Shown one piece after another: positions 1 through 64,000 of a stretch of DNA of 64,000 nt (positions are counted from its first letter, which is position 1; each line of letters begins with the position of its first letter). Source of the stretch: Pilibacter termitis (GTDB lineage Bacteria; Bacillota; Bacilli; Lactobacillales; Streptococcaceae); NCBI RefSeq assembly GCF_900167335.1, contig NZ_FUXI01000015.1:1-64000 (forward strand). Reading direction: 5' to 3'. The translations under genes were made by a program, and so were the position numbers. A model generated the notes under the pieces. That model ran no database searches and was not told the origin of the DNA. It worked only from the letters and a program-made list of their open reading frames with translations.

Positions 1-728
1 GATTTGAACAATCCTCAGCAGTTGGCGGTTTATGGTAAAAAAGTAGCCGTAATCGAAACGCGAAAACGTGGATTGGCGACTGTCAAAAAACAGTGTGAAG
101 ATAGTAAAGATAATGTTTTGGAGGATAATTCGTCCAAATATAATTTGGTACAAGTTACAGATAGTGTAGAGGAAGTTTATAAAAAATATATTGAGCTATC
201 CAAAAAAGGTGTTCATCCTCATACAGGTAAAAAAATTAGTGACGAAGAGGCGAAAAAATTCCAATATGCAGCTTGGGCAGGCACGATTACAGATTTTGCA
301 GGAACGGTGTATGGTGCTTACTATGTCTCTAAGGGAACTGTGGATATTAGTGGAAAAAACAAAGTCAATGGTAAAAAGACCACTAACGGACAATCTACTG
401 GTAGGAATAGCCAATCTATTGCTCAAAAGTCGTTGAATGATTTGCCTAGCCATGTCCAAGATATTTATCAGAAGTATGAAAAAGGAGGTTGGAAAGGAAA
501 TGTAGTCGGACAAACTCAAGGAACCAAAGCAGGAAAAAATGGGGAAATAATGACGAAGTCTTGCCCAAATTGGACTCTAAAGGAAGAATAATTACGTATA
601 AAGAATTTGATGTCAATAATTATTCTTCTCAGTTAGGTAGTCGAGATAAAGAAAGACTTGTCAGAGGGTCTGATGGTTCTGTGTATTATACAAAAGATCA
701 TTATAATTCTTTTGTTAAAATTAAGTAA
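1..728 (+). pseudogene. C-terminal part of a polymorphic toxin with barnase-like RNase domain, frameshifted
   Basis: The reading frame is already open at base 1, so the gene begins outside the window; a TTG at position 4 is not a credible start. Residues of the first frame (to 591) include a pre-toxin-like segment (YAAWAGTITDFAGTVYGAYY) and LPSHVQDIYQKYEKGGW, resembling the N-terminal part of barnase-type RNases. The second frame (to 728) carries the matching barnase-like C-terminus: SKGRIITYKEFDVN, then RDKERLVRGSDGSVYYT and DHYNSFVKIK, comparable to the end of barnase (DHYQTFTKIR). The two halves join if one A is added to the A6 run at 534-539, giving AGKKWGNND. The toxin is therefore broken by a one-base deletion, unless that is a sequencing error or phase variation. 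The predicted activity, if restored, is RNA cleavage. Similarity is by eye, not by search. Confidence 0.75.
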
Positions 729-739
729 AGGAGAATAAG

Positions 740-1135
740 ATGAAGAACCAAATTAAAAGAATTTCTCTTCAAGAAGAAAGTAAAATCAAGTCTGAACTAA
801 GAATAGAGGGATATTTCGTTACAGAGATAAACGCTACCGCCTTAACTGATGATAAAACTTATTTAGCGGAGATGAAAAGAGCATTTGAGTACAATGGAAA
901 TATAGAGAATTTTAATTGGTTAGATGATGTTATGACCGATTTATATTGGCTAAAAAATGATAAAGGGTATATACTGTTTATTAATAATGCTCAATCAATA
1001 GTTTATCCTTATCCTGAAAATGCTCCAAATAATTTTTCAAGAGTTTTATTTTGGATGGAATTTTGGGAAGAAGAAGTAGAAAATGTAGTTATGGGGGGGA
1101 AGAAAAAGAAATTTGATGTGTATTTGGTTTATTAA
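740..1135 (+). CDS. barstar-like immunity protein
   Basis: Encodes 131 residues starting at ATG 740, with AAAGGAG at 727-733. It follows the barnase-like toxin end by 11 bases. The pattern NFNWLDDVMTDLYWL followed by GYILFINNAQ resembles the core of the barstar family (an NxDALxDxLxDLxWL-like helix, then a beta strand), and the position after a barnase-like toxin fits. It would bind and block the RNase in the cytoplasm. The copy at 2628-3068 is a clear paralogue (same KNQI-RIS start, YFVxEI and FDxYLV end). It stays intact although its partner toxin is frameshifted, as is common for protective immunity genes. The family call is by motif only. Confidence 0.7.
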   Translation: MKNQIKRISLQEESKIKSELRIEGYFVTEINATALTDDKTYLAEMKRAFEYNGNIENFNWLDDVMTDLYWLKNDKGYILFINNAQSIVYPYPENAPNNFSRVLFWMEFWEEEVENVVMGGKKKKFDVYLVY

Positions 1136-1161
1136 ATAAAAACAATTATAATTTTAAAGTT

Positions 1162-1198
1162 ACTACAAGGTGCAATTTGTGAGGTAGCACCTTGTAGT
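1162..1198 (+). terminator. hairpin after the first immunity gene
   Basis: ACTACAAGGTGC (1162-1173) pairs perfectly with GCACCTTGTAGT (1187-1198) around a 13-base loop. Only a weak T-rich tail (ATTTGT) follows, so termination is likely but may be partial. Confidence 0.6.
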
Positions 1199-1206
1199 AT
1201 TTGTAA

Positions 1207-1324
1207 ACGAGCTATGAATTTCAGAATAATTTCTATACGACTTCTAGCAATATTCGTGTTGGAGAACGAATGACACAAGCCTAGACAATACTGGTATGTG
1301 CAAAGGCGAGGGTACGGAAAGTGA
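1207..1324 (+). pseudogene. decayed middle segment of a second polymorphic toxin
   Basis: The frame starting at 1207 reads SYEFQNNFYTTSSNIRVGER, then MTQA, a TAG stop at 1282-1284, and TILVCAKARVRKVRG. It then shifts near 1324-1330 into the open frame of the next entry (DNKNSQFKTEEQRRQE). The sequence reads sensibly as one protein across the stop and the shift, so it looks like the decayed interior of a toxin gene whose N-terminal delivery part has been lost. No start codon or ribosome binding site is visible. Confidence 0.5.
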
Positions 1325-1993
1325 GAGGATAATAAAAACTCCCAGTTTAAAACAGAAGAACAACGGCGACAAGAAAACTTAGAGGCTGCCTTTGGCAAGC
1401 CCAATAAAGACGGTTGGTACTATATTTCAGGTTACAATGTCTACGTTGACAAAAACGGCAAAATCCGTGATAAGTATTTAGAGAATTTCTCGACAAGAAA
1501 TAATGATATTTTAGAGACTCTATTTAAGGCGATAAGCGGAGAGGGCAATCCGAATACAGGTTGGTTGAAAGCAGCTCAACAGCTGTCAGCACTGGCTTTG
1601 TTGGTTCAAATGACATATAGCGGATATGGGCATATACTTGGAACTTGGAAATTGCCGCCGAGTAAGGTGAAGAAGGCTAAGAATCCGAGTGATAAGAAAG
1701 CTGGAGTTGAGCCACTGCCAAAAGAAAAAATAATGTCAAATCAAGGTAATGAATATGATTATACTCCGTTCAAAAATCATAAGCATGGAAAACCCGGGGA
1801 AAATCCGATAAAATCAGAACCAAATTCTTCAATGGATATTTATGATAAGAATGGGAATCATGTTCAACGACGTTGGTATGACAAAAACGGGGATGTTTAC
1901 AGAGATTTAGACTTAACTAACCATGGAAATTCTAAAAAGCATCCAGAATATCCCCATGAACATTTATGGAAAGATGGTGTCAGAGGAAAATGA
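1325..1993 (+). CDS. displaced toxin C-terminus (orphan cassette), start uncertain
   Basis: The frame is open from 1325, but the only in-frame start-like codon is TTG at 1565, without a good ribosome binding site. The N-terminal part carries the linker NKDGWYYISGYNVYVDKNGK, which is also found at 3124. The C-terminus (about 1730-1993) has a compact toxin-like domain: DIYDKNGNHVQRRWYDKNGD, then DLDLTNHGN, HPEYPHEHLW and a terminal GVRGK. This Asp/His-rich pattern is common at the ends of polymorphic toxins and may be the 'type 24' class, but I am not certain. It ends in an ATGA overlap with the next gene, as toxin and immunity genes often do. It has no delivery domain, so expression as a complete toxin would need recombination onto an upstream gene. 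Confidence 0.6.
   Translation, partial: EDNKNSQFKTEEQRRQENLEAAFGKPNKDGWYYISGYNVYVDKNGKIRDKYLENFSTRNNDILETLFKAISGEGNPNTGWLKAAQQLSALALLVQMTYSGYGHILGTWKLPPSKVKKAKNPSDKKAGVEPLPKEKIMSNQGNEYDYTPFKNHKHGKPGENPIKSEPNSSMDIYDKNGNHVQRRWYDKNGDVYRDLDLTNHGNSKKHPEYPHEHLWKDGVRGK
1401..1509 (+). repeat. 109-bp toxin linker module, copy 1
   Basis: This segment matches 3124-3232 with 6 mismatches by hand alignment. It encodes NKDGWYYISGYNVYVDKNGK and ENFSTRNND inside the toxin cassette. Such shared segments allow toxin tips to be exchanged by homologous recombination. Confidence 0.85.
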
Positions 1994-2472
1994 TAGGAAT
2001 TAGTATAGAAAGATTAAAACATAACTATATTCTTAATTTCCTAGATATTCTCACTCCTACGAGAGAGATTATTTCAAAATTTAATTGGGGTATTTCTCTA
2101 GAGTGGGAAAATGAAGAGTGGGAGAGTATATTTGAATCCAGTATGTTTTTGACACAAAAATATGTGTTTGTTGAGGGAGAAAAACTTATCGAGATTATGG
2201 AAAATAAGGAAATACAATTTATTTGGTCTGTTTTTTCAGCTTTTCCAAAAAGTATTTCTGTTGATAGGATAATGTCTGTACCACTTCCTTTTGTAGAATA
2301 TAATGAGAAAAATGGTTATTCTATTTACTATGAAACCCCAGTCCTTATTCAGCATGCCTTAGCTGAAAAGGAAATAGTAGTATTTGATTCCTCTTATGTA
2401 TATATTATAGAGCGAGAAGAAGAACTAATTCCTCAATTGAAAAGTGTTTATAAAGATTATGAACGGCTGTGA
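1990..2472 (+). CDS. putative immunity protein to the orphan toxin tip
   Basis: ATG 1990 overlaps the TGA of the toxin cassette (ATGA), with AGAGGA at 1982-1987 as ribosome binding site. I chose this start over the in-frame 1966 codon, which lies inside the toxin gene. It encodes 160 residues, acidic and soluble, with no membrane segment or signal peptide. Motifs of note are a Trp-rich stretch (WGISLEWENEEWESIF) and a predicted strand region near the C-terminus (VVFDSSYVYIIERE). I do not recognise a family. Immunity function is inferred from translational coupling to the toxin tip and the surrounding cassette layout. Confidence 0.65.
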   Translation: MIGISIERLKHNYILNFLDILTPTREIISKFNWGISLEWENEEWESIFESSMFLTQKYVFVEGEKLIEIMENKEIQFIWSVFSAFPKSISVDRIMSVPLPFVEYNEKNGYSIYYETPVLIQHALAEKEIVVFDSSYVYIIEREEELIPQLKSVYKDYERL

Positions 2473-2572
2473 TAGATTTTTCCTACTAAAAAAGAGATAC
2501 CAATTTCTCTCTGCTGGCGAAATATATACGACAGTAGTTCTCGGACGGATTATAAAAATTAATTAGTATTTA

Positions 2573-2612
2573 ATTCTTGTTGTAGCGATATATATTTTGC
2601 TACAACAAGAAT
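2573..2612 (+). other. 14-bp perfect hairpin upstream of the second barstar-like gene
   Basis: ATTCTTGTTGTAGC (2573-2586) pairs without mismatch with GCTACAACAAGAAT (2599-2612) over a 12-base AT-rich loop. It lies 15 bases before the GTG start at 2628 and just upstream of the AAGGTG ribosome binding site. It lacks a T tail on the plus strand, so it may be a terminator relic or a leader structure. Confidence 0.55.
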
Positions 2613-2627
2613 GTTAGAAGGTGAAAC

Positions 2628-3068
2628 GTGAAAAACCAAATTTTTAGAATATCCAAGGAAGAAAAAGAAGAACTAAAAAATAAACTACTTAAGGAAAAGT
2701 ATTTTGTTTCAGAAATAGAGAGTGAGGTTTTAAAGGATAATACTTCATTTTTAACCAAATTTTCTAAAGAATTTTGTTTTCCTTATGTAGTTACAAACTT
2801 CAATGCTTTAAATGACTATATGATGGACTTAGACTGGTTGAATAATGAGCTAGGATATGTATTAATAATTAATAACTTTAATAAAATAAGTTGTACTTCT
2901 TACAATGATACCATTGCGATAGCGGAGTCAAACTTTTCAGGTATGATACGCTGGCTATACTACTGGGAAGAGGAGATTACAAGAGTTACAGGGTATTGGA
3001 ATGAAGAAAAACAAATTTTTGAGAACGGAATGTCTCCTAGGAAATTTGATATTTATTTAGTAGATTAA
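2628..3068 (+). CDS. second barstar-like immunity protein
   Basis: Encodes 146 residues from GTG 2628, with AAGGTG at 2617-2622. It is a paralogue of the product at 740-1135: KNQIFRISKEEK, YFVSEIESE, NFNALNDYMMDLDWL, GYVLIINN and a C-terminal FDIYLVD line up along the whole length. The NALNDYMMDLDWL segment is closer to the barstar pattern than in the first copy. No toxin gene precedes it directly, so it is an orphan immunity gene. It may give protection against a related toxin of neighbouring strains or mark a lost cassette. Confidence 0.7.
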   Translation: MKNQIFRISKEEKEELKNKLLKEKYFVSEIESEVLKDNTSFLTKFSKEFCFPYVVTNFNALNDYMMDLDWLNNELGYVLIINNFNKISCTSYNDTIAIAESNFSGMIRWLYYWEEEITRVTGYWNEEKQIFENGMSPRKFDIYLVD

Positions 3069-3083
3069 CTCTATAAATTTCAA

Positions 3084-3566
3084 GTGGCTATAAAAAATAT
3101 AGTACTAACCGTCTTCGTAAAATCCAATAAAGACGGTTGGTACTATGTTTCAGGTTACAATATCTACGTTGACAAAAACGGCAAAATCCGTAATAACTAT
3201 TTAGAGAATTTCTCGACAGGAAATAACGATATCGAAGAAACCTTTCGAATCATGAAAAGTGAATTTAAAGCTCGCCCTGTTCATCTTAGTCGTGATGATA
3301 GGATTCAAGCACATTTCATTACTTGTTTTATTTCGATAACGATTTTCCGTATTCTTGAGAAACTTCTTCACGAGCAATTTTCGTCACATGATATTATTAC
3401 AACGTTAAAAGAAATGAATTTCTTAAATGTACATGGGGAAGGTTATATTCCAACGTACGCACGCACTGAGTTAACGGACAAATTACACGAACAAGCTGGT
3501 TTTCATACCGATTTTCAGCTACTTTCACAAAAAAATTTAAAAAATATTTTTAAACATATCGAATAA
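3084..3566 (+). pseudogene. toxin linker fused to C-terminal remnant of an IS4/IS1634-like transposase
   Basis: The open frame runs 160 codons from a GTG that has no good ribosome binding site. Residues 15-50 are the toxin linker. From 3228 the sequence is transposase-like: DIEETFRIMKSEFKARPVHL, then IQAHFITCFISITIFRILEK, EGYIPTYARTELTDKLHE and GFHTDFQLL. This matches the usual C-terminus of IS1634-type DDE transposases (EExFRxMK, RPVYL, HF, a YTRTELTD-like segment, GF). Only about 110 residues remain and the catalytic core is mostly absent, so it cannot transpose. A sequence near 3648-3665 (TCAACTGTTAAACTT) may be the old right end of the element, which is uncertain. Confidence 0.75.
3124..3232 (+). 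repeat. 109-bp toxin linker module, copy 2
   Basis: Copy of 1401-1509 (6 mismatches by hand). Similarity stops abruptly after GATAT at 3232, where the reading frame continues into transposase-like sequence. The break is a recombination or insertion junction. Confidence 0.85.
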
Positions 3567-3600
3567 GAAAAAGTACGTAGTTTTTCGTGCGAGAAAACAT

Positions 3601-3640
3601 CCCTACAAACGAAGTATAGCAAGGTTTGTAGGGATTTTAT
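3601..3640 (+). terminator. terminator after the transposase remnant
   Basis: CCCTACAAAC (3601-3610) pairs with GTTTGTAGGG (3624-3633), followed by ATTTTAT. From 3641 to about 3830 there is AT-rich sequence in which I see no gene. Confidence 0.7.
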
Positions 3641-3836
3641 GGTTTGTCAACTGTTAAACTTGGGATTATAACTTAGTTAGGGATATATTTCAAGTTAGTG
3701 TTAGATAGATTGTGATATTCTTCGTTAGAATCATTTTTATCCCTTATTCTCATAATACCAACCATACGAAAAAACAAGCAAAAAGAGAATTTTACAAAAA
3801 ACATGGTTTTAACTGTCAAACGGAAAATATTTTGTT

Positions 3837-3950
3837 ATAATTATGTTAGAAAAGAATGAAAAATAAAAAAGAGATACATTGTCGCAGATAAGATTGTGTG
3901 ATAGTGAGGGCGAGTCAAGTTTTTTTACCTTGTCAAAGTGAAGAAAGGGG
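3837..3950 (+). promoter_or_regulatory. probable promoter and leader of the unknown 446-residue gene
   Basis: TTTTGTTATAATTATG contains a perfect -10 (TATAAT, 3837-3842) with no clear -35. A strong ribosome binding site (GAAAGGGG) ends at 3950. Confidence 0.5.
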
Positions 3951-3955
3951 TGTTC

Positions 3956-5293
3956 ATGATGAAAACTCAAAAGAAAATTTATATGGTTGCACAATATATT
4001 GATTATCATCTGGATGAATTGCAAACTTCGATTGCAGATTGGATGATTTTGATCCGTGTGTTAAGTGAGCCAGCGACTTTTCAAATCAATCAGGAAAATG
4101 CAAGAAAATTTGATGTTGAAGAAGTCATTAGTCGGATAGAACACGTGTCAATGGAGGATGATTTTTGGTGGCGAATCACAGGAGATGCTGGTGAATTTCA
4201 AGTTCATGTTTACAAAGGAACATTGTTTTTTAGAAATTTGTTTTTTGATGAAGTTTTCTTTCAAAACGAACCGATGATTTTTGATTATTTTGACCATCGT
4301 ATGAGCGAACACGGACTTTATGGTTATTTGAGAAGTTATGATGAATACCTTTATAGCAATACTTCTCGATTAGAAGATAGGGCGATATTTGAAGAAGAAG
4401 AAATTACGGAAAAATTGCCAAAAATGTATAACCGTCATCAGCGTTTGATTGTCGATTGCAATCAGTTGGCAGGATATGATACGTTTTTTAAAGGCTTGTG
4501 CTTGACGAGTTGTTGGAAGATGTATTTTAGTAAGTACTACTACAATGTCATTCCACGACCAATTTTGGAGGAAGTGCAACAAGTGGAGGAAATTGAAACG
4601 CTAGAAAATGACGTGATGAAAATTTCACTTTATAAAAATCCAAATAATTGGCAGCATGAGGCGAATCAAAAATCTCAGCGACTGTTTCGTGACCAAATTG
4701 GTGTTGACGGTTTGGCATGGAGTAATGGTGTGGGCATTTTGCGTGAGCCGTTTATCGAGTATGCTTTTACGGATAATATCGTGCATACGGTGCAATACCA
4801 AAACCAGCAAGGACAGCCGATTGAGAAGAAGAAGGCAACACATTTTGTCACACGCACCTTTGATTTTTTACATGATGATTATCGTGAGCAACGAATGTTT
4901 GGTACGCTTAATTCACAAGCATTTTTCCCTTGGGTAGATGATGCGGGGCGAAAAATGATGAATTATCGTGTGTTAAATCCTAGCTTGACCTTAGATGAGG
5001 GAGCGAGTGCATATGAATTTTACATTCGTGAGTTTTTAGAAGTAGAACTTGAGGATGATAAAGAATACGAGCATTATACCTCTGTTTTGCGTTTCTACGT
5101 GCCGAAACACAATATTCAGAAGTTACCTATTGAGGAACTAAAACAACGCTTAGAGGACGTTTCTTTCACCGAATTGAAGAACAAAACAGAATATCCGTCT
5201 TATGACTTGAAAAAAGGAAAAAATCATTTAAGAATTATTTTCTTCGATTACGAACAATTAGATTTCCTACACAAAGTCAACCGTGCAGAATAA
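3956..5293 (+). CDS. conserved-looking protein of unknown function, 445-446 residues
   Basis: ATG ATG at 3956/3959 follows GAAAGGGG by a good distance; the upstream in-frame codon at 3938 overlaps the ribosome binding site and is not used here. The product is acidic, rich in Phe and Tyr, and has no signal peptide or membrane segment. Visible features are MVAQYIDYHLDELQTS near the N-terminus, DDFWWRITGDAGEFQVHVYK around residue 65, and a charged C-terminal half (EFLEVELEDDKEYEHYTSVL). I recognise no family. It is monocistronic, with its own promoter and a strong terminator. Its position just after the toxin locus could mean a role there, but no sequence feature supports this. Confidence 0.75.
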   Translation: MMKTQKKIYMVAQYIDYHLDELQTSIADWMILIRVLSEPATFQINQENARKFDVEEVISRIEHVSMEDDFWWRITGDAGEFQVHVYKGTLFFRNLFFDEVFFQNEPMIFDYFDHRMSEHGLYGYLRSYDEYLYSNTSRLEDRAIFEEEEITEKLPKMYNRHQRLIVDCNQLAGYDTFFKGLCLTSCWKMYFSKYYYNVIPRPILEEVQQVEEIETLENDVMKISLYKNPNNWQHEANQKSQRLFRDQIGVDGLAWSNGVGILREPFIEYAFTDNIVHTVQYQNQQGQPIEKKKATHFVTRTFDFLHDDYREQRMFGTLNSQAFFPWVDDAGRKMMNYRVLNPSLTLDEGASAYEFYIREFLEVELEDDKEYEHYTSVLRFYVPKHNIQKLPIEELKQRLEDVSFTELKNKTEYPSYDLKKGKNHLRIIFFDYEQLDFLHKVNRAE

Positions 5294-5294
5294 A

Positions 5295-5337
5295 AAAACT
5301 CTCCTAGATACCAAAATGCGGTTCTAGGAGAGTTTTT
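5295..5337. terminator. bidirectional terminator between convergent genes
   Basis: AAAAACTCTCCTAGA pairs with TCTAGGAGAGTTTTT around a short loop. It has A and T runs on both sides, so it can serve both the plus-strand gene ending at 5293 and the minus-strand gene ending at 5336. Confidence 0.85.
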
Positions 5338-5650
5338 AATTCAAATCTTCAAATTCATGTGTTAACTCAATGTAGCGAGCATATAAATCATCTAGTATAA
5401 GATTGTCTTGTATTTTATCTCGATAAGTTGCAAGTGCGTTTGAGAACGTTTCGTCTAGCTCGTTTCCCTCCACACGACGCTCACTAACATCACTTAACGC
5501 ATCAAATTCAATCTCCTCTTGATTTTCCAGATTTGCAACAGCCTGCAACGTTTCCTGCTCGGACAAAAAATCTGCCACAGCATCTGAAAACTGAATTTTT
5601 ATTTCGACAAGCTGTTGCTCTAGCGATTCATATTCCATCCAATTATCCAA
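5336..5650 (-). CDS. small acidic helical protein of unknown function
   Basis: Encodes 104 residues from a TTG at 5650, preceded on the minus strand by GAGGTG five bases upstream. The next ATG (5638) is too far from that site. The protein is strongly acidic (many Glu and Asp), without Cys or a membrane segment, and looks all-helical (LEQQLVEIKIQFSDAVADFL, LYARYIELTHEFEDL). No family is recognised. The stretch 5651-5906 upstream is AT-rich with no gene visible. Confidence 0.6.
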   Translation of the reverse strand: MDNWMEYESLEQQLVEIKIQFSDAVADFLSEQETLQAVANLENQEEIEFDALSDVSERRVEGNELDETFSNALATYRDKIQDNLILDDLYARYIELTHEFEDLN

Positions 5651-5906
5651 GATTTCACCTCTAAAAAAATAGTCTCACTCTATTCTCTCAAAAAAAAGGG
5701 AAAATTTCAATGGGAAAGTATTTTCTTAAGGAAGCGGTTTTAATATTTTGAGAAATTTTCAATAAACATAGTGTAACAGCAAGGTTTATCAAAGCAAAAA
5801 TCGGTAGTGACAAGGATAGAAAGAAAACGTGTTTATAAAATTTGTCCAAATTTTCGTCAATTTTTGTTTAATTAATCCCCTTTTAGCAAGAAAAAAATGT
5901 GAGTTG

Positions 5907-5936
5907 TTTGAAAAAAAACATAAAAGGATATATAAT
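5907..5936 (+). promoter_or_regulatory. promoter of the leader and winged-helix regulator
   Basis: TTTGAA (5907-5912) and TATAAT (5931-5936) are separated by 18 bases. Transcription from here would give a leader of about 230 bases before the regulator at 6177. That leader holds the repeats and short reading frames listed below. Confidence 0.5.
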
Positions 5937-6002
5937 TGCAGACATAATGAGATTTCGTTCATGAAAATTTTAGAGAGTATGTTACAAATCTTGTGAAAAG
6001 AT

Positions 6003-6165
6003 TCAAAAAAATAAGATTATGCCCCAACTAAGCAAGAGTATGAAGGAGAACCATGCTCATAACCATAATCTCACAAGAACAGGTGGAAATCTTGACGAAG
6101 TCAAATTATACAATGCGTTAGCGAAGTAGCTAAGCGTATTCTTCTATAAGAATCAAAAAAATAAG
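6003..6165 (+). repeat. 13-bp direct repeats 150 bp apart
   Basis: TCAAAAAAATAAG occurs at 6003-6015 and again at 6153-6165, just before the ribosome binding site of the regulator. The 150-bp interval also contains AAGATTATG/CATAATCTC as an inverted pair (6013-6021 and 6064-6072). This could be a tandem duplication scar or a small insertion. Confidence 0.6.
6019..6129 (+). CDS. candidate short leader ORF, 36 codons
   Basis: ATG 6019 to TAG 6129 encodes a hydrophilic peptide (MPQLSKSMKENHAHNHN, then LTRTGGNLDEVKLYNALAK). Its amino-acid use is protein-like, but there is no strong ribosome binding site. A second overlapping frame, ATG 6053 to TAG 6121 (22 codons), does have AAGGAG at an ideal distance. 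Only one, or neither, may be translated. Either could be a leader peptide of the downstream regulator. This is low confidence. Confidence 0.25.
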   Translation: MPQLSKSMKENHAHNHNLTRTGGNLDEVKLYNALAK

Positions 6166-6176
6166 GAGTGAGGAAA

Positions 6177-6989
6177 ATGAAGAAAAAACTTATTATTCTT
6201 TCTGATTTGCAGGAGGAGTTGCATAGCCTGATGCTTGAGTTAGTAGCAAAGGGCTTTGAAGTGATGATAAGTGAAACTGAATTAGAAGAATGTTTAAAAG
6301 GAAACTTTGATTTTATTCGCCGTTTTGATATTCTATTGTTTGATAGTGTTTCCTATAATAAATTGCCAAAGGAGAACCTTGCGAATTTGCAAAAGCAAAG
6401 CAAGCCAATCGCTGTTTTTTCAATAAAGGAAACATTGAATGGAGATTATCATTATTTGTTCTCTTTGTTAAAAACAGAAAAAGAAATAGTGAACTATCTT
6501 TCTCTTTTACTAAACGACGAACAGGAAGAGGAGAAGTATTCTGCCAAAGAGTTTGAAGACGACAAGTATAAGCTAAAGGCATTGTTCAATACTCCAGAAG
6601 TAAGTGCGTCGGTGTATAGATACTATGATATGCCAGAGAGTATTCCAAATTATTCTATGCCTGAAAGGAATGATGAAAAATATTCGATTGAAATTTACGA
6701 CAATAACTTGATTGTCAATGGTTTTCCAATCAGATTGTCTAAGAAGGAAAGCCAAGTACTAGAAAGCGTTGTCAATGCCAATCATGATATTATTTGTAAT
6801 GAACAGCTATTTGAAAAAGTATGGAACAAAAAATATGATGATAGCAAACAACCGTTTCTAAGCAATTTGATTTTAAAAATTCGTCGAAAAGTAAGGGAAG
6901 AATATGGAACGATAGATTCCATTATTTTGAATCAAAAAGGAAAAGGGTACCAGTTGAACGAGAAATTTTCAATAAAGAAAACAGATTGA
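6177..6989 (+). CDS. orphan response-regulator-like protein with winged-helix DNA-binding domain
   Basis: ATG 6177 is used, nine bases after AAGGAG; the GTG at 6168 is too close to it. The 270 residues have two parts. The N-terminal 120 resemble a receiver fold but are degenerate: one acidic residue in LIILSDLQ where receivers have two, FDILLFDS at the phospho-acceptor strand, and a Lys in FSIKET. The C-terminal ~95 are an OmpR/PhoB winged helix: RLSKKESQVLESVVNANHD, VWNKKYDD, SNLILKIRRKVRE and NQKGKGYQLNE. No histidine kinase is adjacent. It probably binds DNA without classic phosphorelay control. Its targets may include the small gene 40 bases downstream. Confidence 0.85.
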   Translation: MKKKLIILSDLQEELHSLMLELVAKGFEVMISETELEECLKGNFDFIRRFDILLFDSVSYNKLPKENLANLQKQSKPIAVFSIKETLNGDYHYLFSLLKTEKEIVNYLSLLLNDEQEEEKYSAKEFEDDKYKLKALFNTPEVSASVYRYYDMPESIPNYSMPERNDEKYSIEIYDNNLIVNGFPIRLSKKESQVLESVVNANHDIICNEQLFEKVWNKKYDDSKQPFLSNLILKIRRKVREEYGTIDSIILNQKGKGYQLNEKFSIKKTD

Positions 6990-7028
6990 TTTCTGAAAGA
7001 AACTTTTGTTAATGAGAGGTAAGTAGCT

Positions 7029-7241
7029 ATGGAAGTGAAAATAGGGAAATTATACCGTTGTCATGCAATCGGTGTGGACGGTGAAATTACAGGGGAAGTT
7101 ATGAGTATATACGATCGTGTACTCGTGGTGAAAGTGGAAAAATGTTCTTCAGCAGATGAACGAGTGATAGTTGACAAGTTAAATCTTGTAGTGGTCAAAA
7201 AAAATGACGTTCTCTCGGAGATAAAAACGAAAGCGGGTTAG
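7029..7241 (+). CDS. small YkvS/DUF2187-like protein
   Basis: Encodes 70 residues from ATG 7029, with GAGAGGTAAG upstream. The pattern IGKLYRCHAIGVDGEITGEV followed by RVLVVKVEK and DERVIVDKLNLVVV suggests a small all-beta, SH3/KOW-like fold of the kind seen in DUF2187 proteins. The similarity is modest. It lies 40 bases after the winged-helix regulator and may be cotranscribed with it. The following 7242-7452 is AT-rich with no gene that I can support. Confidence 0.6.
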   Translation: MEVKIGKLYRCHAIGVDGEITGEVMSIYDRVLVVKVEKCSSADERVIVDKLNLVVVKKNDVLSEIKTKAG

Positions 7242-7452
7242 GTTAGCATAATAGGTTGGGATAATATTTCATTTACATTCTAAAAATGATTTTTCAAAAG
7301 AATGTGCGAAGTATTGTCCGAGCCTCTTTTGTTTGGAAAAATCAAAATGTTAATTTTTGAAAAAACAAACCCTTTACATTTTTAAAAAATTGAAAAAATC
7401 TTTGAGGTGAGGAAATTTTTTCATGAAATTTGTAATAAAATTGAAAAAGGTA

Positions 7453-7480
7453 TTGTATTTTCTCGCGTTTCCATTATACT
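7453..7480 (+). promoter_or_regulatory. promoter of spx
   Basis: TTGTAT (7453-7458) and TATACT (7475-7480) lie 16 bases apart. The resulting leader is about 190 bases long and contains several short unassigned frames. Confidence 0.6.
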
Positions 7481-7680
7481 TAATAAATGAGTGTGAGGGG
7501 AAAAGGAACAACTTCATTTGATAGAGTATTTTAGAGGTATCCTTAATGGATTTATTATGACCTTAGAATATTCTTGTAAACTATTATCTCAAAAAAGGTC
7601 TGTTGGGAAATGATGACACTTTATTCACGTAAAGAAACAATTAGGAGGACCAAAAAAATAAAAGGGAGAGATTTCAAAAA

Positions 7681-8079
7681 ATGATTACATTATTTAGTTC
7701 ACCAAGTTGTACGAGTTGTAGAAAGGCTCGGAATTGGTTTGATGGACATGGTATTGAGTATAAGGAACGCAATATTATGTCTAGTCCAATTAAAAAAGAG
7801 GAGCTACGGAAGATTTTATCCTTGTCCTTAGAAGGAACAGAGGATATTATTTCGACACGTTCAAAAGTGTTTCAAAAGTTGAACGTGGATTTAGAAGAAA
7901 TGTCGCTCTCGCAATTACTAGAGCTTGTTGAAAAGCATCCAAGCCTTTTACGTCGTCCGTTGATTATGGACACAAAACGCTTGCAAATTGGCTTTAACGA
8001 AGATGAAATTCGTGCCTTTTTGCCAAGAGACGTTCGCAAAATGGAATTACGACACGCACAAATGATGGCTGGGATTTAA
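7681..8079 (+). CDS. spx: Spx-family transcriptional regulator
   Basis: Encodes 132 residues, the usual length for Spx. The thioredoxin-like ArsC/Spx fold starts MITLFSSPSCTSCRKA, with the redox switch Cys10-x-x-Cys13. The RRPLIMD segment and the C-terminal FLPRDVRK are typical of Spx rather than of arsenate reductase. Spx binds the alpha C-terminal domain of RNA polymerase and redirects transcription under disulfide stress. ClpXP normally degrades it, and clpX lies in this window (27209). The gene stands alone between its promoter and a terminator. Confidence 0.93.
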   Translation: MITLFSSPSCTSCRKARNWFDGHGIEYKERNIMSSPIKKEELRKILSLSLEGTEDIISTRSKVFQKLNVDLEEMSLSQLLELVEKHPSLLRRPLIMDTKRLQIGFNEDEIRAFLPRDVRKMELRHAQMMAGI

Positions 8080-8091
8080 AGAGTTGGAGAT

Positions 8092-8123
8092 TACACCCTT
8101 TTGTTTGAGAGGGTGTATTTTTT
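8092..8123 (+). terminator. terminator of spx
   Basis: TACACCCTT (8092-8100) and AGGGTGTA (8110-8117) form a stem followed by six T residues. Confidence 0.85.
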
Positions 8124-8249
8124 GGGGGAGTTGTTGTAGAAATACACACCTTCTTTCCTTATCCTCTTTACCAATTCTTAAATCTTTAGTATAATAGCTA
8201 AGTAACGAGTATTTGGTGGAGAATCCACAGACGAAGGAGGAAATTCGAT

Positions 8250-9134
8250 ATGGCGATTTTTAAAGGACGCACAGTCGAAGAAGCGATTGAGAGAGGTTTG
8301 AAAGAACTTGGGATTTCAAAAGAAAAAGCTCATGTTCATATCAAACAAACAGAGAAGAAAGGATTCTTAGGCTTTGGCAGAAAACTTGCTGAGGTAGAGA
8401 TTGACGGGATTGCAGAGGACGTAATCATGCAGGCAGACCGCCATGCTGTTCGTGGTGTGCCAGACGAAATTCGTGCTCAAGCAGAACCAGTAAAAAGTGC
8501 AAGTGAAGCAACGGTAGAGCTTTCTAAAGTAGTCTCAGCAGTGAAACAGGCAGAAGAAGGAGACGCAAAGAAAAATTCGTCAAAGTCTGAAGTAGGTGCT
8601 GACAAACTTGCTGCAACAGTACCTACGGAGCTTGCAAGTGAAGGAAATGAATTTTTAGAGAATCTTGACGAAAAAACAACGCTTGCAGAGCTTGCGAAAT
8701 ATTTGACGAAAATTACAAAGGAATTGGGTGCACCTGCATTGGTGAAAATTTCTCGTGATTCCACAGGTGTTGCAACGTTGAGTTTAGAAAGCACAAAGCA
8801 AGGGATTTTGATTGGAAAACACGGAAAAATCCTAAATAGCTTGCAATATTTATCGCAAGTGTTTGTGCATAGAGTGGCAGAGGGGAAAGTTTCCGTCATT
8901 ATCAATGTTGGCGATTATCGTGAAAAACGAAAAGAGGTTTTAACTCGATTGGCAAAACGTACAGCTGAAAATGTGAAACGTACAGGTCAACCAGTATTCC
9001 TTGAGCCAATGCCTGCATTTGAACGCAAGCAAATTCATGCAGCTTTAGCAAAAGATCCATATATTAGCACACACTCAGAAGGGGATGACCCTTATCGTTA
9101 TCTGGTTGTGGAAAAAAGTGGACGTAGGATATAG
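8250..9134 (+). CDS. khpB: RNA-binding protein KhpB (Jag/EloR)
   Basis: Encodes 294 residues from ATG 8250, with GAAGGAGG upstream. Domain order is Jag_N (MAIFKGRTVEEAIERGL, GFLGFGRK) at 1-50; a low-complexity acidic linker to about 145; a KH domain with a GKHG loop near residue 190; and an R3H domain (ERKQIHAAL, then DPYRYLVVEK) to the end. KhpB pairs with KhpA to bind RNA and influences cell elongation and division in related cocci. In most Firmicutes the gene follows rnpA-yidC; here it stands alone. A promoter with TATAAT near 8191-8196 and a small stem around the TGGTGGAGAATCCACA leader precede it. Confidence 0.92.
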   Translation: MAIFKGRTVEEAIERGLKELGISKEKAHVHIKQTEKKGFLGFGRKLAEVEIDGIAEDVIMQADRHAVRGVPDEIRAQAEPVKSASEATVELSKVVSAVKQAEEGDAKKNSSKSEVGADKLAATVPTELASEGNEFLENLDEKTTLAELAKYLTKITKELGAPALVKISRDSTGVATLSLESTKQGILIGKHGKILNSLQYLSQVFVHRVAEGKVSVIINVGDYREKRKEVLTRLAKRTAENVKRTGQPVFLEPMPAFERKQIHAALAKDPYISTHSEGDDPYRYLVVEKSGRRI

Positions 9135-9152
9135 AGAAATAGTGAAATAACC

Positions 9153-9204
9153 AAAAACACACTTCTAATTGAACGTATAGTAGTTCAAATGGAAGTGTGT
9201 TTTT
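9153..9204. terminator. bidirectional terminator after khpB
   Basis: AAAAACACACTTC (9153-9165) and GAAGTGTGTTTTT (9192-9204) pair, with an inner TTGAAC/GTTCAA arm. It serves khpB and the convergent gene at 9214. Confidence 0.85.
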
Positions 9205-9213
9205 GCCTGAAAA

Positions 9214-9585
9214 TTAGCCAATTCTTTTCAAAATCGCAATCGACTCCTCTGCCTCATCGCTCAGCGAAATCGGTGTTTTCTCGTCTGCGTGAATGGTGAT
9301 TTGATAACCATATTTATCTTGAACAACGAGTTTGTGATCGTCAATCGTCAGAATTTTTCCGTCCATTGCAATATTATCAATTGTAATGTTCAAGGAATCT
9401 GTGATTTCTAAAATATGTGTTGTTTTTCTTGTAACGCTTGGTGCAGAAAAACTGAAACGTCCGACATATTTATCTTTGAAATTTTCTTGACGCACTTTTT
9501 TTTCACGTTTTTTCTGATACAAAAGTGAGCTCATCGCACCTGTAATAACAGAAGCACTCAAAAGTGCAAGCCAGCCTTTTCTCAT
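9214..9585 (-). CDS. DUF4828-like small membrane-anchored protein
   Basis: Encodes 123 residues on the minus strand, with GGTGGAGAAAAA before the ATG. An N-terminal hydrophobic segment (GWLALLSASVITGAMSSLLY) followed by KKREKK suggests a single membrane anchor with the rest in the cytoplasm. The remainder is beta-rich (FSFSAPSVTRKTTHILEI, ILTIDDHKLVVQDKYGYQI). The pattern fits the DUF4828 proteins of enterococci and lactobacilli, by memory of the family. Function is unknown. The region 9586-9845 upstream is AT-rich without a visible gene. Confidence 0.65.
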   Translation of the reverse strand: MRKGWLALLSASVITGAMSSLLYQKKREKKVRQENFKDKYVGRFSFSAPSVTRKTTHILEITDSLNITIDNIAMDGKILTIDDHKLVVQDKYGYQITIHADEKTPISLSDEAEESIAILKRIG

Positions 9586-9845
9586 TTTTTCTCCACCTAA
9601 CTAAATAATCTGATAGAAAAAATAATACCATAGTTTAAAGCAAAATATTTTGATAAACTCTATTTGTAAAAGAAACGTAATTTATTTTATAAGAAAACTT
9701 AAAAATCGCTCCAATTGTCGCTTATTTTCTTTGTGGAATTTCCATATTTGTTGCTAGATTTCAAAAGCATTTTGTTAGCTAATCGCTTTAAATCGTTGTC
9801 AAACTGTTCAATTTTTTCAGCTTTTATTTTTTTGGTACCTTTTTA

Positions 9846-9874
9846 TTGACAATTTTATTTACTAGTAATAATAT
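9846..9874 (+). promoter_or_regulatory. promoter of the MarR gene with palindromic operator in the spacer
   Basis: TTGACA (9846-9851) and TAATAT (9869-9874) are 17 bases apart. The spacer contains the perfect palindrome TTACTAGTAA (9859-9868). A repressor bound there would block RNA polymerase, so it is a good candidate site for the downstream MarR protein. Confidence 0.7.
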
Positions 9875-9938
9875 TTAATAGTGTTAATAATTATCAAAGG
9901 TAAATAAAAAATATTCGCTCAAAAAAGAGGTGAGAAAA

Positions 9939-10394
9939 ATGAGCTATGTAGAAGAATCGGCAAGAGAGCTTGTTGATTTATTCATTAATCATCGGAACAA
10001 TGCGTTTCGGCGAATGGATAAAAGTTCACGTGGAGAACTTGTGGTGTTGAAATTTCTTGCACAATCTCCGCCACTTGCACCGCCAAAGCAAGCTCCACCG
10101 TCTATTACGCCAAAAATGATAGCGGAAATGATGAATGTTTCCAAGCCAAGAATTGCACTTATTTTGAACGCTTTGGAGAAAAAAGGTGAAATTTTACGCA
10201 AACCGTCTAAAACAGATAGGCGACAAGTCCTAGTTTCGATTACTGAAAAAGGTATTCTTCGAGTGAACGAAAGTAAAAATGAATGGCGAGAAACGTTGTA
10301 CAAAGTCTTTGAAGAAATGGGTGAAGAAGATACAAGGAAATTTATTGAACTCATCCAGCAATTTATGACAAGCTATAAAAATCATGAGAAATAA
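9939..10394 (+). CDS. MarR-family transcriptional regulator
   Basis: ATG 9939 is chosen because AGAGGTG (9926-9932) sits seven bases before it; the upstream GTG (9930) is part of that site. Encodes 151 residues. The winged helix-turn-helix is clear: ITPKMIAEMMNVSKPRIALI, LEKKGEILRKPS, DRRQVLVSITEKG. A proline-rich insert (QSPPLAPPKQAPPS) sits before the recognition region and is unusual for the family. It lies directly upstream of a two-gene ABC exporter and probably represses both itself and the exporter, with a small-molecule ligand relieving repression. Confidence 0.9.
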   Translation: MSYVEESARELVDLFINHRNNAFRRMDKSSRGELVVLKFLAQSPPLAPPKQAPPSITPKMIAEMMNVSKPRIALILNALEKKGEILRKPSKTDRRQVLVSITEKGILRVNESKNEWRETLYKVFEEMGEEDTRKFIELIQQFMTSYKNHEK

Positions 10395-10413
10395 ATCAAA
10401 ACGCTTAACAATT

Positions 10414-10443
10414 AACCTAGGTATAATATACAATTAGTTAGGT
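10414..10443 (+). promoter_or_regulatory. promoter of the ABC exporter operon with possible operator
   Basis: TATAAT at 10422-10427 is flanked by AACCTA (10414-10419) and TTAGGT (10438-10443), an imperfect inverted pair around the -10. No good -35 is visible, so an activator or read-through from the MarR gene is possible. Confidence 0.45.
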
Positions 10444-10498
10444 GAAATTTACGAAGTAAAAAATCAAGAGCGTAGTGAGACAAAGAAAGGAATAAAGC

Positions 10499-12655
10499 AT
10501 GAAAATTTTTGGTTATCTAAAAAAATATTGGTATGCCGTACTGATTGCGGTTGTCTTGCTTATTGTGCAAGCACACAGTGATTTAAGTTTGCCAAATTTG
10601 ACAAGTGACATCGTGGATGTAGGGATTATGCAAGGAGGAGTGGAGGATGCGACACCTAAAAAAATCCGCTCAACTTCTATGCAAGCTCTTGAATTGTTTA
10701 TGACGGATAAAGAAGTCAAAACAGTGGAGGACAATTACAAATTAAGTGGAGATAAAAAAACTTATACACTTGATTTGCAAAAAGGAGAAACAAGCGAGAA
10801 ACTCTCAAAAATTATGAGTTTGCCAATGGTGATGGTCGCAGAAACGGCAAAATTAAAAGATGAAAAAACGAATTTGACCGCTTTGATGAAAGCTTATCAA
10901 GCTGGCATGATGAAAAAAGAACAATTCATCGAAATGCGTGATAAAGCGAAAGAAAAAATGGGTGACTTGTCTGAAAGCTCTATGCAACAAGTTGGCGTGC
11001 AATTTGTTCGTAGCGAATACAAAGCGTTAGGCGAAAATACGAAAAAAATTCAAAATGACTATATGTGGTCAACAGGGTTGAAAATGATTGGTTTGACGCT
11101 ACTTTCAGTTGTAAGTTCCATTTTAGTGGCATTGATTGCCTCTTATGTGGCGGCGAGTATCTCAAGAGATTTGCGTGTTCGTCAATACGAGCGAACGCTT
11201 GAGTTTTCAAATGCTGAAATGGATAAATTTTCTGCAGCCTCATTGATTACACGGAACACGAATGATATTCAGCAAATTCAAATGGGGCTTGTCATGGCAA
11301 TGCGTTTAGTGTTGTATGCACCGATTTTGGGTATCGGTGGAATTTACAATGTATGGAAAACAGGTACAGGTATGGGATGGATTGTAGGTCTCGCCGTGGG
11401 TCTTGTATTGGTTTTAGTCTTGGTATTGCTCGGAACGACGATGCCAAAATTCAAGTCGTTGCAAAAATTAGTTGACCGAGTAAACCTTGTTTCTCGAGAA
11501 ATTTTGACAGGACTTCCAGTTATTCGTGCGTTTAGTCGTGAAAAATTTGAGGAAAAACGTTTTGATGCGGCGAATACTGATTTGATGAAAACGCAATTGT
11601 TTGTCAATCGTGCGATGAGTTTGATGATGCCGTTGATGATGTTATTGATGAACGGAATTTCAGTGTTAATTGTCTGGGTTGGCGGACACAATATGGAAAA
11701 AGGCGAGCTTCAAGTTGGGGATATGATGGCATTCTTGACGTATACAATGATGATTGTCATGGCATTTATGATGCTTTCTATGGTGTCAATTATTTTGCCA
11801 CGTTCAAACGTTGCGGCAGTTCGTGTGGAAGAAGTATTAGCTACCACACCGACGATTACGAGCAAGGAAGTTGTGCGTGATGATGAAAAAGAATTTGCTG
11901 GTGAAGTGAAATTTGAAGGCGTAACATTCCATTTTCCAGATGCGAAAGAAGATGTGTTGCACCACATTAATTTCACAGCGAAAACAGGGCAGACGACTGC
12001 TTTGATTGGCTCAACAGGTTCAGGAAAATCTACGATTGTCAATCTTGTTCCTCGTTTGTACGATGTGACAGGTGGGCGAATTACGATTGATGGCGTGGAT
12101 ATTCGTGATTTGAGCTTGCATAAATTGCATGAATTGATTGGTTTTGTACCGCAAAAAGGAATGCTCTTTTCTGGTGATATAGCTTCAAATATTAAGTTTG
12201 GCGATGCTGAAATTAGTGATGAAGAAATGAAAAAAGCAGCTGAAATTGCACAGGCAACAGAATTTATTTCACAAAGTGAGGAAGGATTTGAACGCTCCAT
12301 TTCCCAAGGTGGAACAAATGTCTCAGGTGGGCAAAAACAACGTTTGTCTATCGCTCGTGCAATTGCGAAGAAACCCAAAATCATGATTTTTGATGATAGT
12401 TTTTCAGCACTTGACAACAAAACGGATGTGGCTTTAAGAAAAGCTCTGGCTGAAAATGTAAAAGATGCAACGATGATCATTGTTGCACAAAAAATTTCCA
12501 CCATTCTTCATGCTGACCAGATTGTCGTATTAAACGAAGGGCGTGTTGTTGCGACAGGGACACATGAGGAATTGATGCAAACGAGTGAAACCTATCAAGA
12601 AATTGCGAAAAGTCAGCTGAATAATTCAGAGCTTGGCATTGAAGAAGCGGAGTAG
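10499..12655 (+). CDS. ABC exporter half-transporter, degenerate ATP-site subunit
   Basis: Encodes 718 residues. The N-terminal transmembrane domain has an unusually long soluble segment between the first two membrane helices (about residues 40-185, rich in Lys, Glu and Met), making it longer than typical half-transporters. The nucleotide-binding domain has Walker A GSTGSGKST (about 503), signature VSGGQKQRLS (about 607) and Walker B IMIFDDSFSALD (about 627). The catalytic Glu is replaced by Asp, and the switch His is replaced by Gln (VAQKIS). This is the pattern of the inactive-site subunit in heterodimeric exporters such as BmrCD, LmrCD, EfrCD and TM287/288. It pairs with the next gene and probably exports drugs or lipophilic compounds. 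Confidence 0.92.
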   Translation: MKIFGYLKKYWYAVLIAVVLLIVQAHSDLSLPNLTSDIVDVGIMQGGVEDATPKKIRSTSMQALELFMTDKEVKTVEDNYKLSGDKKTYTLDLQKGETSEKLSKIMSLPMVMVAETAKLKDEKTNLTALMKAYQAGMMKKEQFIEMRDKAKEKMGDLSESSMQQVGVQFVRSEYKALGENTKKIQNDYMWSTGLKMIGLTLLSVVSSILVALIASYVAASISRDLRVRQYERTLEFSNAEMDKFSAASLITRNTNDIQQIQMGLVMAMRLVLYAPILGIGGIYNVWKTGTGMGWIVGLAVGLVLVLVLVLLGTTMPKFKSLQKLVDRVNLVSREILTGLPVIRAFSREKFEEKRFDAANTDLMKTQLFVNRAMSLMMPLMMLLMNGISVLIVWVGGHNMEKGELQVGDMMAFLTYTMMIVMAFMMLSMVSIILPRSNVAAVRVEEVLATTPTITSKEVVRDDEKEFAGEVKFEGVTFHFPDAKEDVLHHINFTAKTGQTTALIGSTGSGKSTIVNLVPRLYDVTGGRITIDGVDIRDLSLHKLHELIGFVPQKGMLFSGDIASNIKFGDAEISDEEMKKAAEIAQATEFISQSEEGFERSISQGGTNVSGGQKQRLSIARAIAKKPKIMIFDDSFSALDNKTDVALRKALAENVKDATMIIVAQKISTILHADQIVVLNEGRVVATGTHEELMQTSETYQEIAKSQLNNSELGIEEAE

Positions 12656-12670
12656 AAAGGGGCGAAAAAC

Positions 12671-14533
12671 ATGAGTAAAGAAACAACAACACAACATAAA
12701 GCCCCACAAGGACGAGGCGGATTTGGCCCAATGGGCGGTATGCAAGGAAGTGTCGAAAAGGCAAAGGATTTTAAAGGAACACTGAAAAAATTACTCGCCT
12801 ATATCGGTTCATATAAGATTGCTGTAATCTTTGTGATGATTTTTGCGATTGCCTCTACTGTTTTTACGATTTGGGGACCAAAGATTTTATCTAAGGCGAT
12901 TACCGAGTTGTTTAATGGGTTAATTAAGAAATATCAAGGAACAGGCGATATTAATTTTGACAAAATTGCAGGCATTTTGATTTTCATGCTTGTTCTGTAC
13001 TTGCTAAGTTCATTCTTTTCTTTTATTCAAGGATGGATTATGTCAACTATTACACAACGCATTACTTATCGCATGAGAAGAGAAATCAGCGAAAAAATCA
13101 ATCGTATGCCAATGAATTATTTTGAAAGTCGTACGATTGGAGATGTATTGAGCCGTATCACGAATGATGTCGATACGCTTGGACAAAGTTTGAACCAATC
13201 TGTTACACAGCTTATTACAAGTGTTTGTACGATTATCGGTGTGGCGATTATGATGTTGACCATTAGTCCGCTTATGACAGGAATTACGATTATCATCTTA
13301 CCAGTTTCTGCCATTTTGATTGCCGTTGTCGTGAAATTTTCACAAAAATATTTCCGTATTCAGCAGAAATATCTAGGTGTCATTAACGGTCAAGTCGAAG
13401 AAACAATTGGAGGACACAATATTGTCCGTTTGTTCAACGAAGAGGAAAAATCCCTTGCTGAATTTAAAAAACAAAATGATATTTTGTTCCAATCTGCATG
13501 GAAATCACAGTTTCTATCTGGGTTAATGCAACCAATCATGAACTTTGTCGGAAATCTTGGTTATGTGGCAGTTGCTATTGCTGGTGGTGTCCTTGCGTAT
13601 AACGGCACGATTACAGTTGGAGATATTCAAGCGTTTATCCAATATGTTCGCAATTTCACACAACCAATTGCTCAACTTGCACAAGTTTCCAATATGTTGC
13701 AATCAATGGCAGCAGCAGCAGAACGCGTGTTTGAATTTCTTGGTGAAGAGGAAGAAGATCAATTTGCTGAAAATCCTGTGAAAATCGACAAAGCAAAAGG
13801 AACGGTTGACTTTGAACACGTGAAATTTGGTTACACACCAGAGAAGATTGTCATCAAAGACTTCAATTCTCATGTTGAGGCAGGTCAAATGGTCGCAATT
13901 GTAGGACCTACTGGAGCTGGGAAAACGACAATGGTCAAATTGCTTGAGCGTTTCTATGATGTTACCAGCGGTGCAATCAAAGTGGACGGACACAATATCC
14001 AAGATTTTAATCGTGCAGATTTGCGTGAAAATATCGGTATGGTCTTGCAAGACACGTGGTTGTTTAAAGGAACGATTATGGAAAATCTTCGCTATGGTCG
14101 TCTTGATGCAACGGATGAGGAAGTATATGCAGCAGCTAAAGCGGCACACGTTGACCACTTTATCCGCACACTTCCCGGCGGTTATGAAATGGAGTTAAAC
14201 GAAGAGTCTAGCAACATTTCTCAAGGTCAAAAACAATTGCTTACGATTGCACGTGCCATTCTTGCCGACAAACCAATTTTGATTTTGGACGAGGCGACAT
14301 CAAGTGTAGATACACGTACAGAAGAATTAATCCAAAATGCGATGAACAACTTGATGAAAGGCAGAACGAGCTTTGTTATCGCTCACCGTCTTTCTACAAT
14401 TAAAGATGCAGATAAAATTCTCGTAATGAATCAAGGAGATATTATCGAGCAAGGCACGCACCACGAATTGCTTGACGCAGGTGGATTTTACGCTGAGCTT
14501 TATAATAGTCAATTTGAGGAAGTGGGGGAATAA
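12671..14533 (+). CDS. ABC exporter half-transporter, catalytic-site subunit
   Basis: Encodes 620 residues from ATG 12671, with AAAGGGGCG upstream, 15 bases after the partner gene. A glycine-rich cytoplasmic N-terminal tail (QGRGGFGPMGGMQG) precedes six membrane helices. The ATP-binding domain has canonical residues: Walker A GPTGAGKTT (about 411), signature ISQGQKQLL (about 514), Walker B ILILDEATSSVD (about 536) and H-loop FVIAHRLST (about 570). With the degenerate partner it should form a heterodimer with one active and one inactive ATP site. A strong terminator follows, so the MarR-ABC-ABC unit is self-contained. Confidence 0.94.
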   Translation: MSKETTTQHKAPQGRGGFGPMGGMQGSVEKAKDFKGTLKKLLAYIGSYKIAVIFVMIFAIASTVFTIWGPKILSKAITELFNGLIKKYQGTGDINFDKIAGILIFMLVLYLLSSFFSFIQGWIMSTITQRITYRMRREISEKINRMPMNYFESRTIGDVLSRITNDVDTLGQSLNQSVTQLITSVCTIIGVAIMMLTISPLMTGITIIILPVSAILIAVVVKFSQKYFRIQQKYLGVINGQVEETIGGHNIVRLFNEEEKSLAEFKKQNDILFQSAWKSQFLSGLMQPIMNFVGNLGYVAVAIAGGVLAYNGTITVGDIQAFIQYVRNFTQPIAQLAQVSNMLQSMAAAAERVFEFLGEEEEDQFAENPVKIDKAKGTVDFEHVKFGYTPEKIVIKDFNSHVEAGQMVAIVGPTGAGKTTMVKLLERFYDVTSGAIKVDGHNIQDFNRADLRENIGMVLQDTWLFKGTIMENLRYGRLDATDEEVYAAAKAAHVDHFIRTLPGGYEMELNEESSNISQGQKQLLTIARAILADKPILILDEATSSVDTRTEELIQNAMNNLMKGRTSFVIAHRLSTIKDADKILVMNQGDIIEQGTHHELLDAGGFYAELYNSQFEEVGE

Positions 14534-14545
14534 GGTTTTAGAGTG

Positions 14546-14590
14546 GCTAGGACAAAATAGAACATTCATCTATTTTGTCCTAGCTTTTTT
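14546..14590 (+). terminator. terminator of the ABC exporter operon
   Basis: GCTAGGACAAAATAG and CTATTTTGTCCTAGC pair perfectly over 15 bases, followed by TTTTTT. Confidence 0.92.
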
Positions 14591-14702
14591 ACATTTTTCC
14601 ACACAAAAAAACTTTTCATAAATAATTATCGTTTACAATTGTTTGTTTCAAGAAAAACTGTTAATCTTTCCTTGTTATACGACACGCAAATATAAACCTC
14701 AC

Positions 14703-14890
14703 CCCACTCTACGAGTTGAAATCCCTAAAGAAAACGGAAAATGCGTCAATTAGGCATTTTCACAGTCGTTGATAAAGTGATTTAACAACAAATATTAGGT
14801 CCGATATTTGAAAAACAATTTAGCGAGTATAGCTATGGTTTTCGTCCATAACGCAGTTGTGAAATGGCGATTATTCAAACGTTAGAGTAT
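14703..14890 (+). pseudogene. remnant of a group II intron reverse transcriptase/maturase
   Basis: Translation gives RVEIPKENGK, then (after a one-base shift at about 14741) RQLGIFTVVDKVI, a TAA at 14783, QQILGPIFEKQFSEYSYGFR, P, a TAA at about 14850, and RSCEMAIIQTLEY. This is the conserved RT block of group II intron proteins (RxxxIPKxxGKxRxLGIPTVxDRVxQ, then FSxxSYGFRPxRS). Two stops, one frameshift and the absence of the catalytic YADD region show a dead fragment. No intron RNA domains are recognised next to it. It lies between the exporter terminator and the rplJ promoter. Confidence 0.85.
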
Positions 14891-14902
14891 CACACAAAAC
14901 AC

Positions 14903-14931
14903 TTGCATTCTTTTTTTCTTCATGGTAAGAT
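14903..14931 (+). promoter_or_regulatory. promoter of the rplJ-rplL operon
   Basis: TTGCAT (14903-14908) and TAAGAT (14926-14931) are spaced by 17 bases. Transcription would start just before the L10 leader. Confidence 0.75.
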
Positions 14932-14944
14932 AGTTAAGGTTAAG

Positions 14945-15060
14945 TAATTAACTGTACCGAAGACAGTAGGTGAGGCGACTCGTAAATCCTACCGAGGACA
15001 CAATATGAGAAAATCATTTGTCCCTTCATGTCTTTTTGTGTACGTGAAGTTTTTTTATTG
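14945..15060 (+). ncRNA. ribosomal protein L10 leader
   Basis: The leader contains ACCGAAGACAGTAGGTG and later CCTACCGAGGAC, the hallmark pairing and kink-turn region of the Firmicute L10(L12)4 leader. The L10-L12 complex binds this RNA and lowers expression of its own operon. The placement directly before rplJ is as expected. Boundaries are approximate. Confidence 0.85.
15024..15057 (+). terminator. attenuator hairpin of the L10 leader
   Basis: CTTCATG pairs with TACGTGAAG (with a G-U pair) and is followed by eight T residues, before the rplJ ribosome binding site. It is likely the terminator half of the autoregulatory switch. Confidence 0.7.
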
Positions 15061-15102
15061 TAAAAAATCTTCACCACAAATAAAAACGGAGGTGAAACAT
15101 AC

Positions 15103-15606
15103 ATGAGCGAAGCAATTATTGCAAAAAAAGCTGCATTAGTAGAAGAAGTAGCTGGTAAATTTAACAATGCAACTTCTGTTGTTATCGTAGATTCACGTGG
15201 TTTAACCGTAGAACAAGATACTGTTTTGCGTAAAAACTTGCGTGAAGCTGGCGTTGAATTGAAAGTAATCAAAAACTCTATTCTACGTCGTGCTGCTGAA
15301 AAAGCTGGATTGTCTGGTCTTGACGAAGTATTCACAGGACCAACTGCAGTTGCGTTTTCAAATGAAGATGCTGTTGCACCAGCGAAAATCATCAACGATT
15401 TTGCAAAAGAAGCAGAAGCACTTGAAATCAAGGGTGGTGTTGTGGAAGGAAAAGTTTCTTCAAAAGAAGAAATTATCTCTCTTGCAAAACTTCCAAACCG
15501 CGAAGGTTTGCTTTCTATGCTTTTATCAGTTCTTCAAGCTCCTGTACGCAACGTGGCATATGCTGTCAACGCTGTGGCAGAAAGCAAAGAAGGCGAAGCT
15601 GCATAA
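15103..15606 (+). CDS. rplJ: 50S ribosomal protein L10
   Basis: Encodes 167 residues from ATG 15103, with CGGAGGTG upstream. The N-terminal domain ([40 protein letters not shown]) binds 23S rRNA at the stalk base, and the C-terminal helix ([14 protein letters not shown]) carries L7/L12 dimers. Length and order (L10 then L7/L12) are standard. Expression is controlled by the L10 leader. The A at codon ends and strong codon bias fit a highly expressed gene. Confidence 0.97.
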
Positions 15607-15690
15607 TTTCTATGCAGGAAAAATTTGTTGCGTAAGTGCAACACCATTTATTGAAATAAAACAATTAACTTAAAACGGAGGAATTTTACA

Positions 15691-16062
15691 ATGGCATTAA
15701 ACATTGAAAACATCGTTGCTGAATTAAAAGAAGCAACTATCTTAGAATTGAACGACTTAGTAAAAGCTATCGAAGAAGAATTTGGTGTATCTGCGGCTGC
15801 TCCTGTAGCTGTAGCTGCTGCTGGTGGAGAAGCTGCTGGTGGAGCTGAACAAACTGAATTCACAGTTGAATTGACTGAAGCTGGTGGAACTAAAGTGAAA
15901 GTGATCAAAGCAGTTCGTGAAGCAACTGGTCTTGGTTTGAAAGAAGCAAAAGAATTAGTTGATGGTGCTCCATCTGCAATCAAAGAAAATGTTTCTAAAG
16001 AAGAAGCTGAAGCATTGAAAGCTGCTCTTGAAGAAGCTGGTGCTGTGGTTACACTTAAATAA
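15691..16062 (+). CDS. rplL: 50S ribosomal protein L7/L12
   Basis: Encodes 123 residues from ATG 15691, with ACGGAGGAA upstream. The N-terminal dimerisation domain ([20 protein letters not shown]) is followed by an Ala/Gly hinge ([17 protein letters not shown]) and the factor-binding C-terminal domain ([26 protein letters not shown]). It forms the mobile stalk that recruits translation GTPases. It is cotranscribed with rplJ (84-base gap) and followed by a terminator. Confidence 0.98.
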
Positions 16063-16077
16063 TCGGTGTATAAATAT

Positions 16078-16114
16078 AGGTAAACTACAATTTGTGGTTT
16101 GCCTTTTTATTTTG
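16078..16114 (+). terminator. terminator of the rplJL operon
   Basis: AGGTAAACTAC (16078-16088) pairs with GTGGTTTGCCT (16094-16104), followed by TTTTTATTTT. Confidence 0.88.
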
Positions 16115-16138
16115 ACAATTGATATCTTCTCATGTTTA

Positions 16139-16582
16139 TACTAAACGAATTCTAAAAAAACACTCTCATCCACTGTCGATAACAAATACTCTTAATCATT
16201 TCGTTTTTTTAATTCTTTATCGTCTCGCAAAGTTGAACTATCACCTCCTCTAAGGAGTTAAAAATCCGATTGTTCCATCCAATCTCTCTTATTTTCGCCC
16301 ACACTTGTTCAATCGGATTCATCTCAGGTGTATATGGTGGAATAAATAAAATTTTGATGTTTTCTGAATCATCTATTTTTTGGATTTATGCCAAATTTCA
16401 TTCTCGCAAATCAATAAGTAAGTCCGTCTCCAAGACAATAACCATAAGCCTTAGAACAATCTTTTTATCTTTTTCTTGTTTGATGAGTCGGCTTGCTTCT
16501 TGAATTTGTTCGCCTGTAATATTATGTTTAGTCATAAGATAATTATACTACGGTTTATGTTTTTTTTAGAATTCTTTTAGTA
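16139..16582 (-). mobile_element. internally deleted IS630-type element
   Basis: Inverted ends are TACTAAACGAATTCTAAA (from 16139) and TTTAGAATTCTTTTAGTA (to 16582), both flanked by TA as expected for IS630/Tc1 elements. On the minus strand an N-terminal piece (ATG at 16535: MTKHNITGEQIQEASRLIKQ, then EKDKKIVLRLMVIVLE) stops early. A C-terminal piece of the DDE transposase follows: ILFIPPYTPEMNPIEQVWAK, IREIGWNN, FNSLEEVIVQLCETIKN. The central catalytic part is missing, leaving about 444 bp. It is non-autonomous and could only move with a transposase supplied elsewhere. A 60-bp end copy lies at 32305. Confidence 0.85.
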
Positions 16583-16598
16583 TCAAACCAAACAACAG

Positions 16599-16656
16599 AA
16601 AAAAACGCAAGAAACCAACATCATTTTCTAAAAGGTTCATTTCATGCGTTTTTTTA
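16599..16656 (-). terminator. terminator of cbpA
   Basis: AAAAAAACGCA and TGCGTTTTTTT flank a loop with an extra GAAACC/GGTTCATTTC pairing. On the minus strand this follows the cbpA stop codon. Confidence 0.75.
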
Positions 16657-16678
16657 TTTTTAAAGTCTTTTGTTACGA

Positions 16679-17317
16679 CTATTTCTCTAAAACCTCAACT
16701 TCTACCACTTTAAACGATTTTTTTTCAAGTTTTTCTATAATCGCATCAACGGTTTCTTTTGCGGTATCTGCCGGAAGTGTGAAAATGGTACGTCGAATGT
16801 ATTCATCTTTTCCGATGTCAAGCGTGATACAGCTGGCAATAGAGGCATATTTGGCGATAATTTTACTCATAGTTGCCAGATCTCCTTGGATACCCGTAGA
16901 GGCAACGGTCAAGACATAACGTCCTTCTTGTATATTCCAGCTTTGTGAGAGCATATTGAGCAAAGCGGAGTGTGTTAAAATACCGTAAAACTCATCTTCA
17001 TCGTTTAAAACAGCGATATAAGGTAATTCCTTGATAGTGAAGAATACTTTGAAAAAGGAAGAAGAAAGATGAATAGTCTTCGTTTCGTTTTTCAAAAGAT
17101 GAGTAACGGGAACATCCATTGCACCGCCCTCAGATTTATGCTTATAAATGTGCATTTTGTAGATATTTCCTAGAAATTTTTTCCCTGTTTCATCAAGTAT
17201 CGGCACGCAGCGGAAACCAGATTCCTCTAAAATTTGAAGTGCCGCTTCAAGTGTAGTGTCCTCTGTAATCGTTGTCAGCACTTCTTTTTTTGTTACAATT
17301 GTTTTGAGAAGTAACAT
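16679..17317 (-). CDS. cbpA: cyclic-di-AMP-binding CBS-domain protein CbpA
   Basis: Encodes 212 residues on the minus strand. Two CBS motifs fill the first ~140 residues (TTLEAALQILEESGFRCVPI, then KELPYIAVLNDEDEFYGILT). The C-terminus is ACT-like (GRYVLTVASTGIQGDLATMS, then ITLDIGKDEYIRRTIFTLP). This CBS-CBS-ACT layout and length match CbpA of Listeria and its lactobacillal relatives, which bind cyclic di-AMP. The effector partner is not established from the sequence. It is monocistronic, and its promoter lies in the shared region with the ABC-F gene (TATAAT near 17450 serves the opposite strand). Confidence 0.8.
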   Translation of the reverse strand: MLLLKTIVTKKEVLTTITEDTTLEAALQILEESGFRCVPILDETGKKFLGNIYKMHIYKHKSEGGAMDVPVTHLLKNETKTIHLSSSFFKVFFTIKELPYIAVLNDEDEFYGILTHSALLNMLSQSWNIQEGRYVLTVASTGIQGDLATMSKIIAKYASIASCITLDIGKDEYIRRTIFTLPADTAKETVDAIIEKLEKKSFKVVEVEVLEK

Positions 17318-17487
17318 GATAATTCCCCCTTGTGATATAGGTATTTTGTTTTTTTATCATCTCAGTTTTATTTTAACACAAGATAAATAAAACTGCCTAA
17401 TGTTATTTGAAATGATTTTTTATTCCTTCATGGAAACTCTGTTATAATAGTATTGATAGATTAAAGATGTTCGGAGAAAAGAATAGA

Positions 17488-19377
17488 ATGAAAGAATTGA
17501 AAGTAGAAAATTTGAAGAAAACTTATGGTGAGAAAGATTTATTTAATCATTTAACGTTTTCTATTCAAGAGAAAGATAGAATTGGATTGATTGGGGTGAA
17601 TGGTACTGGAAAATCTAGTTTGTTGAATATTTTGTCACAGCGTGAGGGGGCAGATGGTGATGTGTCGCCTATCTCGATGGCGAAAGATTATCGCATTGCT
17701 TACCTTGCTCAGCAACATGATTTTTCAGATGATGAAAGTGTTGCTGAGGCGGTGTTTTCTGGAGAAACGGCTGAAATCATGGCGGTGAAGAATTATGAGT
17801 TGTCACTTTTGGCATTGGAAGAAGATAGCATGAGCGAAACTGCACAAAATAGATTTTCTAAGTGTGAGGAAGAGATGAATAAACTTGATGCTTGGAATTT
17901 GGAAGCGAGGGCAAAAAGTATTTTGAATAAACTGGGGGTTGATTTTTTGTCGAAAAAAATCGGAGAGCTTTCAGGAGGGCAACAAAAGCGTGTGCAATTA
18001 GCGAATACTTTGCTTTCAGAGGCAGATTTATTGCTTTTGGATGAACCGACCAACCATTTGGATTATCAAACAATCGAATGGCTTGAAAATTATTTGCAAA
18101 ATTTTCAAGGGGCAATTCTTTTGGTCACGCATGACCGTTATTTTTTGGATGCAGTGGCAAATCGCATTTTTGAGCTGGAGTTTGGCAATTTAGTTGAATA
18201 TAAGGGAAATTATCAAGACTATTTGGCACAAAAAGAGGTGCGAATAGAAGAAGCAAAAAACCAAGAATACAAGAGAAAACAATTGTTTAAGCAAGAATTG
18301 GCATGGATGCGTAAAGGTGTAGAGGCTAGAAGAACCAAGCAACAAGCGAGAATCAATCGTTTTCACGATTTGAAAGAAAATTTGCATCAAGTGAAAATAA
18401 ATGACGATGTTGAGATGAATTTTGCAAGTAAACGGCTAGGAAAAAAAGTGTTGGAGTTGTCGAAAGCAAGTCTTTCTATCGGGGAAAATGTACTTTTAAG
18501 AGAATTTGACTTACTCGTGCAGGCGAATGCTCGTATTGGGATAACTGGGAAAAATGGTGCTGGAAAATCTACTTTGCTCAATGTGCTAAGTGAGCGATTG
18601 AACATTGATAGTGGCACTCTTGAAGTTGGAGAAACGGTGCGTATTGCATTTTACACGCAACAAAATGAGGATTTGCCAAATGATAAGCGAATGATTCGCT
18701 ATTTGCAAAGTGTGGCAGAAGAAGTGAAAACAGCAAACGGTGAAACAATCGGAGTAGCTGAGATGTTGGAGCGATTTTTATTTCCGAGACATTCACATGG
18801 TACATTGATTGGCAAACTTTCTGGCGGAGAAAAACGCAGACTTTATTTGCTTAAACTTCTCATGGAACAACCGAATGTCTTGCTTTTGGATGAGCCGACA
18901 AATGATCTTGATATTTCGACATTGACAGTGTTAGAGGATTATTTGGCACAATTTTCAGGTGCTGTTATTGCAGTCAGTCACGACCGGTATTTTTTAGATA
19001 AAACGATGAATCAACTGTTAATTTTTGAGGGGAATGGAAAAATTGAACGGTTTTATGGTAATATGACGGATTATCTTGATAAAAAAGAGAGTGAAGAATT
19101 ACTCAATTTGCCAAATAAAAAAATTGAATCGAAGGAAGTGAAGAAAGAGAAAATCAAAGAAAAGAAACGCTTGAGTTATATGGAGCAAAAAGAATGGGCG
19201 ACGATTGAAGATGAAATTTCTTCTTTAGAAGAACGGATAGAAGAAATTGACATGGAAATGAATGAACATGGCAGCGATTTTGGTAAATTAAATTTGTTGC
19301 AAAAGGAATTAGACGAAATAACGAAGCAATTGGAGGAAAAATATGAACGGTGGGAGTATTTGAGTGAGTATGTTTAG
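17488..19377 (+). CDS. ABC-F family ATPase, Uup-like
   Basis: ATG 17488 is preferred: GGAGAA (17472-17477) fits it, while the ATG at 17467 has no site. Encodes 629 residues with two ATP-binding domains and no membrane part. Walker A motifs are GVNGTGKSS (about 39) and GKNGAGKST (about 354). Signatures are LSGGQQKRV and LSGGEKRRL, and both Walker B motifs read LLLDEPTN. The linker between the domains is Arg/Lys-rich (KGVEARRTKQQARINRFHDL). The C-terminus is a coiled coil (EDEISSLEERIEEIDMEMNE), as in Uup-type proteins. ABC-F proteins act on ribosomes. A resistance role is not supported here; a housekeeping role is more likely. Confidence 0.9.
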   Translation: MKELKVENLKKTYGEKDLFNHLTFSIQEKDRIGLIGVNGTGKSSLLNILSQREGADGDVSPISMAKDYRIAYLAQQHDFSDDESVAEAVFSGETAEIMAVKNYELSLLALEEDSMSETAQNRFSKCEEEMNKLDAWNLEARAKSILNKLGVDFLSKKIGELSGGQQKRVQLANTLLSEADLLLLDEPTNHLDYQTIEWLENYLQNFQGAILLVTHDRYFLDAVANRIFELEFGNLVEYKGNYQDYLAQKEVRIEEAKNQEYKRKQLFKQELAWMRKGVEARRTKQQARINRFHDLKENLHQVKINDDVEMNFASKRLGKKVLELSKASLSIGENVLLREFDLLVQANARIGITGKNGAGKSTLLNVLSERLNIDSGTLEVGETVRIAFYTQQNEDLPNDKRMIRYLQSVAEEVKTANGETIGVAEMLERFLFPRHSHGTLIGKLSGGEKRRLYLLKLLMEQPNVLLLDEPTNDLDISTLTVLEDYLAQFSGAVIAVSHDRYFLDKTMNQLLIFEGNGKIERFYGNMTDYLDKKESEELLNLPNKKIESKEVKKEKIKEKKRLSYMEQKEWATIEDEISSLEERIEEIDMEMNEHGSDFGKLNLLQKELDEITKQLEEKYERWEYLSEYV

Positions 19378-19527
19378 GGGTGTTCGGTGCTATTACTTGA
19401 ATGGTTTCAAAATTATTTAGAGGGTAAAGCCCATTTTTGTTAGTCTAAAATTTTTAGACTAATAACCTCCAAAAAATCCTTGAAATAAAAAAGAATCCCC
19501 TATAATCCCGACTTTTACAGAAGAAAC

Positions 19528-19595
19528 AAGCCTAAATCAGCCAGAGTCCTTGATTTCAAAGGGGGTAGGACTGATTTGGGCTTGAATTTTTTTTG
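19528..19595 (+). terminator. terminator in the ABC-F/trmL gap
   Basis: AAGCCTAAATCAG and CTGATTTGGGCTT pair, with an inner AGTCCT/AGGACT arm, followed by a run of eight T. A weaker CCTAAATC-type background precedes it. The gap from 19378 to 19948 holds no gene that I can support. Confidence 0.8.
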
Positions 19596-19753
19596 TTAAC
19601 ACAACTATCTTCCATATTTTTTAGTTTCTCTATCGAAAAAAACGTATTTCTTATACCATTCAATATTGAGAAGTTGATTTAACTTTTTAAAATTACTGTC
19701 GAAACGTACTGCTTACCCTCGCGGTTTTCGTGATTTTTATAGACATACATTGT

Positions 19754-19776
19754 TATAATGCGAACAACCGTTCGCA
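19754..19776 (+). promoter_or_regulatory. TATAAT overlapped by a LexA-like palindrome
   Basis: TATAAT (19754-19759) runs into the palindrome TGCGAACAACCGTTCGCA (19759-19776). The core CGAACAACCGTTCG differs at one base from the Gram-positive SOS box CGAACRNRYGTTYG. No gene starts directly downstream; a terminator follows 20 bases later. Confidence 0.45.
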
Positions 19777-19795
19777 ACAAGAAAAATAAATAAAA

Positions 19796-19840
19796 AAAAC
19801 ATTAAGAATCCTTATATACTCAAGGTTTCTTAATGTTTTT
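19796..19840 (+). terminator. terminator before trmL
   Basis: AAAACATTAAGAA and TTCTTAATGTTTTT pair, with an inner TCC/GGT region, and end in five T. It would end any transcript started at 19754. Confidence 0.75.
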
Positions 19841-19948
19841 GGGTGGTGGTAACTGTAAAATTTGAAAGCTCTCCCCTAATTTCCTATCAGTACAAAACTC
19901 CCCCTGCGATATGCTATAATAATAAAAAAACAAGATAGGAGTTTTATC

Positions 19949-20455
19949 GTGAATCATATTGTTTTATTTGAACCGCAAATTCCAGCGAATACTGGGAATA
20001 TTGCACGTACTTGTGCGGCGACGAATACGCCACTTCATTTGATTGAGCCGTTAGGCTTTTCGACAGATGATAAGCATTTGAAACGAGCGGGACTGGATTA
20101 CTGGCAAGATGTGGAAATTCATTATTATAAAAATTTGGAAGAATTTTTGTCGAAAATTTCTTCGAGTAATCTTCATTTGATTACAAAATTTGCCAATAAG
20201 ACATATAGCGAAGAAAATTATGCGGATAATGAAGAACATTATTTTTTATTTGGAAAAGAAACAACGGGATTGCCTGAAGAGTTTATGCGTGAAAATGAGG
20301 AAAAATGTCTGCGTTTGCCGATGAATGATGAACATGTTCGGAGTTTGAATTTGTCTAATACAGCAGCAATCGTCATTTACGAGGCGCTGCGACAGCAAAA
20401 TTTCCCAAATCTTGAGCTGACGCATCATTATGAAAATGATAAAATAGATAAATAA
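19949..20455 (+). CDS. trmL: tRNA (cytidine/uridine-2'-O-)-methyltransferase TrmL
   Basis: Encodes 168 residues from GTG 19949, with ATAGGAG upstream. SPOUT-class knot motifs are complete: [20 protein letters not shown] at the N-terminus, [14 protein letters not shown] in the middle, and [20 protein letters not shown] near the end. TrmL methylates the wobble ribose at position 34 of some leucine tRNAs, using S-adenosylmethionine, and works as a dimer. A TATAAT lies at about 19914. It overlaps by a few bases with the ribosome binding site of the next gene, so the two are likely cotranscribed. Confidence 0.95.
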
Positions 20456-20466
20456 TGGAGAATAAA

Positions 20467-21099
20467 ATGAACTTATATTTTGTACGACATGGTAAAACTG
20501 AGTGGAATTTAGAGAGACGTTTGCAAGGGAGAAGTGGAGATTCTGCACTTTTGCCAGAGAGTATTGGTGAAATTGAGCAGTTGGGCGACTATTTGAGCGA
20601 AATTTGCTTTGATAAAATTTATTGCTCTCCGTCTTTGCGAGCGAGAAGAACGGCTCAGGGAATTTATGCCCAATTAAAACAACCTTGTGAAATTGTGTTT
20701 TCAGAAAATCTCCGTGAATTTGGATATGGTGATTTGGAAGGTGAGTTAATTGAGGTAGCTCACCAAAAGTTTCCCAAAGAAATGCACAATCTTCGTTATG
20801 ATTTAAGTCACTATGACCCAAGTGCTTTTCATGGTGAGACGATAACAAGCGTGCTGGATAGAGTATCGCACGTGGTCATGCAGGCGATTTTGGAAAATAA
20901 AGGAAACGTGTTATTTGTCTCACATGGAGCTGCTTTAACGGCAACTATTCGTCATTTGGCTGGTTTTTCGCTTGACCAGTTGCGAGCCGTAGATGAAAGT
21001 TTGAAAAACAATTCGGTGAGCATTTTAAAAGCTGAAGGACTTCATTTACCTTTTGAGTTAGAATTGTGGAATGACACGAGTTATTTAAACGAAAAATGA
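20467..21099 (+). CDS. histidine phosphatase family protein (phosphoglycerate mutase-like)
   Basis: ATG 20467 follows GGAGAA; the ATG at 20455 overlaps the trmL stop and lacks spacing. Encodes 210 residues. The catalytic RHG is at residues 7-9 (MNLYFVRHGKTEWNLERRLQ), the second His is in VLFVSHGAALTATIRHL, and SPSLRARRTAQ is the usual third motif. The substrate cannot be told from the sequence; relatives include broad-specificity sugar-phosphate phosphatases. It lies between trmL and recD2 with minimal spacing. Confidence 0.9.
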   Translation: MNLYFVRHGKTEWNLERRLQGRSGDSALLPESIGEIEQLGDYLSEICFDKIYCSPSLRARRTAQGIYAQLKQPCEIVFSENLREFGYGDLEGELIEVAHQKFPKEMHNLRYDLSHYDPSAFHGETITSVLDRVSHVVMQAILENKGNVLFVSHGAALTATIRHLAGFSLDQLRAVDESLKNNSVSILKAEGLHLPFELELWNDTSYLNEK

Positions 21100-21114
21100 T
21101 AGGCGGTGATTGGT

Positions 21115-23511
21115 GTGGATTTGTTTCAAGAAGAGCCTTTTTACATTGACGGAAAAGTGGCAGCAATTTATTTTGAAAATCCGCAGAATTTTTATAAAGT
21201 CATGCGTGTGGAAATGCTGGATACCAATACCGATTTTTTAGAGCATGAAGTTGTTGTCACAGGCTCATTTGGTGCGATTTCAACAGGTGAGGAGTACCAT
21301 TTTGTTGGAAGAATGGTCGAACACGTGCGTTTTGGCAAACAGTTTCAAGTGGACACTTACGCTCAAATTCAGCCGACATCAAAAAGTGGGGTAGTAACGT
21401 ACCTTTCAAGTGAAAAATTTCAAGGAATTGGCAAGCGGACAGCTGAAAAAATCGTAGATATTTTAGGAGTAGATGCGATTGAAAAAATACTGGATGATCC
21501 TAGTGTTTTAGAGAAAGTATCAGGTTTCACAAAGAAAAAACGTGAAATGCTCGTTGAAACACTTCGCCTGAATTATGGTATGGAAAAAATACTGATTGGT
21601 TTAAATCAATTTGGTTTTGGTTCGCAACTCTCCATAGCCATTTATAACAAATATCAAGCGAATGCTCTGGATAAAATTCATGAAAATCCTTATCAGTTAA
21701 TTGAAGATATTGACGGGATTGGATTTACCAAAGCCGATCAACTTGCCGAACAGCTCGGTTTTTCGGAGGATAGCTCTGGTAGAATACAGGCTGCGATTAT
21801 GCACAAAATCATGGAAAATGCTCTTGAAACGGGCGACACGTATGCCGAAGCTCAAGGTTTTTTAGAGCAAATTATCGAAATGCTAGAGAAAGCTAGACCT
21901 TATGAAATCGCTCCTCAAAGAGTGGCAGATGAAATTATCGTTTTAGTTGAGGAAGGGAAAATTCAGCAGGAGGAAATGAATCTGTTTGAAAACTCCTTGT
22001 ACTTTGCAGAATGTGGTGTTGCAAGCAAAATATCACGCATGATAAAAAGCGAGAGTGAGCTTAGTTATCAAAAAAAAGAAATTGAGAAATGTATTTCTGA
22101 AATTGAAAAAAATAACAAGATTACTTATGCTGAAAGTCAAAAAGAGGCGATGATTGAGGCGATTCAAAGTCCGTTTTTTATTTTAACGGGTGGTCCCGGG
22201 ACAGGGAAAACAACGGTTATTCGTGGAATAGTAGAATTATACGCTAAATTGAACGGTATCAGCCTTGAATTGGATGATTATACGCATAAAACATTTCCGA
22301 TTTTACTAGCGGCACCGACAGGTCGAGCGAGCAAACGCATGAATGAAACGGCAGGACTTCCAGCAGGAACAATTCATAGAATGTTAGGACTAACAGGGCA
22401 TGAAAAAAATGGTCATGAGGAAATTCGTGAACTTGAGGGTGGTTTGTTGATTGTTGATGAATTTTCAATGGTGGACACATGGCTTGCAAATATGCTCTTT
22501 AAGGCGATTAACGAAGACATTCAAGTAATTTTTGTAGGCGATAAAGATCAACTTCCTTCGGTTTCTCCGGGGCAAGTGTTGCATGATTTATTGCAAATTG
22601 AAGAAATTCCAAAAAGAGAGTTGACGGAGATTTTTCGTCAGAAAAGCGATTCTTCGATTATTCCACTTGCACACGAAATCAAAAATGGTTATTTGCCAGC
22701 AGATTTTGCAGAAAACAAGCGAGACCGCTCCTTTTTCTTTTCTTATGCGAATAATATCGAGGCGTACATTCGTCAAATTGTTGAAAAAGCGAAAGGAAAA
22801 GGTTTCACTCAAACGGAAATTCAAGTGCTTGCTCCGATGTATCGGGGATTAGCGGGAATTAACGCACTGAATGTCATGCTCCAAGAAATTTTCAATCCGA
22901 ATGACACAGGAAAACGAAAAGAAGTGAAATATAACGATACCATTTATCGAATTGGTGACAAAATTCTTCATTTGGTCAATGCTCCAGAAGTGAATGTCTT
23001 TAATGGAGATTTTGGGCGAATTTCAGGGATTAGTTATGCAAAAGATACGGAGGAAAAAACGGATATTTTGCACCTTGATTTTGACGGAGTAGAAGTAAGT
23101 TATCCACGAGGTGAGTGGAATAAAATTACTCTTAGCTATGCGACAAGTATTCACAAAGCTCAAGGAAGTGAATTTGATACGGTTATTTTACCTTTTGTCA
23201 TGCCTTATCGCCGAATGTTGCAAAGAAATTTGCTCTACACGGCGATTACACGAGCGAAGAAACGTTTGATTTTGCTTGGCGAAGTCGAGGCGTTTCATAT
23301 TGCAACGGAAAATGAAAGTGCCGTTCGCAAAACGAGGTTGAAAGAACGTTTAGCAGAGTTTGGGTTTACAATTTGCGGAGAAAATGCTAGCGAAGAAAAA
23401 CAAAAAATAGAGTTACAGGCAGAGCATATTTTGACACTCGAGGACATTGACGAGGAAAATATTTCAGCAATGATTGGCATGGAGGGAATTTCGCCGTTTG
23501 ATTTTTTGTAA
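21115..23511 (+). CDS. recD2: ATP-dependent RecD2-type DNA helicase
   Basis: GTG 21115 is preferred because AGGCGGTGA ends seven bases before it; GTG 21106 is part of that site. Encodes about 798 residues. The N-terminal OB and helix-hairpin-helix region (GIGKRTAEKIVDILG, GIGFTKADQLAEQLG) is specific to RecD2. The helicase core has Walker A GGPGTGKTT (about 360), LLIVDEFSMVD, GDKDQLPSVSPGQ and the late motif LLYTAITRAKKRLILLG. RecD2 unwinds 5' to 3' and takes part in repair and replication-fork upkeep without RecBC. No recB or recC is near. Confidence 0.95.
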   Translation: MDLFQEEPFYIDGKVAAIYFENPQNFYKVMRVEMLDTNTDFLEHEVVVTGSFGAISTGEEYHFVGRMVEHVRFGKQFQVDTYAQIQPTSKSGVVTYLSSEKFQGIGKRTAEKIVDILGVDAIEKILDDPSVLEKVSGFTKKKREMLVETLRLNYGMEKILIGLNQFGFGSQLSIAIYNKYQANALDKIHENPYQLIEDIDGIGFTKADQLAEQLGFSEDSSGRIQAAIMHKIMENALETGDTYAEAQGFLEQIIEMLEKARPYEIAPQRVADEIIVLVEEGKIQQEEMNLFENSLYFAECGVASKISRMIKSESELSYQKKEIEKCISEIEKNNKITYAESQKEAMIEAIQSPFFILTGGPGTGKTTVIRGIVELYAKLNGISLELDDYTHKTFPILLAAPTGRASKRMNETAGLPAGTIHRMLGLTGHEKNGHEEIRELEGGLLIVDEFSMVDTWLANMLFKAINEDIQVIFVGDKDQLPSVSPGQVLHDLLQIEEIPKRELTEIFRQKSDSSIIPLAHEIKNGYLPADFAENKRDRSFFFSYANNIEAYIRQIVEKAKGKGFTQTEIQVLAPMYRGLAGINALNVMLQEIFNPNDTGKRKEVKYNDTIYRIGDKILHLVNAPEVNVFNGDFGRISGISYAKDTEEKTDILHLDFDGVEVSYPRGEWNKITLSYATSIHKAQGSEFDTVILPFVMPYRRMLQRNLLYTAITRAKKRLILLGEVEAFHIATENESAVRKTRLKERLAEFGFTICGENASEEKQKIELQAEHILTLEDIDEENISAMIGMEGISPFDFL

Positions 23512-23640
23512 ATCTTCACAAGAGAAGAAAAAATACCCGTATCTATTGAAAAAAAAGAGAAAAATAGGTAATCTTAATACTATATGACGATAATAGGCAA
23601 GTCTAACGCAGATTTGCTCAATAATGAATGGAGAGAAACA

Positions 23641-26160
23641 ATGCCTTACAATCACAGAGAAATTGAAAAAAAATGGCAAAAATATTGGCATGCGAACAAT
23701 ACGTTTAACACGCATGATGAAGGCGAAAAACCTAAATTTTACGCACTGGATATGTTTCCGTATCCGTCTGGAGCAGGACTTCACGTAGGGCATCCAGAAG
23801 GTTATACAGCAACGGATATTTTAAGTCGCTACAAACGTGCAAAAGGCTACAATGTTTTGCATCCAATGGGGTGGGATGCATTTGGACTTCCTGCTGAGCA
23901 GTACGCACTTGACACAGGAAATGACCCTGCAGAATTTACAAAGAAAAACATTGAAACGTTCAAGCGACAAATCAATGCTCTTGGTTTTTCTTATGATTGG
24001 AATCGTGAAATCAATACCACTGACCCTGAGTATTATAAATGGACACAGTGGATTTTTACAAAATTATACGAACATGGTTTGGCATATGAGGCAGAAGTAG
24101 CAGTAAACTGGGTGCCTGCACTTGGAACAGTGATAGCTAACGAAGAAGTAATGCCAGACGGCACTAGCGAGCGAGGCGGACATCCCGTTATCCGTAAGCC
24201 AATGCGTCAATGGATGTTGAAAATTACCGCATATGCAGAACGTTTGCTAGAAGACTTGGAATTGGTTGACTGGCCAGAGTCTATCAAAGAAATGCAACGC
24301 AACTGGATTGGGAAATCTACTGGGGCGAATGTAACATTTAAAATTGACGAGACAGACAAAGAGTTCACCGTCTTTACAACAAGACCAGACACACTCTTTG
24401 GTGCAACTTACGCTGTCTTGGCTCCAGAGCTTGATTTGGTCAAAGAGATTGCGACAAAAGAGCAATTGCCACTTGTTGAGCAATATATCGAAGAGGCGGC
24501 GAAAAAATCAGATCTCGCTCGTACCGATTTGGCAAAAGAAAAAACAGGTGTCTTTACAGGGGCTTATGCTGTAAATCCTGTCAACAATAAAAAAATTCCG
24601 ATTTGGATTGCAGACTATGTACTTGCAAGCTATGGAACAGGTGCGATTATGGCAGTTCCTGCTCACGACACACGAGATTGGGAATTTGCCAAGCAATTTC
24701 ACCTTGAAATTCTCCCAGTGCTTGAAGGTGGCGATGTTGAAAAGGCGGCATACACCGAGGACGGCGTGCATATCAATTCAGATTTTCTAAACGGTTTAGA
24801 TAAAGCGACTGCGATTGAGAAAATGAACATATGGCTTGAAGAAAAAGGTGTAGGTGGCGAAAAAGTAACTTATCGTTTGCGTGATTGGCTGTTTTCTCGT
24901 CAACGTTATTGGGGAGAGCCTATTCCGATTATTCATTGGGAAGACGGTGAGACGAGTGCCCTTACCCTTGAAGAATTGCCACTTCGCTTGCCAAAAACAG
25001 ACAACATTCAGCCTAGCGGAACAGGAGAAAGTCCACTAGCGAACATTTCTGAATGGGTCAATGTGGTAGACGAAAATGGTCGCAAAGGTCGCCGTGAAAC
25101 GAACACTATGCCACAATGGGCAGGTTCTAGTTGGTATTATCTTCGCTATATCGACCCGAAAAATAAGGAAAAATTGGCGGATAGTGAGAAATTAAAACGC
25201 TGGTTACCTGTGGACGTTTATATTGGTGGTGCAGAACACGCAGTATTACACTTGCTTTACGCACGATTTTGGCACAAATTCTTGTACGACATTGGTGTCG
25301 TGCCAACGAAAGAGCCGTTCCAAAAATTATTCAACCAAGGGATGATTTTAGGGGTCTCTTATCGTGATAGTCGTGGAGCATTGGTGCCAAATGATAAAGT
25401 GGAAAAACAAGGAGAAAGCTACATTCACACTGAAACAGGTGAAACATTGGAACAATTCCCAGCGAAAATGAGTAAGTCGCTGAAAAATGTTGTCAATCCA
25501 GATGATGTGATTCACCAATACGGAGCAGATACTTTGCGATTGTATGAAATGTTTATGGGTCCACTCGAGGCGAGCATTGCTTGGAGCGAGGAAGGACTTG
25601 AAGGTGCGAGAAAATTCCTTGACCGTGTATGGCGATTGATCATTGATGACAACGATAATGGACGTATGCGAGAAAGAATTACGACAGTAAATGACGGAAA
25701 ATTAGACAAAGTTTACAACGAAACGGTCAAAAAAGTCTCAGAGGACTTTGAGAAATTGTCCTTTAACACAGCGATTAGTCAATTGATGGTTTTTGTCAAT
25801 GCAGCAAACAAACAAGAAGCTCTATGTTACGACTATATCAAAGGTTTTGTGCAATTACTAGCACCGATTGCTCCGCATTTAGCAGAAGAATTGTGGGAGC
25901 GTTTGGGTGAAAAAGAAAGCATTAGCTATGTTGCTTGGCCGACTTATGACGAAACTGCTCTTGTGGAAAATGAAATCGAAGTAGTTTTCCAGATCAATGG
26001 AAAAGTCCGTAGCAAACTCATTGTACCAGCTGATTTATCAAGAGAAGAACTCGAAAAAACAGCACTTGAAAACAAGGACGTTCAAAGACACCTTGACGGG
26101 AAACAAGTACGCAAAGTTATTGCGGTACCGAATAAATTGGTTAATATTGTGGCGAATTAA
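23641..26160 (+). CDS. leuS: leucyl-tRNA synthetase
   Basis: ATG 23641 follows GGAGAGAAAC; the longer open frame from 23584 has no site. Encodes 839 residues. The class Ia signatures are [19 protein letters not shown] (HIGH motif, about 48) and KMSKS (about 609). The editing domain sits between them ([25 protein letters not shown]). The C-terminal anticodon-binding part ends [10 protein letters not shown] and [13 protein letters not shown]. No T-box leader is visible in the 129 bases between recD2 and leuS, unlike many Firmicute leuS genes. Confidence 0.98.
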
Positions 26161-26168
26161 TAAAACTC

Positions 26169-26204
26169 AAAAAACGCAAGAGTATAGAAATTCTTGCGTT
26201 TTTT
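26169..26204. terminator. bidirectional terminator between leuS and the DUF975 gene
   Basis: AAAAAACGCAAGA and TCTTGCGTTTTTT form a stem with A and T runs on either side. Confidence 0.9.
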
Positions 26205-26211
26205 AGGTATC

Positions 26212-26991
26212 TTAAAATGAAAGTTCCTCGTCTTCACGGTTCAACGCACGATAAAATTCAGCATTTGCCATGTCCGTATAAGGTACTAAGAAAATTGCTC
26301 CAATCCCACAAGTAAGAAGAGCGAGCAACCCCCAGCCTATAAAAGAAAGTTGTAAACGAATAAAATCCCATATATGTCCTTTCATCAATTCTTTACTGAG
26401 AGTGATTGCTTGCATGGAAGAGTCAAGTTTTCCATTTTTTTCAATGATGTCATACATTAAAAATATGGCTTGAGAATATTGACAAATTTTCCAAATTCCC
26501 ACAATAAATGTTGCCAGTGCGAATAGAAAAGTGAAAAACGTTTCTCCGCCGACGAATGATACAACAATGAGTACGATAATAAATGGCACAATTGTCCAAG
26601 ATAAAAGAAGAAGTCCCATTAATATGTTTGTTATGATAATTCCTTTTAAATAAGGTGGTTTTATTCGGTTGAAAAGTTCTTTAAAAGGATTGAATTTATC
26701 AATATTCTGACGAGAGAGTGTGAGTACACACCCACTTACTGCAATGGATAACAAGAAAATTGGAATGTCAACAAAAAATTGAAGAAATCCAACAATCAAA
26801 TCAGTACCATTAGTATGAAGGGCTTTCTGAGTTGTTCCAAGAGCTATGGCACCTAAAATAAACGGGAGAGAAAAGAGCATACTAGCGATGAAATTCAATC
26901 CCACAGGAATTATATTAAGAAGAAAAATCTTCCAATAACTGAATCTTAAATTTTCCCAAGCTGCTTTGCGTGTTTTGTTTGCTGAAATCAT
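26212..26991 (-). CDS. DUF975 family integral membrane protein
   Basis: Encodes 259 residues on the minus strand, with AGGAGG before the ATG. It has about six hydrophobic segments. A conserved-looking C-terminal block (SFIGWGLLALLTCGIGAIFL, then PYTDMANAEFYRAL) is typical of DUF975 proteins, as is the N-terminal ANKTRKAAWENLR. Function is not established. It stands alone, convergent with leuS and divergent from clpX. Confidence 0.85.
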   Translation of the reverse strand: MISANKTRKAAWENLRFSYWKIFLLNIIPVGLNFIASMLFSLPFILGAIALGTTQKALHTNGTDLIVGFLQFFVDIPIFLLSIAVSGCVLTLSRQNIDKFNPFKELFNRIKPPYLKGIIITNILMGLLLLSWTIVPFIIVLIVVSFVGGETFFTFLFALATFIVGIWKICQYSQAIFLMYDIIEKNGKLDSSMQAITLSKELMKGHIWDFIRLQLSFIGWGLLALLTCGIGAIFLVPYTDMANAEFYRALNREDEELSF

Positions 26992-27126
26992 TTTTTTCCT
27001 CCTATTTCATTTGTTGTTAAAAATATTATGAAATATTTTGTATAAAATATCAAGCAAAAACTTGTATGGTAAATTCTTATAAAAACTGTTGTTTTTAAAA
27101 AATTTACCTTATCAACAGCTAAAATC

Positions 27127-27154
27127 TTCACACTTAGGAATTTTGTGCTAAAAT
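27127..27154 (+). promoter_or_regulatory. promoter of clpX
   Basis: TTCACA (27127-27132), a 16-base spacer, and TAAAAT (27149-27154) preceded by TGC (extended -10). The same TTTTGTGCTAAAAT string occurs before polA at about 39065. Confidence 0.6.
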
Positions 27155-27208
27155 AGAGAGTAGAAATTTTTCAGTAGGTGAACTGAGAAACTTTTGGAGG
27201 AAATCAAC

Positions 27209-28462
27209 ATGTATGACAATTATGGTGGAAATGATGCACAAGTGGAAGTGACGTGTTCCTTTTGCGGAAAAGCACAAACTGAGGTTCGACGGATTATCGC
27301 TGGACCGGGGGTATATATTTGTGATGAGTGTGTCGAGTTAAGTAAGGAAATTATTGATGAAGAGTATATGGACGAGGTGGTTCGTGAGTTAAACGAAGTA
27401 CCAAAGCCTCAAGAATTACTTGGAATTTTGAATGAATATGTAATAGGTCAGGATCGTGCGAAAAAAGCATTGGCTGTGGCTGTTTACAATCATTACAAAC
27501 GTGTTAATCAACTAGATATTTCAGATGACGTTGAGCTACAAAAATCAAACATTTGTCTGATTGGCCCGACAGGTTCTGGGAAAACATTTTTAGCACAAAC
27601 GTTGGCTCGTAGCTTAAATGTACCGTTTGCGATTGCAGATGCGACAAGTTTGACAGAGGCTGGTTATGTCGGAGAAGATGTGGAAAATATTCTACTCAAA
27701 CTTATTCAAGCGGCAGATTATAATATTGATAGAGCCGAGCATGGCATTATTTATATTGATGAAATTGACAAAATCGCTAAAAAATCAGAGAATGTTTCTA
27801 TTACTCGTGATGTTTCTGGTGAAGGTGTGCAACAGGCTCTTTTGAAAATTTTAGAAGGAACGGTTGCCAGCGTGCCACCGCAAGGCGGAAGAAAGCACCC
27901 ACAACAAGAATTAATCAATATTGATACTAAAAATATTCTCTTTATTGTTGGCGGAGCATTTGACGGAATTGAACAAATGGTGAAAAATCGTTTGGGCGAA
28001 AAAGTGATTGGTTTTGGTGCAAGTCAGAGGAAATTATCCGAAGAAGAAAGTGCAATGCAACACATTATTCCAGAAGATTTGTTGAAATTTGGTTTAATTC
28101 CAGAATTTATTGGTCGTTTGCCAGTAATGGCTGCTCTGGAAAAATTGACCGTGCCAGACTTGGTTAAAATTTTAACAGAACCAAAAAATGCACTTGTGAA
28201 ACAATACCAAAAGCTACTCAGCTTTGACGAGGCTGAACTTGAATTTACACATGGTGCCTTAGAGGCGATTGCCAAAAAAGCAATTGAACGCAATACAGGA
28301 GCTCGTGGACTTCGCTCTATCATTGAAGATGTCATGTTAGATGTGATGTTTGACGTGCCAAGTGACGAGACGATTGCCAAAGTTATTGTAACAGAGGAGT
28401 CAATTACAGAGGGGAAACGTCCTGAACTCCTTTACACAAAAGATACTAGACAGGCAAGCTAA
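27209..28462 (+). CDS. clpX: ClpX ATPase subunit of the ClpXP protease
   Basis: ATG 27209 follows TTTTGGAGG. Encodes 417 residues. The N-terminal zinc finger has Cys16, Cys19, Cys38 and Cys41. The AAA+ module has Walker A GPTGSGKT (about 119), Walker [14 protein letters not shown], pore and RKH loops ([10 protein letters not shown]), and sensor 2 [13 protein letters not shown]. ClpX unfolds substrates, including Spx (gene in this window), and feeds them to ClpP. clpP is not in the window. It may be cotranscribed with ysxC, as is common in Firmicutes. Confidence 0.98.
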
Positions 28463-28472
28463 TAGGCAAGAA

Positions 28473-28548
28473 AAGGCTGGTATGATACTCAAGATACTCT
28501 CTCTATTAGAAAGTGGATTTGAGTATTCTTCCAGCCTTGATTTTGTTT
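28473..28548 (+). terminator. long hairpin between clpX and ysxC
   Basis: AAGGCTGG (28473) pairs with CCAGCCTT (28531-28538), extended by TACTCAA/TTGAGTA, with TGATTTTGTTTTC after it. It is likely an attenuating terminator that lowers ysxC read-through. Confidence 0.65.
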
Positions 28549-28605
28549 TCAATAAAAATGTGAGAACGTGTGTGATGTGCAAAACTCACTAGAAAAAGGA
28601 AGAAC

Positions 28606-29193
28606 ATGAATATTCATAACGCAGAAATCGTGATAAGTGCAGTAAGTCCTGCACAATATCCAGAGAGTGATTTACCAGAAATTGCCCTTGCAGGTAGAAG
28701 TAATGTCGGAAAATCTTCGTTTATTAACACGCTTTTAGGAAGAAAAAATTTGGCTAGAACGTCTAGCAAACCCGGAAAAACACAAACGCTTAATTTTTAC
28801 AATATTGATGACACGCTCCATTTTGTTGATGTACCGGGGTATGGCTATGCAAAAGTATCGAAAACGGAGCGAGCAAAGTGGGGGAAAATGATTGAAACGT
28901 ATTTGACGACACGTGAAAATTTGCGTGCAGTTGTAAGTCTTGTTGACCTCAGGCATGACCCTAGTCAAGAAGATATTCAGATGTATGAGTTTCTAAAATA
29001 CTATGACATCCCTGTAATTGTAGTGGCAACAAAAGCTGACAAAATCGCTCGTGGAAAATTGAACAAACACGAGGCTGCGATAAAACGCAAACTAGATTTT
29101 GATAAAACGGACAAATTTATCACATTCTCCTCTGTCACAAAAGACGGTACACAGGAGGCATGGCAGGCGATTCTTTCTGCTATTGAAAATTGA
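28606..29193 (+). CDS. ysxC: ribosome biogenesis GTPase YsxC/EngB
   Basis: Encodes 195 residues from ATG 28606, with AAAGGAAG upstream. The circular order of G motifs is standard: G1 [11 protein letters not shown]2 region [15 protein letters not shown]3 [13 protein letters not shown]4 [10 protein letters not shown]. It binds late 50S assembly intermediates and is essential in relatives. The gene follows clpX as in Bacillus and Enterococcus. Confidence 0.97.
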
Positions 29194-29273
29194 TGAAAAG
29201 GGTAATTACTGTAAAAAGATAAAACTTTGGGATAAAATAGAAGCAGATGATAAAACAGAATTGAGGAAAAAAA

Positions 29274-30092
29274 ATGGTAAATTCAGTGTTAAGAAATGCT
29301 TGCTTGAAAGACCTTGCGATTCGTGTCAAAAATCGTGACAAGATGATTGATTTTTATCGAAATGTGCTAAAATTTCGTCTGATAAGTGAAGAAAATGCAG
29401 TTGCGTTCTTCGGTGTGGCGGCTGATAAAGAAATTCGCTTTACCCTTGAGGAAAGTCCTGAATATCGTACTCGTGCAGTCGTTGGAGAACAAAAACTACA
29501 CGTTTTTCAAATTCGATTGTCAAAAAAAGAAGATTTTTTAGCGACAGCAGGAGAGATTTTAAAAAGAGAACTTCCGATTGAATTTGCATGGAAAAAAGGA
29601 GAGGCAATGGGGTTTGTCTTGCGTGACCCGGAAGGCAATCGAGTGGGTGTGTATGTAAGCGACGTTGCACTTTCTGCAAAAGATGCCGAGCGTGTTGAAC
29701 TTTCTACTCTCGTGGAAAAAGAAGTGAGCGTTGACACTTGGAGTGAGGCAAAAATTGATTATTTGAAATTGAACGTACCAAATCTTGAAGTTGCCAAAGC
29801 GTTTTATGAAAAAGCCTTTCAGCTTTCATTTAATGAACGTCAAGAATTGTCGATTTTAGATGATTTCACCCTTGCGTTGACTGAAAGAAGTGGCGAAGAT
29901 TTAATTGGCAATGTGGATAAATTGTGGGATATTGAATATGTCGAGATTTTCGTTGAAAATAGTGAGGAAATTAAACGATTAATTCAGCATTTTTCCGATA
30001 AAGAAATCGAGTTTTTCGTAGACAAAAAGCACCAACTTTTCACAATTAGCGACACTTCAGGACTTGAATGGTGGTTTATGCTACAAAAGTAA
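29274..30092 (+). CDS. CppA-family protein (VOC fold)
   Basis: Encodes 272 residues from ATG 29274, with GAGGAAAAA upstream. There are two related halves of the glyoxalase/VOC type: KDLAIRVKNRDKMIDFYRNV to GFVLRDPEGNRVGVYVS, and DYLKLNVPNLEVAKAFYEKA to LFTISDTSGLEWWFM. This two-domain layout matches streptococcal and enterococcal CppA, once described as a complement C3 protease. There is no protease motif, and no signal peptide is visible, so a cytoplasmic enzyme or binding role is as likely. Confidence 0.8.
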   Translation: MVNSVLRNACLKDLAIRVKNRDKMIDFYRNVLKFRLISEENAVAFFGVAADKEIRFTLEESPEYRTRAVVGEQKLHVFQIRLSKKEDFLATAGEILKRELPIEFAWKKGEAMGFVLRDPEGNRVGVYVSDVALSAKDAERVELSTLVEKEVSVDTWSEAKIDYLKLNVPNLEVAKAFYEKAFQLSFNERQELSILDDFTLALTERSGEDLIGNVDKLWDIEYVEIFVENSEEIKRLIQHFSDKEIEFFVDKKHQLFTISDTSGLEWWFMLQK

Positions 30093-30097
30093 AGGGT

Positions 30098-30126
30098 TTG
30101 AGTGAGCTTCGGCTTGCTCAAGCTTT
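30098..30126 (+). terminator. weak hairpin after the CppA-like gene
   Basis: TTGAGTGAGC, a TTCG loop and GCTTGCTCAA form a stem with two mismatches, followed by GCTTTT. Partial read-through into the next gene is likely. Confidence 0.55.
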
Positions 30127-30149
30127 TCTATATGGAGAAGAGGGAAATT

Positions 30150-31148
30150 ATGTACGAGCGAACAAATGCTCTGATAAGAGAACAAATGCAACAAGGAGTG
30201 TTTCCGGGGGCTAGTTGGGCATTTTTGGACGATGAAAAAGAGCAAAAACACGTTGAGGGCTTAGCACAAGTTGTACCGACTAAAGAAATTTTGCGTGAAA
30301 ATATGCTTTATGACATGGCGAGTATTACGAAGGTCGTTTGTACGACAAGTTTAATTTTAAAACTTTGGGAGCAAGGAGAAATTGACTTAGACGTGCCGTT
30401 TCGTCGGTATTATCCCTCGTTTTTAGACGAAAAAGTGACCGTTCGTCATTTGCTTACGCACACAAGCGACATCAATCCTTGGATTGAAAACAGAGAGAAA
30501 TTATCTGCAAATGAATTGAAAGAAGCGTTTAATTTTCTGAAAAGTGGTGAAAATGTCGGGGAAATAGTGAAATATACGGATACTGGTACAATTTTGCTTG
30601 GTTTTTTATTGGAAAATATATTTCAGATGAATGTACAGAGTGCATTTCAACAATTTGTTTTGGATGAGTTAGAAATGAACAATTCCTGTTTTCAGCCCGC
30701 ACCGATTGAGCTTAGTGTGCCAACGGAAAATCATGTCACTCGAGGTGTCATTCGTGGGTGGACACATGATCCAAAGGCATTTGTTTTAGGTGAAAGTGCA
30801 GGAAGTGCAGGACTTTTTTCGACTTTAGACGACCAAATAAAATTTGTCAGAAAAGTATTTTTTGAGCAAAGTTATTTGAAACCTGCAACAATAGAGAAAT
30901 TATTACACGACCAAACTCCCTCAGGTACGCTCGCACGTTCATTAGGTTGGGATTTAAGGCAAAATAAACAAGAAGAACCTGTTCTTTTTCATACAGGATT
31001 TACGGGAACGTTTTTGCTGGTTGATGTACGAAATCAGCGTGCTTTTATTTTTCTATCCAACCGTGTACATCCTGAAAATCATCGTCAAGCATACATTTTG
31101 AGTCGCGAGGAATTGGTAGCGAAATATTTTGAGGAGTGTGAGGAATGA
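30150..31148 (+). CDS. serine hydrolase, class C beta-lactamase fold
   Basis: ATG 30150 is used, with GAAGAGGG upstream; the open frame extends to 30102 without a site. Encodes 332 residues. Ser58-Ile-Thr-Lys61 (DMASITKVV) is the SxxK active site, YTDTG is in the position of the YxN motif, and FHTGFTGTFLLVD gives the HTG motif. There is no signal peptide, so the enzyme is cytoplasmic. It is more likely an esterase or D-amino-acid peptidase than a resistance enzyme. Confidence 0.88.
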   Translation: MYERTNALIREQMQQGVFPGASWAFLDDEKEQKHVEGLAQVVPTKEILRENMLYDMASITKVVCTTSLILKLWEQGEIDLDVPFRRYYPSFLDEKVTVRHLLTHTSDINPWIENREKLSANELKEAFNFLKSGENVGEIVKYTDTGTILLGFLLENIFQMNVQSAFQQFVLDELEMNNSCFQPAPIELSVPTENHVTRGVIRGWTHDPKAFVLGESAGSAGLFSTLDDQIKFVRKVFFEQSYLKPATIEKLLHDQTPSGTLARSLGWDLRQNKQEEPVLFHTGFTGTFLLVDVRNQRAFIFLSNRVHPENHRQAYILSREELVAKYFEECEE

Positions 31149-31243
31149 TTTCTATTGTATTTCTTTTGTGTAACGATTATAATATCTATTAAGATAATTG
31201 TTTTATTTTTAAAAAATAAAAAAGAAGAAAGTTGAGAGAAAAA

Positions 31244-32194
31244 ATGAAAGAGCCATTATTTTTGTCATCAGTTATGCAAGAAAAAATATGGGGTGGCACT
31301 CGTTTACATGAGGTGTTTGGATATGATTTACCGAGTGAGAAAATCGGTGAATATTGGGCGATTTCAGCACATCCTCATGGCGTTTCGACAGTGAAAAACG
31401 GAACATATAAAGGGTGGAAATTGGACGAATTGTGGGGCAAACATCGTGAGCTTTTTGGCAATGCAAAAGGGGACGTTTTTCCACTTTTAACTAAAATTTT
31501 GGACGCAGAAGATTGGTTAAGCGTACAAGTTCATCCAGATGATGCTTATGGTTTGGAACACGAGGGTGAGCTTGGGAAAACAGAATGTTGGTATGTAATT
31601 GATGCAGAAGAAGGGGCTGAAATTATTTACGGTCATCATGCCAAGAGTCGAGAAGAGTTGCGTCAAATGATTGAACAAGGTGAATGGGAAAATCTTTTGA
31701 CAAAAGTTCCTGTTAAAAAAGGTGATTTTTTCTATGTGCCAAGTGGCACTATGCACGCAATTGGAAAAGGCATCATGATTTTAGAAACGCAACAATCAAG
31801 CGATACTACTTATCGTGTGTATGATTTCGATCGTCCAGATGACAATGGGAACCTTCGTGAACTGCACATTGAGCAATCTATTGATGTAATGACGATACCA
31901 GCAGCTACTCCAGATCTTGCGATTCAGCAGGAGAAAATAGGACAATCGCTTATTACAACTTTTGTTGAAAATGAATTTTTCAATGTATCTAAATGGGATA
32001 TAAACGAGGAGTTAACTCTTGATTTGACCGCAGATTATACACTTGCCTCCGTTCTTGAAGGAGAAGGAAGTATTCAAATTGAGGAAAACACTTGGAATAT
32101 TGGCAAGGGCGACCACTTTATTTTGCCAAATGAAGTGAAAAAAATAACGCTGACAGGAAAATTGTCTTTGATTGTCTCTTCAGCGGGGGAGTAA
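31244..32194 (+). CDS. manA: mannose-6-phosphate isomerase, class I
   Basis: ATG 31244 follows GAGAGAAAA; the in-frame codon at 31232 is weaker. Encodes 316 residues, the short Firmicute length. Zinc ligands are visible in VQVHPDDAYGLEHE (His), GKTECWYVI (Glu) and GTMHAIG (His). It interconverts mannose 6-phosphate and fructose 6-phosphate in the cytoplasm. It has its own promoter region (31149-31230, with ATTATAAT) and terminator. Confidence 0.95.
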   Translation: MKEPLFLSSVMQEKIWGGTRLHEVFGYDLPSEKIGEYWAISAHPHGVSTVKNGTYKGWKLDELWGKHRELFGNAKGDVFPLLTKILDAEDWLSVQVHPDDAYGLEHEGELGKTECWYVIDAEEGAEIIYGHHAKSREELRQMIEQGEWENLLTKVPVKKGDFFYVPSGTMHAIGKGIMILETQQSSDTTYRVYDFDRPDDNGNLRELHIEQSIDVMTIPAATPDLAIQQEKIGQSLITTFVENEFFNVSKWDINEELTLDLTADYTLASVLEGEGSIQIEENTWNIGKGDHFILPNEVKKITLTGKLSLIVSSAGE

Positions 32195-32250
32195 TTGGAT
32201 AAAAAACGCGGGAAATGTTTAACCCTGCTGAAAAAGTTAAATAATTAAAG

Positions 32251-32286
32251 CTACATAAAACCATTTTCGTTTTATGTAGTTTTTTC
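32251..32286 (+). terminator. terminator of manA
   Basis: CTACATAAAAC and GTTTTATGTAG pair perfectly, followed by TTTTTTCC. Confidence 0.9.
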
Positions 32287-32304
32287 CTTTTTTATAGATT
32301 TAAT

Positions 32305-32364
32305 GTTAAACAAATTCTAAAAACTCATTCTCGCCCACTGTCGATAACTAATACTCTTAATCAT
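32305..32364 (-). mobile_element. 60-bp end fragment of an IS630-type element
   Basis: GTTAAACAAATTCTAAAAAC through CCACTGTCGATAAC to CTCTTAATCAT matches 16139-16200 of the larger IS630-type element closely. Similarity ends exactly where the long-inverted-repeat element begins at 32365, suggesting insertion of one into the other followed by loss of the rest. Confidence 0.8.
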
Positions 32365-32544
32365 GGACACCTCTAAAAACTCGCACTTATCCTAAATTGC
32401 TAGTTTTCTGATTTGCTTTGTCAATCTCCTCAACCTTGTCTAGCTATAAGGGGCAGGAGTTTGGTCGCTGTGAAACTTTGTTTCCAGTAAATAAATGCTG
32501 TGGCTCACTACGACAAACTCCTAAACGCCCCTCTCCGCTTTTCT
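32365..32544 (-). repeat. long-inverted-repeat element, copy 1 (truncated)
   Basis: GGACACCTCTAAAAACTCGC through TCTAGCTA, AGGGGCAGGAGTTTGG, TTTCCAGTAAATAAATGCTG and CCCCTCTCCGCTTTTCT corresponds to the reverse complement of the copy at 59101-59381. It lacks the opposite end, so the element is truncated at 32544. The following 32545-32678 carries TTGTCTAGCTCCGAGGAGCT, a small palindromic stretch, and otherwise only the promoter region of the next gene. Confidence 0.85.
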
Positions 32545-32678
32545 TTGTCTAGCTCCGAGGAGCTGGCAACTGCTCACAATATCGCTAGAAACTTACTCCA
32601 AAACCAATTTTCTTTTTCTTTCCCAACCCCTATGTTAAAATACCCTTATACTAAATAATCCTGAAAAGAGGTAACCCT

Positions 32679-33971
32679 ATGGCAAAAAAACTTGTCATTA
32701 TTTCCATAGATGCACTTGGTGCAAGTGATTTACAAGGTGATTTGTCACATATTCCGACATTGAAACAATTGGTTGAGACAGGTTGTCATGTTGAACAGGT
32801 GAAGGCGATTTATCCTTCGTTGACGTATCCCAGTCATACAACGATTGTGACAGGAGAATATCCTGTTGCTCATGGCATTGTCAACAATACTAAAATTCAG
32901 CCAACACGCATTAGTCCTGATTGGTATTGGTATCGGAAAGATGTGAAGAGTAAAACGATTTATGATGTGGCACGAAAAGAGGGAAAGACGAGTGCAGCGT
33001 TTTTATGGCCTGTTACGGCAAAATCGAAAATTCACTGGAATATCGCAGAAATTTTCCCAAATCGCATATGGACAAATCAAGTGCTTGTATCCATGAGTGC
33101 GAGCTCCCCTAAGTTTATTTTTGAGATGAATAAAAAATATGGGTACTTGAGAAATGGGATTCAACAGCCAGAACTAGATGATTTTGTGACAGCTTGTGCG
33201 GCGGATACGTTGTTAAACAAAAAGCCAGATTTAACTTTAATTCATCTGGTTGATATGGATTCTCAACGTCATGCACATGGTGTGAGAAGTTTTGCGGCAC
33301 AAAATGCACTTGTTCGCCAAGATATACGTGTTCGAAAAATTATTGAGGCGACGAAAAAAGCTGGGACGTATGATGAAACGGTGTTTGTAATTTTAGGTGA
33401 TCACTACCAAATTGATGTGCAAAAACGTATTCAGTTAAACGTGCGTTTTGAACAATTAGGTTGGTTGAATGCTAGAAGTGACGGAACAGTTGCGAAAAAT
33501 TGGGAAGTATATGCTCAAAGTTGTGACGGTTCGAGCTATGTTTTAGTGGACAAGAAAAGTGCGATTACACCAGAAATCGTGCGAGAGGAACTTGAGAAAA
33601 TCGAAGGAATTGAAGCGGTTTATACAACAAAACAAGCAGAAAAAATGGGAGCGAGCAATAAAATTACCTTTATGGTTGAAGCACAGAGGGGATATTATTT
33701 TACAGATGAGTCGACAGGTGAAGTAGTTGCCACTGTGAAAAGTGATGAAATTGGTAGCCCCAATCGCTATAAAGCGGTGCATGGTTTTTCGCCAGAAAAA
33801 GAAAACTACAATACAACTCTCGTCTTTAACGGTGTGGGAATTGCCAAAAATAAAAAAATCAAACAAGCACGTTTGATAGATGAAGCGGCAACATTTGCGA
33901 AAATTTTGGCATTGAAAACATTCCCGAAAGACATTGCCGGTGGCGTGATAGAAGGAGTTTTTGAGACGTGA
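32679..33971 (+). CDS. nucleotide pyrophosphatase/phosphodiesterase family protein
   Basis: Encodes 430 residues from ATG 32679, with AAAGAGG upstream. It belongs to the alkaline-phosphatase superfamily, NPP branch (COG1524). Metal and nucleophile residues appear in VIISIDALG (Asp), TYPSHTTIVTG (Thr nucleophile), HLVDMDSQRHAHG (Asp, His) and VILGDHYQ (Asp-His). There is no signal peptide, so a cytoplasmic phosphodiesterase is expected. Its stop overlaps the next start, so the two genes are translationally coupled. Confidence 0.9.
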   Translation: MAKKLVIISIDALGASDLQGDLSHIPTLKQLVETGCHVEQVKAIYPSLTYPSHTTIVTGEYPVAHGIVNNTKIQPTRISPDWYWYRKDVKSKTIYDVARKEGKTSAAFLWPVTAKSKIHWNIAEIFPNRIWTNQVLVSMSASSPKFIFEMNKKYGYLRNGIQQPELDDFVTACAADTLLNKKPDLTLIHLVDMDSQRHAHGVRSFAAQNALVRQDIRVRKIIEATKKAGTYDETVFVILGDHYQIDVQKRIQLNVRFEQLGWLNARSDGTVAKNWEVYAQSCDGSSYVLVDKKSAITPEIVREELEKIEGIEAVYTTKQAEKMGASNKITFMVEAQRGYYFTDESTGEVVATVKSDEIGSPNRYKAVHGFSPEKENYNTTLVFNGVGIAKNKKIKQARLIDEAATFAKILALKTFPKDIAGGVIEGVFET

Positions 33972-35218
33972 AATTAATCAGACGATTTAACAAAGAAGAA
34001 TGGAGCTGGATTTTTTACGATTGGGCAAATTCTGCGTATTCTTTGGTGGTGGTGACGGCGATTTTGCCCTTATATTTCAAATATGTAGCGGAAAATGGTG
34101 GGGTAAAAGATGCGACTGCTACCGCTTATTGGGGGTATGCGAGTGCAATGGCGTCGCTTGTGATTAGTATTTTAGCACCTATTTTAGGGACGTTAGGCGA
34201 TTATAAGGGATATAAAAAGCGTTTGTTTAGCTTTTTCGCCCTTAGTGGTATGATTTTGACTGCGACACTTTCTCTTGTGCCAACGCATAGTTGGATTGCT
34301 TTGCTTGTTATTTTTGTGTTGAGCTATATTGCTTTTCAAGGGGCAAATGTATTTTATGACGGTTTTTTAGTGGACGTGACAACGGATGAGAAAATGGATA
34401 GAGTTTCAGCAAGCGGTTATGGGTTTGGTTATTTTGGGAGTAGTTTTCTCTTTATCCTTGTCATGATTTTACAAATAACAAGCGGGTTTGGTCAATTAAC
34501 TGGAGATGTAGTGATCAAACTTTCGTTTATTTTAACAGCGATTTGGTGGTTTGTTTTTACACTTCCTTTTTTCAAAAACAATCATCAAAAATACAGCGTT
34601 GAAAAAGTGAAATCTCCAGTGAAAGAAAGTATTCGCCGCATGATGTCAACGATTCGTGAAATTTCTAAATACAAACATATCGCCTATTTTTTAATTGCTT
34701 ATTTCTTTTATATTGACGGAGTAGATACAATTTTCACAATGGCAACTGCAATAGGGGTAGATTTTGGCATTGACACGAACAAATTGATTGTTATGCTTTT
34801 AGCAATTAATCTCATTGCCTTTCCATTCACCATTCTCTATGGCATTTGTGCGAACAAATTTGGTACGAAACCAATGATTTTAGTAGCGATTGCAGTTTAT
34901 ACATTTATCTCTCTTTTTGCGATTTTTATTCATACCGAGTTAGAATTTTGGATTTTGGCAATTTTGGTTGGTACAAGTCAAGGGGGGATTCAAGCTCTCT
35001 CAAGAAGTTATTTTGCAAGTATTGTACCAAAAGAAAACGCAAATGAATTTTTCGGTTTTTACAACATATTCGGCAAATTTTCCGCCATTCTTGGTCCTCT
35101 TATCGTAGGATTTGTCGGGCAACTTACAGGGAAATCCCAATACGGCGTAAGTGCATTGGTGATTTTGTTTATTCTTGGCGGGATTTTGTTTTTGAGAGGG
35201 AAAGAAAAGAAGGTTTAG
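33968..35218 (+). CDS. UMF1/Atg22-like major facilitator transporter
   Basis: GTG 33968 overlaps the previous TGA. Encodes 416 residues with about 12 hydrophobic segments. The N-terminal block EEWSWIFYDWANSAYSLVV is diagnostic of the UMF1/Atg22-like family. GTLGDYKGYKKRLF resembles the MFS loop 2-3 motif. The substrate is unknown; relatives have been linked to amino acid or sugar efflux. Coupling to the phosphodiesterase suggests that the enzyme's product or substrate may be the cargo, which is only inference. Confidence 0.88.
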   Translation: MKLIRRFNKEEWSWIFYDWANSAYSLVVVTAILPLYFKYVAENGGVKDATATAYWGYASAMASLVISILAPILGTLGDYKGYKKRLFSFFALSGMILTATLSLVPTHSWIALLVIFVLSYIAFQGANVFYDGFLVDVTTDEKMDRVSASGYGFGYFGSSFLFILVMILQITSGFGQLTGDVVIKLSFILTAIWWFVFTLPFFKNNHQKYSVEKVKSPVKESIRRMMSTIREISKYKHIAYFLIAYFFYIDGVDTIFTMATAIGVDFGIDTNKLIVMLLAINLIAFPFTILYGICANKFGTKPMILVAIAVYTFISLFAIFIHTELEFWILAILVGTSQGGIQALSRSYFASIVPKENANEFFGFYNIFGKFSAILGPLIVGFVGQLTGKSQYGVSALVILFILGGILFLRGKEKKV

Positions 35219-35264
35219 AGATAGCTTTTTTAGTGTTCATCTTCTTTAATTCATACATTTTTGC

Positions 35265-35270
35265 TATAAT
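35265..35270 (+). promoter_or_regulatory. -10 box of nifJ
   Basis: TTTTTGCTATAATAAATAG carries a perfect TATAAT. No strong -35 is seen 17 bases upstream (TTCTTT), so an activator may be used. Confidence 0.5.
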
Positions 35271-35316
35271 AAATAGAATAGATTAGATTCTCTGAAATAA
35301 TCGGGAGGAAATTCAG

Positions 35317-38300
35317 ATGAGAAAAAAACAAACAATGGACGGAAATACTGCGGCAGCACATATCGCCTATGGCTTTAGCGAGTTGGCAGGAATTTATCCA
35401 ATTACACCAAGTTCTACCATGGCAGAGCTAGTAGATACATGGCAAGCTGCTGGGAAGAAAAATATGTTTGGCACAGTGTTAAATGTGGTAGAAATGCAGT
35501 CAGAAGCAGGAGCTGCTGGTGCGGTACATGGTGCGTTGAAAACGGGAGCGTTGACGACAACTTTTACAGCGAGTCAAGGTTTGCTTTTAATGGTGCCGAA
35601 TATGTATAAAATCGCAGGAGAATTGTTGCCAACGGTTTTCCATGTGGCAAGTCGTGCGGTAACGACGAACGCACTGAATATTTTTGGCGACCATAGCGAT
35701 GTTATGGCAACACGTCAGACAGGATTTGCAATGCTTGCAGAAAGTAGCGTCCAAGAAGTAATGGACTTGTCTGCGGTTGCTCACCTTGCAACGATAGAAG
35801 CGAGTGTTCCATTTACTAATTTCTTTGACGGTTTTCGGACGAGTCATGAAATTCAAAAGGTGGAAGTGCTAGAATACGAAGAACTTCTTCCGCTTTTGAA
35901 CAAGGAGAAACTCTCAGAATTTCGTGCAAGGTCGATGAATCCCAATCATCCGAGCATTTCAGGGACGAACCAAAACCCAGATATTCATTTTCAACAACGT
36001 GAAACAATCAATCGTTATTATGAAATCGTGCCAAGCATTGTGCAAAAATATATGCGAGAAATCAATGCACTTCGTGGCACCAATTATGATTTGGTCAATT
36101 ATTATGGCGATGAAAACGCAGAAGAAGTAATTGTCTCGATTGGATCTGTCGGTCAAGTGATAGAGCAAGTGGTAGATTTTCTGAACGCAAAAGGAAGAAA
36201 GGTAGGGTATTTAAATATTCATCTCTATCGTCCGTTTCCTGTGGAGAATTTCTTGGAAAAACTGCCGAAAACGGTCAAAAGTATTGCTGTTTTAGATCGG
36301 ACAAAAGAGCCGGGAGCAAACGGAGAACCTCTTTTATTAGATGTGCAATCCGCATTGTATGATAGCGACATTCGCCCAGACATTATCGGTGGACGATACG
36401 GTCTTGGCTCAAAAGACACGACACCAAACCAAATTGTTGCGGTGTTTGATGAATTGCAAAAAGAAGTAAATGAGAGAAAATCAAGATTTACTATTGGGAT
36501 AACAGATGATGTGACAATGCTCTCACTTGATTGTGGCACTCCTCTTGATTTGACTGAGGCAGGTACATTCCAAGCGAAATTCTGGGGATTTGGAAGTGAC
36601 GGTACTGTCGGAGCGAACAAGTCGGCAATTAAGATTATTGGTGACACTACCGAACAATATGCCCAAGGGTATTTTGCCTATGACTCTAAAAAATCAGGTG
36701 GCTTGACCATTTCACATTTGCGTTTTGGTAAAAATCCGATTAAATCCGCTTATTTGGTTGACAATGCAGATTTTATTAGCTGTTCAACAGGTGCATATGT
36801 ACATCAATATGATTTGTTGAAAGGTTTGAAAAAAGGTGGGATTTTCTTACTGAATACGGTTTGGTCAGATGAGGAATTGAATCGTCATTTGCCTAGTAGA
36901 GTGAAGAAATATATCGCTGAGAATGAGATTCAATTTTACACAATGAATGCCGTTGAAATAGCTCAGAAATCTGGTCTTGGTCGTAGAATCAATACAGCCA
37001 TGCAAGTTGCGTTTTTCAAATTGACCAATATTTTGCCATTTGACGAAGTTTTCGCCATGCTGAAAAATGATGCAAAGAAAAGCTATGCACAAAAATCAAT
37101 GAAAATCGTTGAAGCAAACTGGCAGGCGATGGATTTGGCAGTGGACGGATTGCACAAAGTGGACGTGCCACTCTCTTGGGCAATGGCGGAAATTCCTGTT
37201 AAAACAAGAAAATCTGGCGAAAGCAAATACGTCTTTGAAATTTTGCAACCAATCAACGCTCAAGAAGGAGACAATCTTTCAGTTGCTACACTTGTTGCCA
37301 ACAATATGACCGACGGTCGTATTCCGCTTGGAACAAGTGCAACAGAAAAGCGTGGAATTGCAATTGAAGTGCCAGAGTGGGATGTGGCAGCTTGTACGAT
37401 GTGTAACGAATGTTCTTTTGTTTGTCCGCACGCTGCGATTCGTCCATTTTTGGCGGATGATGAGGAAATGGAAAACGCACCAGACGGATTTATTACACGT
37501 GAATTTCGTGGTAAGGACGGTCTGAACTATCGTATTCAAGTGAGCGTAGAAGATTGCACAGGTTGTGGACTTTGTGTAGATGTTTGTCCAGCGAAAAATA
37601 AAGCATTGCACATGAAACCTTACGGCGACATGAAACAAGAGGCAATCAATTGGGCATTTGCCATGACTTTGCGTGCAAAAGAAAATCCAGCACGTGAAGG
37701 AACACTCATGCATACTCAGTTCAATCAGCCACTTTTAGAGTTTTCTGGAGCGTGTTCTGGCTGTGGGGAAACACCATATGTGAAACTTTTGACGCAAATG
37801 TTTGGTGATCGCATGATGATTGCCAATGCGACAGGTTGCTCATCTATTTGGGGCGGTGCCGCTCCTGCAGGCCCATATACCACGAATGAATTTGGGCAAG
37901 GACCTGCTTGGAGCAATTCACTTTTAGAAGACAATGCAGAATATGGTTATGGTATGCTTTTAGCAAGTCAAGTGCGAAGAAGTGCGTTAGCAGAAAAAAT
38001 GGAACAAGCAAGTGAAATGGTAAGTGATGACTTGTCCGCTTTGATGAAAGATTGGATTGCTAATCTTTACAATGGCGAGGGAACACGTGCAAGAGCGAGC
38101 AAACTTACCGCACTTTTAGAAGAAGAAAAAGCAGGAAATGAGTTGCTAGAGGAAATTTATCAAGACCGTGATCAATTTGTCAAACCGTCGCAATGGATGA
38201 TCGGAGGCGATGGTTGGGCGTATGATATTGGTTATGGTGGAATTGATCATGTGCTTGCAAGTGGAGCAGATGTCAATATTTTAGTCTTGGACAACGAAGT

Positions 38301-38994
38301 TTACTCAAACACAGGCGGACAAGTATCAAAAGCAACGCCGACAAGTGCGATTGCAAAATTTGCTGCAAGTGGAAAATATGTATCGAAAAAAGACTTAGGT
38401 GCAATGGCGATGACTTATGGTAATGTGTATGTTGCACAAATTGCCAGTGGAGCTAATGCAATGCAGACGATTAAAGCATTCCAAGAAGCAGAGAATTTTG
38501 CGGGACCAAGTATTATTATCGCTTATACTCCATGTATTACACATGGTTTGCGTGGTGGACTTGGACAAAGTTTGACCGAGGCAAAACAAGCGATAAATTC
38601 TGGGTATTGGTCGCTTTATCGTTTCAATCCAATGTTGCGTGAGACGGGTGGGAATCCGATGACACTGGATTTCAAACGTCCAAACTTTGATGAAATGCCA
38701 GCATTTATGCGAAATCAAGTTCGGTTCTCTTCTCTTGAGCGGACACATCCTGAGGTGGCGGAAAAATTATTTGCCAAAACAGTAGAAGATGCGAAAACTC
38801 GTTTCTTCCACTATGCAAATATGAGTGGAGATGCAGAAAAAATCCTTGCTCGTATGGAGAAATCGAAGGGAGCGGGGACGGAGAAGGCTGAGGTGTCAGT
38901 ACGTGAAAAACGTGAGCGAAAAGCGGATCCTGAAGCTGAAGCAAGAAGATTAAAACGCAGAGCCGAAAGACTTGCCAAGCGTGAGAAAGGCTAA
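35317..38994 (+). CDS. nifJ: pyruvate:ferredoxin (flavodoxin) oxidoreductase
   Basis: Encodes 1225 residues from ATG 35317, with CGGGAGG upstream. It is the single-chain type. The N-terminal pyrimidine-binding domain opens MDGNTAAAHIAYGFSELAGI and includes YPITPSSTMAELVD. Two 4Fe-4S motifs lie near 691 (CTMCNECSFVCP) and 746 (CTGCGLCVDVCP). The TPP-binding domain has FSGACSGCGE and GDGWAYDIGYGG with DNEVYSNTGGQ. It converts pyruvate and CoA to acetyl-CoA, CO2 and reduced ferredoxin or flavodoxin, and is oxygen-sensitive. The last ~45 residues are an unusual Lys/Arg/Glu-rich tail (REKRERKADPEAEARRLKRR). It is monocistronic. Confidence 0.96.
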   Translation: MRKKQTMDGNTAAAHIAYGFSELAGIYPITPSSTMAELVDTWQAAGKKNMFGTVLNVVEMQSEAGAAGAVHGALKTGALTTTFTASQGLLLMVPNMYKIAGELLPTVFHVASRAVTTNALNIFGDHSDVMATRQTGFAMLAESSVQEVMDLSAVAHLATIEASVPFTNFFDGFRTSHEIQKVEVLEYEELLPLLNKEKLSEFRARSMNPNHPSISGTNQNPDIHFQQRETINRYYEIVPSIVQKYMREINALRGTNYDLVNYYGDENAEEVIVSIGSVGQVIEQVVDFLNAKGRKVGYLNIHLYRPFPVENFLEKLPKTVKSIAVLDRTKEPGANGEPLLLDVQSALYDSDIRPDIIGGRYGLGSKDTTPNQIVAVFDELQKEVNERKSRFTIGITDDVTMLSLDCGTPLDLTEAGTFQAKFWGFGSDGTVGANKSAIKIIGDTTEQYAQGYFAYDSKKSGGLTISHLRFGKNPIKSAYLVDNADFISCSTGAYVHQYDLLKGLKKGGIFLLNTVWSDEELNRHLPSRVKKYIAENEIQFYTMNAVEIAQKSGLGRRINTAMQVAFFKLTNILPFDEVFAMLKNDAKKSYAQKSMKIVEANWQAMDLAVDGLHKVDVPLSWAMAEIPVKTRKSGESKYVFEILQPINAQEGDNLSVATLVANNMTDGRIPLGTSATEKRGIAIEVPEWDVAACTMCNECSFVCPHAAIRPFLADDEEMENAPDGFITREFRGKDGLNYRIQVSVEDCTGCGLCVDVCPAKNKALHMKPYGDMKQEAINWAFAMTLRAKENPAREGTLMHTQFNQPLLEFSGACSGCGETPYVKLLTQMFGDRMMIANATGCSSIWGGAAPAGPYTTNEFGQGPAWSNSLLEDNAEYGYGMLLASQVRRSALAEKMEQASEMVSDDLSALMKDWIANLYNGEGTRARASKLTALLEEEKAGNELLEEIYQDRDQFVKPSQWMIGGDGWAYDIGYGGIDHVLASGADVNILVLDNEVYSNTGGQVSKATPTSAIAKFAASGKYVSKKDLGAMAMTYGNVYVAQIASGANAMQTIKAFQEAENFAGPSIIIAYTPCITHGLRGGLGQSLTEAKQAINSGYWSLYRFNPMLRETGGNPMTLDFKRPNFDEMPAFMRNQVRFSSLERTHPEVAEKLFAKTVEDAKTRFFHYANMSGDAEKILARMEKSKGAGTEKAEVSVREKRERKADPEAEARRLKRRAERLAKREKG

Positions 38995-39005
38995 TGAAGA
39001 GTAGA

Positions 39006-39045
39006 AGAGACTATAAGGTTGAAAAATGACCTTGTGGTCTCTTTG
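39006..39045 (+). terminator. terminator of nifJ
   Basis: AGAGACTATAAGGT and ACCTTGTGGTCTCT pair with minor mismatches, then CTTTGC. The T-tail is poor, so it is moderate. Confidence 0.6.
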
Positions 39046-39179
39046 CATAAAGAAAAAAGTCTATTTTTGTGCTAAAATAAAGGGAAGAAACTTTTTTCTT
39101 ACTTTGAACAACGAACATTGCTCTGAATTTCAGTCAAATGGATTTTAGGAGAAACTTATAGATATTAGGAGAGAACAAA

Positions 39180-41819
39180 ATGTCTCAAAAACGTTTATTA
39201 TTGATAGACGGCAATTCGATTGCCTTTAAAGCCTATTTTGCCCTACCGAAAACTTTCACCAATAAAGCCGGACTACATACGAATGCAATTTATGGTTTTC
39301 ACACCATGCTAGATAGTGTCCTTGCAAGAGTTGAGCCAACGCATATTTTGGTCGCTTTTGATGCGGGGAAAACGACATTTCGTACGGAAATGTTTCAAGA
39401 TTACAAAGGAGGTCGTCCGACAACAGACCCAGAACTTCGGGAGCAATTTTTGCCACTGCGTGAAATGCTTGCGGCACGTTCTATCCGTTATTATGAATTA
39501 CCAAATTATGAGGCGGACGATATTATCGGCACGCTTGCCACACGAGCAAGTGAGGCGGGATTTCTTGTGACAATTGTATCAGGAGATAGAGATATGACCC
39601 AGCTTGCCACGGAGAAGATTACAGTTGAGATTTCTAAAAAAGGGGTGAGTGACATTGAGGAGTACACACCTGCCGTGGTGCAAGAAAAAATGGGCATTAC
39701 ACCAAAGCAAATCATTGATTTGAAAGGACTAATGGGAGATAAATCGGATAATATTCCGGGAGTAACAAAAGTTGGTGAGAAAACAGCATTGAAACTTTTG
39801 TGGGAATATCAGACGGTTGAAGGGGTTTATGAGCATATTGATGAGTTAAAAGCCTCTAAAATGAAAGAAAATCTGATAAATGAACAAGAAATTGCTTTGC
39901 TATCGAAGAAACTCGCAACGATTAACCTTACTTCCCCAGTAGAAATTGAGCTTGATGAATTGGCAATGAAAGAGCCAGACGCTGAAAAATTAATCGCTTT
40001 TTACCAAGAAAATAATTTCAATGAATTTCTTTCACGCATGGGAAGTGCCGTCGAAGAAGAAGTTCAGGAAATCTCTTACGAAGTCGTGGAAAATTTCTCA
40101 GCAGAACATTTGGCAAACGCTGAAGTGTTTCACTTGGAAACATTTGGAGAAAATTACCACGAGGCAGAAGTGTTGGCAGCGGTTGTTGGAAATAAAGAAA
40201 AACTCTTTGTTACAAGCAATCTCGATACACTTTCTTCAAGTGAAGCAAAAAAATGGTTAGATGATAGAACAAAAGAAAAAATTGTTTTTGATGTAAAAGC
40301 AATTTCGGTGTTTCTTTCCAAAATGGATTTGAGCATAAAAGGAGTGAAACATGACGTTTTACTTTCAGCTTATTTGCTTGATAAATTGGACAAAACGCAG
40401 GAAATTGCAGGAGTGGCAAAGAAATTGCACACCTCTCCGATTAAATTTAACGAGGACGTGTACGGCAAAGGAGCAAAATACGCTGTTCCAATGTTTTTTG
40501 AAGAAGTCGAATCATTTGCCGCTCAAAAAGCATTTGCTACGCTTAATGTAAGTGAACGATTGCACGAAGAACTAGAAGAAAAAGAAATGTTGCACTTGCT
40601 TTTGGAAATGGAAATGCCTTTAGCGATTGTTTTGTCTGAAATGGAAGAAAAAGGAATTGCCGTAAAACCCGAAGTGTTAGATGAACTTTCTGTTGATTTA
40701 ATGAGTAGAATTGAGGAATTAAAGACAAAAATTTATGCACAAGCGGGTGTGGAATTGAATCTTAATTCGCCAAAACAGCTCGGAGAATTGTTGTTTGAAA
40801 CGCTTGGTTTTGATTATAAACTTTACTCGAAAAAGACAAAAACAGGGTATTCCACCAATGCCGAAGTGTTAGAGAAAATGAGCGTGGTTGCACCGATTGT
40901 GGATGATATTTTGACGTATCGAGAACTTCAAAAATTGCAATCTACCTATATTGAGGGATTGAAAAAATCAAGGAGAGCAGACGGAAAAATTCACACACGT
41001 TATCAACAAGCACTTACTCAAACAGGACGGCTTAGCTCGGTTGACCCGAATTTGCAAAATATCCCTATTCGTACAGAGGACGGACGGAAAATTCGTCAGG
41101 CATTTGTGGCGAGCAAGGAAGATTGGGTGATTTATTCCTCGGATTATTCACAAATTGAATTGCGTGTGTTGGCTCACATTTCTCAAGACGAGCATTTGAA
41201 ATCTGCCTTTATGGAAGGGCAAGATATTCATACGAGTACAGCCATGCGTGTGTTTGGGATTTCCTCTCCAGATGAGGTTACACCACTTGATAGACGAAAT
41301 GCCAAAGCGGTTAATTTTGGTGTGGTCTACGGCATTAGTGAGTGGGGGTTGGCAAAAAATTTAGGGATTGAGCCATATAAGGCGAAAGATTTTATTGACA
41401 AATATTTTGAAAAATATCCGGGAATTAAGCAATATATGGAAGAAGTCGTGCGTGAGGCAAAAGAAGTGGGCTATGTAGAGACTATGTTTCACCGTCGTCG
41501 CAATTTGCCAGAAATCAATGAGCGAAATTTTGCACGTAGAAGTTTTGCAGAACGTACGGCGATTAATTCGCCAATTCAAGGAAGTGCAGCGGATATTTTG
41601 AAGATTGCCATGAATAACTTGCACACTCGTCTAGCAAAAGAAAATTTACAAGCCAATTTGTTGTTACAAGTGCATGATGAGTTGATTTTTGAAGTGGCAA
41701 AATCAGACGTTGAGGCGTTGGATAAAATTGTCCGAAGTGAAATGGAAGATGCTGTAAAACTTTCTGTTCCGCTTGTGGCAGATAGTGCGTGGGGTGAGAG
41801 CTGGTATGACGCAAAATAA
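39180..41819 (+). CDS. polA: DNA polymerase I
   Basis: Encodes 879 residues from ATG 39180. The 5'-nuclease domain (1-290) has LLLIDGNSIAFKAYFAL and VSGDRDMTQL. The middle domain lacks the proofreading acidic residues: VFHLETFGEN replaces the usual FDTET, so 3'-5' exonuclease activity is probably absent, as in Bacillus Pol I. The polymerase domain has YSSDYSQIELRVLAH, RRNAKAVNFGVVYGIS and LLQVHDELIFEV. It overlaps coaE by 14 bases. The usual mutM between polA and coaE is missing. Confidence 0.97.
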   Translation: MSQKRLLLIDGNSIAFKAYFALPKTFTNKAGLHTNAIYGFHTMLDSVLARVEPTHILVAFDAGKTTFRTEMFQDYKGGRPTTDPELREQFLPLREMLAARSIRYYELPNYEADDIIGTLATRASEAGFLVTIVSGDRDMTQLATEKITVEISKKGVSDIEEYTPAVVQEKMGITPKQIIDLKGLMGDKSDNIPGVTKVGEKTALKLLWEYQTVEGVYEHIDELKASKMKENLINEQEIALLSKKLATINLTSPVEIELDELAMKEPDAEKLIAFYQENNFNEFLSRMGSAVEEEVQEISYEVVENFSAEHLANAEVFHLETFGENYHEAEVLAAVVGNKEKLFVTSNLDTLSSSEAKKWLDDRTKEKIVFDVKAISVFLSKMDLSIKGVKHDVLLSAYLLDKLDKTQEIAGVAKKLHTSPIKFNEDVYGKGAKYAVPMFFEEVESFAAQKAFATLNVSERLHEELEEKEMLHLLLEMEMPLAIVLSEMEEKGIAVKPEVLDELSVDLMSRIEELKTKIYAQAGVELNLNSPKQLGELLFETLGFDYKLYSKKTKTGYSTNAEVLEKMSVVAPIVDDILTYRELQKLQSTYIEGLKKSRRADGKIHTRYQQALTQTGRLSSVDPNLQNIPIRTEDGRKIRQAFVASKEDWVIYSSDYSQIELRVLAHISQDEHLKSAFMEGQDIHTSTAMRVFGISSPDEVTPLDRRNAKAVNFGVVYGISEWGLAKNLGIEPYKAKDFIDKYFEKYPGIKQYMEEVVREAKEVGYVETMFHRRRNLPEINERNFARRSFAERTAINSPIQGSAADILKIAMNNLHTRLAKENLQANLLLQVHDELIFEVAKSDVEALDKIVRSEMEDAVKLSVPLVADSAWGESWYDAK

Positions 41820-42444
41820 GACATTTTTTCTTGGACTAACAGGCGGAATTGCGACAGGAAAAAGTACAGTGGCGGATATTTTTCGCTCGCAAGGGATTCC
41901 AGTAATTGACGGTGATATTGTTGCAAGAAACGTACAAAAAAAAGGAAGTCCTGCACTTGCAAAGATTGTGGCAACATTTGGGGAAATCATGCTTTTGCCT
42001 AACGGAGAGTTAGACCGAAAAGCGTTAGGAGAGCGGATTTTCCACTCGAGAGAAGAACGTGAAAAATTAGATAAACTGATGTCTCCGTTCCTTCGTGCAG
42101 AGTTTGACAAGGAAAAAGAACGATTGATACAACAAAACATCCCTTTTGCAGTATTGGATATTCCGTTGTTATTTGAAAAAGATTACACAAAGGCAGTTGA
42201 TGCGATTATGCTTGTTTATGTGCCAGAGAAAATTCAGTTGGCTCGTTTGCAACAGCGTGATAATTTGAGCGAAGAAGCGGCACTTAAACGCATTCTTGCT
42301 CAATGGTCAATCGAGGAAAAACGAAAATTGAGCGATATTCTCATTGATAATACACATTCATTGGAGGAAACGAAAAGACAAGTTTTGGCTTACTTGTCTG
42401 AGGTATCCATTAAGGACACTTCTAAAAACTCGCACTTATCCTAA
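41806..42444 (+). CDS. coaE: dephospho-CoA kinase
   Basis: ATG 41806 with GGGGTGAGAG upstream; it overlaps polA. Encodes 212 residues. The P-loop is GLTGGIATGKST (residues 10-21), followed by PVIDGDIVARNV and the lid LQQRDNLSEEAALKRI. It performs the last step of CoA synthesis, phosphorylating the 3' hydroxyl of dephospho-CoA. The last ~11 codons (IKDTSKNSHLS) come from the inverted-repeat element that begins at 42410, so the original C-terminus has been replaced. Confidence 0.95.
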   Translation: MTQNKTFFLGLTGGIATGKSTVADIFRSQGIPVIDGDIVARNVQKKGSPALAKIVATFGEIMLLPNGELDRKALGERIFHSREEREKLDKLMSPFLRAEFDKEKERLIQQNIPFAVLDIPLLFEKDYTKAVDAIMLVYVPEKIQLARLQQRDNLSEEAALKRILAQWSIEEKRKLSDILIDNTHSLEETKRQVLAYLSEVSIKDTSKNSHLS

Positions 42445-42572
42445 ATTGCTAGTTTTCCGATTTTCTTCGTCAGTCTCCTCAACCTATGAACCACATAGCT
42501 TTCGTCGATTTCCTCGAAAATCGAAAAACTAGCTAATTTAGTCTTAAGCGGAGTTTTTAGAGGTGCCCTTAA
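42410..42572 (+). repeat. long-inverted-repeat element, copy 2 (short form)
   Basis: The left end TTAAGGACACTTCTAAAAAC and right end GTTTTTAGAGGTGCCCTTAA are inverted copies. Inside, the left arm (TCGCACTTATCCTAAATTGC, TAGTTTTC, CTCCTCAACCT) joins directly to ATGAACCACATAGCTTTCGT and the right arm AAAAACTAGCTAATTTAGTC. Relative to the copy at 59101, a central module of about 120 bp is absent. It sits between coaE and nrdR and supplies the coaE stop codon. Confidence 0.9.
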
Positions 42573-42612
42573 CAAATAAAAAATTCACAAAGAAAAACGA
42601 GGAGGTGCTTTT

Positions 42613-43086
42613 ATGCGTTGTCAAAAATGCGGTAATAACCATTCAAAAGTAGTGGATTCAAGACAAAGTGAGGACGGGCGTGCGATCCGTCGTCGTCGTG
42701 AGTGCGAAGAATGTGGCGAGAGGTTTACTACCTTTGAGCGAATCGAAGCGACCCCACTTCTTGTGGTCAAGAAAAATGGCACACGTGAGGAATTTAAGCG
42801 TGAAAAAATCCTCAATGGCTTGATTCGTTCGGCAGAAAAACGACCTGTTGCTATGGAAGATATGGAAAAAATTGTTGACCATATCGAACAAAGAGTAGCA
42901 GCCTTAGGAAAAAGCGAAGTGCCAACAGATTTAATCGGTGAGTATGTAATGGAAGATTTAGCCGAACTAGATGAAATTTCTTATATCCGATTTGCAAGTG
43001 TGTATCGTGAATTTAAGGATATGTCGGTCTTTTTAAGAGAACTAGAAGATATTGTGAAAAAGGCAAAGAGGAGTAATGACAAATGA
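42613..43086 (+). CDS. nrdR: transcriptional repressor NrdR
   Basis: Encodes 157 residues from ATG 42613, with GAGGAGGTG upstream. The zinc ribbon has Cys3, Cys6, Cys31 and Cys34. It is followed by the ATP-cone (LVVKKNGTREEFKREKILNG, then IRFASVYREFKD). NrdR senses ATP/dATP and represses ribonucleotide reductase genes. Its stop overlaps the start of dnaB (ATGA), as in other Firmicutes. Confidence 0.97.
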   Translation: MRCQKCGNNHSKVVDSRQSEDGRAIRRRRECEECGERFTTFERIEATPLLVVKKNGTREEFKREKILNGLIRSAEKRPVAMEDMEKIVDHIEQRVAALGKSEVPTDLIGEYVMEDLAELDEISYIRFASVYREFKDMSVFLRELEDIVKKAKRSNDK

Positions 43087-44435
43087 TAGACGCACCAAAA
43101 TCAAGTGAAATTGTCTTCATTGCAAGAAGTCGGAAAATGACCGATAGCGAAGAGGCAGCTTTGTTAAGATTGTATCAGCCGATTTTAGAGGCAAAAGCTG
43201 TTTCGCTCTATCTTACGCTTGTTGACCTTGCTCCACGAGATTTTGACAATCCGTTGTTAATCGCTGATTTGTACGCAACAACGCAATTAATCGGCAAGGA
43301 ATTTGAGCATACACGAGGATTGCTTGAAGGGATTGGTTTGGTGGAAACGTATGAAAAATTTTCATCAAAATATGGCAAAATTTACAAATACATTTTGCAC
43401 GCACCTAAAAACGCTGGAGAATTTTTTCAAGATAGAACTCTTTCTTCGTTTTTGCTTCATTCAGTTGGGGAAAATAGATTTTCTTTGCTTGCAGAGAGTT
43501 TTCAAACGGACGATTTAGATGTTTACGGCTATTTTCCAACAACGAGAGAATTTCATGAAGTATTCGGCTATGAAGTGGAAAATGTAGTGTCAGATGAGGA
43601 AAAACTTGCCTTTGCCAAAGCGAAAAGCTATGAATTGCCTAAGAAAAAACTTGAGGTAGTTGGCGGGAAATTTGATGTATCACACTTTAAATATTTGCTT
43701 ACGCAACTTGGTGCGAAATTGAAAGATGAGGACATCAACGAAATTTATATTCTTCATGAATTGTACGGTTTAAATGAAAATAACATGATTGAACTGGCAA
43801 AAGATGTGGTGGAAATGGGAGATGATACGCTTGATATTGAAAGATTTTCTAAGCATATTCGGAAACTTTCTGCAACTGGTGCGGTTGAAAAACGTTTGCA
43901 CTCTAATGAAGAAGAAGTGAAAAAAGAAGAAGAGGAAGTTACCGTTCAAGAATTGCAGAAATTAGGAGCAACAGAAGCGGAAATTCAAATGGTAAAAGAT
44001 GCTCAAGAGCTTGCTCCTATGGATTTTTTACGAAAAATTCAAAGAGAGCAAGGTGTTTCACCAAGCAATTTGGAAGATTGGTTGCTTGATGATGCGATAC
44101 GCAAATCACCGCTTAGAGCCTCTGTTCTCAACATTTTAATGCACTATATCCTCGTTCAAGAAAAAATTCCTTCCCTTGATTATAAAAATCAATTTGTTGA
44201 GGGGAAACGTGAGTTTGAAAAGAGGAAAATTGTTTCTGTTGTTGAAGCGATGAAATTTATAAAAGAAGAAAAAACTTCGAGAAATACGACGAAAAGAAGT
44301 TATACTCGCAATAGAAATCAAGGAAGAAAAATAAAAATGCCTGAATGGTGGGATCAAAAGCTGGAAACGGACGCTACAAGTGAGGACATTCAAGGAATGT
44401 TGAACAATATGAAAAATAATGTAGATGACATATAA
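43083..44435 (+). CDS. dnaB: replication initiation/membrane attachment protein DnaB
   Basis: ATG 43083 overlaps nrdR. Encodes 450 residues of the Firmicute helicase-loading co-factor (unrelated to E. coli DnaB helicase). The N-terminal domain has YQPILEAKAVSLYLTLVD. The C-terminal DnaB/DnaD repeat has NMIELAKDVVEMGDDTLDIE and, late, PEWWDQ. It acts with DnaD and DnaI to load the replicative helicase at oriC and at restarted forks. Confidence 0.93.
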   Translation: MIDAPKSSEIVFIARSRKMTDSEEAALLRLYQPILEAKAVSLYLTLVDLAPRDFDNPLLIADLYATTQLIGKEFEHTRGLLEGIGLVETYEKFSSKYGKIYKYILHAPKNAGEFFQDRTLSSFLLHSVGENRFSLLAESFQTDDLDVYGYFPTTREFHEVFGYEVENVVSDEEKLAFAKAKSYELPKKKLEVVGGKFDVSHFKYLLTQLGAKLKDEDINEIYILHELYGLNENNMIELAKDVVEMGDDTLDIERFSKHIRKLSATGAVEKRLHSNEEEVKKEEEEVTVQELQKLGATEAEIQMVKDAQELAPMDFLRKIQREQGVSPSNLEDWLLDDAIRKSPLRASVLNILMHYILVQEKIPSLDYKNQFVEGKREFEKRKIVSVVEAMKFIKEEKTSRNTTKRSYTRNRNQGRKIKMPEWWDQKLETDATSEDIQGMLNNMKNNVDDI

Positions 44436-44465
44436 GGTACCTAAATCAAAAAATGAGGTGAGAAA

Positions 44466-45422
44466 ATGAGTGAAATGAACAATGTATCAGAAAGTGCCAA
44501 ATCTTATTTTGCCAGTCATCCAGATTGGAATGAACGCTATAAAGCATTGATAAATGAGGCATTTGAAGATGAGGAAGTTCAACAATTTTTGAAGGAAAAT
44601 AAGGACAACTTGACAAAAGAAGAAGTGAAAAATAGCTACTCGAAACTTTTTGAATTTGTCAAAGAAAAACGGAAAGTAGCAGAAGGTGCGGAGAATCAGT
44701 TGGCAAAAGGGTTTCGTCCGAGATTGGTGTTAAATCACCATTATATTGATGTGCAATACGTGCCAACGGAGGAATATCGTCGCTATGAGGAAGAACAGCG
44801 AATCAAAAATTGCGTTGAGCTAATGGATATGCCTGTATCTATTCGTTCGGCAGATTTAGACGGTTTACTCGCCTTACCAGAGCGTAAGAACGTAATGCTT
44901 GAGCTATCAGACTTTTTAACGGACTTTGCTAAGGAAAGACAAAAATTCCACCAAGGTTTATATATTTATGGCAATTTTGGTATCGGAAAAAGCTATCTTT
45001 TGGGTGCGATTGCAAATGAATTTGCAAGAAGAAAAGTCCGCACGATTATGGTGCATTTGCCGAGTTTTATTGAAGAAGTCAAAGGAAGTTTTCATTCTAA
45101 AGATAAAACAGACAACACAAGTGAGAAAATTGAGCGAATCAAAGAAGTTGAAATTTTGATGATTGATGATATTGGAGCGGAAGATTTGACGGAATGGAGT
45201 CGGGACAGTCTCTTAGCGGTGATTTTACAATATCGTATGCAGGAGGAGAAAATTACCTTTTTCTCAAGCAATTTGAACTTTGAAGATTTAAGAGAACATT
45301 TAACCATTACGAAAAATAACACTGAAAACCCGATGAAAGCAAGACGAATTATGGAACGTGTGAAATTTTTATCCAGAGAAGTAAGAATGGACGGGAATAA
45401 TCTTCGAGTAAAAGAAGATTGA
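44466..45422 (+). CDS. dnaI: primosomal protein DnaI, helicase loader
   Basis: Encodes 318 residues from ATG 44466, with AATGAGGTGAG upstream. The N-terminal domain binds helicase. The AAA+ domain has Walker A GNFGIGKSYLLGAI (about 169), Walker B ILMIDDIGAEDLTEW and sensor region FFSSNLNFEDLREHL, as in DnaC/DnaI proteins. It directly follows dnaB, its working partner. Confidence 0.96.
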   Translation: MSEMNNVSESAKSYFASHPDWNERYKALINEAFEDEEVQQFLKENKDNLTKEEVKNSYSKLFEFVKEKRKVAEGAENQLAKGFRPRLVLNHHYIDVQYVPTEEYRRYEEEQRIKNCVELMDMPVSIRSADLDGLLALPERKNVMLELSDFLTDFAKERQKFHQGLYIYGNFGIGKSYLLGAIANEFARRKVRTIMVHLPSFIEEVKGSFHSKDKTDNTSEKIERIKEVEILMIDDIGAEDLTEWSRDSLLAVILQYRMQEEKITFFSSNLNFEDLREHLTITKNNTENPMKARRIMERVKFLSREVRMDGNNLRVKED

Positions 45423-45447
45423 AAAATAACAGAACAGGAGAACAGAA

Positions 45448-46179
45448 ATGAACGAAACAATTAATTTGCTAAAAAATCACAAGTCAATTCGTAAATTTGA
45501 TTTAAGTTACACGATTCCTGAAACGGACATGAAAGAAATTTTTGCCGCAACACGTCAAGCAGCAACTTGGATGAACGGACAATTTTACTCAATGATTGTC
45601 GTAAAAAATAAGGAAACAAGAAGAAAATTGTACGAACTGGCACCGCCTCATATGACATTTATTGAAGAATGTAATGAGTTAATCGTTTTTGTTGGTGATA
45701 TGCACAGAACTTCTGTTGCAAGTGAAATGCACGATACTGAAAATTTAGCTGTCGGGATTGAGCCGATTTTAATGGCAAGTGTAGATGCTTCTTTGGCAGC
45801 ACAAAATATGTGTGTAGCGGCTGAAAGTTTAGGACTTGGCACGGTTGTAATTGGAATGATTCGTCCTCATGCAGTAGAGGCGGCGGAACTTTTAGGCTTG
45901 CCAGAAAAAACATTTCCACTTTTCATGGTAGCTTTAGGAAAACCGACAGAAGAAATGCAGGTGAAACCTCGTTTGCCAGAAGAACTGGTTGTGCATGATG
46001 AAACATATAAGGAAGTAGACGTTGAACTTTTGAAATTGTATGATGAAGTGGAAAAAACGTTCGCAGGAGAACGTACAAAATACACTTGGACGGAGAAATT
46101 TGCGAAATATTTCTCACGCAAACCACATGAGGAAAGTACGAAACAATTAAAAAAGGCGGGTTTGTTGGAGGATGAATGA
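45448..46179 (+). CDS. nitroreductase family protein, NfrA-like
   Basis: Encodes 243 residues from ATG 45448, with AACAGGAGAAC upstream. FMN-binding motifs are KNHKSIRKFD at the N-terminus, AATRQAATWMNGQFYSMIVV, and GLGTVVIGMIRPHAVEAAEL in the middle. The long C-terminal extension is as in NfrA/FRP NADPH-FMN oxidoreductases. The physiological substrate is not evident. The last codons overlap trmK. Confidence 0.9.
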   Translation: MNETINLLKNHKSIRKFDLSYTIPETDMKEIFAATRQAATWMNGQFYSMIVVKNKETRRKLYELAPPHMTFIEECNELIVFVGDMHRTSVASEMHDTENLAVGIEPILMASVDASLAAQNMCVAAESLGLGTVVIGMIRPHAVEAAELLGLPEKTFPLFMVALGKPTEEMQVKPRLPEELVVHDETYKEVDVELLKLYDEVEKTFAGERTKYTWTEKFAKYFSRKPHEESTKQLKKAGLLEDE

Positions 46180-46885
46180 GTTTCAATTATCTAAGCGATT
46201 GGAGACGGTAGCGTCATTTGTGCCGAAAAAATCAAGAGTGGCAGATATAGGGAGTGATCATGCGTATTTGCCGATTTATTTGGTGAACCAAGGGGTGATT
46301 GATTTTGCAGTAGCAGGAGAAGTCGTGAAAGGTCCTTTTGAAAATGCCAAAAATCAAATCATAGAAAGTGGTTTGACGGAGAAAGTAATTGCACGTATGG
46401 CAAGTGGGTTGAATGCGATTGAGCAAGAAGATGAAATTGATGTGATTACCATTTGCGGTATGGGCGGGATGTTAATTGCCAATATTTTAGAGGACGGTTT
46501 TCAAGAAGGAAAGTTAAGTGGCAAAGAACGACTTATTTTACAGCCAAATGTGGTAGAGGTAGAAGTGAGAATGTGGCTGAAAAATCATGCTTATAAAATT
46601 GTGGCAGAAGAAATTTTGGAAGAAAATGAAAAAATTTATGAAATCATTGTCGCCGAAAAATCTTCTGAAGAGGTAGAATTGTCGATAGAAGAGGCGATAT
46701 TTGGCGTTGAATTGCCAAAGAAAAATAGTGCGGTATTTGTAAAAAAATGGCGACAGGAACAAAAACATATTGACCGGATCATAGAGAATTTACAAAAAGC
46801 GAAAAAGCCCAATCTATCAAAAATAACAGAGTTAGAAGGAATGAAAAAGAGGATTGAGGAGGTGCTGAAACATGCTGGCAAGTGA
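46172..46885 (+). CDS. trmK: tRNA (adenine22-N1)-methyltransferase TrmK
   Basis: ATG 46172 lies inside the end of the nitroreductase gene, with TTGGAGGATG as ribosome binding site. Encodes 237 residues. The Rossmann methyltransferase motif is VADIGSDHAYLPIYLV; VITICGMGGMLIANIL is diagnostic of TrmK/YqfN. The C-terminal coiled coil (IDRIIENLQKAKKPNLSKIT) fits. It methylates A22 of tRNA. It is coupled to the next gene by overlap, as yqfN-yqfO are in Bacillus. Confidence 0.95.
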   Translation: MNEFQLSKRLETVASFVPKKSRVADIGSDHAYLPIYLVNQGVIDFAVAGEVVKGPFENAKNQIIESGLTEKVIARMASGLNAIEQEDEIDVITICGMGGMLIANILEDGFQEGKLSGKERLILQPNVVEVEVRMWLKNHAYKIVAEEILEENEKIYEIIVAEKSSEEVELSIEEAIFGVELPKKNSAVFVKKWRQEQKHIDRIIENLQKAKKPNLSKITELEGMKKRIEEVLKHAGK

Positions 46886-47675
46886 GGTAATCAAGAGATT
46901 TGAGGAGTATTGCCCTGAAAAACTTGCAATTTCAGGCGACCCAGTAGGTCTGCATATTGGCACATTGAACAAAGAAATCAAAACGGTTATGACGACACTT
47001 GATGTGCGACCAGAAGTGGTTTGTGAGGCGATTAGCAAAGAGGTTGACTTGCTAATTGCCAAACATCCACCGATTTTTCGACCAGCTAAAAGGCTAGATA
47101 CCGACAATCCACAAAACAAAATGTATGCTGATTTATTAAAACATGACATCAACGTTTATGCTGCACATACGAATATCGACATTGTAGAGGACGGGTTAAA
47201 TGATTGGTTTTGTGAATTGTTAGGAATAGCAAACCCTGAATTTTTAGAGAAAACACATGAAATCAATGGCAAATTTTACGGCATTGGTCGCATTGGCAAA
47301 TTGCAAGAGAAATTATCGCTTGTTGATTTTACCGAAAAAGTGAAAGAAGTTTTCACGCTAGACAGCTGTCGAGTGATTGCCGAAGATTTCGAGAAAACAA
47401 TCGAAACGGTGGCGATTTGTGGCGGTAGCGGAGAAAAATTTTATCCAAGTGCTTTAGAAAAAGGGGCGGATTTGTATATTACGGGTGATATTTATTATCA
47501 CACAGCTCACGATATGTTAGCCAATGGACTTTCAGCGATTGACCCAGGGCATCATATTGAAGTATTGTTTACAGAAAAAATTGCTGAAAAATTGCAAACA
47601 TGGAATGTAGAAAATAATTGGCAGTTGACGATTTTGAAGTCAGAAGTTGATACGAATCCTTTTAAAGTGCGATAA
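46872..47675 (+). CDS. Nif3-like dinuclear metal centre protein (YqfO type, short form)
   Basis: ATG 46872 overlaps trmK by 14 bases, with GAGGTGC upstream. Encodes 267 residues. Metal-binding motifs are LLIAKHPPIFRP (His), AAHTNIDIVEDGLNDW (Asp, His) and DPGHHIEVLFTEK near the end. The length is that of Nif3 without the inserted PII-like domain of B. subtilis YqfO. The biochemical role is debated (annotated as GTP cyclohydrolase I type 2). Confidence 0.92.
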   Translation: MLASEVIKRFEEYCPEKLAISGDPVGLHIGTLNKEIKTVMTTLDVRPEVVCEAISKEVDLLIAKHPPIFRPAKRLDTDNPQNKMYADLLKHDINVYAAHTNIDIVEDGLNDWFCELLGIANPEFLEKTHEINGKFYGIGRIGKLQEKLSLVDFTEKVKEVFTLDSCRVIAEDFEKTIETVAICGGSGEKFYPSALEKGADLYITGDIYYHTAHDMLANGLSAIDPGHHIEVLFTEKIAEKLQTWNVENNWQLTILKSEVDTNPFKVR

Positions 47676-47691
47676 AAAATATTTTTATGCT

Positions 47692-47907
47692 GTGACTTTT
47701 AACCTTGATTTTAGAAACCAAGAACCAGACGGATTTCTAGGATATTTACTCGTTTTATTCGCCACTTATCTCATGATAGTAGGCGGTGTAAAACTTTGTC
47801 AGGAAAGTAAGAGAGTTAAATATTTGCTTTTTGCTATCAAGGAATTTGTTGCAGCTAAAAGAAGTAAAAATATAAATAGACCTAAAAAACAAGGAGAAAT
47901 CAAATGA
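47692..47907 (+). CDS. candidate small membrane protein upstream of pepT
   Basis: An open frame fills the gap between the Nif3-like gene and pepT and ends in an ATGA overlap with pepT. It contains one clear membrane segment ([19 protein letters not shown]) followed by a basic tail ([14 protein letters not shown]). The only start candidates are GTG 47692 or TTG 47647, neither with a good ribosome binding site. It may be a decayed or truly expressed small gene. Confidence 0.4.
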
Positions 47908-49160
47908 ACCAAAGAGAAGAATACAAAAATTTATTACCAAGATTTTTAAAATATGTGAAAGAAGAAACAAGGTCAAATCCAGAAAGCACAACAACACCAA
48001 GCACGCAATCGCAAGTAGATTTTACGAAAAATATTTTGATTCCAGAAATGGAAGAAATCGGTCTTACAAATGTGCATTATTTGGAAAGTAATGGCTATGC
48101 CATTGGTACACTTCCTGCAACGAAAGGCTATGAAAATGCACGTAAAATCGGTTTTATCGCACACGTTGATACGGCTGATTTTAATGCCGTCGGTATCAAT
48201 CCTCAAATCATTGAAAATTATGACGGAAAAAGCGACATCAGTCTTGGCACATCTGAGTGGAAATTAACAACAACAGATTTTCCAAATTTATTAAATTACA
48301 AGGGCGATGATTTGATTACAACAGACGGCACAACGCTTTTAGGAAGTGATGATAAAAGTGGGATTGCTGAAATTATGACCGCAATGGAGTTTTTGATTGC
48401 TCATCCAGAAATTCCACATGGAGAAATTCGTGTTGGATTTGGTCCAGATGAAGAAATTGGTGTCGGAGCAGATAAATTTGATGTAGAGGACTTTGATGTT
48501 GATTTTGCCTATACAGTGGACGGTGGCCCGCTTGGTGAATTGCAGTACGAAACATTTAGTGCAGCAGCAGCTGATATTACGATTCAAGGGAAAAATGTTC
48601 ACCCCGGAACTGCGAAAAATACGATGATCAATGCTTTGCAAGTAGCCATTGATTTTCACAATCATTTGCCAAGCGATGAAGTTCCCGAAAAAACAGACGG
48701 CTACCAAGGCTTTTCACATCTGTATAAAATGACTGGCACACCAGAAGAAGCACAAATGCAATATATTATTCGTGATTTTGAAAAAGAAGATTTCTTAAAT
48801 CGTAAAAATTCTTTTATCCAAATTGCTAATAAGATGAACGAGAAATTTGGTCAAGAACGTGTGAAACTCGTATTGAAAGACCAATATTATAACATGAAAG
48901 AAGTTATCGAGCGTGATATGGAAGTGGTAAATTTGGCAAATCAAGCGATGATTGCAGCAGGCGTTTCCCCTGTTCTATCAGCGATTCGTGGTGGAACGGA
49001 CGGCTCCAAAATCTCATTCATGGGCATTCCAACGCCAAACATTTTCGCAGGCGGAGAAAATATGCACGGACGTTTTGAATTTGTGTCGCTTCAAACAATG
49101 GAAAAAGCAGTAGATGTGATTGTGAAAATTGTGGAGTTGAATGTTAGGGGGAGTGTTTAA
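47904..49160 (+). CDS. pepT: peptidase T (tripeptide aminopeptidase)
   Basis: ATG 47904 follows AAGGAG. Encodes 418 residues of the M20 family. Zinc-site motifs are [42 protein letters not shown] and, near the end, [20 protein letters not shown]. It removes N-terminal residues from tripeptides in the cytoplasm, supporting amino acid supply in a proteolytic fermenter. Terminated by the hairpin at 49231. Confidence 0.96.
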
Positions 49161-49230
49161 ACGTTACCTTGAGTATTGCACAATCATTCAACCAATCGTT
49201 TTAAGAGTATGTTGATAAATCAATAAAAAA

Positions 49231-49264
49231 AGAGGTTTCCTACATCAAGGAAACTCTCTTTTTA
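49231..49264. terminator. bidirectional terminator between pepT and efp
   Basis: AGAGGTTTCC and GGAAACTCTCT form a stem flanked by seven A upstream and five T downstream. Confidence 0.88.
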
Positions 49265-49269
49265 ATTTG

Positions 49270-49827
49270 CTACGCTCGTTTCAAATAACTTCCTTCGGCT
49301 GTGCCGATTTCAAGTTTTTGTCCTACTTCGATGAAGTCAGGGACGTTTACAACTAAGCCTGTTTCCATTGTTGCGGGTTTTCCGCTCCCTGTAACAGTTG
49401 CTCCTTTGATAGAAGGTTGTGTTTCGACAACTTCGAGGATAACAGTTGTAGGAAGAGTAATTCCGATAACTTCTGAACCGAAAAATTGAATTTTTACTTC
49501 TGCGTTTTCTAAGATGAATTTCAATTCATTTTCTACAACAGCCGTTGGAATTTCATACTGCTCAAAAGTTTCTAAATCCATGAAGAATGCAGTGTCATCC
49601 ATTGTGTATAAATATTGTACTGGTTTTGAGTCGATGTGTGCACGTTCAAATTTTTCTTCTGGACGATAAGTTGTATCAAAGTTCGCACCAGAACGAACGT
49701 CTTTTAACTTCATACGCATAACAGTGTTCCCTTTTCCGGGTTTGTGGTGGCTTGCTTCTAGCACTTTGATGAGCTTGTCACCATTGACGAATGTCATACC
49801 TGCTTTTAAATCACTTGCTGAAATCAT
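49270..49827 (-). CDS. efp: elongation factor P
   Basis: Encodes 185 residues on the minus strand, with AGGAGG before the ATG. Domain I carries SHHKPGKGN with Lys32, the residue modified in Gram-positive EF-P. Domains II and III follow ([37 protein letters not shown]). EF-P rescues ribosomes stalled on proline runs. It stands alone, convergent with pepT and divergent from hrcA. Confidence 0.97.
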
Positions 49828-49944
49828 AAAAATCCTCCTGTATTTTTAAGGTCAATTTAGAACCTTAAAATATTTTTTTCTCACGCATACTAAGGTATCA
49901 AATTTTCTTAAAAATATCTATCATTTTGTGCGAAAAAATAAAAA

Positions 49945-49971
49945 TTGGCACTCGGTATAAAAGAGTGCTAA
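49945..49971 (+). promoter_or_regulatory. CIRCE operator 1
   Basis: TTGGCACTC, nine bases, GAGTGCTAA. One mismatch in the left arm (TTGGC for TTAGC). It lies upstream of the hrcA promoter and is bound by HrcA. Confidence 0.88.
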
Positions 49972-49988
49972 TTTTTGAGAGTTTTTTC

Positions 49989-50017
49989 TTGACAGAAAAC
50001 ATACGTAGAGGTAAACT
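49989..50017 (+). promoter_or_regulatory. promoter of the hrcA-grpE-dnaK operon
   Basis: TTGACA (49989-49994), 17-base spacer, TAAACT (50012-50017). It lies between the two CIRCE sites, so HrcA bound at either can control it. Confidence 0.8.
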
Positions 50018-50028
50018 AAAACATGAGG

Positions 50029-50055
50029 TTAGCAGTCACGTGTTTAGAGTGCTAA
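50029..50055 (+). promoter_or_regulatory. CIRCE operator 2
   Basis: TTAGCAGTC, nine bases, GAGTGCTAA. One mismatch in the left arm (CAGTC for CACTC). It lies just downstream of the start point, in the transcribed leader. Confidence 0.88.
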
Positions 50056-50084
50056 TTTTAATGAGTAGAGTGAGGTGAATGAAT

Positions 50085-51164
50085 TTGACGTTAAAAGAAA
50101 GACAGCTACAAATTCTGAAACTTATCATCCAAAATTATGCACAAACGAATAAGGCAATTGGTTCGAAAGCTCTCATAGATAAAGGGATAAAGGCAAGTAG
50201 TGCAACGATTAGAAATGACATGAGTGTGCTAGAAACGCTAGGTTTGATTGAAAAAAACCATACGTCTAGTGGGAGACAGCCGACCATTTCAGGTTATAAA
50301 CTCTATGTCGAAGGATTGCTTAGTGCGACATTGCAAAAACAACGCAACGAGACATTGCGTAGAAGTTTAGCAGGCAATTTTCCAAAGTTAACTGATTTGC
50401 TAAGCTATTCCGCACAGCTGTTGAGCGAAGTGACTAATACGACGACATTTTTATTTTCGCCAAGCATGGATTTACGGCGATTGACGGATTTTCAGCTGTT
50501 CAAGCTAAATCATACGCAAAAAATTGTTCTTTTGGTTTACGACTATACGCAAGTTGAAACGAATATTCTCTCGGTAGGCGAACATTTGCCTGAGGAAGAA
50601 CTTTTGAGACTTGCTACCCTTGTGCAAGAACGATTTATTGGCAAACAATTTGGTGAAATTCAGCAACAGGTGAGAATGAATTTACCAATGGTGATGTATC
50701 AAATGTTTCATTTTCCAAGCGAAATTGCGGCATTGCTAGAAACCATTTTTTTAAATGATGCAACAAGGCAAGTGTATATTGCTGGTAAAATGAATTTCCT
50801 TCAATCAGTAGAGGCAACTTCGATTGCGGCATTTAAAGAAATGTACCATTTTTTTACGCAAGATGAGCAATTAGTTCAGCTGATAGAGCAGAAAACAAAA
50901 GAGGACTCATTTGCGACTCGTGTCTTTATTGGAAAAGATTTAGGACATCCATTACTTGAAGAGATGTCGCTGATTACGACACATTATGAAATCACCAATC
51001 ATGGTGTGGGGAGCATTGCTTTACTTGGAGCAAACAATATGAACTATGAAAAAACACTTAGTCTAGTTCACTCGTTTTCAATGGAGTTGAGTGAACGGCT
51101 GAATGAATATTATAGATATTTAGATACCAATAGTTTTACAGAACGCAGAAAGGAATGGTTATAG
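50085..51164 (+). CDS. hrcA: heat-inducible transcription repressor HrcA
   Basis: TTG 50085 is preferred because GAGGTG (50072-50077) lies seven bases before it; ATG 50079 directly abuts that site. Encodes about 359 residues. The N-terminal winged helix has ERQLQILKLIIQNYAQTNKA and KASSATIRNDMSVLETLGLI; the C-terminal part has SPSMDLRRLTDFQLFKLN and NHGVGSIALLGANNMNYEK. HrcA binds CIRCE and is kept active by GroEL. It autoregulates its own operon through two CIRCE sites. Confidence 0.96.
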   Translation: MTLKERQLQILKLIIQNYAQTNKAIGSKALIDKGIKASSATIRNDMSVLETLGLIEKNHTSSGRQPTISGYKLYVEGLLSATLQKQRNETLRRSLAGNFPKLTDLLSYSAQLLSEVTNTTTFLFSPSMDLRRLTDFQLFKLNHTQKIVLLVYDYTQVETNILSVGEHLPEEELLRLATLVQERFIGKQFGEIQQQVRMNLPMVMYQMFHFPSEIAALLETIFLNDATRQVYIAGKMNFLQSVEATSIAAFKEMYHFFTQDEQLVQLIEQKTKEDSFATRVFIGKDLGHPLLEEMSLITTHYEITNHGVGSIALLGANNMNYEKTLSLVHSFSMELSERLNEYYRYLDTNSFTERRKEWL

Positions 51165-51167
51165 AAA

Positions 51168-51707
51168 ATGTCAGAAGAAATCAAAGACGAAACATTGAAC
51201 GAAGAAAATGAAAGTGTGGAGGAAACTACTGAGGAAGTGGAAGTAGAAGAAGTTGAGGAAGTCATTGACGAAGTGGCAGAACTGAAAAAATTGCTTTCTG
51301 AAATGGAAGATAAATACTTGCGAAGTCATGCAGAAATGCAAAATATTGCCAGACGTTCTCGTGAAGAACGTGAAACACTTGTTCGTTATCGTTCGCAAGA
51401 CTTGGCGAAAAAAATCTTGCCGAGTTTGGATAATTTAGAACGTGCGTTGGCAATTCCAGAAATGGATGAAAATGTTCGCAAAGGTCTTGAAATGGTACAA
51501 GAAAGTTTGAACAATGCATTGAAAGAAGAAGGGGTGATTGAAATTTCACCAAAAGATGAAGTTTTCGATCCAAATGAACATCAAGCAATTCAAAGCGTGC
51601 CAGCAGCTGACGGAGTAGCGTCAGATACTGTTGTTGAAGTCTTTCAAAAAGGCTATAAACTACATGAGCGAATCTTACGACCTGCTATGGTTGTGGTGGC
51701 GAGCTAA
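51168..51707 (+). CDS. grpE: nucleotide exchange factor GrpE
   Basis: Encodes 179 residues from ATG 51168, three bases after the hrcA stop. An acidic N-terminal tail ([20 protein letters not shown]) precedes a long coiled coil ([20 protein letters not shown]) and the beta-wing domain ending [13 protein letters not shown]. It releases ADP from DnaK. Terms of length and order are standard. Confidence 0.96.
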
Positions 51708-51765
51708 AGAAACATTCTCGACCGAAATGTCATAAAACTACAAGAAAAATTAATAATGAAATTAA

Positions 51766-53604
<1,839 letters not shown>

Positions 53605-53621
53605 CAACCGAACAGCTTGAG

Positions 53622-53665
53622 ACAGTCAGTGGCTTGTGGGATGCGAAGTCACTGACTGTTTTTTT
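53622..53665 (+). terminator. terminator of dnaK
   Basis: ACAGTCAGTG and CACTGACTGT pair, followed by seven T. Confidence 0.9.
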
Positions 53666-53787
53666 GAAAAAAACCATGAAATTTATTTTCTTGTTAAAAA
53701 TGCCCCAAAAATTTCATGATTTTTGTTACAATAATAATATCTAAGAATTTCCTTAGATAAAATATATAGAAAAACAGGAGAGAAAAA

Positions 53788-54210
53788 ATGAGCAATCTTA
53801 AAAAAGCGACTCTAGTAGGTTGTTTGCTACGCAGTGCGGTTTCCCTTTGGGGAATCATCCAAGCGATTATGCTACTTACTTCGCCAAGTGCAGAAATGGA
53901 AGAAGCATTATCACAAAGTGGACTCGGTGAAAACTCAGCAGAAATGGTTAAGAGCTTAGCGTCAGGACTGGTAGTTACGTCCCTTGTCATTTCGCTTGTG
54001 TTCTGTGCGATTTGCTGGCTTGGTTATTTCAAAATCGAAAAATCTTCAGGAAAAGGCTGGAAAATTTTCTTCTTAGTCTATGGGATTCTTATGATTGTAA
54101 CCAATATACTGGGCATTTTAGCTGACCCAATAAATGCGATTCTAAGCATTGCGACAGGTGTTGTGTTTATTTTGGTTTTTACTACAAAAGGTGAACCAGA
54201 AGAAGAGTAA
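53788..54210 (+). CDS. DUF4064-like membrane protein
   Basis: Encodes 140 residues from ATG 53788, with AACAGGAGAG upstream. It has four hydrophobic segments (LVGCLLRSAVSLWGIIQAIM, VVTSLVISLVFCAICWLGYF, IFFLVYGILMIVTNILGIL, AILSIATGVVFILVFT) and an acidic loop between the first two. The layout matches DUF4064-type proteins of lactobacilli. Function is unknown. It has its own promoter-like AT-rich start (TTACAATAATAAT near 53725). Confidence 0.7.
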   Translation: MSNLKKATLVGCLLRSAVSLWGIIQAIMLLTSPSAEMEEALSQSGLGENSAEMVKSLASGLVVTSLVISLVFCAICWLGYFKIEKSSGKGWKIFFLVYGILMIVTNILGILADPINAILSIATGVVFILVFTTKGEPEEE

Positions 54211-54224
54211 GGAACAATGAAAGC

Positions 54225-54268
54225 AAGCTCTACAAATTGGGACTCTCTCGTCCAATTTGTAGAGGCTT
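54225..54268 (+). terminator. hairpin between the two membrane-protein genes
   Basis: AAGCTCTACAAATTGG and CCAATTTGTAGAGGCTT pair with one bulge. There is no T-run after it, so it may stabilise the upstream transcript or end it only partly. Confidence 0.55.
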
Positions 54269-54305
54269 GTGATTGTTCTAATGCAAAAGAAAGTGGTGGG
54301 GAGAA

Positions 54306-54662
54306 TTGAGTAGTGCGAAAATTTGTGGATTGATAGGAGCAATTTTGAATAGTTGCTATGTATTATTTTTGTGTTTTATTATGCTTATCATGAACGTTTC
54401 GGGCGAATACAATGGTATGTTGACAATGGGCGTGATAACGTTTCTTGCCTTAGTAATCATGTGTTTATGTTGGGGTGCATTTGCAAAAATGGACAAAGCA
54501 GGTGAGCAATTGTGGAGAATTTTTCTTCTTGTTATCGGGATTCTTGCAATGCCGTGTAGTTTTTTTATAAATACGCCAGCAGGTGTGTTGTTTATTTTAG
54601 CTTTTGCTCTGAAATCAAAAATGCAACAAACTCAAAAAGTGGTGGATGAATTGGATTTCTAA
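54306..54662 (+). CDS. second small four-helix membrane protein
   Basis: TTG 54306 follows GGGGAGAA closely; no ATG fits, so the start is uncertain. Encodes 118 residues with four membrane segments (ICGLIGAILNSCYVLFLCFI, MGVITFLALVIMCLCWGAFA, IFLLVIGILAMPCSFFI, PAGVLFILAFALKSK). It resembles the previous gene in layout and in the motif IFxLVxGIL, so the two are probably diverged relatives. It is coupled to the downstream SDR gene by a 21-base gap. Confidence 0.65.
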   Translation: MSSAKICGLIGAILNSCYVLFLCFIMLIMNVSGEYNGMLTMGVITFLALVIMCLCWGAFAKMDKAGEQLWRIFLLVIGILAMPCSFFINTPAGVLFILAFALKSKMQQTQKVVDELDF

Positions 54663-54683
54663 CACAGAAGTGGAGGGTGAGGA

Positions 54684-55517
54684 ATGTCTGAGAAAAAAGT
54701 AGTGATTATTACAGGTGCCTCAAGTGGTATGGGGTTTGCGGCGGCGAAATTGTTTGCCCAAAATGGTTGGATTGTCTACGCAGGAGCAAGACGAGTGGAA
54801 CGCATGAAAGAACTTGAACAATTTGGCGTTTACATTTGCCCACTCGATGTAACGAGTGAACTCTCCGTTCAATCATTTATCGAAAAAGTTCAAACCGAGC
54901 AAATGAGAATAGATGTCCTAGTCAATAACGCGGGCTACGGTGAATATGGACCAGTCGAAGAAATTCCACTAGAAAATGCAAAATATCAATTTGACGTGAA
55001 TTTGTTCGGTGTTGCACGAATGACAAATGCTGTATTACCAACAATGAAAAAGCAAAAAAGCGGAAGAATTATCCATATTTCTTCTATTGGTGCAGATGTC
55101 TACACGCCACTTGGTGCGTGGTATCATGCAACGAAAGCGGCACTTAGTATGTATAGCAATGTGCTAGATACTGAAATTACCCCTCTCGGTATTCGTTCTA
55201 TCGCCATTCAACCGGGTGTTACCCAAAGTGAATGGAGTGAAATTGCCATGAAAAATGCGGAAAAAAATCTAAAAGAAAATTCGAGTTATCAAGATTTGGT
55301 CATAGGAGTCAAAGGACTTATGTCAACTGTTGAAACAGGTGCGACAAGTGAAAAATTAGCCCAATTGTTTTACAAAGCAGCAACCACTTCTAAGCCTAAG
55401 TCACGTTATTTTTACTCGTTTTCTGATAGAATAATGGTGGCAATAGAAAGGATTTTTCCTCGCTTGTATCGTTTTTCGTTAGAAAAAATTATTCAGCGGG
55501 CAAAAAAATCAAAATAA
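54684..55517 (+). CDS. short-chain dehydrogenase/reductase
   Basis: Encodes 277 residues from ATG 54684, with GTGGAGGGTGAGG upstream. The classical SDR pattern is clear: cofactor site ITGASSGMGFAAAKLFAQ, VLVNNAGYGEYGPVE, catalytic Ser in IIHISSIGAD and YHATKAALSMYS (Tyr and Lys). The basic residue in YAGARRVERM suggests NADP preference. The substrate is unknown. Confidence 0.9.
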   Translation: MSEKKVVIITGASSGMGFAAAKLFAQNGWIVYAGARRVERMKELEQFGVYICPLDVTSELSVQSFIEKVQTEQMRIDVLVNNAGYGEYGPVEEIPLENAKYQFDVNLFGVARMTNAVLPTMKKQKSGRIIHISSIGADVYTPLGAWYHATKAALSMYSNVLDTEITPLGIRSIAIQPGVTQSEWSEIAMKNAEKNLKENSSYQDLVIGVKGLMSTVETGATSEKLAQLFYKAATTSKPKSRYFYSFSDRIMVAIERIFPRLYRFSLEKIIQRAKKSK

Positions 55518-55636
55518 CAAACGATTACGGAAATGTCTAAAGGCTGAGGAGGCTCTCTGCTTTTGGAGATTTTCTTATGAAAATTGAAATGAAAATTTGA
55601 ATATTAAGGATACAAATTATAAATTGGAGGTTCCAA

Positions 55637-56812
55637 ATGGCGGACAAAAGAGATTATTATGAAGTGCTAGGTTTATCAAAAGGTGCAACAGATGCAGAGA
55701 TAAAAAAAGCCTATCGTAAATTAAGTAAGCAATATCATCCAGATATTAACAAAGCAGCAGATGCAGAAGAAAAATTCAAAGAGATTTCTGAGGCATATGA
55801 GATTTTAAGCGACTCACAGAAAAAAGCTGCGTATGACCAATATGGTTTTGCCGGAGTCGACCCAAATTATGGTGGCGGTGCAGGCGGATTTGGCGGTTTC
55901 GGTGGATTTTCTTCGAGTGGCGGAGGATTTGATTTTGAGGACATTTTGGGCAGTTTCTTCGGTGGTAGCGGAGGATTTGGTTCAAATGCGAGAATGAATC
56001 CAAACGCTCCACGAGCAGGAGAAGATTTGCAATACACCCTTAGACTTTCTTTTGAAGAGGCGATTTTTGGTGTGCAAAAGGACATTGAATATACTCGTCA
56101 AGATGAATGTGGTACTTGTCATGGAAATGGAGCAAAACCCGGTACGACACCAGTAACTTGTTCAAAATGTCACGGTTCTGGTCGTATAAATATTGAACGT
56201 CAAACACCGCTTGGTCGTATGGTTACACAGCAAACGTGTGACGCTTGTCGAGGGTTAGGGAAAGAAATCAAAGAAAAATGTGTAACGTGTCATGGTGCAG
56301 GACACGTGGCAAAATCACATAAAGTAAAAGTCAACGTTCCAGCAGGTGTTGAAGAAGGTCAACAAATGCGACTAAATTCACAAGGTGAAGCGGGAGCGAA
56401 TGGTGGTCCATATGGTGATTTATACGTCATTTTCAGCGTAGCAGCAAGTGACAAATTTGAGCGAAAAGGGGCAGAAATCTACTATGAAATGCCGTTGAAC
56501 TTTGCTCAAGCAGCGTTAGGAGATGAAATTGAAGTGCCGACTGTTCATGGCGAAGTGAAATTACGCGTGCCTAGTGGTACGCAAACGGGGACGAAATTCC
56601 GCTTGCGTGGAAAAGGAGCACCAAGACTTCACAGCGGTGGGAACGGCGACCAAACGGTTATTGCGAAAATTATCACACCAAAACATTTAAACGAAGAACA
56701 AAAAGAGGCACTTCGTGCATTTGCTAAAGCAAGTGGAGATTCCATTTCAGAGTCTGATGAAGGTTTCTTTGACAAAATGAAAGACGCTTTTGGTGGGAAA
56801 AAGAAAAAATAG
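55637..56812 (+). CDS. dnaJ: chaperone DnaJ (Hsp40)
   Basis: Encodes 391 residues from ATG 55637, with TTGGAGGTTCC upstream. The J domain ([23 protein letters not shown] in QYHPDIN) is followed by a Gly/Phe region, four zinc repeats ([32 protein letters not shown]) and the substrate-binding C-terminal domains. It stimulates DnaK ATPase. Unusually it is not next to dnaK; three other genes and a terminator lie between. No CIRCE is visible directly upstream, so it may have separate control. Confidence 0.97.
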
Positions 56813-56825
56813 AAACGAATAATTG

Positions 56826-56914
56826 AAAAGCTAGGAAATCCCCTGAGTCTCCCTCTTATAAACGGATAAGTTTTTAGAAATTTGAGCGGACACAACGGAA
56901 TCCTAGCTTTTTTG
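56826..56914 (+). terminator. terminator of dnaJ
   Basis: AAAAGCTAGGA and TCCTAGCTTTT enclose a long loop with a minor inner stem, ending in six T. Confidence 0.8.
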
Positions 56915-56985
56915 GTGTAGCTGAGAACTGTTTTCTCCAAAATATGATAAAATGAAATCAACTATAAAAAATGTCGGGGGATACT

Positions 56986-57720
56986 ATGGGAAAACAATTT
57001 ATCAAAGATTATCAAGTGACGTATTATGATTGTGATGCAAAATCGAGAATGAAACTTTCTACGTTATTGAATGTAGTTATTTATTTTTCTGGGATTCAAT
57101 CGGAAGACTTAAATAGAAGTGATGAATATGTCCACTCGCTTGGTGTAACGTGGGTGGTGACCAATCATGAAATTGAAATAAAGCGATTGCCAAAAAAGAA
57201 AGAGAAAATCGTCGTTATAACAGAGGCGAAAAGTTACAATCGTTATTTTTGTTATCGTGATTTTACCGTTCAAACAGCAGACGGCGAAGAATTAGTTGTG
57301 GTTCATTCGACATTTGCATTAATGGATATAGAAAGTAGAAAAATGGCAAGTGTGACGGAGGAATTTCTTGCTCCATATGAAAGTGAAAAAACAAAGAAAA
57401 TCAATCGTCCGTTAAATATTTCACTTGAAAAAGTGGATTATGAGCGTGACTATCCTGTTCGTTTTTCCGAGTTAGATGTCAATCATCATGTGAACAATGC
57501 TAAATATATAGATTGGTTACTCGATGTGTTGGGCTATGACTTTTTGATTGCACACACACCAAGGAAACTTTCCATGCGATACGTGCGTGAAATAGAAGAA
57601 GGAACAATCGTAAAAAGTACCGCACAAGTTGAAGGTTTAGAAACGAAACATCAGATTTCAGTTGACGGTGTTTTGCATACGGAAGCGTTGATAGAATGGA
57701 GAAGAGAAAATGAAATATAA
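56986..57720 (+). CDS. acyl-ACP thioesterase
   Basis: ATG 56986 is used, seven bases after TCGGGGG; ATG 56971 overlaps that site. Encodes 244 residues with two hotdog domains. Motifs: [20 protein letters not shown], then [20 protein letters not shown] in the first, and [20 protein letters not shown] with the catalytic Asn-His in the second. It releases fatty acids from acyl carrier protein. It overlaps the following HAD gene, an arrangement common in enterococci. Confidence 0.93.
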
Positions 57721-58480
57721 AGGTTATTTGATAGATTTAGACGGTACGATTTATTTAGGAAATCAAGGGATTCCTGCGGGGAAACGATTTGTGGAAGAAT
57801 TGCAAAAGCGAGAAATTCCGTTTTTATTTGTGACGAATAACACGACAAAATCTCCCGAAGTCGTAGCGAATCGATTGGCAAATGAATTTGACATACACGT
57901 AAAAAGTGATTTAATCTATACCGCCACTCTTGCAACGATTGATTACATGAAAGAGTTAAACCGTGGAAATAGTGTGTATATTATCGGTGAATATGGACTA
58001 AAAGAGGCGATTTTTGATGCTGGTTTTGTTTGGAATGAAGTAGACCCAAGCTATGTCGTGGTAGGATTGGACAGTGATTTGACTTATGAAAAAGCGGTGA
58101 AAGCGTCCCTTGCCGTACAAAATGGAGCAACATTTATTGGTACCAATCCCGATTTGAATATCCCAACAGAGCGTGGATTATTGCCGGGAGCTGGAAGTGT
58201 GGCACGTTTTATTGAGGCAGCGACACAAGTAGAGCCAATTTACATTGGGAAACCGAATGCGATTATTATGAATAAGGCAGTAGATAGTTTAAATATTCAC
58301 AGAAGTGAGTGCCTAATGGTAGGGGACAACTATTTGACGGATATTCAAGCAGGAATAAAAAATGATATAGATACTTTGCTTGTCACCACGGGCTTTACAA
58401 GTCCTGAAGAAGTGCCAAACTTGCCCGTTGCACCTACTTTTGTAGTAGCGACACTTGATGATTGGGACTTTGACAAATGA
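57710..58480 (+). CDS. HAD-family phosphatase of the NagD/YutF type
   Basis: ATG 57710 overlaps the thioesterase gene by 11 bases. Encodes 256 residues. HAD motifs are [15 protein letters not shown] (nucleophile Asp and the following Asp), [26 protein letters not shown] (Lys) and [16 protein letters not shown] (acidic pair). The cap is of the C2 type. The substrate is not evident. The next gene overlaps its stop, so all three genes are coupled. Confidence 0.93.
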
Positions 58481-59127
58481 AAATAGAGAATCTAAAAGAA
58501 TTTTTTGGCAAATTTTGTGTTTATATGAGCATTTTTCTAGGAAGTATTGTGTTTGTCATTCATGCAAAATTTTTGTATTTAATTATTTTACGCACAGAAA
58601 AATTACAAAATATAGTTCCATTAAGCGAGAAAGAAATTATCAAAAATTATGATGCTTTAATGGACTACATGAACAATCCATTTGAGAAAACTCTTGTAAT
58701 GCCTAACTTTCCTTCGTCTACGCAAGGCTTGATTCATTTTGCTGAGGTGAAAAATTTATTTATCTTAGCGACTGTTTTATTTGTTTTGGCGTTCCTTGGT
58801 GCCATTTGGTATCTTTTGAAAATAAGACGTGAAAATGCTTGGTGGAAATTCATTTTTTCTGTAAAAATCGCTATGCTTGCTCCATTTGTCATTGGCATTT
58901 TCTCCGCTTTAAATTTTGATGTAGTTTTTACTTTGTTTCACAAAATCCTCTTTCGCAATGATTTTTGGATTTATGATGCAACAAAAGACCCGATTATCAA
59001 AGTATTACCAGAAAACTATTTCCTTTTGTGTTTCTTTGTTTTCTTTGGACTGGCAGAAATTTTATTGGCAGGATTGTTTTGGAAAGCGAGAAAATCAATA
59101 AAGGGCAACTCTAAAAACTCCGCTTAA
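58477..59127 (+). CDS. DUF1461 (TIGR01906) integral membrane protein
   Basis: ATG 58477 overlaps the HAD gene. Encodes 216 residues with about four hydrophobic segments. The N-terminal half has [20 protein letters not shown] in an outside loop, and [20 protein letters not shown] is the diagnostic block of the family before the last membrane segment. The function is unknown. The last eight codons or so (KGNSKNSA) and the stop are provided by the inverted-repeat element at 59101, so the native end is altered. Confidence 0.9.
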
Positions 59128-59381
59128 GACTAAATTAGCTAGTTTTTCTTGTTTTCGAGAAAATCGACGAAAGCTATGTGGTTCATAGAAAAGCGGAGAG
59201 GGGCGGTCAGGAGTTTGTCGTAGTGAGCCACAGCATTTATTTACTGGAAACGAAGTTTCCAGTGCTGTTGCGAACTGCGACCCAACTCCTGCCCCTCGTA
59301 GCTAGACAAGGTTGAGGAGATTGACAAAGAAAATCGGAAAACTAGCAATTTAGGATAAGTGCGAGTTTTTAGAGGTGCCCT
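59101..59381 (+). repeat. long-inverted-repeat element, copy 3 (longest form)
   Basis: Ends are AAGGGCAACTCTAAAAACTC and GAGTTTTTAGAGGTGCCC, inverted copies of each other. The left arm has CGCTTAAGACTAAATTAGCT; the right arm has AGCAATTTAGGATAAGTGCG. The interior holds nested pairings: AGGGGCGGTCAGGAGTT with AACTCCTGCCCCT, and CTGGAAAC with GTTTCCAG around GAA. It matches 32365-32544 in reverse and 42410-42572 apart from a missing centre. No protein-coding frame is evident inside. Confidence 0.9.
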
Positions 59382-59390
59382 AAAATAAAA

Positions 59391-59435
59391 AGACTCTCAA
59401 TCACTTAGTTAGTAGGAAGTGATTGAGAGTTTTGT
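59391..59435. terminator. terminator of the Mga-like gene
   Basis: AGACTCTCAATCACTT and AAGTGATTGAGAGT pair with a short loop, flanked by A and T runs. It serves the minus-strand regulator and could also stop plus-strand transcripts crossing the repeat. Confidence 0.85.
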
Positions 59436-59447
59436 TTAGAGTTACTC

Positions 59448-61070
59448 TTATAGATGCTCAAACTGCCAATTTTTGACGGTGTTGGCAAAATTTTCTAGCA
59501 TAGGGTCGCTCGTGCCAATTCGCCATTCAAAAATAGAGGCATTGATTGCTTTTTCGTTACTAGCAATGATGTCTGTAATGTAAAAGTTGGTTGTTTCATC
59601 AGGAAAATCCTGAAAATTTGCACGAAGATTAAATTTTTGCATTAAGGCTTGTTCAATAAATTGTTTTTTCGCAATCCCACCAAATACTTCAATGCAAATA
59701 TTTGCTTTGACAATGTAGTTATTGATTATATCCTCGTTGTAAGAGGAGTTGTTGTAAAAAGTCAAGATCGCAGGGTGAATCAATTGACTAAAATAATTAT
59801 TGAACAAAGAGCAACTAGCTTTCCCATTGAAAATCAGGCGATTTAACTTAGGAAAATGCTCACTCAATGATTTGGTCGAACTCAAAATAATCGGTGTAAC
59901 AATTGGATAGTGATGTTTGAAATACTCCAAATTACTTTTCATGCCTGTATCGTAGTTTTCAAAAAATAAAAGTTGCAACAGCACTTTATGAAAATTTTTG
60001 CTAAACAGAAGTTTATCTTCGTGTTTAAAAGGTTGCTTAAATTTGTCTTCAAAAAGACTCATAATAATAGACTTCGTCGAGTCGAGATCTGCTTTTAGGC
60101 GAGTGCTGAAAAAATCATCAAAACTTGCGGTAAAAGGAAAATCAAAGACATAGAGAAAATTAATAATAAAAAACGTCTCCACTTTTAATTGCTCAGGAGC
60201 GATTTTTTTGCTAAGCTCCTTTTGGAAAATAGAGATGATATTTGCCAGTCGTGTATCTTTGATCAGTGCTGTATTATTATAATATTTTAATTTTGTTTTA
60301 GACAAAAAGTTCTCGTTTAGATTGCGAATCGTTGTTACTCCGATGAGAATCATGAGAAATTGTTCCCATTTAATTGATTGATAAGCAAGGTCGTCTTTTA
60401 ATTCTGACATAATGATTTTTGCGTGTTCATTGACTTGATAGTAAAATCTCTTAAAACGCTTGTCCTGCAAGGAAGTTTCAAGTTCGGTAAGAGCATTGAA
60501 GTTTCTCAAATATTGCACAAAGAGAAAAATGCGGATACTTTTTTCTTCTCCTTCAAACACATATTTTTTATTAATACTAAAACCAAGTGGTTTAAAACTC
60601 TCATTTAACTCATCACGTTTTTTTCTAAGCGTATTTGGGCTAATGGAAAACTCACGATTAGAAGAAGGTGAAGGCTGTATATTTTCTGTTAGCCAGTCCA
60701 TCATTTCAAAAGAAGGCATCGTTTTCCCTCGAAAAGCAGCGTAAACGAGTAAAAATTTGATACTTCCTAGCAAATATCTATCCATAAGATAAGAAATATG
60801 AAGTGGCAAGGAAAGGTCGTTTACTATTTCATTTCCAACAAACTTGAGAGGAATTTTTGATTCTAAATTGTAAAACAAAATGTCCTCTTCTATCTCTTTG
60901 ATATAACGCTCAAAACTCCGTTGGCTTTTTGAGCTAACTCCTAAGGAATCTAGCATTTTAGCAGTATGTTCATGAAAAAAAGCTGCATCAGCAAATTGTT
61001 TGCATTCCCTTTGAATTGTAAGCAACATGACAATTTTAATAGTTTCTTTTTCCTCTAATAGCTCGAACAT
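59448..61070 (-). CDS. Mga-like helix-turn-helix regulator
   Basis: ATG at 61070 on the minus strand fits AAGGGG at 61081-61086; the GTG at 61079 is too near. Encodes about 540 residues. The N-terminal segment has IVMLLTIQRECKQFADAAFF and SSKSQRSFERYIKEIEEDIL (first HTH). A second HTH lies near ISPNTLRKKRDELNESFKPL. The rest is helical, with PRD-like repeats and no clear phosphorylation His. The pattern is that of Mga/AtxA-type virulence or carbohydrate regulators. The target is unknown; no sugar transport genes are adjacent. Confidence 0.8.
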   Translation of the reverse strand: MFELLEEKETIKIVMLLTIQRECKQFADAAFFHEHTAKMLDSLGVSSKSQRSFERYIKEIEEDILFYNLESKIPLKFVGNEIVNDLSLPLHISYLMDRYLLGSIKFLLVYAAFRGKTMPSFEMMDWLTENIQPSPSSNREFSISPNTLRKKRDELNESFKPLGFSINKKYVFEGEEKSIRIFLFVQYLRNFNALTELETSLQDKRFKRFYYQVNEHAKIIMSELKDDLAYQSIKWEQFLMILIGVTTIRNLNENFLSKTKLKYYNNTALIKDTRLANIISIFQKELSKKIAPEQLKVETFFIINFLYVFDFPFTASFDDFFSTRLKADLDSTKSIIMSLFEDKFKQPFKHEDKLLFSKNFHKVLLQLLFFENYDTGMKSNLEYFKHHYPIVTPIILSSTKSLSEHFPKLNRLIFNGKASCSLFNNYFSQLIHPAILTFYNNSSYNEDIINNYIVKANICIEVFGGIAKKQFIEQALMQKFNLRANFQDFPDETTNFYITDIIASNEKAINASIFEWRIGTSDPMLENFANTVKNWQFEHL

Positions 61071-61271
61071 ATAAAGCACCCCTTTTTAATTAAAAATAAA
61101 TGTATTCCCTTACTTTATTAACTCACAAACCTCCTGTTTTTTCAACAAAAACGCAACCTTTATCAAAAGGGAATCTCTAAAAAATATTTTCCGTTTTTCT
61201 GAGGAATAGATCATAGAAAATCCTTACATTCGTGGTATAATACAAGGATAAAATAAAATGGAGCTGAGTAT

Positions 61272-64000
61272 ATGAAATGGACGATTCCTGCAAAGATTAT
61301 TGCACGTGGAAGAAAATATGTAGACGAAGGACGTGTATTGCGTGTTTCGGCAGATGAAGTGGCAAATGTGTGGCGGGCAACGGTTGTTGGCACACGTGAC
61401 TATGAGGTAACGCTTGACGGTGGCGTGCAAGAGGTAGATACTTGCGAATGTCCGTATTGGGAAAAACATCAATATTGCAAGCATACGGTTGCAGTAGAGC
61501 TGTTTTTGAGAAAAAAAGGACTCAATCGCATTTTGTCGCAAAATCCAAAAATGCTTTTGCCAAGAAAACGTGTGGTGAAAGATGTGGATATTTTGCGAAG
61601 TGCGTTGTCAAAATTTTCTTCGCCAAGACAAATAGAACAACGTATTCTACCGTTAAAAATAGAGTTTCAAGTGGTCAATATTTCTACGAATCAATATCAT
61701 CCAGAACTAGATGTGTTGGGGATTATGTTGAAAATTGGTTTGCAGACAGAAAAACGAACGGTGATTGTGAAAAATATTGGCACCTTTTTTGAAAAACTTG
61801 AAGAACAAAGTATTTTCCGAGTAAATGAGCATAAGGAATTTCTCTTGTCGCCACAAGCATTTGACGAAGAAAGTTTGAAATTGCTTGAGAAATTGCACAA
61901 AATTTATTTGACATTTGAAATGATGAAAAAAGCAACGAATAATCAAAATGGAAAAATTGACAAACGTTATTTGTTGTTGCCGATTGACGAGAGTAAAGAA
62001 TTGCTAGAGACAATGGCAAAAACTGGAGCTTTTACGCTTGAGATTGACGGAGTAAGTTATGATACGTTGACCTTTATGCAAAAAAAATACCCTTTTTCTT
62101 TTGACATGAATTTAAAAAATAAAGATTTAACGCTCAAATTGCCCACAGAAAACCTACGAGTTTTTGAAATGTACGGTTGGATTGTAAAGGAAAATGAGAT
62201 TTATTTCGTCGAAACGAATGAAATAGAAATGATTTCTATTTTGAATACAGCTGAAAAACAAATGAAATCAAAGGAAATTCATTTTTCGGAAACAGAATAC
62301 AATGAATTTTTTAGCGATTTTTTGCCGCAGCTACGCAAAATCGGAAAGGTTCATGTACCTGAAGCGATGAATGAAAAGCTCGTCAATTCAGAGTTAAAGA
62401 CTTATCTTTTAATGAAAAAAATCAAGGGAAATATTGATGTAAGGATAGACTTTCACTATGGTGAGCAAGTATTTTCAACGGATAAGACACAAGAAATTCT
62501 AGGCAATAGTGTTGTTTTGCGTGATAGTGAAAAAGAGAGTGAAATAGTGCATTTGCTTGAAAAATTCCGTTTTACTAAGACTGAGACAGGGTATCAAAAA
62601 CCTTTGCCTTATGGCGAAAGTTTGTTTTATTTTTTCCGTACAGAATTGATACAATTGAGAAAAAAAGCGAAAGTGCTTTTAGGGAAAAAATTGTCTGAAA
62701 TGTACCTAGATACCCAAAAACTTCAGCCTGTTTTTGAAGTTGAAGAAAAACAAGGGTGGCTAGATGTGCGATTTGACATTTCTGGTATTCCGCAGGAAGA
62801 AATTAACCGAGTGTTGACACGGTTGATGAGAAAAGAGCCGTTTGCGACCTTGTCGGACGGGAAAGTATTAAGTTTAGATTCAGAGGTGTTTATCCAAACT
62901 GCCGATATTTTGAATGATTTAAGAGGAAGTTTACGCCTTGAAAACGGTCATTTTCAGCTTTCTAGTGCAAGAGGAATGGAAGTTTCAGAAAAACTTTCAA
63001 AAGCACCGTTCGTTCTATTTTCAGAGGGATTTAAGACGTTATTGCATGATTTGAATCACCCAGAGTTGATCCCATTTACTTTACCAAAAGATTTGAATGC
63101 CCAACTTCGTCAATATCAGCTAGAAGGTGTCAAATGGCTGAAAATGTTATCAAATTACGGTTTTGGTGGTATTTTAGCAGATGAAATGGGGTTAGGGAAA
63201 ACCATTCAGACGATTACTTATTTGCTAAGTGAAAAAAGTGACAATTGGAAAGGAACGGCTTTGATTGTAGCACCCGCCTCACTCATTTACAATTGGGAGA
63301 GTGAAATCGAAAAATTTGCACCGAATTTGACGAAAAAAGTAGTCGTTGGGCATAAAGGCGAGCGTGAGCGTCTGTTGGAAAATGGAGAAAAGGTAGATAT
63401 TTTAATCACGAGCTACTCTAGTTTGCGTTCAGATGCAATGATTTATTCAAGATTGTCTTTTGGTTATTTAATCATGGACGAGGCACAAATGGTCAAAAAT
63501 GCGAGAACGAGGACAGCAAGTGTCATTTCTTCGTTAAGAGTAAGGCAAAAATTTGCTCTTTCTGGCACACCAATCGAGAACAATCTCGAAGAATTGTGGA
63601 ATATTTTTTCCATTTTATTGCCGGGACTTTTGCCAAATAGACAAAAATATCGAAATTTGACTACGGCTGAAATTTGGAAATTTACAAAGCCATTTATTTT
63701 GAGGCGATTGAAAAGTGAAGTGTTGCGTGATTTGCCAGAAAAAGTCGAAAGCAATCTCTATTCAACGCTTACAGATGAGCAGAAAAAGGTGTATCTCGCT
63801 TATTTACAGCAGATGAATAACGAAATTACCAGTATGTCAAGTGATGATTTCAAGCGAAATCGCATGAGTATTTTGGCGGGATTGACACGACTTCGACAAA
63901 TTTGTGACGACCCACATCTATTTTTAGAGGATTATACAGGTGAAAGTGGTAAACTCGAGCAATTAAAAGAAATCGTACAAGTTGCCAATGAAAATGGTCG
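61272..64000 (+). CDS. SWIM zinc finger and SNF2-family helicase, 3' end beyond the window
   Basis: ATG 61272 follows GGAGCTGAG; a TATAAT lies at about 61237. About 909 codons are visible and the frame is open at the window end, so it is cut by the edge. The N-terminal SWIM domain has CECPYWEKHQYCKHTVAVEL (C-x-C...C-x-H). A long middle region follows. The SNF2 ATPase starts near residue 615 with QYQLEGVKWLKMLSNYGFGG and Walker A GILADEMGLGKTIQT, then the DEAQ box in YLIMDEAQMVKNARTR, FALSGTPIENNLEELWNIF and TRLRQICDDP. The C-terminal helicase lobe is outside. Its role is DNA remodelling or translocation of unknown purpose, as in other Firmicutes. Confidence 0.92.
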   Translation, partial: MKWTIPAKIIARGRKYVDEGRVLRVSADEVANVWRATVVGTRDYEVTLDGGVQEVDTCECPYWEKHQYCKHTVAVELFLRKKGLNRILSQNPKMLLPRKRVVKDVDILRSALSKFSSPRQIEQRILPLKIEFQVVNISTNQYHPELDVLGIMLKIGLQTEKRTVIVKNIGTFFEKLEEQSIFRVNEHKEFLLSPQAFDEESLKLLEKLHKIYLTFEMMKKATNNQNGKIDKRYLLLPIDESKELLETMAKTGAFTLEIDGVSYDTLTFMQKKYPFSFDMNLKNKDLTLKLPTENLRVFEMYGWIVKENEIYFVETNEIEMISILNTAEKQMKSKEIHFSETEYNEFFSDFLPQLRKIGKVHVPEAMNEKLVNSELKTYLLMKKIKGNIDVRIDFHYGEQVFSTDKTQEILGNSVVLRDSEKESEIVHLLEKFRFTKTETGYQKPLPYGESLFYFFRTELIQLRKKAKVLLGKKLSEMYLDTQKLQPVFEVEEKQGWLDVRFDISGIPQEEINRVLTRLMRKEPFATLSDGKVLSLDSEVFIQTADILNDLRGSLRLENGHFQLSSARGMEVSEKLSKAPFVLFSEGFKTLLHDLNHPELIPFTLPKDLNAQLRQYQLEGVKWLKMLSNYGFGGILADEMGLGKTIQTITYLLSEKSDNWKGTALIVAPASLIYNWESEIEKFAPNLTKKVVVGHKGERERLLENGEKVDILITSYSSLRSDAMIYSRLSFGYLIMDEAQMVKNARTRTASVISSLRVRQKFALSGTPIENNLEELWNIFSILLPGLLPNRQKYRNLTTAEIWKFTKPFILRRLKSEVLRDLPEKVESNLYSTLTDEQKKVYLAYLQQMNNEITSMSSDDFKRNRMSILAGLTRLRQICDDPHLFLEDYTGESGKLEQLKEIVQVANENG

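Follow-up and report, generated by a model that had tools for sequence, protein, structure and literature searches.

The dispersed hairpin elements of this region are composites: what the original prediction had described as the removable centre of a repeat is a second repeat family, here called U, captured by a MITE shell. The account that we consider very probable is that an IS1194-type MITE captured this hairpin repeat, that the resulting element is moved in trans and that the number of U units, n, changes by recombination or slippage. The layout is written A-U(n)-C, where A and C are the arms of the shell. The window is the whole 64-kb stretch of DNA that was analysed, and the genome is the 2.79-Mb assembly of 59 contigs from which it comes.

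The shell and its ends

The three copies were located where the original prediction had put them, and their limits have now been refined. Their parts, together with the two genes whose ends they supply, are as follows.

32365..32435, minus strand: arm C of the truncated copy
32437..32543, minus strand: U unit of the truncated copy, 107 bp, with an internal deletion
32546..32610, minus strand: second U unit, 3' part only (TTGTCTAGCTCCGAGGAGCTGGCAACTGC...), after which the element breaks off; the end is approximate, read against the U alignment
41773..42444, plus strand: coaE, with its last codons and stop inside the short copy
42410..42413, no strand: left target duplication TTAA of the short copy
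42414..42568, minus strand: short copy, a MITE shell C-A without U, 155 bp
42569..42572, no strand: right target duplication TTAA of the short copy
58477..59127, plus strand: lit (lipoprotein intramolecular transacylase, PF07314), with its last codons and stop inside the long copy
59099..59102, no strand: left target duplication TAAA of the long copy
59103-59380: long copy as a whole, 278 bp, with the TAAA duplication on both sides
59103..59187, plus strand: arm A of the long copy, bearing the terminal inverted repeat GGGCAACTCTAAAAACTC
59188..59308, plus strand: U unit of the long copy (the removable centre), a hairpin module GAAAAGCG...AGCTAGACA
59310..59380, plus strand: arm C of the long copy, bearing the terminal inverted repeat GAGTTTTTAGAGGTGCCC
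59381..59384, no strand: right target duplication TAAA of the long copy

The long copy consists of the short copy plus one 121-bp U unit and a linker base, and it is exactly this centre (59188-59308 and the one linker base) that the short copy lacks, as had been predicted. In the truncated copy, which starts at 32365, arm C is accompanied by one U and part of a second, and arm A is missing. None of the copies encodes a transposase. The hairpin expected on either strand was borne out by RNA folding, with z values of -11.0 and -11.3 against dinucleotide shuffles for the long and short copies. An Rfam search of the element returned no family above the gathering score, and the only Rfam match in the 64-kb window was the ribosomal protein L10 leader (RF00557, 76.5 bits) at 14939-15064.

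That these three might be the only copies was excluded by the wider data. Ends of the type GGGNACCTCTAAAAACTC, allowing at most 2 mismatches, were found 149 + 154 times (303 in all) in the 2.79-Mb genome, and a reversed control pattern gave 0 + 0 matches in the same genome. About 150 shell elements are present. The census is based on end patterns and on selected stretches of the assembly, and from these stretches 90 elements of 54-962 bp were paired. They fall into minis of ~55-71 bp, one element of 108 bp, A-C forms of 155 bp and A-U-C forms of 277-279 bp, and the longer ones carry a larger U variant or more U. Identical 4-bp flanks were found on both sides in 69 of the 90 paired copies, compared to a mean of 13.8 and a maximum of 23 with shuffled flanks, and 5-bp flanks were identical in none of the 90. 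The target site consensus of these copies is WTAW. The original prediction had proposed a search for TA or TTAA target duplications; the duplication found is 4 bp long and AT-rich, with TTAA among its forms. The dispersal of the shell is transposition. Copies that bear U (277-585 bp and larger) mostly show the same target duplications as the others, and the shared ends and duplications indicate that the U-bearing forms moved whole. The picture of a dispersed family with long inverted ends, a removable module and no transposase of its own is upheld.

These data make it exceedingly improbable that convergence among ordinary terminators or structured leaders accounts for the likeness of the copies. 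The hairpins do sit in intergenic DNA, as that explanation would have it, but full-length identity is high at many dispersed sites, the target duplications are exact and there is no match to an Rfam family.

When the 18-base end was scanned across named genomes, matches were obtained in many phyla. In other phyla it often bounds non-coding elements of ~100-290 bp with 4-bp duplications, and two IS of full length (1214 and 1261 bp) have it as well. The proteins of these IS, like those of truncated streptococcal relatives, are IS5-family transposases, and the nearest plasmid matches are annotated as IS1194. The IS1194 on a Lactococcus plasmid has the ends AAGGGCACCTCTAAAAAC, with TTAA as its flanking sequence. 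Within the window's own bacterial family, one genome holds an IS that matches the terminal inverted repeat at 18 of 18 positions and has TTAA on both sides. Because the ends and duplications are common to IS1194 and related IS, A-C is identified as an IS1194-type MITE. It has terminal inverted repeats in common with an IS, a 4-bp target duplication and a short, non-coding, dispersed, multi-copy form. The original prediction recognised no named family and gave a match of the ends to a described element as grounds for its own refutation; IS1194-type elements of the IS5 family have these very ends as their terminal inverted repeats, and the shell is no longer nameless. It resembles IS1194 (IS5 family, IS5 group) and its MITEs in the terminal inverted repeat GGGCACCTCTAAAAAC and the AT-rich duplication. 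It differs in that the A-C interior is not IS sequence, in that it holds a variable number of U and in that this assembly has no parent transposase.

A parent IS5-group transposase with the shell ends was sought in the 59-contig draft assembly and none was found. A MITE usually has its parent in the same genome, although this is not required; here the parent may have collapsed at a contig end or been lost. The original prediction had proposed a search for a transposase gene with the same ends; the assembly itself yielded none, and IS1194-type IS elsewhere do have such ends. A degenerate IS5 pseudogene on contig C45 (L118, G000:C45:11964-15401) was considered as the parent and rejected because its own ends differ from those of the shell and, like those of its relatives on plasmids, are AGAACCTGTTC-like. 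Next to this degenerate transposase lie a 71-bp mini copy and an end of the shell type. In the proposed mechanism the 18-bp ends would be recognised in trans by an IS5-group transposase, and transposition to WTAW sites would produce the 4-bp duplication.

Elsewhere, MITEs that have the GGGNACCTCTAAAAACTC end and 4-bp duplications occur in Oscillospiraceae, Treponema and Bacteroidota, among others, and in Akkermansiaceae and Epsilonproteobacteria this end lies close to contig ends. MITEs with IS1194-type ends apparently constitute a pan-bacterial MITE type. The shell family is absent from one congener genome (59% complete), and a plasmid search with the shell gave no match.

The central unit as a second repeat family

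U is a 121-bp hairpin module with the tips GAAAAGCG...AGCTAGACA. The centre of the long copy had been described as a removable insert. Removable it is, but not unique: within shells, U occurs in tandem with n ranging from 0 to at least 6, always in one orientation relative to A and C, and it is also found in free arrays without shell ends in the same genome. The end pattern GAAAAGCGN{85,115}AGCTAGACA has 245 exact matches in the genome and 0 for the control. The shell has captured a repeat that also lives outside it, alone or head to tail, mostly between co-oriented genes, and A-U(n)-C is transposed as a single piece. A longer U variant of ~180-182 bp, seen at L040, L041, L042, L059, L071 and other loci, has an extra hairpin of ~60 bp in its terminal loop (CTACACTTCGTTTCGCATACAGTCTTTCTAAGAATCAAAGATTCTTGAAAGACTAGCAT); this loop hairpin is a third level of nesting.

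The U end pattern was found in 36 of 399 Bacilli genomes, ~29 of them with at least 3 copies, and the control gave 6 single matches. Other genomes of the window's own bacterial family, among those searched, lack the pattern. In other genera U again forms head-to-tail arrays with short linkers, with a median fold z of -5.2 and the closing AGC:GCT in 24 of 30. The U of different genera are likely, though not proven, to be one homologous family, since they share their tips, length, closing helix and habit of forming arrays; their interiors differ. A Geobacillus plasmid carries tandem U, as found in a plasmid search with the U of a further genus, and plasmid searches with this genome's U and with U from another genus gave no match. 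The 98 matches to the U pattern in viral contigs are all single and are taken as chance.

A search of the literature by sequence and keyword, in which most subscription journals were out of range, returned nothing on U. The A-U(n)-C composite appears to be undescribed in the literature and data searched. As a mover of U, a Y1/RAYT enzyme was considered and rejected: this genome has no such gene, Y1 genes are no more frequent in U-rich genomes (~20/29 vs 19/29), and the RAYT-like genes of U-rich genomes have no U alongside.

Placement, exchange and pairing of U

Placement relative to genes was read at the listed places on contigs C8-C26 and at other loci, with plain ORFs as gene calls. There were 41 free U arrays with genes on both sides; 29 lay in the sense direction between co-oriented genes and 0 in antisense, the rest being convergent (7) or divergent (5). 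Where the upstream gene was co-oriented, 21 of 36 arrays started within ~25 nt of its stop codon. MITEs that bear U were instead spread evenly over the orientation classes (8, 7, 7 and 7), with a sense to antisense ratio of 8:7, and the 7 antisense cases lie between co-oriented genes ('<M<'). Sense-only free U and undirected U in MITEs, within one genome, is the most puzzling result of this work. Free U may insert in a direction tied to the gene, or antisense U (hairpin, then CGCTTTTC) may be polar and lost, as a hairpin with a T-run would act as a terminator inside operons. Simple purging of antisense U is disfavoured because the MITEs tolerate it between co-oriented genes.

In other genera, counting the first U per genome, there were 4 >U>, 9 <U<, 7 >U< and 4 <U>, with no sense bias. 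In these other Bacilli the first unit often lies 1-5 nt past a stop codon.

In the best tree built from the shell arms, the state n = 0 is gained or lost 16 times, and at least 8 changes are required by the branches with good support. Different n occur within two sets of identical arms, one of which has n = 0, 1 and 2. The forced changes and the identical arms with different n demonstrate that the centre is truly removable and replaceable. Units from shells and free units intermix (at least 6 switches). Within one array, unit similarity is 0.80 vs 0.76 between arrays, so the arrays are not explained by tandem duplication alone. Recombination would be the simplest route for exchange of U, with independent insertion as a real rival.

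In that rival, U is an autonomous-type mobile hairpin that an unknown enzyme inserts site-specifically and in one direction, and A-U(n)-C reflects repeated independent insertions, not recombination. The insertion sites would be those behind stop codons, those behind other U and a MITE loop that resembles a U end. The mixture of diverged units, not near-copies, within arrays agrees with it, as do the 29:0 bias of free arrays and their starts close to stop codons. Left junctions in the shell vary (TTCATA, TTCATC, TGACAA, TAACAA), the MITE loop AGCTATGTGGTTCATAG is like a U end plus linker (AGCTAGACATAG), and one-direction tandem arrays with linkers of 2-6 nt recur in other genera. However, no target duplication or constant target can be defined for free U, orientation is mixed in other genera, and the Y1/RAYT results given above offer it no enzyme. 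We regard autonomous insertion as possible, although we incline against it. Under capture by the MITE shell, U number would shift by homologous recombination among U units and the ~150 shells, together with slippage in arrays. At L042 (G000:C20:17300-18900) there are neighbouring U units that resemble reciprocal recombinants: a 5' arm in one pairs with the 3' arm type of another.

Covariation was assessed in 24 diverse U units. Among these, 97.9% of cells are paired and 26 of 36 pairs show compensatory change, compared to 35-44% paired when the partners were slid by 1-3 columns as a control. In a set of 142 units, linkage is strong between the two arms of a helical block, which can be up to ~80 nt apart (V 0.83-0.98; 0.52 for the outermost block, H1), and mostly weak between different blocks of one arm (0.19-0.47; one pair 0.75). 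Among near-identical units, some are distinguished by a 3-bp block altered on both arms, and there are also chimeric units whose arms do not match. A comparison of G-U with A-C cells between strands gave 42 vs 31 in core pairs. The pattern fits unit-to-unit recombination with arm-to-arm copying, or strong selection for the fold. Arm-to-arm copying is the process of template switching (PMC8794818).

Selection for a functional RNA hairpin alone, acting as an mRNA stabiliser, attenuator or processing site and with no template switching, would account for the high pairing and the 26 compensated pairs, and the sense-only free arrays at gene 3' ends and in operons would be in keeping with such a function. 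However, U in MITEs keeps its fold without any orientation, the wobble comparison is without clear strand asymmetry, and near-identical units differ by whole blocks of 2-3 pairs that were altered together in the two arms, as template switching predicts (PMC8794818). On balance, selection as the sole cause seems unlikely. With arm-to-arm copying included, recombination between units would join unlike arms within U; one arm would then be copied from the other by template switching at quasi-palindromes, and together with selection for the fold this would restore pairing block by block. U has no known benefit to the host.

A broader proposal, which we offer tentatively and at not quite even confidence, is that U represents an undescribed class of hairpin repeat of the Bacilli, with conserved tips and head-to-tail arrays that here lie sense-only at gene ends. 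Its stem would consist of exchangeable double-sided blocks kept paired by arm-to-arm copying, and the MITE shell would free U from its direction rule and spread it.

Relation to known repeat families

REP/RAYT systems and REPINs are likewise high-copy intergenic hairpins, some of them tandem. U differs from them in its length of 121 bp, in the lack of Y1 here and in that no U lies beside RAYT-like genes in U-rich genomes. EFAR of Enterococcus faecalis show modular assembly and length heterogeneity, as do the elements described here. By description they are set apart, as EFAR replace part of a stem-loop target and the present elements make a clean 4-bp duplication. EFAR have been named among MITEs (PMC3733652). 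The bcr1 repeats of the Bacillus cereus group are also structured, interspersed elements of ~150 bp in Bacilli (PMC6542083, PMC2267715); compared by description only, they differ in the TTTAT repeats reported for BCR mobility (PMC6542083).

The original prediction saw a resemblance to BOX or RUP in style only. The likeness to BOX lies in the layout, A-unit(n)-C. BOX of Streptococcus pneumoniae and BOX-type elements of S. suis have the form A-B(n)-C with tandem central units (PMC3049150), and here n runs from 0 to at least 6. In both, fixed ends surround variable tandem units, and the unit folds apart from the ends. Both also supply stop codons at gene ends, as reported for BOX (PMC3049150) and as seen here for coaE and lit. 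With the boxA-boxB(n)-boxC layout, these features are what would speak for a true element of the streptococcal BOX family. As compared by published description, however, BOX reportedly has ISSpn2-like ends (PMC3049150), whereas the ends here are IS1194-like with exact 4-bp duplications, and the 121-bp central unit is also found free, in sense arrays, and in many Bacilli. Membership of the BOX family itself is thus very improbable.

We would file the shell as an IS1194-type MITE and the whole, by its layout, as a new BOX-like composite. BOX has been known for decades, to our knowledge without a clear mobiliser or a source for its central units. In the present case the ends of the shell and its exact target duplications link it to a transposase family, and free copies of the central unit were found outside the shell. 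A BOX-like composite can therefore be read as one element captured by another. More than 140 sequenced U hairpins are available from one genome, in which blocks reassort while both arms stay matched, and with this set nature offers a way to tell selection from template switching as the source of compensatory changes.
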